In this document: one piece after another, positions 1 through 64,000 of the stretch
Numbering within the stretch: the first letter of the stretch is position 1
Layout of the letters: every line of letters begins with the position of its first letter
Origin: Branchiostoma floridae
Taxonomy: Eukaryota; Chordata; Leptocardii; Amphioxiformes; Branchiostomatidae
Length of the DNA stretch: 64,000 nt
Reading direction: 5' to 3'
Assembly: GCF_000003815.2 (NCBI RefSeq)
Contig: NC_049996.1
Span: 16,596,930-16,660,929 of the forward strand
Program-made: the position numbers and the translations under genes
Notes under the pieces: model-generated
Database searches by the model: none
Told to the model about the DNA's origin: nothing
Seen by the model: only the letters and a program-made list of their open reading frames with translations

Positions 1-1563
1 GCACTGAGATTCCGTTACCTCAAATACAATATGAGAGTAACTTAAAACGGCTGTACTTAAAAACACCTGTAGTTACGGGCCGGGGAGGGAGATACTCAAG
101 TTATACTGCACGAATCATACTCATTTATGTGGTTTTGCTGTCACAGTCATTGATATATATTAGAACGGCTCCTGGGCAGTCGATGCAGGTTAAATATGCA
201 GGTAATAAGATATGCCAAGTAACAATTACTCATGCAACTGGATAGATTTTGGAAAGGATCAGACGATTTAGTGTCACTGACGAAATGTAGTGGCTGATAT
301 CTGAAACGTCTGACCGTATAATATCATATCCAGTTATTAGAGTGGGTGCTTCAGGCGCGGTTGAGGATATCTGACTTTGACTTCACATTACTTTGATCAA
401 ACTGATTTCGAGCCCAAGGCAGAGTTTCATCAGTGCTTTCTGAGTACCTTCGTACAGAATTCCTGCTCAATAATAAAATTCAGATATTATGGGCCATGGG
501 TGAAAGACGTTTGGTTTGGTTTATTTAGATCTCCATTAGTGAGATTCACTAGTCTTCCTGGAGTCTACATTAAAACAATACAAAAATAATAGCAACAGAA
601 ATATACAAATATTACAAATTATAACTTTGAAATAACAGAAAGCAAAAATATGGTGAACTGAAAAGCAGTGATTTACATACGTGAAGTAAAATAAAATAAA
701 TCAACTTAGTTCTTATATATACAACAAAATGTGTAATTGATTTAATAGAAAACAATAATATTAACTCAAAAACGGAGTGGAAGAGGTCGGAGGTCGAGAA
801 AAATCATAGTAAATCCAATACAATTTGTACTGAAGTATTGAAACAAAAAGTATTTGATAGCAAATAAATCATATAGCAATCATATAACGTACGACCTAGG
901 GTATACAGCAACAGGACTCACAGTTTTCATACCAAATGTCCTGGACATAATATAAGTACGATATTGTTTTGATAGATTGCTGTTGGGCTCCTGTATGTAC
1001 CGGAGAAACATCTGTGGTGAGTTATGGAGGGTGGGGAAGGAGGTGCTTATGTCATACTGCATGAATCACAGAAGCTTTGGTTTTATAATCCTCGTGGTCT
1101 TTCTGCAGTTTAAGCTGTTTTATCATCAGTTGACAGAGGCAACACAACTCGCGACTGGAGTCAGACGTACGCCCCCCCCCCCCCCCGGGCCAAAAATAAA
1201 CATCACTATTTACTAACTACTCAGAAGAAACGTTACTCACGTAGCACCGCACGCCCCATTTGGGTCCCTACGTCGCAGGTGCTTTGTTGGGTGCAGGTAC
1301 CATAACAAGACAAACAACAGTGATTCCTCTCTTTTGTCTTCGTCGTCACAGTTAAACAAGTAAAAGGGGTACGGAACATCCGTAAAGCTGCACAGGCGTT
1401 ATCTATGTGGCTCGGTAGAACGTGGTTATAAGTTTGGGGTTAAGTTCAGGGTTTGATGTGGGACTTACAGGTGTTGTCAGAAGAGAGCCGGCAGGTGTAA
1501 ATGTACAGGTGTTCAAAGTTTCCCCATTAAGTATGAAGGCGTACAGATATCAGGTGACACAAA

Positions 1564-1732
1564 ATGGCCGAACCTAATGACGTCGCCAAGGACGGCAACA
1601 GTAACAACATGTTTATAAGCGTCTCGCTTGGGATCAATAAATACACAGACCCTCTTCAAATGTACATCGCTGAAAACATAAAAACGTTACAAGGCACAGT
1701 CGCCATGTGGATATCATCTGTGTTATACATAA
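1564..1732 (+). other. Exon-like repeated module with short ORF (copy 1)
   Basis: A plus-strand ATG opens a 56-codon reading frame that runs to a splice-donor-like gtaagtt. Its end reads MWISSVLYI. Two more copies at 12.49 and 12.77 kb end FLKWISSLLF and FLRWISSLLF before the same donor. The conserved Trp-Ile-Ser-Ser-(Leu/Val)-Leu segment next to a conserved donor suggests a duplicated exon, or a repeat that mimics one. No protein family is recognised and no downstream exon was found. It may instead be ordinary repeat DNA. Confidence 0.3.
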
Positions 1733-2263
1733 GTAAGTTAAATTAGGACTACCTTGTGCACACAAAACAGAGTTGTCAGCAAACAATGCGTCGAGCTTCA
1801 GTTACCTCAAATACAATGTGACAGTCCAGTTCAGTTACCCTCAATACGATTGTGGAAGCCAAAGCCAACATGATTAACATTTAACGGTTATGCTGGATTA
1901 AAAAACACATTTGTATATAATGTAAGATAAAAACTAAGTTTGCACAGAATCTGTAGAACAGCTCTGGGTATTACAAGGCATCCCACTTGTGAATGTATTT
2001 GATGAATTAAGGGATAATGTGTGTTCAAGACTGAAATTAAGACGCTGTGTGCTTGTCAAGACTATAAGCTTCAACCTTAAATAGTCTTGGGTAGGATTTA
2101 TTCCCAGTCTCCGAGTTAAGTTGATTGAAAGTGCTCTGGAATCTTAAGTTATGTTGATTGAAAGTGCTCCGGAATCTTAAGTTAAGGTGAATGGAAGTGC
2201 TCTGGGAACCTTACACGAAACCTTGGTTCTATATACCAGCCCCACAACACTTCTCCGACTTAC

Positions 2264-2500
2264 CTTAAGGTACCCGTGTTCTTGAGGGGATTGCGAAGTT
2301 CCTTTGGCCCAGATAGAAGCAATTGCAGTCCACTGTGTTCTGCCGCCCGGACAACTCGACAAGAAAAAGAAGTTCCTCTTTTCAAACCGTGTCTGACTTC
2401 CTGGTTGGTCACGTGACTGTGACTCCCGACAGCCTTTGTTACAGGTGTGCCGGTGCTGCAGTACCCAAAGCGGCGCCAGGCGGCGCTTTATATGTACAAC
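2264..2500 (-). promoter_or_regulatory. Candidate untranslated first exon/promoter block, copy 1
   Basis: On the minus strand this GC-rich block ends CCTTAAG followed by gtaagtcgg, a strong splice donor at 2263-2262. It is similar throughout to 14871-15075, which also ends CTTAAG/gtaagtc. Both carry a CGTCACGTSA-like element (CACGTGA here, CACGTCA in the other copy) and the same GGCGCCGCTTTGGGTACTGC block upstream. Conservation of block plus donor suggests the first exon and proximal promoter of tandem paralogous minus-strand genes. No long coding frame crosses the donor. Confidence 0.4.
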
Positions 2501-2519
2501 CTTAACAATAACATGCATT

Positions 2520-4520
2520 GGAATAAAGCCCATAATCACTTCATAGACATCCTCATCATCATCATCATTGGCTTCTGTCCTTGCTAGAAAGACAGGCTGA
2601 CAGAAAAAGGCTGATACTGGGACCAGAAAAGCACATCTAAGTTTGTCTAGTCTGTGTAGAGTGGTTAGCCATGCGATTGACTTCATCACGACATCCTTAT
2701 TGACAAGATACGGTGTCCATGGTTCCATAGTAGGCTTGCGGGCTGAGCTGTTCTGTGCCTGTTATATTGTCCATGGGTCAGCACCCCAAATTTCACATAT
2801 CGGTACCCTCCGGGGTGGCAAATTCTCCTTGTTATTTTTGAATAGTAGAGGCCTGTGGCATACATTTTTATGTGATAGCCATTCTGTTATGGTAGCTTTC
2901 TACCGGCTATCAGCCTTCAAACCTATCACCACCTAAATGATCTGGAAATTTCGTGTTTCAAATAAAGGGGAGTCCTCAGGGGCAAAAAATTAAACATCAA
3001 TATTTTTCAATGAAAATTTACAGGCTAGTAGAACTTGCCAAGAGGATCATAAAAAATATCAATTGATTTTCGATATCATGATTCAACACAAAATTATGAC
3101 CGCCTAAAATCAGATTTTTTTTGTGATTTTCTCATCAAAAATATATACTTTCAATTCCAATATCGTTCATTCGTTCGCATTACCTATGTGGCCTTGCCTG
3201 ATGATTTAAACCGACGTGCGTATCATACGATGCATATCAAACTTTAAATTATCTAAATCCGTCAATGTAATCCGGAGATATGAATGTGTGAAAAATGACA
3301 CATCTGCCAGCTTATAGTAACAATATCGTTGCTAAGACCGTTGCTAAGGCTGTTGCTAAGGAGATTTCAGGTCGTACTTCACAACAAAACTGACACAAGA
3401 ACTTAATTTTCTCTAGTATTTTGGTCTGATTACCTCAGTAGAAGTACAGTAGTGTTAAAATGTTTAACGTTTAACAGATGCAGAAATATGTATTTAGACG
3501 TCATTTCCATTCAGAATCATTAGCAAAACTGTTGCCAAGGCCGTTGCTAAGGATGTACTCAGTCATGTTTCAAGCAAAGAACGGCAGAGAGACAGTTCTC
3601 TGACACGTGATTTTGCCCCTGTCATCTTGTAAATCGTACTTAAGTGTGAAAAATATCATAATTGATTGGACATGTTAATTGGGGCTCTGCATGGAGGATA
3701 TAGGGACACCTGAAAATGAATTACCTTGATTTTACACATAAAAAAATTCTCTTACGCTATTTAGTAGATACCTTCCAGAAAATCATTTCGTTTATCTAGT
3801 ATATCGTATACAATGAAAAAGGCTCTGCATGGGGTTATCAGGGATCTACATATGTGGCACCGTATAATACACAGGACAAACAAGTTTTGCACTTCCACAT
3901 AGGACATGGGTTGTAACGTTGGACCCATTCACAACCATTGACATGTGGCTTTGGTGAATGATTTGTTTAATCTGATATTTGTACATGGACGTTGTTCGTC
4001 TGTATGTGCATTAGCCAACTGGTTACAACAGAAAATTCCAGCCCTAGCACATCATTGGCAATTATTCTTCCTGTACAGTAGAAAAGTACAGTGTACAACA
4101 TCATTATGTCACAACAGCTTTACAGAAAGCAGCTTTGGCAAATGCACAAGTCAAACCAAACAAAATGAAGTGTCATCTATATATACTAAATCTTATAGTC
4201 CCTAGCTTTTTAATCATCATAAAGATATATAAATGTATGAAACTCACGAACTCACCAAGCTGCTGTGCAAGATTTTCAAAAAGTCTAAATATACAGTAGA
4301 CTGGGATTCGAATGGAATGCAGTGTTGCCATTTCCAATGACAATTTGAATATAAAGTACAATAATCCTCAAAGCTCTATAACATATACTTAAAACATATA
4401 GTCTTCTCAACTTCGCAATAGTGGGATGTTTAACCAGTAGAAAGTTGATGTGGGTACTTCCCGGATATTCATTGCTGTGTACTAAACGACACTAGTCTTG
4501 ATGAGTTAGACAACTGTTTA
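2520..4520. other. Gene-poor AT-rich interval
   Basis: I see no supportable gene. There are two clusters of a TTGCTAAGG-type short repeat (about 3330-3360 and 3525-3555) and scattered AT-rich sequence. The open frames here are short and lack domain or splice support. Confidence 0.6.
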
Positions 4521-4902
4521 GGCCACACCAATTTTATTTGTTGTTTCTCGGATTTTCCGACCCTATTTTTTCCGATTTGAAAAAGAAAGAAAAAACTTTT
4601 CAAATCGATGGCCACACCACGTGTTGACAAAATTTCACTGCCTCTCCTTTCTCAAATTAACTATGGGCCTCAAATTCCAGTAGCTGTACGTGCCTTTTGT
4701 GGACTGTACATTTATCATTTTTCTTCAAACGTTGAACTTTCCTACCAGGAAATGACAAATGTTAAAATGTTATTTCTGTTGTGTAACTTGAGTAAGCCCC
4801 TCGATCTCTCCTACCCCCGACTTTTTGCAAAGGATTCTTTTTCGACCGACCCCATTTTTCTCTGAAAAAATCCGAGAAACAACAAATAAAATTGGTGTGG
4901 CC
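4521..4902. mobile_element. PIF/Harbinger-like MITE
   Basis: A 382-bp element is bounded by perfect terminal inverted repeats of about 36 bp beginning GGCCACACCAATTTTATTTG. It is flanked on both sides by TTA. A 3-bp TTA/TWA target-site duplication and GG-starting termini are the usual signature of PIF/Harbinger elements. It carries no transposase; an 85-codon open frame inside is not protein-like. It lies just downstream of the minus-strand gene that ends at 5088. Confidence 0.75.
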
Positions 4903-5087
4903 TTACTATGCTACTCACGACAGCTTTTACAATGTCCCTTGGGTGGAATTATGTTCATCGGGAGTCAGCATTCTTGAAGCCAAGACATAGAATTCAAACC
5001 CAGAGACATCTACAATCAGATAAGGCTAAAATGGAGTTAACGTATTACATGAATAATAGGTAGTAATAAAACCAATGTGGTTAGAAG

Positions 5088-6271
5088 CTAGCCTTTCAGA
5101 CCAAAGGATTCGAGGAACTTGGTGTGTGATGCAGCCCAGTACTCCGAGGCCAAAAGTCTCTCCTTCAACCTTTGTGCGGCCTGAAACTCTCTGGATCCAT
5201 TCTTCAGGATATCGATGATGCGCTTGGACAGGGTTTTGGCGGCCTCATCGTCGTCGTCTCCGATCTCCACGATCGGGCGGTCGAAGTCGGGGTCCGTCTT
5301 CAAGAACATCGCCAGACCAGACTTGTGGGAGACCAGGACGGGCACCCCTGCAGCGATGGCCTCCAGACCAACCAGTCCGAATGGCTCTGCACGTGACGGC
5401 ATCAGCACGACACTTGCCGTTTCCATGTCCTCGCACAGCTCCTTCTGTGTGCCGTACTCCAAGGGGGTGAAATGGATGTCACCCGTTTTGGCCTGGATGA
5501 TGTCCCTGCTCGCCTGGAAATCTTCTTTTGCGATGCCGCGGGCTCGCCATTTGGTGTTGGGTAATGCTACGAAAACATCCCTCATGGACTTTGCGACTAG
5601 ATCATAGCCTTTCAGCCTCTCCACACCCTTGACCCTGCCGATGGACAGAACCACTTTCACGCTAGCATCGACGTATTTGACTCTTGCATTGCTGAAGATG
5701 TCGGATAGCTTAGGCAGGAACTCATAATGCGGGTCGAAATCTCTCGTCTCGCGTCTATAGTAGTCGTGCAGGTATGGGCCTACTGAGATGATCACGTCAG
5801 CATGTTTTAGGTCTTCAAGAATGTTTTTCTGCTCATCTCCGATGCTCAGCACCTTCCCATCGCTCTTGTAGTGGCTGGTGTCTTCTGGCATCACATGAGT
5901 GACTTCGACGAGTTTGGCGCCCGGAAACCGTTGCTCCTTGATCTGCCTTGCTGCATGGCTTGTGATGGGCACGTGGCCGACGATGAAGTCTACTGCAGGG
6001 AGGCTTGGATAACGAGTCGCGTGGTCAAAGGTCAGCCAATCAAGGCAGGGCTCCCTCTTGTCTCGGTCGGATGTTGTTGGAAAGATGAGATGAACCTCAT
6101 CAGCAGCTGCATCCTTCTTATCGTCTTCTGTGGCACTCAGGACTGTAGAATAGACCTCTGCACCTTTGGAACCCAGTAGGGACGCCATCTGGCAGTGGAT
6201 GGTGGAGATGCCGCCCTTTGCAGTTCCATACTCATCGTTGAGCAGCAACACCACAGGCCTGGCTCCAGGTC
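5088..6271 (-). CDS. Exon 11: GT4-type glycosyltransferase domain
   Basis: A single 1184-nt exon encodes about 394 residues. The N-terminal Rossmann half has NDEYGTAKGGISTIHCQMA, the glycine-rich start seen in GT-B enzymes. The C-terminal half starts VVLSIGRVKGVERLKGYDLV and contains EPFGLVGLE, matching the E-x7-E motif of GT4 enzymes, followed by AIAAGVPVLVS. These motifs bind the nucleotide-sugar donor, so the domain looks catalytically competent. The acceptor is unknown. The length is that of a complete two-lobed GT4 domain. The stop codon is at 5088-5090. Confidence 0.85.
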
Positions 6272-9200
6272 CTGGAAACAATTAAACCAAGAATTATATA
6301 AATGTTGAGATTATGTTTCAGATGTTTTGTTTCTGTTCAGACGCTGAGAAACTTTTACCATCTTTTATACCTTAATAGGTCTTAAAACAGAGAGCTGTGT
6401 AAACTTCGTGAGAACTTCGAATTGTCATTTGTCTCACTTCACACGCATCACATGTAAATATCGACAATAACTTAACTCTCTAACTAGGTTAGTTCGAATC
6501 TGTTTGTAAACTTTTGTTATTCCCTGAATCTGTTGTTCTGCGAGCCGATTTGAGCTTTCATGAATAAACAAAGATTCAACAATCAACCATTCATTCTTTT
6601 TGATATCATTTGCTGTGTTTCTACTTAAGTAAAGTAGAATGCAGGTGCCTTTGCCAGGTAGAATTCATGTCCAGCAAGCTCACCTCGCCTTCTTGGTGTC
6701 TTGCCTTGTAGTTCTTCCAGCAGGGCCCTCAAAGTGCGGTTTTCCTCTAGTAGTTGTAGCTGGGTTAGCTGCTCCTTCTGATGCCCGTCAAGAGAAGACT
6801 GTCCGGCTGCTGATCGCTTGGCTGGCGGTCCAGCTGATGTACCTGCCTGCCACTTATTACCTGACCGAGTCTGTAAAATCAAAATACATCGTTAGCTGGG
6901 ACGTATCAGCTGTAGCTGAAAACAAAAGACTTAATATCAAACGTTAATATTAGAACTTGAAAACAATTTGGTGCCAATACCTTGATACTGCCAACCTTCT
7001 CTGCTAGCATGTCCATGCCAAAGTCACTCAGCTCCTGCTGAAGCTTGTCCATGGACGCTTCTCGGTCTTTCTCCATCCACTTTAATAGCACATTATAGGT
7101 CTGGTAACTCGGGTTTTGTTTTCTTGAACTCTGAAAGTAAAGTAGAAATTTTGACATTGAATAATGGGACACAATGGTTGTTGTATTTTTACGAGGTATT
7201 GTACATACCAGATACATAGGTAGTCGTACAACGCAGGATTAGCACCAACATTCTTACAGGTGTAAACGATTGTTCTGCGAGTTTACATACACAACGTTTC
7301 TGATTGATACAAAACGTTTCCAAATGATGAAGTGTTCAAAAATATTTACCTGGATAATGGACGTCATCTCATTTGCTGTAAGTCCAAGTGCCACGCCCAG
7401 ATCTTCCACCTCGCGTGATTCAGTCACGTTTTGCGAAAAAAGGTGGAAGCGTTTCCTCTGTTCTTTCTCTGCAATGGCTGAAACATCGACATGAGTAGGA
7501 TTAAATGAGACCAGGCAAATATTTCAATATCAGCCTGCATTGAAGAAAGTAAGAAGCTTTTTCGGTTAAGACACATTTTGCTTGAAAGTAAATTGCATGA
7601 TTTTATCTACAAATAACCTACATCCACACAGTCACATACAGACTGCTGGTTTATAACTGCTGGTTCTACATCACCAGAATGGACCTACACATGGTTCAAG
7701 CAGCACGTATATGGTATTTAAGGTGTATCTATTGCCTCTATCTTAACTGAATGGTCCTAAAAAAGCCCAATCTTCAGGTTTGATCCTTCAACAGAATCCT
7801 CCCTATACATACCATCTTCTTTCTCTTTCAGCGTCCTTCTAAGGAAGTCCATGATGGCGGCTGTGCCTTTCTCGCAGACATCAGGAGGAGGGTATGTCAG
7901 GGGGTTTCCCGAGATGTCCATGTTCCACAGTGGGGCCAATCGGCTCAGAGTCAGAGGAAGGCGGGAAATTCTGTTATGTGACAAGATTAACTTCTCAATG
8001 TTGGACAGGTTCATGATTTGTTCAGGGACTGATGTGAACCTGTTTCCTTTGATGCTTAAGTACGTCAGCTGCACCAGTTTCCCAATGCCGTCAGGTAGTG
8101 ACTCCAAGCCACTAAACTGCAGATCCAAGACTTGTAGGTTCTTCAGTCTGTCGATGTCTTCAGGTACAGGTGAAGGTTTGCCATCCCCAGCCCAGCATGC
8201 CATGTATAGCGTCTCTAGGCCCTCCAGCTGCAGCACCTGCCTGGGGAACTCATCAAACTGGCAATTAACTATTTCAAGCCTTCTCAGTCCTGTGAGTTGA
8301 GATGTTTTGTCAGGGAGACACTTGAGGGGGTTATGTGACACGGAAAAGGTGTTCAGCTGAAGTAGTGAACAAACTTCTTCTGGTATCTTTTTGAATCTAT
8401 TTTTTTCGAGGTAGAGCTCGTGAAGCTGTAATCTGGAGATTCCATCAGGCAATGTTTCCAATTTATTGTCCGACAAGTGAATAAGCTGTAGGTTAGGTAG
8501 AGTAGTGATTGACTGCGGCAGTTGTGTCAGAAGGTTGCCTCTAAGTGTAAGTTCCTGAAGCTTCTGTAGTTGACCTATGTCCTCGGGTATGCTCGTCAGC
8601 CTGTTGTGAGACAGGTCAAGGCGTTCGATATCTGTGGCGTCAAACACCTCGGCTGGGAAGGAGGTCAGGCCTTTGCCACTGAGGTCGATAGTGAGCAGGC
8701 CATCCACTACTTTAGGTTTAAGCTCTAAAAAAATAAGAAGAATATTCTTTGCAATGAGCATCTGTATGGTTTAACTTTCAGAGCAAATTATTGCCTAGAA
8801 CGAAATATTTCTTGTACTTGATAAAACAGCAAAGAAAATACTAAATCAAAATGCATTTTTGAATCTAGCTTATGTAGGAATATTATCCAACAGGTGACAA
8901 AAGATTAACTTTATTGATGGCTTAATGTATATAGATATAATATTTATGTCAAAAATGAATGCACATAATCTAATGTTATGTGTATCATTCCATTCTAAAG
9001 TCAAACATTATTTGCAGAGAACTTAAAATCAATGATATACAATAGGAGCAAACTTGACAACTTGAAGAAATCCTAGCAGGATTGTTGGTGATAAAAAGAC
9101 ACTAACACTACGTAAAGATGACAGTACACGATGAGGGTACTTTTTTATCAGAAACCACCAGATGTGTTTCAACAACACATCTCACCAACGTTGAGATGCT

Positions 9201-9488
9201 TCGACCATTGTCTGCCCGGATGCCTTACCCTGCAGAAAACAACAGGATTTCAATGTTTAGAATTTTACAAGTAATGATTTCAGCAAAACTACACAGCAAA
9301 GTATTAACATGAGATGTATCAAGTTGAACACAGTACTAACGAGCTATATGTTTTACTTACGGATGTATTTTGATCTTACTTTGAAGTACTGGAACATCTG
9401 CAACACGTCCTCTTGTACTGCAAGCTCCTCTGCTGTCTTCTTATTCTGTAGGTAACGTAAACACACCTCATCAAGATTTTGTTGACAC

Positions 9489-9523
<35 letters not shown>

Positions 9524-11696
9524 TATATACATCATGATTGCATAATAATTGGTGTTTGTCTCTTTAATGGTTTAAACTCTACAAGAGGAGTTGTAATAAG
9601 ATGGTAATGCTTGTGAATTGCCTTTTGTTTTATAACTGTTAAACCAAGATCTGACATAAGAGCAGAACTACAAAATGCAGTAAGTTAGAAGCCTATATAG
9701 CGATTTCCCTTTCTCCGCTGACATTTTATAAAGTCACTTACCTCGTCTCTAATGACGGTGTTGGCTCCAGCCTTCAGCAGTGCTCTGACACACTCGGGGT
9801 GTCCATTTTCTGCCGCCATATGAAGGGGAGTCTGATTCTGTAGGTACAACAAAGTGGCGGGTGGTTCACAGGATTTACATGCTAAACATTAAAGGTTTCG
9901 TACACTGGCCATACAGTTTACATGTATATTTAAAGTTTACATTCAAAAGTTTACATTTAAAGTTGAACAAAATATTATGAAAAACATGGTCAGTTATAAC
10001 ATGCACCGGTTTTCTCGGCAAGAAATCGCAATGCACTATTTAGCAAATTGTTAAAGAGGAAATATTGTAAAGATAAACTTTTTATCATAATTTAAATGTT
10101 AAAGTTCTGATGCACATGCATAGTAATCTATTGTATAGTAATCTATTGTATAGATAAAAACATGCCTGGCTACATGCTTAGACGCAAGGTAGTGTCCAAG
10201 GTGTGTCTCAGCACAACTATTGGTCCGTTTGGAGGACTGCGTCCTAGATCACCCAACATACAAACTTTACATTGCGCAAACTCACATCGAAGTTTCGTGC
10301 ATTAATGTCCGCTCCAGCTGCCAGTAAAGCCTGTACAGTTCCTGTGTGTCCCTTCCCGGTTGCAAGGTGGAGAGGGGTGTCTTCCTACAAAGGGAACATG
10401 AACAAATATTAAATGATACATATCTTGCAAAAGTCCTTACATGTCTCCAATACAAACCAAGGACCGTTACAGTTAAACTCATGCCAGTACAGACTTGTCA
10501 CTTGTCTTGATGTAACTTTTAGTTGTGAGTTAGGCCTGTGTAGTTCTTGTGACTTAAGTACGTTATAAGATAGGACAACATACAGACGCGTCAGTGCCAT
10601 TATCATTATTTTCTACGCCAAAACACTAAATCTCAGGACAGGGGCAGTTAGACAGAATCAAGTAACCAGCAAACTTACCACGCTGTCTCTTGAGTCAACA
10701 GGTGCTCCAGCTGTGAGTAAAGCTTGTACAGTTCTTGTGTGTCCGTTCTCGGATGCATGGTGGAGAGCAGTATATCCCTGTACAAAGACAAGTGTACGGA
10801 AGCTCCATGTAAGACCAGACACGTACTTGTTCCGCAGCCTTATCGGAACCTCACGTATTGTGTAAAGGCATAGATGATCATATATCTATCTATCTATCTA
10901 TCTATCTGCCATCTATCTATATAAAGAAGTTTGCCAAATTATCTTAAATATAACCTTTTAAGAACTGCAAAATGAAATGATCTTATATAAAAAAGAATCA
11001 ACGAAGGTCATTTCTAATCAAGTGTTTAAAATCATTCATGGAGATTTCCAGACAACAGACACGAACTCACGCCGTGGGCAGCATTGACATTGACCCCCTC
11101 GGCTAGTAGCTGCTGAACTCTGACCTCGTCACCTCGCCCGGCGGCATCTATCAGCTCCTGTGGAACAGAAACATCCAGCAAACATGAAACTCTTTATTAA
11201 GATGTATGGGACAAGACTTGGTTACGGCCATAAAGTCTTACTTGAACAGAATTTTTTCCACTCTGAAAGGAAAGGCCTTTAGGTTTGGTCGGCGTCTTTG
11301 TAACGAAGACCTTTTCACGGTTCCCGTTGAATGCTGTGAGCACTATGGGTAGACAGTCCAGGACGTACAAAACTGAAGATGTTCGCAGTATCACGTCAGC
11401 CTATTTACGATTCTTTACAGTAGTGTCATCATGTTACAGTAATGTTGTTAGCGTCTTCTATGTGTTGGTTTTTCAACATCAACCAACACATGATTTAGAG
11501 GGTGATCTCAGGAAAGGCAGAGGTTGATTTTCAACGAAAGCATTTTTTATTGAATGATTGGCAGGATCATCATTCTACCCGGCGTCTATTACTTCAATGT
11601 GCACTTTCCTACTTGGTGCAGTGTTACACTGTCTTCGTTTATTTAAACTACTAACTTTAAAATAAGAGCTTCACCAACCTTTTCCTTCTCTTCCAT
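5088..11696 (-). CDS. ANK-LRR-death domain-coiled coil-GT4 glycosyltransferase fusion protein (11 exons)
   Basis: Predicted exons, 5' to 3' on the minus strand: 11696-11679, 11157-11071, 10777-10679, 10384-10286, 9837-9742, 9445-9361, 8724-7813, 7477-7350, 7130-6981, 6870-6684, 6271-5088. All have GT/AG borders and compatible phases, total 3045 nt, 1014 aa plus stop. The order is ankyrin repeats (about 7-160), leucine-rich repeats (about 165-440), death domain (about 466-558), coiled coil (559-620) and a GT4 glycosyltransferase (621-1014). There is no signal peptide, so it is probably cytosolic. Repeat sensor plus death adaptor plus C-terminal enzyme resembles NLR-type innate sensors, but no NACHT is present. 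The start is the ATG of MEEKEK; untranslated exon(s) probably lie upstream, possibly at 14.87 kb. The junction 9361/8724 has an alternative in-frame solution. Function is inferred from domains only. Confidence 0.85.
6684..6870 (-). CDS. Exon 10: linker and coiled coil
   Basis: This 187-nt exon encodes a Ser/Ala/Gly-rich linker and then a short heptad-rich helix (QLTQLQLLEENRTLRALLEE) before the basic KTPRRRG that leads into the glycosyltransferase. The heptads suggest dimerisation. If the donor at 6683 is not used, the frame reads 19 more codons to a stop at 6625-6627, giving a natural short form lacking the enzyme; this is inference. Confidence 0.75.
6981..7477 (-). CDS. Exons 8-9: death domain
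   Basis: Exon 8 (7477-7350) and exon 9 (7130-6981) join in phase 0. The product carries the six-helix death-fold pattern: VEDLGVALGLTANEMTSIIQ, then SYQTYNVLLKWMEKDREAS, then LQQELSDFGMDMLAEKV. The LGL core and the (V)LLKWMEK helix with conserved Trp are hallmarks of the family. Death domains assemble homotypic oligomers in apoptotic and NF-kB signalling; the partner here is unknown. Confidence 0.85.
7813..8724 (-). CDS. Exon 7: leucine-rich repeat domain
   Basis: One 912-nt exon encodes about 12 leucine-rich repeats of the 23-residue LxxLxLxxNxLxxLPxxI type (for example LDLSHNRLTSIPEDIGQL and LILSHNRISRLP). This is the SDS22/PIDD-like class. It ends in a cap-like segment, NPLTYPPPDVCEKG, followed by the helix AIMDFLRRTLKEKED, which also precedes the death region in PIDD-like proteins. 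The donor after GAAGATG leaves phase 1, matching the next exon. Confidence 0.9.
9361..11696 (-). CDS. Exons 1-6: start and ankyrin repeats
   Basis: Exon 1 gives MEEKEK. Exon 2 begins ELIDAAGRGDEVRVQQLL. Exons 3 and 4 are 99 nt each and each encodes one 33-residue ankyrin repeat with the TALHHA/TPLHLA, GHTRTVQALL/GHTGTVQALL and AGA consensus. Exon 5 (96 nt) gives TPLHMAAENGHPECVRALL. Exon 6 (85 nt) encodes a terminal half-repeat (KKTAEELAVQEDVLQMF). All internal borders are phase 0 except the last. One-repeat-per-exon organisation permits gain or loss of repeats. Ankyrin repeats bind protein partners; the ligand is unknown. Exon 6 could also end at an earlier gtaaga (after FQYFK) and join an alternative acceptor in frame. 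Confidence 0.85.
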
Positions 11697-12490
11697 GTGT
11701 TTTCTGCTGCCGGCGCCTCCTGATGATGATGCAAATCCACTAGGCCAGGTTTAGTACGTTGTGAAGTTTTTCGTTCTCTATAAAAGGTAAAGGAAATATG
11801 TCATTGGTTTCATAACAGGCTCAACGTAAAATTTGGCAGAAAGATAAAGACATATATCCACTTAATAATGGAATATATCAATTTGTTTTTATGAGCGTCT
11901 GTGTCACATTTCAACTCATTCGTTGACAAGGTAATATATGGCTCTTTATAGCTTATGCCCTTGAGTGATTTATACACAATCATACGTGAAATCACCTCAA
12001 TGTTACATATGTATAGCTATTTCACTCCCCGAAAGTAAAAACTAACAGGTGTTTAGAAACCTCTCACCTGGCGTTAGTCAATGCACCCCCCGCCCCGCCC
12101 CGCCCCGCCCCCGCCACAAATATACACCGTTAAACACACTGTAACATTAGACATTTAGTACCCCGTCCGCCATTTTAGTTACAGGGTCAGAAGGTCGTAG
12201 GTGCTTTGTTGGTTACCTTAACAAGATAAACAACACTGTATCCGTTCGTTTGATCCGTGTTGGAAGTGAAATGAACCAAATACAAGATATACGGATCATA
12301 CAGGTGTCCCTAGTACCTGTATTTTACAGGTGTCGTACCTGTATCGTTAGTAAATACACGGAAACGTTTTACAACGTAGTGCCTCATCCGCCATTTTGGG
12401 ACAAAGTCAGACAGTCACAGGTTCTTTGTTAGGTGCAGGTACCACGACAAGGTAAACAACACTGTCTGCTATTTTCTCTCGTGTTCACAG

Positions 12491-12844
12491 TGCAATGAAC
12501 AAGATAAAAATGATAGGGAGCATGCTAGAAGCTACACAGGTGTTCCTAAAGTGGATATCGTCTCTGTTATTTAGTAAGTTTACTTGAACGTCAGTGAAGT
12601 AAGAAGGTAGCCATGAAACAGCAGGCGTCACGCATGGACTCCCCTGTGTACATGTACACACGGGAGGGAGTTGGCAGCAAACAATGCACTGAGATTCAGT
12701 TAGCTTAAATACAACATGGCAGTCAAACTGACTTAGGTTTAACGGTTGTACTGTAATACTGTAAAATGAACAAGATAAAAGAGACACGGAGTATTCTAAA
12801 AGCTGTACAGGTGTTCCTAAGGTGGATATCGTCTCTGTTGTTTA
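12491..12844 (+). other. Exon-like repeated module, copies 2 and 3
   Basis: Copy 2 (ATG at 12495, donor-like site at 12574) reads MNKIKMIGSMLEATQVFLKW then ISSLLF. Copy 3 (ATG at 12766, donor-like site at 12845) reads MNKIKETRSILKAVQVFLRW then ISSLLF. Copy 2 is preceded by an acceptor-like pyrimidine-rich stretch ending TTCACAG. Protein-level similarity with copy 1 at 1564-1732 is highest in the last dozen residues. Function unknown; see findings. Confidence 0.3.
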
Positions 12845-14870
12845 GTAAGTTTACTAGAACGTCAGTGGAGTAACAAAGTAGCCATGAAACAGCAGGCGTC
12901 ACGCATGGACTCTAACTTGTGTACATGTACACACAGGAGGGAGTTGGCAGCAAACAATGCACTGTGATTCAGTTACCTTCAATACAGTGTGAGAGACAAA
13001 CTGGCTCTATGTTTATCGGTTGTACTGGATAACACCAGTAGTAGGTTATGGAAAGTAGGGAGTAAGGTGCTTATGTTATACTGCATAAAACACAGAAGCA
13101 ATGCCATTGGTTTCTTTGTCATAGTTCTTGTGGTCCTTCTACAGCCTGGATATTTTTGTCGTCACTAAAGCGTCTTGATGAGAAACGGCACAACACAACT
13201 CATCCATCCTGGGTGTAACATGAGAGCTTAACATTATAACATTGTCTGAAGTTTATACACTTAACTCAATCTGATGCTTAGAGTCCAGGAGGGAAGACAA
13301 TAAAGTATATCACTGTATGAAACTCTTTCAAAAGTCCAGTGTGTGGCCAGTTTGTTACAATTCATTAAACAAGAACTTGCGTGCAGGTACTATGACGAGG
13401 TAAACAACGCTACATGTATGGCTGCTCTGCAAATGTCCGTCAGTGACTCAAGAGCACCCCTTGCAGTACCCTTAGGGGACAATTCGTGTTCAAGACTGAA
13501 ATTAAGATGCTGTGTGTTATAAGGCTCCTTAAATACAAAGGGTACTGCAGTCGAAATTGCACTTTTTAGATGTGCTCTGGACAGAATATAATCGCGATAT
13601 TTAATGATAGATAGCTATTGGACTCGGTAAAAAGTTGTATAGGTTTGAGTTAAGTTTAGGTTTATATTAGGGCTGACAGGTGCGTTGCCACGAGAGCCGA
13701 CAGGTGTAACAATACAGGTGCTACCCGTATGAAGCCGTACGCATATCTGGTGTCACTTGAGGTAAAAAAACTTCTGCCCTACTCACGTCGTCAAGGACGA
13801 GTAACAACAAGTGTACAGTTAGTCTCGCCCTGCGTCAGTAAACACACAGACGACGCCCCCCTCCTCAAACATACACCACTAAGTACACAGACGCGCCAAA
13901 CATGTATCCGCCATTTTGGTGCAAAGTCAGGAGGTCACAAGTGCTTACATTGGATACACACTACAAAAAATCTTTTTTCTTTTTTTTCCTGTTTTCTTGT
14001 TATTTCTTACGAAGAGAAAAAGTTTCTTGTATTAAGAAAGGTTGAGAAAAATCAAGATACAGGAACAGTACGGGTAAACACGGGACACGTATCTATGTAA
14101 AATACAACATAAGAGTAAAACTCGTCAATGGCAATGTTTAATGTTTGTACTGAAAAAAAAACACCTATGGGGCGGGGGAGGTGCTTATGTTATACTGCAT
14201 AAATTAATGAGATAAGCATTTCACCTCCATAAGCTGTGTGATACTATAAATATTCGTGTCAAAACTTTTACCATATCCACAGTGAGACAAACTGTAAAAT
14301 CAGCTGTGGTGAGTTATGGAGGGTGGGTAGGGTGACGTTTATGTTTTACTGCATGAAGCATTGATTGCAATGCCGTAGTTCTTGTGGCCTATCTTCTGTC
14401 TTAGCTATTTGGTCATCAATTAAATGGAGAAACAAAGAAACACAATTCATCCGTCCTGGGTGTAACATGAGGGCTCAACCTTATAACATAGTCAGAGGTT
14501 TGCACAGAATATGTAGAACACATGTGGAGTACTAAGGACCCGGGGGGGGGGGGTGGCTATGAAGCGGGCCACGGACATGCACGCACAAAGGAAATATCTC
14601 ACTTTGACCTCAAATTTCTTTGATAAACTGGGTCCAGCCCAAGGAAAAGTTCTGTTACTGCTACATGATTAACAACTTACAGAAACCTTAGGTGGGAATT
14701 GCTGTTCAAGACTGAAATTTAAGATACTGTGTGGTACGTGATTTTAAGTTTCGCCCTTAAGGAGCTTTTAGTGGGACGTTCTGCTCTTACCGCGAGTTAC
14801 AGTAGTCAAATCTCTCTGAAATTAAGAAAGAACCTTACATAAGACTTCTCAAGGTACTTCTCTGACTTAC

Positions 14871-15080
14871 CTTAAGGTGTTCTTGGGGGAGATTTCGAAC
14901 TTCTCTTGGCCCGGACAAGTCGATGGTGAAAATAAGTTCCTCTTTTCAACCGTACCTCACTTCCGGGTTGGTGACGTGACGGCGACTCCCGACAGCCTTT
15001 GTTATGCTAATCATGAGGCAGGTGTGCTGGAGCTGCAGTACCCAAAGCGGCGCCAGACGGCGCTTCAAGCTTCCCCACAA
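14871..15080 (-). promoter_or_regulatory. Candidate untranslated first exon/promoter block of the ANK-LRR-DD-GT4 gene
   Basis: The minus strand carries a GC-rich block with CGTCACGTCACC (CRE-like) and CCGGAAGTG (ETS-like), ending CACCTTAAG and gtaagtcag. It corresponds to the block at 2264-2500. It lies upstream of, and in the same orientation as, the gene whose coding starts at 11696, so it could be its untranslated first exon. Only cDNA would confirm the link. Confidence 0.4.
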
Positions 15081-15230
15081 TCTGCACTATAAGATATAGA
15101 CTTGACTTTTACAATCATAAATCAGATAGTTGATGTGGGCTTGAATAAAGTGTTATAAAAGGGGAACTATGCAGCATATTTTCTGAAGAGTTGGCGTGAG
15201 TGTGTACAGTTGGCTTGAGGGTGTCACTAC

Positions 15231-15399
15231 TACAGTAGTTAAGCCAGATAATTGCACAACGGATTAACGCACACTTCTGTTAACTGCACGGAATCCCAAA
15301 CGGGTGCGGTCATGCCGGATAACTTCGCATTATTGCACCATCCGGACAATTGCACAAAATACACTGGCAAATAGGTTGTGCATCTAAAAGCCTCTATTA
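15231..15399. mobile_element. MITE, copy 1 of a family (second copy near 61.05 kb)
   Basis: The element opens TACAGTAGTTAAGCC and closes with a rough inverted repeat (AAGCCTCTATTA). Its inside is rich in ATTGCAC-type words (AATTGCACAACGGATTA and CGGACAATTGCACAAAAT). It is homologous along its length to 61047-61223. TA-flanked short elements with ACAGTAGAAGCC termini suggest a Tc1/mariner or pogo-type non-autonomous element. Confidence 0.6.
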
Positions 15400-17331
15400 T
15401 TTGTCCATAAAATAGATTATGATCATCATCATATCGTTCCGTGCCAGTGCTGCAGCCAGGTCGGCCTTCTCATTAGCTTCTAGTAGGTCCTGGTTGGAGA
15501 CGTTGGGGCCTAATACGCAGTCCTTATTATAATAATAATAATAATAATAATCACCAAGTGTATTTTGCCAGCCAGTAGGTACCCATGATGAGTAATGAGG
15601 CTGATTAACGTGGTCGAGGCACCTCCTCGAGCACGGGACCCCCGTTTTACGTCCCTCCCGGAAGACGATTTCGTGGAAAGCTTCGTGAGGCTACAGCAAT
15701 CCGGACGTCCTTGGTTGTTATTATAGATTATGATAAGCAACAAAAACGCCCAACCCTGAAGCCTGCTATGAAAGATAGCAAATGCTCGTTTTCAGACTAT
15801 TGGATACCTTTGATCAAAAACTGCGTAGCTTTATTTCGCTAGAATATGTTTTCGTTATACATGTATTTGATGTGGGTAATGAGGTCGTTGAGCCTGTGAC
15901 CTTTGCCATCTGACCTTTGACACCAAGGGACCGCTATCCTGGGACCGTGCGCCTGACTTTGCAACACATTGGAAGTCTCCTTGTCTGTATTTATTCTGGT
16001 CTCAGGATCATCACAGAATTATACATTACGAAAAGACAGACTTCTTAGAGCTCAAGACAAAGGTCTTGTGGAACCCAGAGTCGTGAGTAAAGGTGAGCAA
16101 GAACTTTCTTTTCTCGAATTCTCCGCACGATAAAGATGGAGGTGGAGTGATCTGAGATTTATCTCCAGATGAATATGTCGGGGTTTTGTTGGTCTTTTCT
16201 GCGTTTCTTCGCTTCTCTCTAGTGTTGCATTTTGTCTTAGTTCTGGTCACCTGCGAGAGAAAGGGTTGTTTATGGGTGCAAATTAGAGAGAACTTTCCGT
16301 AGTCCGATTCATCCGCGATCTGCTTAGCTTGGAGATCGGGAAGGGGGAGGGGGGCGGAGATACTACTTTTGGCGGATGGATGCACTGCACACGGTGTTTG
16401 GCACTTTAAAGGTCACGGCTGAGTTTGCGTTTGTACAAGCAGGTACAGCCTACTAGTACTTTGGTCAGAGTGTAGCTTGCAATTTCTTTGCAAAATTGCA
16501 ATCATTCTTTATTCTATATCTAACGCTAGTTCACCTGTAAATATCCATTGGGTAACCTATATCCGTATCTGTATCTATATAGCCGGTATAACTGCCCTTT
16601 GGTGTAATACACCAACGTATCAACATTGATGATTAAATCTATACAGAGAGTCCATAAGGCATAATCTCTTTCGTTGAGTTCACTATGCATGTGCGAGTGA
16701 CAGGAGTTCTGGTGGTGAGGTGAGGGCCCGATGAACGTTAAGGTAGCAGAACACAGTTTTTCGCCTATGGGGATTTACATGGTTAAGGACCCTAAAGTGA
16801 GGTGGTTCGACGACTCAAAAAATATACCAGGGTGCAAAAGTAATTAACAAGAATTCAATATGTTGGAGTTCAGGGTAGAATCTACAAAATATGTGAAAAT
16901 GAGCTTAAGTTTGTCCGCTCATTTTCTCAGAAAGAACACTTTGAAATGATCCCCAGTGGAGGTCACCATACTGCACAAGTAGCGGGAACCGGATTCGTGC
17001 ACGAAATTCTACCCAGCCAAACAAATGTCGTAACCCAAACCCATACAGCCTCAAAACTTATGTATTCCTCTACTATCCACCACAGTTTCCGACTCCTTGC
17101 TTGCACAGAAAAATTTCTATGGCTCTTCAAGTTCAAGAACTGCAATGCCCTATTTTGTGCCCGACTTACTTTTGTCCTCAGGGGTCGCCCATAAATAGTG
17201 TGCCATTTTGTAGGCACCGTAATATTCCAGACATTGTCATGCAAATCTTTACAATGATCGATACTGTTTACTTATGATAGGCCTTCACCTTTGACATATT
17301 ACCCAGGATTCCTGTTGCCGGTAAAAGAGAT
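15400..17331. other. Intergenic interval with an AT-triplet microsatellite
   Basis: An (ATA)n run occurs at about 15530-15552. A minus-strand open frame at 16026-16385 has an acceptor-like site inside it but resembles no family I know, so it is not annotated as a gene. The rest shows no supportable feature. Confidence 0.45.
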
Positions 17332-17544
17332 TACTGTAAATGCATTTATGATCGTGGGGATTTGATTTTGCAATAGCGGGAAAAAGGACTTTTTGCGGTG
17401 GTTTTTAAGTTTGCAGCAGCACCATGCACTGTAGTCTGTTACTGCTATGGAGAGATGTTTGCGTTGGTTTTAAGTTCGCGGTGAAGCGGCCACCGCAAAA
17501 ACCGCGAGCATTAAACCACCGCAAAAGTTTCTGCATTTACAGTA
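17332..17544. mobile_element. MITE of the CGCGGTGG-rich family, copy 1
   Basis: Termini TACTGTAAATGCA and TGCATTTACAGTA are inverted repeats with TA ends. The interior has repeated ACCGC/GCGGT words (AAACCACCGCAAAAG, TTGCGGTGGTTTTTAAG). Related copies lie at about 27082-27240 and 63334-63500. The TA ends fit a Tc1/mariner-type target. Confidence 0.65.
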
Positions 17545-17789
17545 TTCTCATTGCGGATGCGTTGCACAAAGCATCCTGGGTAATCTATCAAAGGTGAGGC
17601 CCCAGGCTTGTAAATATGTCTTGTCTACATCATGCTTGTTACTTACATGTCCTGATGGGTTTTGATTATGTATCAACTTATCAAGGGCCTTGACCTTTGA
17701 CATATTACCCACCATGCATCTGTGCTGAGCATGCCCAGTTGGAACCATGAACCTCCTTATTGACTGTTCTCTAAAATCTTTAAAATCAG

Positions 17790-19465
17790 ATGATGGAGGC
17801 GACTGGAGATGAGCATCTAGAGTCGGATGAGGAGCCCAGCTGTGCAGAAACTCACAACGGAGGGACAGGGGAACAGCAACTAGAGATTCACAGTGGTGAG
17901 AGACCACAGCAAGCATCTTTTACGTCAAAGAGGCGCAATCTAAAAGGTCATGCTGGTGAAACCAAGAGTGAAAAGAAGCGGAAGAGACACAGTTGTCCGC
18001 ACTGCGACTGTATGAAACAGACACCAAACTGACGATGACGCAACACATCATGACACACACTGGTGAGAGACCATTCCGGTGCCAGCAGTGTGACTATTCG
18101 GCAGCGCAGACGGCTACCCTTAAACAGCACATCCGGGCTGTGCACACCGGTGAGAGACCTTACCACTGTGGCTACTGTGACTATTCCGCAACCCAAAAGG
18201 GAGCTTTAAAAAGACACATGTTGAAACACACACAACCTAAAATTAAGGTTAAAAAGGAGCCAAAGAAACACAGCTGTCTGCACTGCGAGTATGTTACGAT
18301 AAATAAACCAGATATGACAAACCACATCAGGACCCACACCGGTGAGAAACCCTTCATGTGCGAACAGTGTGACTATTCTGCAGCACGGAAACATGAACTG
18401 AAACAGCACGTCCTGTCTGTGCACACCGGTGAGAGACCTTACAACTGTGGCCACTGTGACTTTTCCACGTCAAGGAAAAGCGGTCTTTTCGTTCACATCC
18501 GGACGATACACGGCGGGGAGAGGGCCTATCAGTGCCAGTTTTGTGAGTTTTCTGCTCAACAGTCTGGTCACCTGAAAGAGCACGTCATGGCTAAACACAG
18601 CAACAACAGGCCGCACAAATGCACACTGTGCGACTTTTCTTCAGTAACCAAAAAGAGCTTAAAGCTTCACATGACGACCCACACAGGAGAGAAACCTTAC
18701 AGTTGTGAGTTGTGCAGTTATGCCTCCAGACAAAAAGGCCAGTTAAAGCTGCACATGGCTAAACACACTGGGGAGAAGCCATATAAATGTAAAGTCTGTG
18801 ATTATGCTAGTGCATCAAAGTCATGGTTAAAAAGTCACATGGTCACTCACACTAGCGAGAAGCCACACAAGTGTGAACTGTGTGATTATTCTACAGCACA
18901 AATGTATCGTTTGAAACTGCACATGGCCAACCACACTGGGGAGAAACCTTTTCGCTGTGAACACTGTGACTTTTCCACAGCAGAAAAACAAAACTTGAAA
19001 CGCCACATGGCTAAACACACCGGTGACAAACCGCACAAATGTGAACATTGTGACTATTCTACAGCGCATAGGAGCCTTCTGAATCGTCACATGGCAACTC
19101 ACACTGGTGAGAAACCTTACAAATGTGATGTATGCGGCTTTGCGACGGCACATAAACGCTGTCTGAAAGACCACATGACTAAACACACAGGCGAGAAGCC
19201 TTTCCAATGTGAGAAATGCGACTTTTTCACAACCCAAAAAGCCCACTTGGCTGATCACATGTTTAGACACGCCGGTGAGAAGCCGTACATGTGTGAGGTG
19301 TGCGGTTTTAAGGCAGCAGTGAAGGGTGGCTTGAACCAGCACATGGCCACACACACGAAGCCCCACAAGTGTGACCAGTGCGACTACTCCGCAGCCCTGA
19401 AGTTTCATTTAGACAGGCACATGAAAAAACATACCATGGGCAAAAATGACAGTCTGACAGCTTGA
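17790..19465 (+). CDS. C2H2 zinc-finger protein, 16 intact fingers, with a frameshift in an additional N-terminal finger
   Basis: The coding start ATGATGGAGGCG follows an acceptor-like TCTTTAAAATCAG, so untranslated exon(s) probably lie upstream. The first frame gives an acidic/basic N-terminus ending in CPHC at the first finger. The frame then breaks at 18009-18010 and continues in another frame with the rest of that finger (YETDTKLTMTQHIMTH). From 18.07 to 19.43 kb there are 16 regular fingers of form C-x2-C-x12-H-x3/4-H joined by TGEKP/TGERP-type linkers. Expected role: nuclear DNA-binding transcription factor with a long finger array. If the frameshift is real, translation might start at an in-frame ATG at 18035. 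The stop is TGA at 19463. Confidence 0.85.
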
Positions 19466-19597
19466 AGAAAGTGAAGAAATGACAAACTTTGACCTCATTC
19501 CTTGTCTTCTCTTAGAGTAAGAAATTGCTTTGTAATTGTATTTGTGTTGAAGAGAAGCAAATTGCAAATAAGATACTGTGTGTTGCTTCTGCTGAAT

Positions 19598-19928
19598 CAG
19601 GGCTTGAAATCCTCTTTTTCTGCATACCTGCACTGGTGCAGGTAACATTGAAAATTACCTGCACCAGACAAATTTTACCTGCATCACTCTGAATTTAGGA
19701 AGTATAGATCATACTGAAATTGTTCAGGAACCATTGTTTTATACTTAATAGGCGGTAACAGTCAATGCAGCTATAACAATCCACATGCATCTACACCATA
19801 GGATATTTATGTATAAAACCTAGTACATGGACCAGTGCAGGTTAGGTGCAGGTAGACATCAGAAATACCTGCACTGCTCTAATTTTACCTGCACTAACCT
19901 GCATATGCAGGTGGTATTTCGAGCCCTG
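19598..19928. mobile_element. hAT-like MITE
   Basis: Termini CAGGGCTTGAAAT and ATTTCGAGCCCTG are inverted repeats with the CAGGG start common in hAT elements. Flanks TGCTGAAT and CAGTGAAT match at 5 of 8 positions, consistent with a decayed 8-bp target duplication. The interior is built of repeated ACCTGCAC/GTGCAGGT words. It sits just 3' of the zinc-finger gene. Confidence 0.6.
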
Positions 19929-20079
19929 CAGTGAATGTATTGAATAGGGGGATCTTATACTCTGAAAGATCAAGATTGTTTCCAGAAATTTCATGAATAT
20001 GATAACAGCTAAGTAACTTGCACATCATTCAATTACTTTTGCTGGAAAATATAATTGTTTCATCTTCGTGGAAAGAAAG

Positions 20080-20280
20080 ATACAAGATCATACAATTTTT
20101 ATTGACACGACAAAAAGTACAGTGATCTTGAATGGCCAAGTATAAACTACAGAACAAAGGTGAATCCAGAATAAATCTTAAAACTCTACTAACTAAACAA
20201 TATAGGATAATAAGAACACCTCGATATTTGCAGTGAAAAAGATGGCAAGTTAAATTTTTGTATTGATTCTGAACTGATGA
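20080..20280. mobile_element. Probable non-LTR retrotransposon 3' fragment
   Basis: The sequence around TTTTTATTGACACGACAAAA is nearly repeated at 29690-29720 (CTTTATTGACACGACAAAAG), where it has the look of a LINE 3' end on the minus strand. No coding part is recognisable here. Confidence 0.35.
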
Positions 20281-20309
20281 ATGCATCTTGTTACTCGAAC
20301 ACAGAAATA

Positions 20310-20680
20310 TAAGATCCCTGAAGTTTAGAAAACCTTTGAACTTTTAGAAATATAAGACTTTTGAACTTTAATATGACCTTTCAACTTTAAGGATTATAAG
20401 ACTTTGTAACTTTTAGAAATATAAGACTTTTGAACTTTTAGAAATCAAAGACCTCTGAATTGTAGAAGGGCAAAACCTTTAAACTTTTAGAAATATAATA
20501 CACTTGAACTTTAATATGATGTTTGATTTTTTGGATGTTTAAGAATATATAAGACAATCTGAATTTCAGAAGTGCAGAACCTTTGAACTTTTAGAAATTT
20601 GTGACCTGTGAACTTTATTATGACCTTTGAACTTATAGAAATATTAGGCATTTGAACTTTAAGCTAAGAAATTTAAGATT
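20310..20680. repeat. Degenerate tandem repeat, about 20-27 bp unit
   Basis: Imperfect copies of TTTGAACTTTTAGAAATATA recur at irregular spacing through this AT-rich stretch. No coding function is seen. Confidence 0.7.
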
Positions 20681-23360
20681 CTTATCAAAGTTTTGTCTGG
20701 AACAAATGAATAGCATGGGAACCGCCTTGGAATTCCAGTTTTCCCTTCACTCTACTTCTGATTGTTCTCTTTCTTTTGGATAATCAGGTTCCATACATAT
20801 CAGACTTGGGAATGAGATCTCCTTCCCATCATTCCCTACCAACGAAACTCCAACATTTCCGGTCGAGCTTCGTTGATTTCTTCAAGCTTTGTAGTGCTCT
20901 TACATCTTGTAAGAGGACCTTGAACACCTGAAATGGACGTCTTTCAAACAGGAGTAGAAGTGGGAGGAGAAGAGGTAACGTCTTATTTTACAGTTTGTTG
21001 AGAGAAACCATTCTCGCAAATCGATAGAATTCCGTTGATAGTATGTGATTGGCCGACGCCATGTTTTTTAATCACAGAAAAGAGTCATTTGACGTTACAA
21101 CAAATCTAACCGACCTGTGAACATTTTACTGAGATGTGTGTGCTTTGATGATCTCCCCATCCCACATTAGGCGACAGCAAGTACATTATATGGATGTCAT
21201 CAGCGCGCTCATTAATTTTTGCCTGATTTAAAAAAAAAGTTCCTCTTCGGGATGGTCAGATAGACCAAAACAGGCAAACATGTTGTGTTGTAGCCTAATA
21301 ACATGCTTGTAGAAGTGACACTAGGGAGGTAGCCATGACTATAGTTGCAGAAATGAAACTTGTTGTAAAAGTGGCACCAATATGGAAGCCATGGATGTAG
21401 TTGCCAGCTTGGCAAGTGATACCAGTGGTATCACTTTTACTACACTAGTTCACTTCTTTAATACAGGAATGGATACCTTGTTAGTTGTGATGCCACGTTT
21501 TGTCACCTCAAAGCTTGTTACGAGATTTATGGTGTCTATTTTGAAAATTTAGCCATCTTGTTTTTTTACCCATCTTGTGTTTTTTTTTGCGCTATCTCAT
21601 TACTTTTGCACTCTGTATAGGATGTCATCCATAAAATTTACTTGCCGTGGCCTAACCACATAAGGTCAGCTTGTCTGAATGCTCCTATTTCTCCACCACT
21701 CCTCCCTAAAGGTACACTAAACATACAAGAACGTCGAACCAATGTGGCGTCATGCTTCACCAGTTTATTTTTCAACAATTTTTTTCCCAACGAGAATCAA
21801 TGTCCTTAATTATAAACTATTGACTACATGGCTCAATTATACTTTCCTAGTAATTATTTGTTTCATAGTAGATCACCACTTGGCTTACCGTAGAGATAAT
21901 TGCCAGTATACAAGAGCATGTTGAATTATACACTTAACAACCAACACCATGCATTGGAGGCGTTCCGGGTTATTTAAAATTCCTGCCATGTTGTGTATTA
22001 CAACATGCATTAACAGATTTTTGGTTTATACCCTTGTACCGTATTATTTACAGTTGTGTGTATGGTGTAAATCATTTGGACTATTTCAGTTGGAAACTTT
22101 TAATAGTATTTGTTCACATGTTCCGTCTGGTTGCCAAATACCATGACAGTTGTACATGCACTTCTCATACAGACCATTACTGGCATAAAGTTACATGTCA
22201 GAATAGGTTTCAGTAACAAGGCAGTTTTGTAGGCATTTTCTACAGTTAGCATTAATAGATGCTGGTACTTCTAGTCGATAACAGAATTTTTAACACAGTC
22301 GATATTCGCATGTCCAATTTTAGTGAATATCATCAGTATTGTATAAATGTGGCTAAAATAAGCTTGGATGTACCTTGTCGGTTACATAGGGTAGAGGGCA
22401 AAACATTACAAACATTAATTTTTAGATAGAGTACCTTCTTTTATAATGCATGATTCATTACTGGTATCTCTACTGTTTCATACTGTACAGTTTGGATACT
22501 TAGAAAACCTACTAAAAGCCATCCACAAATCATTTGAAGTATTATTTACAACTTGTTATTATTCACTGCTTCATGTCCAATTCCTGATGTCAAATCTTAT
22601 GTCTGGGTCTTTGCAAAATCAATACATGTATCATGATTATTCTACAAAAAATTAAGTTTTAAAAAATCAATCATCTATGCATTGAGAGTTGGTAAAGCCA
22701 CAGGATTGGATTCAAGAGAGTGAAGTAATAGGAGAATCGTTTATTGCCCCCCCCCCCACACACACACACACACACACTCTATCTCGCCGTCTCCCCCTTC
22801 TCTGTGGGTGTGGGTGGGTGTCTGTGTGCAAATTTGCGTATCAGTGTTCTTTGAGGCAAATGTCATTTCAATGTGGGCTATAGGAGTTGTCCATGCAGCA
22901 ACCGCGGGCTAAAGGGAACTTTTTTTACTCGTGAGTGTATTCGAGGTTTTCTTTTTGCGCGTGGATATCTGTGTTTGGGTCTGCATGTCCGTCTGTGTGC
23001 CTCCTCAATTACCTTTATCCACAATGCTGCGTTGCCATATATCATTCAATACTGCATTATTGTCTGTGAGGCTAGCAGGGTCGTAGGGAGTAATGTCATC
23101 GTTGAGTGCTCTTTGTTGCGCATGCCATACACTACTTGGGCTATGAAGGATGATTCCTGTTGCAATAGGGATGTTGCTATTGTCATTGTTGTTGTTGTTG
23201 TTGAAAGAAGAAACTTGTCTCCTCTTCGTCTTCCTCTGGAAACTACAGAACGCCTGTCTTTAGCCCTTCTCTTCTCTAGTCTCCAGACCACTCAAGGGCC
23301 CAAACAGTACCCAACTGGCCCGTTGGATACTGCCTTGCCACCGTTAGATCCGCTTGGAGA
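20681..23360. other. Gene-poor interval
   Basis: I see no supportable gene. A C-run/(CA)n microsatellite is at 22747-22778. The 204-codon plus-strand frame ending at 23487 is the reverse shadow of the GPCR tail. Confidence 0.5.
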
Positions 23361-25845
23361 TTACTTCTCCGCATTAGCCAAAGTTGCCATGGGTGTGTTT
23401 ATATCAGAGTCGGTTCCACCTGCTGCTGCCTCAGGTTCTTCTTCGGTGGTCTGCTGGTTGCCGGCAGAGGGATGTCCTCCATTGTAAGGATGAACCATGT
23501 TCCTCTTCACATCAGTGAGAGTTGTCAGGGACACGTCTGCAGCAGAGACAGTTTCACCTGCGGTGGTCTGCTTATAGCAGGCTGCGGCGGTTCCTCCACT
23601 GCCCTGATGAGTCTGAAGGCGTGCCCTAGCCTCCTCCACAACGGAGGCAGTTGCCATGGGAATTTCTTCCGCAGAGCCGGTTCCACCTACCTTTACCTCA
23701 GTTTCAACTGTGGTGCTCTCTTCGACGTGCACAACGGCAAAAGTTGTCATGGGGATCTTCTCCGCAAAGCCTGGTCCACCTGCCTTTACCTGAGATTCTC
23801 CTCCGATGCTCTGCCGCCTGCCAGCAGCGACAGCTCGTCCTCCGGTGACCCGCCGGGCCTTGGGTGCGGAGGTTCGCTCTTTTCCTGGCTGAAGTCGCGT
23901 CCTGTTCTCCTCGACATCAGTGAGAGTTGTCATGGGTATGTCTGTAGCTGAGTCGGTTCCAGATGCCGCCATCCCAGTTCTCCCTCCAATGGTTGCCCGG
24001 CTGGTACCAGTGGTGGTGGTTCGTCCACCGTCCTGATTTGGTTCGGCCAGACTCAAGCGTGCTCTGATCGCAGACCTCCATTTCTGCACCACCTCTGACG
24101 TTATTGTCAGTATCAGGGCCAATAGAAGGCCCTGAGAAGCGTTCAGCACAATAAAGATATACTCGATAACTCTACTGTTGGTGTAAGGATAGATGAAGCC
24201 GAGAATCCAGGTGAACCCCATCAGAAAGGAGATACGTATGTAGACCCAGGCCTTGCTGCTCTCTGAGCGCGACAAAGCAGCATTGGCTATCTTAAACGAC
24301 TTCCGTATGGCCAGCAGGGCAAAAGTGACCAAGACGGTATTAACCAGAAGGGCACAGAGGACAGGAATTCCGAAAGCCACCAGACTGGCTACCGGATTGC
24401 CGATCCAACAGTTCTCTCCGTAACCCACCCTGACAGAACTACCGAACTCCACGATCATTGTCACTACTACTACAGGTACCGGCACCAGACAGGTGTACAA
24501 GCGGTACTGGTACAGTTTTGCTCTTTCTAAACCGTCACCAAACGTAAGAAAGATATCAATAGCAAGCGCGTTTACAGATGTGAAGATGGTCAGCAGGAAG
24601 TAGTGCAGAAGTATCGCGAACACTGCACAGCCCACTCCGAGAGGCACCCACACACGTACCACAAACATGGCTTCAGCAAATGCCACGCATGCCATCATCT
24701 GAACCTTCAGCTTTTCCGCGACTTTTTCCCACTGGCCAGACCGAACTGAGTAGACCGCGAAAACAATCACTGCTACTGCAGACACTATCACAAGACCCAG
24801 GGTTAACCACCCCTGGTATGGGTCCCGAATGTGGGTTGGCGGTGTGTGATCCTGTGTGTTGTTCGAGAAGTGCTGCAGTACGCACTCCCCGCAGATCGAT
24901 GCTGTTGTGTTCAGAATGGCCACCTGCTCAGCTGGGCAGGACACGTTAGAACTCAACAGGTGGACGCTGCCATTGGGAAGGATACGGAACTCTTCCGCTG
25001 TGAACGTTAGAGCGGTTTCGCTGCAGTTTTGTGAGGGGATAGTTTTGTTTGATAAACCGTGAGTTCTACGGGAGGACGAGAAGAGCCGGCATGTGTCTGT
25101 GAAGGGATCGTATACAGTGTCGGAGGGACAATGAATGGGACTGTTTCCATCACTCACATCGGCGTTAAAGTTGAACAGATTAGTTAGTGATAATCTTTCG
25201 ACACAGTCTATAAACCCGCAACTTCCAGCAAAACTACCGCTACCCTTAGTATTATTACACCATAAATGTGTGGTTGCCGTAAGAGAGAGTCCTTCACAAA
25301 GAGCACAGTGGACATTTCTGTATATCTTATGTCCGATGCCTATAGGATAACTATAGGACCTACAGGCAGTAACATTACAACTCTCATGGGAAACATCAGT
25401 CTGGACACATCGTCGACCATATGACTCTCCTGAAGGGATGAACATTACCTTGTTCGTTCCAGTGCAATCTTTCTTACTATCAGTGATGCTGTAGTACGCT
25501 TGTGAGCCTTTAGCTGTGTGTGAGAACAGATTAATCAGTCCTGAACACTCCACTTTGGAGTCCCATAAGGTTACGTCTGTTAAAGACACGTTGTTACACA
25601 TTGCACAGAATATGTTTCTGTAGGGGACTGCACGTGTTGAAGTGTCTACCACGGGCATCCGGTAAACCAGATCACCTGGGTTGAAGGGATCCACGTGTTT
25701 CAGGCACTGATCCCTTGTGACGTCATCAGTCCAGCCGTCAGGGCAGTCAGCCATCATCCAATAGGACCACCTATCAGGAAATCCGGACACACAGCTCCAC
25801 TTCAGGTGGTGGTAGCCAGGGGGCGCTGCAGCAAAGCTGTCTTCT
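23361..25845 (-). CDS. GPCR exon 11: Cys-rich ectodomain, seven transmembrane helices, cytoplasmic tail
   Basis: The 2485-nt exon begins EDSFAAAPPGYHHLKWSC. The ectodomain has paired cysteines in YRNIFCAMCNNVS and YRNVHCALCEGLS, the pattern of Methuselah-like orphan receptors, and many N-glycosylation sites. The seven hydrophobic helices include a TM1 starting WLTLGLVIVSAVAVIVFAVY, TM3 with HYFLLTIFTSVNALAIDIFL, and TM6 with ISFLMGFTWILGFIYPY, the latter close to the family-B LLGLTW-GF signature. The tail (about 240 residues) has about five degenerate copies of a segment ending (I/V)PM(T/A)T. Stop at 23361. Confidence 0.9.
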
Positions 25846-28800
25846 CTGTAGTGGGTGTAGTGAAGTGACTAATTCGCGCTAGTCACGGCAAACTACAATT
25901 CTGTAAAGTTATTAGTCTAATTGCAAAAAATGCCGCTTGTATTTTTCTTATATGTTTTGCAAAGGATATAAATACGAGGCCATGAACCTTTTTCACCATA
26001 GAAACCAGTCATAGTAGCCTCCATCACCATCGTAACCGGCAACTGTGACATGCTCGTTTGTCAGCTCATGCATATATGCGTAAAGAGATGCTTACTCGAA
26101 GTCCTGACAACAGTCGCCGAAAAAGCTGCAGTCGCTGTCACAATAGCACAGTCTATCTTCGCGGAAAAGTAGTTCACCACAGGTATAGGCTTCTTTGCAG
26201 TCCTGGCCGATAAAGTCCAATGAGAGAGGATCTGAGGGGAAAAACCAGCGAAAAACTGGCTGTCGTTGCAGAAAAAACTTCACTGCTTTTTTTTTAACCT
26301 TACGATTGTTGACGCATGCTTTGCAGTTAAGTCAGGATATCTTTTGTCACCGCTGAGTGTAATAGTTTATTTATTTATACATTTATTTATTTATTTGGAT
26401 TCTCCACACTGACAATGGAGGGTATGGCGGAACAGGTGTCAAAGGACACCTTTTCGAAGCCGCCCTACCTAAAACATAACAATGATACATCAAATGATAA
26501 TACACATAAATACAAGAACAAATATCATAATCAATGTAAAGTTCAAATCAGGATAAATCAACTTTACAACACACATACATTATTGAGTCCAAATATATGA
26601 AATAGATATACATGTAGTCATAATAAAGGGCAAATTATCGTGGCCTTGTGGCAATGCAAGAGGCGCAACAGCATGCTAGTGACCATGTGCAAGCCTGCTC
26701 TAGCTTGAAGTTTTGTCGGAATCGGTTTTGCTTAAATGTAGATAGTTTTCGTTTAAAGGCAGACACATCGGACGGGCTTGTGTCTGAAGCTCCCAGCCCT
26801 CTGGTTTCAACGGGAAGTTTGTTCCAAATTGTGATAAGTCGTGGTGTAAATGAGAAGGCGAATGAACATGATCTTACTCTCTGAGGGACTAACATGTGTG
26901 CCCTTAAACTACGTGGCGTTCTTGAAGGGAATGCAGCTAACCTGGCTAGATCTGAATCATATACCTTTGCATGGGACTTAACGAAAACCACAACATCAGA
27001 CATCTCTCTTTGGTAAGACAGTGGTAACAAGCCTGGTCTAGATAGTCTAGACTTGTAGTCGAGGTGTTAAGTTAGAACTTATACTGTAAATGTTCGAGTG
27101 GTTTTATGTTCGCGGTTTTCGCGAGGCAGTCTTACCGCGAACTTAAAACCACCGTGAACATTTTTTCCATTACAGTATGTGACTACAGTGTATGGCACTA
27201 CCGCGAACACTCCATTTTTCCGTAACCGATTTCAACATGAGGTAAATCTTCCACGAGGAACATGTTTTCTATGATCTTTGAAAGCTGCTGACTCTTTTGA
27301 CCTCTTATAGATAAGAGTAAGAAGAAGAAGGGACAAGGTGGCTATATAAATGCGGGTACCAGGCTAGGATCCTTCGACGAAACAGACTAAGTCTGTTTGG
27401 CTATTTCTTTAGGATCACGGCATTCAAGATATGTATTTACAAATCTCTACTTAAAACTTGAGTACTGAGAATAAATCATAACTTTAGATATACTAACCAG
27501 CACATTCCATCACGTTGCAGTAGTCCCAACTTTGCGTCCCGTCCGTGGTGTAGCACCAGGGCCGCTCCTTGTTGTCAGGGTTACGGCAGAAGTTCTCCTC
27601 CAGGCCTGCATCAGGATGAGCCTGTGGTGTGTAGGGATGGCTGTGGGGAGACTGGGAGTCCCATCTCTGACACACCAGGTCTCCTGCCCTGTACAGATAT
27701 ACGGTATGTTAACGTGTAAAGAGCCTGTGGTGTGTGGGGATGGCTGTGGGGGGACTGGGAGTCCCATCTCTGACACACCCGGTCTCCTACTCTGTACAGA
27801 TGTACGGTATTTAAACGTGTAAAGAGCCTGTGGTGTGTGAGGATGTCAGTGGGGGGACTGGGAGTCCCATCTCTGACACACCCGGTCTCCTGCCCTGTAC
27901 AGATATACGGTATTTAAACGTGTAAAGAGCCTGTGGTGTGTGGGGATGGCTGTGTGGGGACTGGGAGTCCCATCTCTGACACACCCGGTCTCCTACCCTG
28001 TACAGAAATATGGTATATAAACGTGTAAAGAGCCTGTGGTGTGTGGGGATGGCTGTGGGGGGACTGAGAGTCCCATCTTTGACACACCCGGTCTCCTGCC
28101 CTGGATAGACATACGGTATGGTGTTAAATGTGTTAAGAGCCTGTGGTGTGTGGGGATGGCTATGGGGGGACTGGGAGGCATAACTCCTCCCCCTGTCCTG
28201 CATAGCTCCTCCCCCGCTCACCTGTTAATCTGTCCCGCATAGCTCCTCCCCCTATCCGCTGTGTTAGGTAATCTCACCTGTTAATCTGTCCCGCATAGCT
28301 CCTCCCCTTATCCGCTCACCTGTTAATCTGTCCTGCATAGCTCCTCCCCCTATCCGCTCACCTGTTAATCTGTCCTGTATATCTCCTCCCCCGCTCACCT
28401 GTTAATCTGTCCCGCATAGCCCCTCCCCCTATCCGCTCACCTGTTAATCTGTCCCGCATAGCCCCTCCCCCTATCCGCTCACCTGTTAATCTGTCCCGCA
28501 TAGCCCCTCCCCCTATCCGCTCACCTGTTAATCTGTCCCGCATAGCCCCTCGCCCTATCCGCTCACCTGTTAATCTGTCCCGCATAGCTCCTCCCCCTAT
28601 CCGCTCACCTGTTAATCTGTCCTGCATAGCCCCTCCCCCTATCCGCTCACCTGTTAATCTGTCCTGCATAGCTCCTCCCCCTATCCGCTCACCTGTTAAT
28701 CTGTCCTGCATAGCCCCTCCCCCTATCCGCTCACCTGTTAATCTGTCCCGCATAGCCCCTCGCCCTATCCGCTCACCTGTTAATCTGTCCCGCATAGCTC

Positions 28801-30902
28801 CTCCCCCTATCCACTGTGTAGAAGCACCTCGTCGGTGGAGCTGAGAACAGAAAACCATGTCAGGACAGAAGATACAAAAACCGAAAGTTCTGCTGCAATG
28901 CCAAGGTCAGTCTATAATTGATTTTGACCTTCGTTTACCCACCCAAGAAATATCACCACAGTCCAGAGGCTCTTCAGCTGTGCTGAGCACAAATATCCGG
29001 ATACACAACCATGTAAACAAACACACAAACACAGAGACGGACCAAAAACCATACCTCCGTCTATCATGGAGGTAAAACAAGGGGATGGACTGTAAGTCTT
29101 TAAGCTTTCGTTGAAGATACAAAAAGTTGAAGTTACCGTCACATGCGAAGACCTCCTCGCAGTACATCCACCTGATGAGCGGGTTGTTTGTGTAGCACCA
29201 CGGCCTGTCCTTCCCGTCCGGGTTCCGGCAGTAGTTCCGCTCCAGCCCTGCCCGTGGGTAGGCCTGGGGAGTGTGGTTATGGGGGTGAGGGTACTGATAT
29301 GTCCAGAACTGACACGAGTCGCTCCGGTTAGCAAGGCCCCTGTAGCTCGTCCCTCTGTCATGTAGATAGTAACAGTCTGCGGACATAAAACGTGGTTACA
29401 TCGTAAACGCTGCGCACGAAAGGACTGTACATTCTTACCAGCAGGCACAGGAAGTCTGGGCGTGGTTGATTGTTGTAAACTTAAACTCCCTACTATAGCC
29501 CTACAGCTAAACTAAGTACCAACCTAGGCCTATAGCTTGATGGAAACATGAGATGGGAAAAATCATTGCTAGCAACTGGCGTCCTTATGTTTAGCTCCCA
29601 AATATTCTGAGGGAACCTTGTGTCGTTAGAGGCCACTGTACCCTTCCTGATGAATAATTCAGTGCTCTGCACATTTGATGGGATTATTACAATCTTTATT
29701 GACACGACAAAAGTACAGCGACTTTCGTAAGGTCTACATGTATAACAACTACTTACAGTACAACTAAACACATATATATGGATATCTATATATGGATACA
29801 TCAACATAAAGGGTCTAGCTGCTCTAGCATGTCATTTACACTATTGGTTCTACGGTATAAACAATCGTGGATATATTTGCCTACTTGTACACAATGTGGA
29901 TTATCGCCTCCCAGAATGTAGTTGAATCTATCTATCGAACAGAGAGTAGCAAATTCTTTAGAGCAAGCGGAAAGTAAAACACTGTCTCACCACAGTTCCT
30001 CTCATCACTATTGTCCCCACAGTCGTCTTTACCGTTACAGCGAGTAGCCGGGTGGAACAGGGCGCCGTTGTCGCAGGCAGAGGCACCTGAGGGATAGAAA
30101 ATACTAGTATCCGTCATCACAGTTCAATACAGGAACCCAAAACGCTTGAGAGGTTTTTAAAGCCTTGTTTTGTGGTGACTTGCAGTAAATTATTTCAGCT
30201 TTGCAGTGAGAGTAAAGACTTACCTTCTCCTCTGCTGCAGTCCACCCTGCCCCGCCGCTCGCCTGTAGCAAACACAAGTAGAAACATCAAACCTGCATTG
30301 CCGTGAATATTGTAGTGTTTGCCCATGATGATGATGAAATTCAGAAAATTCATGAAAATCAGAGAGTTTTAAATTTATTCATTAAACAACAGCTTTACAA
30401 GCAAGGAGAAGGGAAGGGAAGATAAGAAGACTGTGTCGATACTCACAGCAGTTCTGCTCGTCTGTGTTGTCTCCACAGTCGTCATTGCCGTCACACACGA
30501 GTGCCTTACTGATGGTGGCTCCGTTCGGACACATCTCTTCATCTAGATATTAAAAAAGACAGAACGTCGTGGGAAAAGTCTAAAAACTTGCATTCAAGTT
30601 CATCTGCGTAGAATGCAGCTGTTATTCCATGCACATAACTGGTCTGTGTTAAAGTTTGTTTCTTCCAGACCATTCCGGTACAACTTTTGTCTGCTTCACG
30701 CCAACCCTGCTGACCCCTTCTTGGTTCGTGCCTTACCGCAGTTTTGTTCATCGCTCCCATCGTCACAGTCCACTATCCCGTCACAGATCACCTCATGCAC
30801 GTCACAGTCCCCGTCCGTACAGACCGTCCTCTCCAATCCGGAACAGGCTGGGCGAACAGAAGGAGACACAGGGTCTGTTTGTGTCTCTGTGTGTGTGTGT
30901 GT

Positions 30903-30973
<71 letters not shown>

Positions 30974-32531
30974 TGTTTTAATCACATTGACCAGGAATGT
31001 TACTTTTTGAGTCGTGGGAAGTTGTCGATGGGTATTCTTGATATTCGGTAGGTAGGTTTGAATTGAGAAGACCAAGGTCAAGTTCGATTATGGGCACCAT
31101 AGCTCCTTCCAGTGGTGCTGCAGCGGGACTGGTATGCATGTGTGTGTGTGTGTGTGTGTTTGTCTGTGTGTGTGTGTGTGTTTATAAACAACATTATTGC
31201 ACAACAATTGTACAAGGTACAAAGTATGGCATCTACATAACTACAGTTCTATAGCTTATCTAACTAATACAGGAGTGTGTAGTATGGGATTAGTTTTTTT
31301 TTTACAATCATTAGAGGAATTTTTAACGTCTAAATATTCTTTGATATATTTTCCTATTTCTGGCATGCATGGGTTGCCACATGCTATCATGTATTTCAAT
31401 TTGCACTTCAGGTCCATTAAGATGAATCATTGTGTATAAAATGACAGCATTGCGAATATCAGAATATTTGCGACATACAATAATAAATTAACAAATAAAG
31501 TGATATCCGTCTTCAATTAGCTCTGGACAGAATGGACAAACCCTCTGGTCGATAAGAATTTTTGTAATCTCCCGGTTTCTATATCTAGTCTATGACAGCC
31601 AATTCTGAGTTGTGTGATTGCCCTACGAACGTCAAGGCTCTTTATGGTTGAGATTTTCATACATGTAAAGCTTGTTCAATGTAGAAAGACAGGAGAGTTT
31701 GGAACTGTTTCGATAAGAGGAATGCCAATTTTGCACGTATACATCTTGTAAACGTTGTTGTAGCTGAGTGGTGATTGTATCAACGTGGTATGACCTCGGG
31801 TTCAGCCATATGTGTCCAAAACAGTGGTAGTTGAGAATATTTTTTACGTGGACAATCCAATCATATTCTCTGAATAAAACGGTGTTGTGTGCCTCACGAA
31901 GAAGGGCAAATTAACAAAGCGATTCAAATATGAAGCCATAGGAGCATCGTCATATTTAGTAGGTGGGTTGATTTGAAAACAAAAGGTCAAGTTCGATAAT
32001 TGGCCTTCTAGTGCCTTTCTGTGGTACTGCAGCAGCATTTCTGTGTTTCAGTTCTTGCAAGAAGCTACGATTGTTGCAGACAACGTTTTGAAATCCCAAC
32101 CAATGTTTGTGAATGGGCACCTGTTCTTTTTAAAAATTGATTCATGTAAAATGCCTGTAAAGGCAGGGTATATGTTTTGCCACCTTAATTTGCATTTTTG
32201 TTTGTTTTAAGACACTCTTTCAGGGAACTCCCTTCTGGAACGTCCGATATAGCTCGAGAACATGTTAGACCCAAAATTGCAAAATACTTTCAAATTTCAT
32301 CACGTTCTTCAAAATAAAGCAGAATCACTGTTCTACACTACAAAAGTGTACATTAACTTACCCAAGTAAGAACACAAACAGAGGACTATTTCTATGTAGG
32401 TGTTATGCACTATGATATCCAGGTATCATCCTTCGCAAAACTTGTATCTTTTAACAGTGACGATTTGATTAAGAATTATTTATGGGTAATGTGAAATTCA
32501 CCATGGTTAGTCAGCATTACTCTGTTGCTAT

Positions 32532-32597
<66 letters not shown>

Positions 32598-34959
32598 GCG
32601 CCATTCCCAACTTTCCCACATTCACGGTCGAACAGAATGTAGAAAAAGTTGGGCCTTTGTTTGTCTAAGCTTTAAAAACCTGTCTAGATGTAGCCAACAC
32701 TAGTATTCGAGTAGTCTCCTTTTTACAATAATGTTTACCACTGTTTATCGTCACATGTTTGTCGCCTTATGTTTCTATCATGTACTTGCAATTGTATTAG
32801 CTTCCGGGCATGAACTTGCAGATAAACTTTCATTTCAGTACATAAGGAGTAGTGAGTACTTACCCTGGAGAAACTCTATCTCGCTGATTTCCCTCCGCCT
32901 TCCACGCGGAAACTGCAGGCGCCAAGTCTGTGCTGTGGCGAGGAGTCCGGTCAGGTCCACTCCGCTCAGACTTATTTTGTCCACCCTTTTATACGGACGG
33001 CTGACGTGTTCCACTTCAGTAAAGGTTCGCCCAGCGAATCTCCTGACCGTGACGTCCATGTCTCCGCTCTCCTCCTCACCCTGGTACCACATCCGGATCC
33101 GGGACAGCGTCAGGGACGTCTGCAGGTCAAACGTTAGCTGCCAGGTGGGCTCATCATCGCCACGCCTCCAAATCGTCTTGAAGTTGGAGTCCAAGACGTA
33201 CCCGGCGACGCGTCGGACGCCGTCGTCGCCGTCCCATTGGTTCGGTGTCACCCATGTCGGGTCGGGCTCCACCCAGCCGCCTGGCGGTAATAACCGTCTT
33301 TTATTAATGTGTTATGGAGCTAGCTATGTATAAAGTTGGCTTTTTTTGCGGGAAATGTCTGTATCACGGAGGTATGTATAAAGTCGGCTTTACATAGCGG
33401 GAAATGTCTGTATCATGGAGGTATGCATAAAGTCGGCTTTACATAGCGGGAAATGTCTGTATCACTGTGCGGTATTTAGGGACGCAGGTCATCGAGCCCC
33501 GTGCAAAGTAAAAATTTTTGCCAAATGCAAAAAGTGACCTTCTTTCAGTGACAACCACGTGACTAAATTTCATGACTAAAAGCTCTGCAATTATTTGTTA
33601 GATAGGCAATACATACGTCTCCCTTTGACAAGAAGTTGAATCAGAATTCTAATTTACTTTGTCACATAAAGCACTTTGAACATGGCTAAAATTCCCAATT
33701 TTTGCCAAACGCAAAAAGTGGCATACTTTTAGGGACAACCACGTGACTAAACATCAGGATCTAAAACTCTTCAAGCATTTATCAAATAGACAATACATAG
33801 ATCTCCCTTCGACAAGAAGTTGAGTTATAATTCTGTTTTACTTTGCCACATGTAGTACTTTGAACATGGCTAGAGTGGCACTTATAGCGTTACAAAGTTG
33901 GGCCAAAAATTACGTTATTTTGAAGCTTGAAACATTGCATTGTTTTGATGCTGCCCAAGAACTCAAGTTTATCTCGTTGGAAATTTCACAACAATGTTGG
34001 TCTATTCAGATCTTGTTTTGTTTTGACGATACAATAAAAGGTGTTGGAGTGACGATGCCGTAAAGTATGCCAATTTCCGTGTTTTTGAGATGCGGAAATT
34101 GGGGAAAATGGCCAGAAAACTTTGTTTCCCCGTTACCATGGCAACAAGGAGTTTTGATGTAAAAGAATGCTATTTTAAGAGGTTGTGGACCAAGTGCTAT
34201 CACTGTGCAAAACATGAGCCAAATCGATTTTTTTTACCCCTGCCACCATTGTTTAATCCTTACAGACATTTGCTCTTAAATCTCGCAATTTTAAAATTCT
34301 GCTATCTTCTGCCCAAATTTGGCCGTCGGTAATTGAGAGGGTGATAACTGCGTAACAAGGAGTAGATACGAAGTAGTTAAATTCTTGAAGTGAAGGTAAC
34401 GTTGTTCTTGAAGTGAAGGTAACGTTGTTCTTGAAGTGAAGGTAGCGTTGTTCTTGAAGTGAAGATGTTCTTTTGAAGTGAAGATGTTCTTGAAGTGAAG
34501 TGAAGTATGGGAAGTGGTTCGGGGGGCAGAGGAAGAGAGTCACCCGACATAACTTCAAAGCCAAGTCAAGTCTGAGGAGAAAACTTGCCAATGCTTCCTG
34601 TGTATCTTGACTAATGCTTACCATCCTACCTTACAGCCCTGACTTATTAATCAGGCTCAGGTCCCTAGTCCCTTTTATTTTTCATTTCCGCACACATCCC
34701 GGCCGGGCCCCTTTCCGGAAATGGGCTCTAAGCCTTACAGAGCTGACGTTTTGTAAGAAAACATATCCACGGATCATAATGACCTCCCGTTGCCTACTTG
34801 AAACTGGAACATATTTTCATCTATGTTCTAAACATCTCGGGATGTTGTGGAAAACCATGAGATAAGTTGCTCACCCGTCAGCGCGAGTGCACCTGACAAA
34901 CAGTGGCACAGAACCCACAGCAGCACCAGCGAGGTCATGTTGGGCCACAGGTTTCCCAT
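23361..34959 (-). CDS. Mosaic family-B/Methuselah-like GPCR: SP-F5/8C-LDLa x3-kringle x2-SMB-7TM (11 exons)
   Basis: Predicted exons on the minus strand: 34959-34875, 33280-32864, 30847-30737, 30542-30447, 30262-30224, 30086-29991, 29376-29137, 28840-28777, 27688-27498, 26231-26096, 25845-23361. All have GT/AG borders. All joints are phase 1 except the intron inside kringle 2 and the SMB/7TM joint (phase 2). Total 3960 nt, 1319 aa plus stop. Order: signal peptide (1-28), F5/8C (29-167), LDLa (168-204, 205-236, 250-281), kringles (282-361, 362-446), somatomedin B (447-491), Cys-rich ectodomain, seven membrane helices (about 836-1074), and a repeat-bearing cytoplasmic tail. It should be a plasma-membrane receptor with a large adhesive ectodomain. 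No GAIN/GPS cleavage motif is obvious, unlike adhesion GPCRs. The ligand is unknown. It faces gene 37032-53337 head to head. Confidence 0.82.
26096..26231 (-). CDS. GPCR exon 10: somatomedin B domain
   Basis: A 136-nt exon encodes DPLSLDFIGQDCKEAYTCGE then a segment with CYCDSDCSFFGDCCQDFE. The C-Y-C-D-x-D-C-x4-D-C-C-x-D core is diagnostic of somatomedin B. The eighth cysteine is probably KWSC in the next exon. It ends in phase 2 (TTC GA/gtaagc), joining A-GAA of the 7TM exon. SMB next to a Methuselah-like 7TM region is a combination I associate with amphioxus receptors. Confidence 0.85.
26390..27040 (-). mobile_element. Non-LTR retrotransposon fragment (3' end of ORF2)
   Basis: The minus-strand frame 27030-26635 reads LPLSYQREMSDVVVFVKSHA and FTPRLITIWNKLPVETRGLG, the typical C-terminal tail downstream of a LINE reverse transcriptase (CR1/jockey-like). 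Sequence on to about 26390 probably is its 3' UTR. It is 5'-truncated and lies in the intron between kringle 2 and SMB exons. Confidence 0.7.
27082..27240. mobile_element. MITE of the CGCGGTGG-rich family, copy 2
   Basis: It starts TACTGTAAATG and has CATTACAGTA at 27168-27177 as the inverted partner. It contains CGCGGTTTTCGCG and ACTTAAAACCACCGTGAAC, shared with copies at 17.33 and 63.33 kb. The true right end may be further to about 27240, where related words continue. Confidence 0.6.
27498..27688 (-). CDS. GPCR exon 9: remainder of kringle 2
   Basis: A 191-nt exon starts after TCTGTACAG and encodes AGDLVCQRWDSQSPHSHPYT, then the core ENFCRNPDNKERPWCYT and DYCNVMECA. Joined to exon 8 it completes a six-cysteine kringle. 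The donor is gttagt. The acceptor and first part of this exon are the founder of the roughly 103-bp array at 27689-28175. Confidence 0.8.
27689..28175 (-). repeat. Tandem array of kringle exon 9 acceptor units, about 103 bp
   Basis: Going right from exon 9 there are four further full copies and one partial copy of a 102-104 bp unit. Each contains the exon 9 start (GGCAGGAGACC-type, SQSPHSHPHTPQ when translated) preceded by its own CTGTACAG-type acceptor. The last copy at about 28150-28175 fuses directly to an exon-8-derived sequence. With the founder, five acceptors are present. Only the acceptor at 27689-27690 leads into the complete kringle half. Confidence 0.8.
28176..28776 (-). repeat. 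Tandem array of kringle exon 8 donor units, 42 bp
   Basis: About 13 copies, plus the founder exon 8, of a 42-bp unit made of the end of exon 8 and its donor (minus strand: AGGAGCTATGCGGGACAGAT, TAACAG, gtgagcgg). Some units are shortened (around 28261 and 28381). The 166-codon open frame across the array is a by-product of a 42-bp period without stops in that frame. In the kringle frame each donor is followed at once by TGA. Confidence 0.85.
28777..28840 (-). CDS. GPCR exon 8: first part of kringle 2
   Basis: A 64-nt exon (acceptor TTCTCAG, donor GTGAGCG) encodes APPTRCFYTVDRGRSYAGQI then N, the first strand of a kringle with the C-Y...G..Y.G pattern. It leaves phase 2 and joins exon 9 to give INRAGDLVCQRW. 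The 3' part of this exon with its donor is the founder of the 42-bp array at 28176-28776. Confidence 0.75.
29137..29376 (-). CDS. GPCR exon 7: kringle 1
   Basis: One 240-nt phase 1-1 exon holds a complete kringle: DCYYLHDRGTSYRGLANRSD, then CQFW, [20 protein letters not shown] and WMYCEEVFAC. All six cysteines and the NYCRNPD/RPWCY core are present. Kringles mediate protein binding in proteases and receptors. Confidence 0.9.
29690..29900 (-). mobile_element. Probable LINE 3'-end fragment
   Basis: CTTTATTGACACGACAAAAG at 29694 onward, shared with 20.09 kb, is followed by AT-rich sequence. No coding frame remains. It sits between GPCR exons 6 and 7. Confidence 0.35.
29991..30847 (-). CDS. GPCR exons 3-6: three LDLa modules and linker
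   Basis: Exon 3 (30847-30737) encodes a canonical six-cysteine LDLa ending CDGIVDCDDGSDEQNC, with the acidic calcium-binding residues. Exon 4 (30542-30447; CPNG...CDGNDDCGDNTDEQNC) and exon 6 (30086-29991; CDNG...CNGKDDCGDNSDERNC) keep only four cysteines but retain the DDCGDN-DE calcium site. Exon 5 (30262-30224) is a 13-residue linker, ERRGRVDCSRGEG. All are phase 1-1. LDLa modules bind ligands or calcium on the cell surface. Confidence 0.8.
30891..30972. repeat. (GT)n microsatellite
   Basis: An almost pure GT dinucleotide run of about 80 bp. A second, shorter run is at 31137-31180. Both are in the intron 5' of LDLa exon 3 and are probably variable in length. Confidence 0.95.
31185..32060 (-). 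mobile_element. Decayed non-LTR retrotransposon 3' region
   Basis: On the minus strand about 31545-31500 reads VCPFCPELIEDGYHF, the Cys-x2-Cys...E-D-x-x-HF motif near the C-terminus of many LINE ORF2 proteins. Surrounding frames are broken by stops. It lies within the intron between the F5/8C exon and the first LDLa exon. Confidence 0.6.
32532..32594. repeat. (TA)n microsatellite
   Basis: About 60 bp of pure TA dinucleotides in the GPCR intron. Confidence 0.95.
32864..33280 (-). CDS. GPCR exon 2: F5/8C (discoidin)-like domain
   Basis: A 417-nt phase 1-1 exon begins GWVEPDPTWVTPNQWDGDDG and contains the typical F5/8C strand patterns TWQLTFDLQTSLTLSRIRMW and DKISLSGVDLTG, ending WRLQFPRGRRREISEIEFLQ. 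F5/8C-type folds bind glycans or phospholipids. It is shorter than many family members and lacks the usual pair of terminal cysteines, so a related galactose-binding-like fold is also possible. Confidence 0.65.
33328..33475. repeat. Three tandem copies of a roughly 49-bp unit
   Basis: Copies of a unit containing ATAAAGTCGGCTTTACATAG and GCGGGAAATGTCTGTATCA. They lie directly upstream of the F5/8C exon within intron 1 of the GPCR gene. Confidence 0.8.
33500..34200. repeat. Dispersed repeat, copy 1 (second copy 36060-36510)
   Basis: From about 33870 the sequence (GGCACTTATAGCGTTACAAA and on) is nearly identical to 36243-36508, apart from a deletion in the second copy. Both hold the hairpin GCCAATTTCCG...CGGAAATTGGG. 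The part before it has two weak internal copies of a TTTTTGCCAA(A)(T/C)GCAAAAA segment. High identity between copies suggests a recently active element or local duplication flanking the head-to-head promoter region. Confidence 0.7.
34372..34508. repeat. Tandem repeat, about 24-bp unit
   Basis: About five to six copies of CTTGAAGTGAAGGTAACGTT-type units, the last ones shortened to TTCTTGAAGTGAAG. In intron 1 of the GPCR gene. Confidence 0.85.
34875..34959 (-). CDS. GPCR exon 1: signal peptide
   Basis: The ATG at 34959 opens MGNLWPNMTSLVLLWVLCHC followed by LSGALALTG. A hydrophobic core and small residues before a likely cleavage site after Ala make a standard signal peptide. The exon ends in phase 1 (ACG G/gtgagc), matching the F5/8C exon. 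Confidence 0.8.
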
Positions 34960-35854
34960 TCTTCCGCAAGTTGGCTGGCTTCTGTTTTACAGCTAGCCGA
35001 CGCCGCCACTAATGAACACTATCACTCAACAGTTCCTTCGTACAGAATAGACTATAGCGTGCACAGCCGAATGTTGTCATTAACTGGCTACATAGATGAA
35101 GAGTGGTAGCCTCCTTAGCAGGCCCATCGGTGGCGTGTTAAAGTTGCTGATAAAGCGTGTTCTGATGATGGGCGATTTTATTCCCCGGTGGATTTCACCG
35201 AGACTAGGTGAGCGGAATTCTCATTGCAGATTCAGGTATCACGTGGTCACCACAGTATGTGTGTGCGTCATCAAATATTCGTTGTTTTTTTCTGAATCGT
35301 CTAGTAAAAAATGTTCAAGGACTGGTATGTGCGTGGCGGGTTGGCCTGCTTAACTGTAACAACTTCCAGCATCATCCCCAAACCCCACATTTAAAATCAT
35401 CAGGACATTCCGACATTGATCTGTGCAACTGGACTACCCGAAAACCTGGTGCAAGAATAGACCATTCCAAACATATCCCCTACAAGAATGGACCATTCCA
35501 AAGCTAGCTCATGCCCAGATCTATTCGCATGTCATCGTTGGTATTGAGAATGAAGAAGAATGGAGGTATCTGTTTTCATGACAACCTATAAACTTTGCAT
35601 ACCAATCAGAGACAGACGAAAACACAGGACAGGCATGAAACTGTCAACAACTCTAATGACCTATAACCCCGGTAACATATTGAAGATAAACAATGGTAGT
35701 CGAACAGGTCACATGACACAGAAGGGTTTATATCTAGCACAAATGTCTCTGATCTGTGAGTAGATCTATCAATCAGACAAATGTCACACTATGATGTCAT
35801 TGATACGTTTGTGAAGATTAGTCATCCAGGATACAATAAATTGAAGATTATTCA

Positions 35855-36052
35855 GTCTATACTTCTGGACAATATCAAATTTTAATTAGACGTTTCGAAC
35901 ACCTTAGCCCTTACCTGTTTTGTTTATTTAGAAGGTAAGAATTAGTCTTGTTCCGCGGATTTGTAAACTTTTATTTTCACTTCACTGATGAAGAACGGCG
36001 GACGTCGTTCGAAACGTCTAATTAAAATTTGATATTGTCCAGAAGTATAGAC
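35855..36052. mobile_element. Foldback/MITE element with 46-bp perfect inverted repeats
   Basis: GTCTATACTTCTGGACAATA at the left end is the start of a 46-bp arm whose exact reverse complement ends at 36052. The inside is about 106 bp with no coding capacity. It lies between the two divergent genes. Confidence 0.8.
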
Positions 36053-36242
36053 ATGTAGTACAGTGTACTTTGAACAATTGGCTAAAATTCACAATTTTCG
36101 TCAAACGCAAAAACGGGCCTACTTTTGAGAACTACCCTGTGACAACCAAACAAGAAGCTAAATTTTGCTACAATACATTTGATAGATATACACACCATCT
36201 ATACAGGGTACAAATTTCAAGCCCAAAAAAACATCCAGAACG

Positions 36243-36510
36243 GCACTTATAGCGTTACAAAGTTGGTATTTTGAAGCTTGAAACATTGTCTCGTTGGAAA
36301 TTTCACAACAATGTTGGTCTATTCAGATCTTGTTTTGTTTTGACGATACAATAAAAGGTGTCGGAGTGACGATGCCGTAAAGTATGCCAATTTCCGTGTT
36401 TTTGAGATGCGGAAATTGGGGAAAATGGCCAGAAAACTTTGTTTCCCCGTTACCATAGCAACAAGGAGTTTTGATCTAAAAGAATGCTATTTTAAGAGGT
36501 TGTGGACAAA
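36243..36510. repeat. Dispersed repeat, copy 2
   Basis: Nearly identical to 33870-34195, in the same orientation, including the hairpin around CCAATTTCCGTG/GCGGAAATTGG. It ends about 10 bp before the conserved promoter block of the LDLa/F5/8C gene. Confidence 0.75.
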
Positions 36511-36514
36511 AATT

Positions 36515-36648
36515 AACTAGAGAATACTGCTTCGCAAAGACACCTACTCAAGGAAACCTACCCAAGGAAACCAAGCTCCGCCCACTTGTAAACTACGGCA
36601 TGTGCAAAACTGTGCACGCAACACCGTTGATTAATCTAGTGCCGTGCA
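36515..36648 (+). promoter_or_regulatory. Conserved 5' block of the LDLa/F5/8C gene family (copy 1 of 3)
   Basis: The block GACACCTACTCAAGG ... AAGCTCCGCCCACTTGTAAA ... TACGGCATGT ... TGTGCACGCAACACCGTTGA recurs before the paralogue at 57551-57655 and again at 59085-59182. Each of the first two is followed by the same 30-bp minisatellite and then the ATG. Such conservation points to a promoter or 5' UTR with a GC-box-like CCGCCC. No TATA box is evident. Confidence 0.55.
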
Positions 36649-37031
36649 CCACTGTGCTAGGCAGACCCAGCACACACACCACTGTACCAGGTAGACCCAG
36701 CACACACACCACTGTACCAGGTAGACCCAGCACACACACCACTGTACCAGGTAGACCCAGCACACACACCACTGTACAGCACACACACCACTGTACCAGG
36801 TAGACCCAGCACACACACCACTGTACCAGGTAGACCCAGCACACACACCACTGTGACAGGTAGACCCAGCACACACACCACTGTGACAGGTAGACCCAGC
36901 ACACACACCACCGTGACAGGTAGACCCAGCGCACACACACCACTGTGACAGGTAGACCCAGCGCACACACCACTGTGACAGGTAGACCCAGCGCACACAC
37001 CACTGTACCAGGCAGACCCAGCACACACAAC
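36649..37031 (+). repeat. 30-bp minisatellite directly before the start codon (copy 1)
   Basis: About 13 units of CCACTGTACCAGGTAGACCC AGCACACACA-type sequence, the later ones with GTGACAGG in place of GTACCAGG and GCGCACAC in place of GCACACAC. It runs to the base before ATG at 37032. The coding frame remains open back to 36945 through part of the array, so an N-terminal extension is possible but unlikely given the good signal peptide at 37032. The paralogue has the same array. Confidence 0.9.
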
Positions 37032-53337
<16,306 letters not shown>

Positions 53338-54020
53338 TCTAGTCATGGTCTCAGCAATGTGACACAAAACCACGTTTATTACTTTAAAGGCTCATATTGT
53401 AGGATTTTGGTGAGACATTACAATTTTTGGAACAAGACGTTGGTCAACCCTATTGAAAATTCTTACACACATATGTTTGTCATTTTGTTACAACTGAAAT
53501 GTTAACTGCAATGTTAACTGCAGTGTGCAATATTTGTGTCACAGCTAGTAGACAAAATAAAGCCTCTCAAACTGCCGAGAGACCGGTGCGTTATAAGTTG
53601 AGTCGGTACCCCGGACGAAAACAAAGCAGATATGTGAATACATCCCGAGTTTTCGATATACCATGTGGATGCCACTAGGTCATGTAAAAGATCAGGAAGT
53701 TTCAACTTACTTTGTCAAGTTTCGATCCTACAATGTGGGCCTTTAAGAAACAGCATCAAACATTTACGGACATGATCATGATCTTTGGAAGTTGTATGGA
53801 AACAGATTAATTAACCAAGCATTTTTAACGCTGTATAACTATCTTGACTATTTACGTGTTTTGTCTAGTTTGCGACGTAAATCGTCGATGGATTTCTAAC
53901 AACATTTGCAGTCAGATGTGCAACGGCTAGGTGTGACAGGTCATTCCGCGTAATGTAACCAGTGCCTGCGAAGCTGGTGTGTTGCACCGAAGGGTGGTCA
54001 TAGTTATACAGGCTATACAG
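53338..54020. other. 3' flank conserved between the two LDLa paralogues
   Basis: Sequence after the stop (GTCATGGTCTCAGCAATGTG and on, to about 53750) matches 60514-60980, consistent with a duplicated 3' UTR. No gene seen. Confidence 0.6.
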
Positions 54021-54866
54021 ATACAGCCAAACCAGTATTAGCGACCACCTTTGTATATCGACCACCATTGCGGTCACTTTTTAATTTTGTCGGTCCCTTG
54101 GATTTTTCCCATTGACCTAAGCATTAAGAAATGGTCTATAGCGACCACCTGTTCAACGCGGCCACGGCCACACGATTCCCGGTCCCGTAGATACAGAAAC
54201 ACTGCTTGTTGCGACCATACAACTCCATACACATTCACAGTACTGACCTCTGACCTCCTGACCAAATTGTACACCTGGATCGGATTTATGGATTTATGAT
54301 TTTGATTTGTCAGCCGTTTCAATGTTTCATTTGTATTTATATGTTCCGAAGTGTATGTCTATTTATTTTCTTTGTAACGTGCTTTTATTTCCATGTATGT
54401 AAATACTGGGGCCTATTGAAAACCAGTTTCTCTAAACTGAATAGGCTACCCGGGCGTTTGAAAATAAACAAACAAACAAACAATACAGCGACCGTATGTC
54501 ACCCTGCGCCGGGCTTAAAAATCGTAGTTTGTGAGGATCTGGAGTTCTCGACAGGGTCATTTTGGCGGTAGCGAAAGGTACGCGTGTCTTGAACGTTAGT
54601 GCGCAAGTCTTTGTCTGCGAATTTACCAACATTGCGCATGATCATTTTTCGCAGATTAGATTTAACTTTGGCAGGGTAAGTTGAATTCTGAGACGATTGA
54701 GACAATGTTACTTGGTTAGAAAGATCAGTGGGTACTGAAATCGTGTGTAACTTATTGCTTGTGGTCAATTGATCAGCCCTTTCTCTATAGTGGCCACCTG
54801 TCTAGAGTGGCCACATTTCTCCAGTACCTTGACTCGAGTGGCCGCTAGAGACAGTTTTGATTGTAT
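54021..54866. mobile_element. Possible non-autonomous DNA transposon
   Basis: ATACAGCCAAACCAGTATTAGCGACCACC at the left resembles the inverse of the right end (GAGTGGCCGCTAGAGACAGT, TTTGATTGTAT). Inside are further GCGACCACC words. No transposase frame seen. The terminal match is imperfect. Confidence 0.4.
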
Positions 54867-54949
54867 ACAAATATAAGCTGAACTGCGGCTATAACGACTA
54901 TACAAATGTACACACAGAATACATTTTTGAACTTTTTAAGTTGTGGGGA

Positions 54950-55098
54950 CGTGTGCAAAGGAGTGGGGACGTGTGCAAAGGAGTGGGGACGTGTGCAAAG
55001 GAGTGGGGGACGTGTGCAAAGGAGTGGGGACGTGTGCAAAGGAGTAGGGACGTGTGCAAAGGAGTGGGGACGTGTGCAAAGGAGTAGGGACGTGTACG
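54950..55098. repeat. 20-bp minisatellite, about 7 units
   Basis: Tandem GTGGGGACGTGTGCAAAGGA, with one G insertion in the fourth unit. Intergenic; open frames across it are artefacts. Confidence 0.95.
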
Positions 55099-55099
55099 A

Positions 55100-56780
55100 G
55101 TATGTAATGTGCACCCTAAACTCGACCTCAACGTGGACACTGCAAGAGTATTCGTAATATCTTTGTTGTGGAAACCCGCCTTTTTTAAATCATGTGTTGC
55201 AATCTTTTTACCGTGGTAATTATTTTAGTTCCACCTATTGTAGTTTGCTTTTCCATACTACTTGTTCGGTTCTGTGATCCATTCAGTTAAACAGACTGTC
55301 TTAACTGTGGTAACTAATCATACTAACTTTTTTTTAATCAAATTTTACGATATACGGAAAGAAGAGTGGAACGTTGTTGTAATAGAATATATTCACAAGA
55401 AAGATGCATGTATTAAAGATTTTGGGAACTTGTTACATGAACACGTATATTCAGAGGAAAACAACCAGTCAATTTCTCAGATATGTAGTGGTATCTGTAT
55501 CAGTTTTATCGCAATACAATTTTTTCCTCGTTTCATTTGCTTTTGTTCTATTTTCGTTAACTCCATTGCTCCATTTATTTCGCTACATGCGATGTTGAGT
55601 ATGCCTTTCATAATAAATTAGTATCTAACGGGCCTCTCGTATCTGCTTGGAGATCAATTCATAATTCTGTAGTTAACTTCAATATTTAGATACATCAAAG
55701 TGTGACACTCTGATACTCAAATCTCAACTGAATATTCTGCATACTGGTGTACAATCGTACTTTTACTCCATAGCTCACTTTATAGAGCCTTCACACTAAA
55801 ACCGAATCAGCAGGAATCAAGCAGAACCAGGCGGAATGAAGCATTTGCAAAATTCGTGCCACATTCGGGGCCATTCCGAGTGGGAATTCCAAATGGGTCT
55901 TAAATCCCCTTCACACGAGAAGGAATGAGCCAGAATGTCTTCAGAATGAAAATTCATTTCTATTCCTGTGCATTCATAGTGTATTCTAGACATTCCGACT
56001 ACATTCCAGATATTCTTTCGGCCACATTCGGACAGGATTCGAAGTGGCTTGCCGTTTCGATTCTCCATCTTGGACTGGCAGCGTTGATATTTAGCTTAAA
56101 ACCTAACAGTTCTGTGTTCAAGTTCCCTCGCATGCTTCAACGTTGTGCCTCTAAAGAAAGGCATTTTACACCAATTTCCTCACTCTATTCAGGTGAAACA
56201 TGAGCATCTAGCTTCGACTAGCGACGTCCCTTTGGAGATAGGACATAAATGGAGCTCCCGTGTTTGCGAAGAGCAACAACTCGAGCACGTTAGAAACCCA
56301 CCACACTTACCGAAAACAGTAGGAGTTCTTCCCGGTGTGAGTGGCTCAAACAGATATGTCCAGATATGCAGCTTGCAGGTGTGAGAGTAGAGGGGACTGC
56401 TCATTTCCATTGTACCGATGTTGATGAGTACGACAATTGTGAATCAATCTAATCATACAAAAATTATTTCTCAATTCTGTCCGACCGACAGACGGAGCAG
56501 ACACACACACATACGTACATATAAGCACACAGGTCGAGATCTATACCTCCATCGGAGGTAACAAAATGATAGTAATCAAGCATTCCTTCTTCCGTATTCT
56601 CACCTCACCTAACCCCACCGGTCCCATAGCCTCACCGGCCGTAGGGGCAGCACATTGTCACGCATCCCATAAATTTTGTACCAGTCCGATAGCTGTGAGA
56701 CCAATCTCCGTCCACTCGTAAATACAGGCATGTCCGGTCCTGTGCACGCGTACCCAACAGCCGGTACGCGGTAGCAACAC
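55100..56780. other. Gene-poor interval
   Basis: No supportable gene. At 55795-56060 there are many ATTCC/GGAAT words in both orientations, suggesting a decayed repeat element. Confidence 0.5.
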
Positions 56781-57112
56781 TGGGTTAGACAAGTTTTCTA
56801 AAATTGACTTGTCCTATCGGGCAAGTACTTAAAAAAATTTACTTGCCTGAACCAACTTTTCATTTGCCCGAAATTTAAATGACATTTTCTACGTATTTTC
56901 ATGGCCTTTAATGGAATTTCTGTTATTGGCTCTATTTTCTGTGCTAACCAATGCTTGATGACATGAGTTTGAAAAGTAGCAAGTACATCAAAATCTCACT
57001 CAATGGAGAAAAGCTAACTTGTCCGATCGGGCAAGTAGGGAAGGACATGGACTTGCCCGATTGGCATTTTCACTTGCCCGGGACTATAGGGCTAGTGGAC
57101 TTGTCTAACCCT
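56781..57112. mobile_element. hAT-like MITE with GCAACAC target duplication
   Basis: It starts TGGGTTAGACAAGT and ends ACTTGTCTAACCCT, inverted repeats of about 14 bp. The 7-bp GCAACAC occurs exactly on both flanks (56774-56780 and 57113-57119). The interior has several ACTTGCCCGA-type words. No coding capacity of note. Confidence 0.7.
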
Positions 57113-57550
57113 GCAACACATGACAACATTTGTTTTCTATTGATCAACAAAGTACATGCTGATTTTAACATCACCTCTCAAAATAAGATAACAACTAACA
57201 AAGACATAAAATAACAATATCAATAACAAGCAATTCACAGCAATTTACAAATATTTTGGGTAGTCCAGGGTACATATAGTGTAACAGTTATTGATTAAGG
57301 GCTTGGTAGGTGATTGCAAAATGTTTAGTATGTGCAATATAAGTCTGGGTTAAATGTAGAATACTGCTGTTTGTATGATATGACAAGAAAGGTGAACCCC
57401 TTAATAGTAGATGGATGCGGGCTGATTCAGGAAGACTGTATTACCTAGTAGGTTCTGAAGATTGCCGAGAAGATTAAGTCTTTGTTGTTGATAGTAGGGC
57501 AGTATAACACAACATGTACAAAATGAGAATAAATTGAACAACATTAAATA

Positions 57551-57660
57551 GAGAATTCTGGTTCTCGAAGACACCTACTCAAGGACACCAAGCTCCGCCC
57601 ACTTGTAAATTACGGCATGTACAAACCTGTGCACGCAACACCGTTGATTACTTTGGCACC
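57551..57660 (+). promoter_or_regulatory. Conserved 5' block of the LDLa/F5/8C gene family (copy 2 of 3)
   Basis: It contains GACACCTACTCAAGGACACC, AAGCTCCGCCCACTTGTAAA, TTACGGCATGT and TGTGCACGCAACACCGTTGA, matching 36515-36648. It precedes the paralogue's minisatellite and start codon. Confidence 0.55.
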
Positions 57661-57999
57661 GCACCACTGTACCAGGCAGACCCAGCACACACACACACAC
57701 CGCTGTGTCAGGTGGACCCAGCACACACACCACTGTTCCGGACAGACCCAGCACACACACCATTGTACCAGGTACACCCAGCACACACACCACTGTACCA
57801 GGCAGACCCAGCACACACACCACTGTACCAGGTACACCCAGCACACACACCACTGTGCCAGGCAGACCCAGCACACACACCACTGTACCAGGCAGACCCA
57901 GCACACACACCATTGTACCAGGTACACCCAGCACACACACCACTGTACCAGGTACACCCAGCACATACACCACTGTTCAAGGTAGATCCAGCACGCAAC
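57661..57999 (+). repeat. 30-bp minisatellite directly before the start codon (copy 2)
   Basis: About 11 units of the same type as 36649-37031, alternating CCAGGCAGACCC and CCAGGTACACCC forms, again ending at the ATG. Confidence 0.9.
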
Positions 58000-58702
58000 A
58001 TGGCATCCACCTGTTCCCCCGGGAAGCCCATCATGGCGCTCGGCCTGCTTCTGTTTGCCTGCCTGCTGTCGTCAGGCCATGCCTTTCTCGACATCGACGA
58101 CTGGGGCGAAGACTGGAGCGAAAACTTGTTGAGTTTTTGGAACGAATTCTTGGTCGATTACGTGGACGAAGACACGAACGACCGCTTGGTAGAAGTCTGG
58201 AACGAATACTTCGACGGAGACGGGGACGGAGACCAGGGAGCATTCTTGGACGAAATCTTTAACGAATTCTTCTTGAGCGTCCAGGGAGACTCGGCGGGAT
58301 TCTTGGCCGAAACCTTGAACGAATTCATGATCGGAGACTCGGACTCGGAAGAGTGCCCAAACGACGCCATGTGTGTAGATAGTGGAGCGTGTATCGATGT
58401 ACTGTGGCGATGTGACGGGGAGGATGATTGCGGTGACGGTTCTGATGAGCAGGGCTGCTGGAGCCGGGAGTGCCCTGAGCCCGACGATGTCAGGTGTGAA
58501 AGAAGCGGAGCCTGTATCGATGACGATCGGAAATGTGACGGTGCGGAAGACTGCCCAGACGGTTCAGATGAGAAGTATTGCGCAGACGACACCTGTCCCC
58601 TGCCCAGTGTCTTCTGTGCACCTGATGGTCCCTGCCTCCCGGACACGAGGCGCTGCGACGGCGTCGGGGACTGTCCCGACGGGTCCGATGAGAGTGGCTG
58701 TG
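58000..58702 (+). CDS. Paralogue exon 1: signal peptide, acidic Trp/Asn/Glu/Phe segment, three LDLa
   Basis: It begins [20 protein letters not shown] then CLLSSGHA, as in the first gene. Residues about 30-118 form an acidic amphipathic segment with repeated WNEF/WNEY/FNEF/LNEF words and short GDGDGD runs, where the first gene has GGDWGED repeats. Three LDLa modules follow, the last identical in protein to the last of exon 1 in the first gene ([16 protein letters not shown]). It ends G/gtaagc, phase 1. Confidence 0.85.
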
Positions 58703-60513
58703 GTAAGCTTTACTTTATTGTTTTTCTAATCATACAAAACTTGGAGGAGGTGACTTATTGCAGGATTTGCAAGTCGGGTCATTAATGCAATACTACATAT
58801 GAATTGTATTCAAATACAAGTCAATTCCCTACATGTACAACTGGACAATGCTTACATTAGCGTGGCGAATTTGCCTTGTTTTTAACGAATTCTACAATCT
58901 GAACTCCCGTAGCAAGGCCTGCAAGAGGCTAGGAATGTGCAACGAATTACTGCTCAAAATGATAATAGACATACACACACACTGAGACACACGGACACAC
59001 CCCAATCTACACCATTTTAATGGGGTAATAATAGAATGCAAATAATCAAAGATTCCTTCTCCTTTATTGTTTCTCAAGGACAATAATATGATACTTCTCA
59101 AGGACCCCTATACGAGGATACTGACCCCCGCCCACTTGTAAACTACGGCATGTAACTGTTACAAACCTGTGCACGCAAGCTCAGCCCTTTTTTGTGTNNN
59201 NNNNNNNNNNNNNNNNNNNNNNNNNNNNNNNNNNNNNNNNNNNNNNNNNNNNNNNNNNNNNNNNNNNNNNNNNNNNNNNNNNNNNNNNNNNNNNNNNCTC
59301 TACCCTCAGTTAGATCCTCTATACACTTCCATACAGACCATACAGTAGGTTTGACTCGCTTTGTCAGTATGTGGAGACAGGCAGCTAGAGTAACAGTTTG
59401 TCTAAAATTACCTTTCCTTAGGGTCTACAAGTGGCCAAGAAGCGACCGAGGGCCCCATAGCTGGCCAAGAAGTGACCGAGGACCCCGCAGCTCGCCAAGA
59501 AGTGACCGAAGGCCCCACAGCTGGCCAAGAAGGGACCGAGGGCCCCACAGCTGGCCAAGAAGCAACCGAGGGCCCCACAGCTGCTCAAGAAGGGACCGAG
59601 GGCCCCACAGCTGACCAAGAAGGGACCGAGGGCCCCACAGCTGACCAAGAAGCGACCGAGGGCCCCATGGCTGGCCAAGAAGCGACCGAGGGCCCCACAG
59701 CTGGCCAAGAAGCGGCCGAGGGCCCCTCAGCTCGCCATGAAGTGACCGAGGGCTCCACAGCTGGCCAAGAAGTGACCGAGGGCCTCACAGCTGGCCAAGA
59801 AGTAACCGAGCGCCCCACAGCTGGCCAAGAAGCGGCCGAGGGCTCCACACCTGGCCAAGAAGCGGTCGAGGGCCCCACAACTGGCCAAGAAGCAGCCGAG
59901 GGCTCCACACCTGGCCAAGAAGCGATCGAGGGCCCCACAACTGGCCAAGAAGCGGCCGAGGGCCCCACAGCTGGCCAAGAAGCGGCCGAGGGCTCCACAC
60001 CTGGCCAAGAAGCGGTCGAGGGCCCCACAACTGGCCAAGAAGCAGCCGAGGGCTCCACACCTGGCCAAGAAGCGATCGAGGGCCCCACAACTGGCCAAGA
60101 AGCGGCCGAGGGCCCCACAACTGGCCTTGAGCTGCCACACGAGCCGACCGTAGAAACGACACGCGGTCAGGGATCGTTCGGAAACCCAGCAGGTACGAAG
60201 ACCAATGACGTGTTTGCAAAGTCGCTGTCGCAAAACAACCAAACAAATTAAACAAACCCTGTAATGAAATCTTTTGATGAGTGTATTTACTGTATATGGA
60301 ATTTGTCAGCATTTTCGCGTGCAAACATTGGAGTTTGGATCACTTCCTCACCTTCGCCTTTTCAGCTATATACTCTATACATCTAAATTTATGTATACTT
60401 CTTTTCCAGTTGGAGAGTTCCATGCTGGGAGCCATGGGGCCCAGAACCAGGCCGTGGTTTGGATGACAGCCGCTGCGCTCGGCGGGCAGATTCTCTATCG
60501 CCTGGCTTTCTAG
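58000..60513 (+). CDS. Paralogue of the LDLa/F5/8C gene, incomplete (assembly gap or rearranged)
   Basis: Only three exons can be supported: 58000-58702 (signal peptide, acidic segment, three LDLa), 59422-60192 (repeat stalk) and 60410-60513 (hydrophobic tail). All joints are phase 1, so they would splice in frame (1578 nt, 525 aa). Compared with the gene at 37032 it lacks the LDLa array, both F5/8C domains and the later LDLa units. A third promoter block and a 100-N gap lie between exons 1 and 2. So this may be two different paralogues joined by the assembly, one truncated gene, or a real short family member. Confidence 0.6.
59085..59197 (+). promoter_or_regulatory. Conserved 5' block of the LDLa/F5/8C gene family (copy 3 of 3), cut by the gap
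   Basis: CCCGCCCACTTGTAAACTACGGCATGT and ACAAACCTGTGCACGCA match copies 1 and 2, but lie 3' of the paralogue's exon 1. The N gap begins right after, where a minisatellite and start codon would be expected. It indicates a third family member. Confidence 0.5.
59198..59297. other. Assembly gap of exactly 100 N
   Basis: A run of 100 N is a usual placeholder for a gap of unknown size. The open frame that spans it is meaningless there. Confidence 0.98.
59422..60192 (+). CDS. Paralogue stalk exon: about 24 ten-residue repeats
   Basis: After the acceptor CTTTCCTTAG the exon encodes tandem 10-residue units of [10 protein letters not shown] type (30-bp unit GCTGGCCAAGAAGCGACCGA, GGGCCCCACA). A higher-order duplication is seen in the second half, where [20 protein letters not shown] recurs. 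It ends like the first gene (TRGQGSF, then G/gtacga). Pro/Thr/Glu-rich repeats suggest an extended, possibly O-glycosylated stalk holding the LDLa head off the membrane. Confidence 0.75.
60410..60513 (+). CDS. Paralogue last exon: hydrophobic C-terminus
   Basis: It encodes [20 protein letters not shown] and [14 protein letters not shown], differing from 53234-53337 only at a few positions near the start. A GPI signal or membrane anchor is likely. Confidence 0.75.
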
Positions 60514-61046
60514 TCCAGTCATGGTCTCAGTAATGTGACACAGAATCACGGTTTAATTGTTATAAAGTACCAAAGGCTCACATTGTAGGATTTGGGTGAG
60601 AAATTACAATACTTTTTAAAGACCAAAATGTGGCTTAATGTTTCCATTTTGTTTGTCATCTTATTACAACTGAAATGTTAACTGCTGAGAAACCAGTACA
60701 TTATTAATTGAACTATGTATCGATACCCCGGGCCAAAACAAAGCAGATATGTGAATACAACCCGAGTTTTCAACATAACGGCATTACATGTGTACCGTGT
60801 GGACCTTACTATCCTATATGGCCTCCTTCGGTCAATATTGACTATGGTAAAACACCACTAGATGACGTAAAAGAACAGAAAGTTTCCAATTACTTTGTAA
60901 AAGATAACCAAGACGAGGGCATTTTTACCCTTCCGATCCTACCATGTGGGCCTTTAAGAAACCGCATGAAACATTTACCAACATAATCATGATCTTTGGA
61001 AGTTGTATGGAAACAGATTAATTAACCAAGGAGTTTTGTAATGTTG

Positions 61047-61223
61047 TACAGTAGAAGCCAGTTAATTGCACAACGGATAATCGCACACTTCTGTTAATTG
61101 CACGAAATCCCAAAATCCCTTAGTGGAGCGGTCCAGCTTAATTACTTCGCTTTGTTGCACCATTCGGATAATTGCACGAAATGCACTGGCAAATGGGGTG
61201 TGCAATTAAGCGGCTTCTACTAT
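61047..61223. mobile_element. MITE, copy 2 of the ACAGTAGAAGCC family
   Basis: It opens TACAGTAGAAGCCAGTTAAT and closes TGCAATTAAGCGGCTTCTAC plus TAT. It matches 15231-15399 along its length. Terminal inverted repeats of about 20 bp; TA at the ends. Confidence 0.7.
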
Positions 61224-61225
61224 AT

Positions 61226-63330
61226 AATAATAATCTTTATTGCAAGTTCATGCCCGACGGCTAATTGCAGACAAAGTAAAGTAGTGGTATACATAAAATA
61301 AATTGTATACTTTACAGAGAAGGAAAATGGGAACTACAGATAAAACAAAAAAGAAATAACGTCTAATCTAAATATATTTCTACTTAAACTACTAGTATTT
61401 GATGGGTTTGACTTCTTTTCCGTATGCAGTGGGAGATGACTTGTCCAACATTTTCATATAAAAAGGGGTTGGACGACTTAAGCAAGAAGATTGTTTTTTG
61501 TTGGTCGGTAAGGTGAGAAAAGCCTGGGAAAGATTTGTAGATTTTAAGGAAAAGTTTGTTTCTTTTGGAATTGTAATGTGAACATTGACATATAAAATGT
61601 AGTTCATCTTCCACTGCTTTCCCTGAACAGTATTTACATGTTCTCTCGTCAACGGACAGCTTTTTGTACCTGCCCCTCTCTATTTGAAATGAATGAGCAC
61701 TTGTCCTCATTTTACATAAAGCGGATCTCAAAATCTGTGTGGTACAGGTAACTCTCCATACTGTACTCAGATGTAAGTTTTTTATATAATCTTAATTTAC
61801 CAGTATTAACAGATAATTGATGAAGAGATCTTTAAATCTGTCCACAACAGAACTTTAAGAAATAATGCCAGCTACACCAGTTTCAAATGTAGGACGTCCC
61901 GGTTGAGTAACAGCACTCTCCCCTATTGCGTCAGACTCCTCAATGAAAACTTGTAGTGTTTTTTAAAGGAATCGGACATGTCAGTATAGCGTATTTGATA
62001 TGTTGTATATATATATATAGTGTATATATACGTATATGTGAAATTTGTGATCATTGTACAAAATTGCAATTCAGCCGTTAGGCTGCAACAGTTTTTTAAT
62101 CCAATAAACCATTTCTCTCTCTCTCTCTCTAAATTTACATGTCTGTTAGCCTTTTCCTTAGCGATACACAAACATGCTTACTATCAACATCTACATTGTT
62201 ACTGTGCCAGATGAATGAATTACCGCTACTATCTAGTATTTCTTTTACATGGTATAATCAGTTTTCTTGATATTATTCATCATATCATTTTGTTGGGACA
62301 ATAGAGCGTCTGCTTGTAAGGGATGTGTGTATACATGTGTCCAGTTGTCTTAACCGCAACCAATACTTAAGTATCCTAACTGAAACATCAACATCTAATG
62401 GAAATATTCCGAGTTCAACTTTGCATGCCATGTTGCTGACGTTTCTATCAACTCCTAGAATACTTTTGCAAAAACGGTTGTGAAGCACTTCAACTGGAGA
62501 ATTATCCTGCAAGTGGTCTTTACCCCAAATTTCGCTACCATATAGCATGATAGGCTTAATACATGTATCAAAAATTTGCAATAGATTCTTTATAGATATT
62601 GGAGAACGGATGAGGGATCTTATACAGAACACAGCTTTACGTGCTTTAAGAGAAAGTTCTTTTTTGGCTAAGGAAAAGTTGCCTGAAGCGGACAAGAACA
62701 GACCTAGGTAACAATATGATGTGCTGGTTTCTGTTTGCCTTGAACCGAACAAGAAATTCTCATTTTTTTAATTTACTTATAGTTTCCACCTGGTGCAAAA
62801 AATACTTCGTCTGTCTAATGCTAATTGTAACCCTTTCTCTCTATAAAAATGACAACGTCGTCTGCATAAAGTAGACAAAGATACAAGTAAGTTGTGTAGG
62901 GTAGGTGGGGAACATTCTGGGGTGCCTAATTCCTTAACTGAGTCGTTGATAAATAAATTGAAAAGTGTGGGGATGACATTGCAACCCTGCTTTACACCTC
63001 TATAAGTTATAGAAGGTGGAGTGAGACCTGATTATGTTTCTATGCAAGTCTGGGGATTCGAGTACATTGATTTAATTAGGCAGGAAAATTTTCCACCAAT
63101 TCCTGAGTCAAGTCAGACTATATCTTAGTCCTTCGTGCCACACTGAATCAAAGGCCTTTTTAAAATCGATAAAGCAGGCATAAAGTTTTCTGTTACTATT
63201 GATATATTTTGATAGTAATGAGTCGATTACAAAAATATTGTAGCGTGTTCCGAAGTTTTTCCTGAATCCTGCTTGGTTTGGGAGATAATTGTGTGTTCAT
63301 CTAGGAAGTTGGTTAGCCGAGTGTTGAGGA
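61226..63330 (-). mobile_element. Decayed LINE with reverse-transcriptase remnants
   Basis: Reading the minus strand from right to left: at about 63270-63125 ACFIDFKKAFDSVWHEG, a reverse-transcriptase motif; at about 63000-62950 GVKQGCNVIPTLFNLFIND, the next motif; at 62752-62285 a 155-codon frame with YLGLFLSASGNFSLAKKELS and LYGSEIWGKD; at 61731-61384 a Cys motif CKYCSGKAVEDELHFICQC. The order is correct for the 3' half of one element, broken by frameshifts and stops. The 3' end has an (ATA)n tail at 61222-61232. Not functional. Confidence 0.8.
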
Positions 63331-63333
63331 CTG

Positions 63334-63500
63334 ATTCGCGGTTTTCGCGTTAGCCATTTCACCGCGAATTTAAAACCACCGCGAACATTTTTCCATGGCA
63401 TTAAGATACTACAGTGCATGGTGCTACCGCGAAATTTAAACCACCGCGAAAAGTGATTTTTCCCACTACCGCGAAATCAAATCCCCGCAAACTTATAATG
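63334..63500. mobile_element. MITE of the CGCGGTGG-rich family, copy 3
   Basis: It contains CGCGGTTTTCGCGTTAGCC, TTTAAAACCACCGCGAACAT and ACCGCGAAATCAAATCCCCG, homologous to 17332-17544 and 27082-27240. The left end cuts off the LINE. Confidence 0.6.
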
Positions 63501-64000
63501 GTTTATTTGTCAACTTGTCAACTTGTCCATATATGTTATACATCTTGCAGCCTCACGGCTGAATTGGTGTAATAACATTACATTCGGAGTTCGATAAAGA
63601 AGGTAAACTTACAAGGTAAACACATACAATAACGAGCGTACTTTAAAATATCAATATTGAGTAGATACACGGTTAAAAGCTATCATTGAATTGCACATAA
63701 AGGTATTGCACATAAAGTAGTCACTTTAACGTTATTGCACTTAAGGTACTAAACTTATAACAAAGAGGCGAATAGTAGTTAGCAGGTTTCAGAGACTATG
63801 ATCACTTGGAGCATTGTATCTTAGTGGGACGAGGAATTCAACAGTCTGGCAATGAATGGTATGCTGCTATTGCGGAAGCGATCAGTTCTAGCGAAGATAG
63901 CGTCAATGTTGTTACATGATCTGGTAATGCGGCCGCTGATCTCTCCGCGGGACAAGGGGAGCCAGTCACGGTAGAGGGAAGAGTTTAGCAGACTGTGTCC
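63501..64000. other. Window end, no gene recognised
   Basis: The text from about 63820 (GAATGGTATGCTGCTATTGC and on, minus-strand reading) has the look of more repeat-derived coding sequence, but it is cut by the window edge and I cannot place it. Confidence 0.35.

What the first reader, a model, noticed from the sequence alone, without database searches (positions are those of the whole stretch)
5088..11696. One protein joining ankyrin repeats, LRRs, a death domain and a GT4 glycosyltransferase
Seen: eleven exons splice in frame into 1014 residues with five recognisable segments, and the glycosyltransferase keeps the E-x7-E motif and the glycine-rich N-terminal start. Known: LRR-plus-death proteins (PIDD-like) and ankyrin/LRR sensors belong to innate signalling; as I recall, some cnidarian NLR proteins were reported with a glycosyltransferase group 1 domain. 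Inference: a NACHT-less sensor whose oligomerisation through the death domain may switch on a C-terminal sugar-transfer effector. Transferring a sugar as an immune output would be a new mode for an animal death-domain protein.
Basis: partly seen in the sequence, partly recalled or inferred. Interest (0 to 1): 0.9.

Follow-up and report, generated by a model that had tools for sequence, protein, structure and literature searches.

The report
Amphioxus immune-type sensor ending in glycosyltransferase
An amphioxus gene joins pathogen-sensor-like repeats and a death domain to a sugar-transferring enzyme of a family known from bacterial self-defence proteins, and neighbouring relatives of the gene carry a different ending in its place, as if the weapon at the end of the sensor can be swapped.

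The parts
11679..11696 (-). exon 1, start codon (MEEKEK)
   Evidence: same start exon in L105, L106, L107, L113; one codon shorter in L125; not found in L120
9742..11157 (-). exons 2-5 (11157-11071, 10777-10679, 10384-10286, 9837-9742): ankyrin repeats, one per exon, all phase 0
   Evidence: (Ank 4.5e-27)
9380..9445 (-). exon 6, end of ankyrin region
9190..9229 (-). exon 7, 40-nt microexon, donor GTTGGT
   Evidence: conserved in L105, L106, L107, L125
7813..8724 (-). exon 8, leucine-rich repeats (about 12 by eye); exposed strand positions diversified among paralogues
   Evidence: (LRR_8 9.2e-29)
7350..7477 (-). exon 9, first part of death domain
   Evidence: Death 7.6e-9
6981..7130 (-). exon 10, second part of death domain
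6684..6870 (-). exon 11, linker (coil-like by eye), ends in phase 1
   Evidence: (no family)
5088..6271 (-). exon 12, GT4-conflict glycosyltransferase and stop codon; E931 at 5361-5363, E923 at 5385-5387

Best explanation
The gene encodes one cytosolic sensor-effector protein. The LRR face (with the ankyrins) binds a foreign or altered ligand; binding frees or clusters the death domain; clustering switches on the C-terminal GT4 enzyme, which moves a sugar from a nucleotide-sugar donor to a target in the infected cell or on the invader. The C-terminal enzyme is a phase-1 cassette that evolution swaps: in tandem relatives it is replaced by Roc-COR-Death-trypsin or by a FIIND-Death end. Shown by computation: the architecture, the GT4 fold and catalytic residues, purifying selection on GT4, fast change of exposed LRR positions, the expansion in the genome, the different ends behind the same death and linker exons. 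Inferred: ligand binding, clustering, activation, donor, acceptor, immune role, and that the swapped relatives are working genes.
Against: No transcript, activity or infection data. The swapped neighbour L125 has its LRR exon in two different frames (residues 1-112 in one, 106-302 in another), so it may be a pseudogene or hold an assembly error; LRR exons of L126-L129 were not fetched. The death domain is absent from the whole-protein Pfam listing and no solved death domain was found by sequence. One of three pairs without shared branches (L113-L120) gives exposed dN over exon dS of only 0.70, and the bootstrap of exposed dN over exposed dS includes 1 (0.98-2.45). The exposed positions were chosen by me from the repeat pattern. 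Death exons reach dN/dS 1.09 on few sites, and exon 9 is below GT4 in some pairs. PF20706 also exceeds its cut-off in 14 of 14 control genomes, so passing the cut-off alone does not prove the family.
Confidence: 0.58

Rival explanations
1. The GT4 domain serves as a sugar-nucleotide sensor or scaffold inside a signalling protein, not as a sugar-transferring output.
For: No activity data exist; LRR-Death proteins such as PIDD work as scaffolds (recalled); some swapped relatives end in FIIND-Death without an enzyme.
Against: H727, K848, E923 and E931 kept in 26 of 26 amphioxus copies read; GT4 dN/dS at most 0.40 in 21 of 21 pairs.
Confidence: 0.18
2. A constitutive or metabolic glycosyltransferase (surface or glycolipid synthesis) that has gained protein-binding repeats.
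For: The fold is that of metabolic glycosyltransferases.
Against: Metabolic GT4 families score far below their cut-offs; 57 or more copies with OTU, FIIND, Roc-COR and other death exons upstream in some of those read; exposed LRR positions diversify.
Confidence: 0.09
3. Two genes: an Ank-LRR-Death protein and a separate GT4 gene, wrongly joined.
For: No cDNA was available; a neighbour with the same sensor exons lacks GT4.
Against: The acceptor AG|RAYCTGGAG in phase 1 recurs 342-470 nt behind the same linker donor in 7 of 7 loci compared on four chromosomes; the window's GT4 exon has no start codon before its glycine loop.
Confidence: 0.04
4. Immune sensor as proposed, but the output is signalling through the death domain, and the GT4 only modifies the protein itself or its partners as a regulator.
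For: Death domains recruit partners (recalled); relatives with further death domains instead of GT4.
Against: A trypsin-like protease stands where GT4 stood, which is the pattern of effectors.
Confidence: 0.11

Closest known systems
GT4 domains in metazoan and bacterial conflict systems (Kaur et al., eLife 2021, PMC8195603; Pfam PF20706 GT4-conflict)
   Same: Same GT4 family, effector position, association with LRRs and with a partner domain of death signalling; cephalochordates named for the GT4-TRADD-N-LRR form; bacterial LRR-Roc-COR proteins with GT4 or trypsin among the exchangeable C-terminal effectors (passages, section 15).
   Different: No TRADD-N match here; order Ank-LRR-Death-GT4. 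The text seen does not describe Death-GT4 fusions, selection on LRRs or cassette replacement in animals; figures and supplements were not seen.
Acropora Glycos_transf_1 proteins with NACHT-LRR, TPR or ankyrin repeats (PMC12314368, PMC4083563; passages)
   Same: GT group 1 domain joined to LRR or ankyrin repeats, tandem expansion; most ankyrin and TPR forms lack NACHT.
   Different: The amphioxus protein has both repeat kinds plus a death domain and no NACHT.
Bacterial CATRA-GT4 (L008, L005), TIR-NB-ARC-GT4 (L017) and P-loop-GT4 (P0002, P-loop by eye)
   Same: GT4 26-32% identical to the window's, same catalytic columns, C-terminal.
   Different: Other sensors and switches; no ankyrin-LRR-Death found.
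PIDD1 / LRDD
   Same: LRR followed by a death domain (recalled).
   Different: No FIIND (ZU5-UPA) match in the window protein and an enzyme at the end; FIIND occurs in relatives.

Membership tests
GT4-conflict (PF20706) | profile match over its length, well above related GT4 profiles | tested here: met
   243.6 bits over 1-381 of 385 against 50.9 bits for PF00534; but the profile also passes its cut-off in 14 of 14 control genomes
GT4-conflict (PF20706) | fold of family GT4 enzymes | tested here: met
GT4-conflict (PF20706) | catalytic E-x7-E, R and K, glycine loop, H | tested here: met
   roles of the residues recalled
GT4-conflict (PF20706) | role as effector in a conflict system | not testable with these tools
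   needs activity and infection tests
NLR (NACHT-LRR) | NACHT or NB-ARC domain | tested here: not met
   no such family listed in the Pfam scan of 1021 aa at E 0.1
PIDD1 / LRDD | LRR, FIIND (ZU5-UPA) and death domain | tested here: not met
   LRR and death met; no FIIND listed for the window protein
GT4-TRADD-N proteins of Kaur et al. | TRADD-N domain next to GT4 | tested here: not met
   no TRADD-N listed
Death domain family (PF00531) | profile match above cut-off | tested here: met
   36 bits against 22.6 on the isolated segment; absent from the listing of the whole protein

The most novel reading that the evidence does not exclude
Amphioxus keeps a tandem array of death-domain sensors whose recognition face is under diversifying selection and whose last cassette is exchanged at one phase-1 intron between enzymes (GT4 glycosyltransferase, trypsin-like protease) and a FIIND-Death signalling end: an animal counterpart of the interchangeable effectors of bacterial LRR-Roc-COR and NACHT systems, with sugar transfer as one of the outputs.
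Probability: 0.4. Interest if true: 0.82.

Novelty: new variant of a known kind. Interest (0 to 1): 0.63.

Why it matters
GT4 was proposed as an immune effector of animals from domain architectures (PMC8195603). This locus adds three things that make the idea testable in a chordate: a complete single-gene sensor-effector model, a selection pattern that separates a changing recognition face from a constrained enzyme, and replacement of the enzyme by a protease end within one tandem array. If the GT4 domain proves active on clustering, sugar transfer would join proteolysis, NAD cleavage and pore formation (recalled) as outputs of intracellular sensors, and amphioxus would show how such outputs are exchanged.

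Tried and rejected
Single-protein search of genome contigs with P0001 found no relative (89 stretches, none confirmed); an alignment of four GT4 domains then gave 65 loci. Phages: no tblastn match. Plasmids: 9 records, none covering 80% of the query. Viral contigs: 27 loci, 20 of them matching 80 residues or fewer around the E-x7-E motif, not followed. PDB sequence search with the death segment gave 6 matches, a designed repeat protein and troponin C, taken as chance. A model that skips exon 7 and uses a second AG before exon 8 stays open (1008 residues) but was rejected because that second AG is not seen in the paralogues and the microexon is conserved. A bacterial donor of the GT4 could not be named: the 26 amphioxus rows form one side of a branch (SH-aLRT 100) on a long stem, in a quick tree with long-branch warnings.

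Papers: the name GT4-conflict occurs in none. Two searches for GT4 or glycosyltransferase effectors against phages gave one paper each, not on this by title and abstract start (listings only). Amphioxus searches: one search held 147 papers, 15 listed, the eLife 2021 paper first; one search held 9, of which PMC2575513 was looked into by passages and has no 'glycosyl'; one search held 2, of which PMC3499355 by passages concerns another glycosyltransferase; one search held 3, 2 listed. PMC13133943 passages mention the coral NACHT-GT combination. My statement that the Ank-LRR-Death-GT4 order and the swap were not found in print rests and the passages read; figures, supplements and subscription papers were not seen.

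Full report
What is there. The window lies at G000:C18:16596930-16660929 of a 513-Mb genome in 431 contigs. On the minus strand between 11696 and 5088, twelve exons splice in frame into 1021 residues without an inner stop. Pfam finds ankyrin repeats, leucine-rich repeats and, over residues 636-1009, GT4-conflict with E 5.4e-71. The death domain is weak: it is missing from the listing of the whole protein and scores 36 bits (cut-off 22.6, E 7.6e-9) when the residues of exons 9-10 are scanned alone. The linker exon matches nothing. No NACHT, NB-ARC, TRADD-N or FIIND was listed for this protein.

Is it one gene? Yes, as far as DNA can tell. I fetched 20 further GT4 loci of the same genome with 8 kb upstream; 8 of the 20 hold runs of N. 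In 6 of the 20 the window's death and linker exons precede the GT4 exon in the same order: L105, L106, L107 on the same chromosome, L113 on C11, L120 on C5, L116 on C4. The LRR exon was found in 5 of those 6 (not in the stretch held for L116); ankyrin exons 2-5 in L105, L106 and L107 only. From linker donor to GT4 acceptor the distance is 342-470 nt in the 7 loci including the window, and the acceptor reads AG|RAYCTGGAG. The first methionine of the window's GT4 exon lies behind the glycine loop. The 40-nt exon 7 is conserved with its unusual donor in L105, L106, L107 and L125, altered in L113 and L120; the start exon in L105, L106, L107, L113 and, one codon shorter, L125.

Where it comes from. 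The own-genome search scored 57 of 102 candidates, and 57 of 57 were over the cut-off with no stop inside, so 57 is a lower bound; 26 were read further. In a quick tree the 26 amphioxus rows form one side of a branch against the 40 bacterial rows (SH-aLRT 100), on a long stem and with long-branch warnings. The first 7 of the 65 bacterial loci listed are all actinobacterial by title. Of 8 bacterial proteins scanned, 2 are CATRA-GT4, 1 TIR-NB-ARC-GT4, 1 AAA_22-GT4, 1 GT4 with TPRs (and AAA_16 below cut-off), 1 TPR-GT4, 1 has two matches below cut-off (EAD1, fvmYukDl_N) before GT4, and 1 shows only glycosyltransferase families. The eLife 2021 paper had reported such contexts and proposed a lateral transfer into animals (section 15).

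Selection. The GT4 exon has NG86 dN/dS of 0.18-0.40 in all 21 pairs of seven paralogues; the LRR exon 0.48-0.71 in the 5 pairs with the window gene; death exons 0.26-1.09 in the 12 exon comparisons with the window gene, on few sites. Within the LRR exon of six paralogues, 55 positions on the exposed side of the strands (my choice from the repeat pattern) have pooled dN/dS 1.50, 54 scaffold positions 0.21, the other 197 columns 0.47; 0 of 300 random column sets reached the exposed nonsynonymous rate. With the whole exon's dS as denominator the value is 1.60 (column bootstrap 1.21-2.11); with the exposed columns' own dS the bootstrap is 0.98-2.45; leaving out one paralogue at a time gives 1.34-1.95; three pairs that share no branch on the GT4 tree give 2.38, 0.70 and 2.31. 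Shared ancestry and gene conversion are not modelled. This is the pattern expected of a recognition surface, seen in the C18 copies and not in the L113-L120 pair.

Cassette replacement. A genome search with the window's death domain gave 22 matches, in which I count 12 places of exon 10 (four are flagged with a TAG; in L107, L126 and L127 this is the intron's own acceptor, and L129 reads the same). Seven are followed by the GT4 exon (window, L105, L106, L107, L113, L116, L120). Three continue into a Roc GTPase (L125, L126, L129): the first Roc exon scores below Pfam's cut-off in L125 and L126, a second in L126 above it (9.1e-7); L129 lies on a 3.8-kb contig and looks like a copy of L126. In the two that could be read on, COR-A (1.3e-18, 1.8e-16), a second death domain (2.6e-10, 1.9e-9) and a trypsin-like peptidase (3.4e-14, 1.8e-14) follow. 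Two more (L127+L132, L128+L133) continue into a second death domain, FIIND (4.2e-19, 3e-19) and a further death domain. The neighbour L125+L130 begins about 1.6 kb left of the window on the same strand and has counterparts of the window's exons 2-11 and then the trypsin end. Against an intact neighbour: its LRR exon is open in one frame for residues 1-112 and in another for 106-302, without stops inside either part, so it is a pseudogene or holds an assembly error. In L131, behind the trypsin exon, stand 25 codons from the end of a GT4 exon (positions 364-388 of 389, 60% identical) and its 3' flank (78% over 270 nt), so in that copy the GT4 exon was replaced, or lost after the new end came in. 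Linker donors of L125 and L126 are in phase 1, as in the GT4 genes. Ankyrin and LRR exons of L126-L129 were not fetched.

Mechanism. I take the protein for an intracellular sensor with an enzyme as output: recognition by the LRR face, clustering through the death domain, activation of sugar transfer. The first and last parts rest on the selection pattern and the intact enzyme; the middle step and the target are inference. Interchange of GT4 with a protease end behind one linker is what one expects of effectors rather than of a metabolic enzyme, and the same two effectors are named among the exchangeable ends of bacterial LRR-Roc-COR proteins (section 15).

Novelty. GT4 as an animal immune effector, its link to LRRs and to the TRADD-N domain, and its presence in cephalochordates were in print (PMC8195603), as were coral proteins with ankyrin or LRR plus GT (PMC12314368, PMC4083563; passages). 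The Ank-LRR-Death-GT4 order, the selection split and the swapped ends were not found in the searches made. Hence: new variant of a known kind.

Noticed in passing
L110 (G000:C3:31925783-31935167) and L114 (G000:C17:3102183-3111513): GT4 exons preceded on the same strand by death and FIIND exons (FIIND 2.6e-21 and 4.3e-19; L110 also Roc 7.3e-11 and COR-A below cut-off). FIIND is the self-cleaving domain of NLRP1, CARD8 and PIDD (recalled); whether these copies keep the cleavage site was not tested.
   Followed up: partly
L118 (G000:C14:1965106-1974578), L119 (C8:12555474-12564807), L123 (C4:22403921-22413385): OTU-type protease exons upstream of the GT4 exon (L118 1.3e-6; L119 5.6e-7 and 2.5e-9; L123 0.00019, below cut-off); L118 also has LRR-Roc-COR upstream, like bacterial LRR-Roc-COR effector proteins.
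   Followed up: partly
L124 (G000:C17:16184186-16193658): Two death-domain exons (1.5e-16, 3e-15) upstream of a GT4 exon.
   Followed up: no
L125 (G000:C18:16588300-16596930), LRR exon: The LRR exon of the gene just left of the window lies in two different frames (residues 1-112 and 106-302): pseudogene or assembly error not decided.
   Followed up: partly
L002 (Rhizobium pTiK1_93) and L003 (Sinorhizobium pSymA): Long proteins (1637 and 1645 aa) with a P-loop-like start by eye and, in L002, a C-terminal GT4-conflict domain (8.9e-113), on plasmids typed as conjugative.
   Followed up: partly
L004 (Rhizobium pRSpC104g): N-terminal GT4-conflict joined to B12-binding and radical SAM domains in one protein of 1313 aa.
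   Followed up: no
window 17972-19465 (+), 23361-25868 (-), 28907-29395 (-), 36924-40088 (+), 62285-62767 (-): By eye only: a C2H2 zinc-finger array, an adhesion-GPCR-like frame, a kringle-like frame, a long LDL-receptor class A array, a retroelement fragment.
   Followed up: no
L122 (G000:C17:10975934-10985336): A second GT4 copy in two open frames lies upstream of the intact one; intron or break not decided.
   Followed up: no
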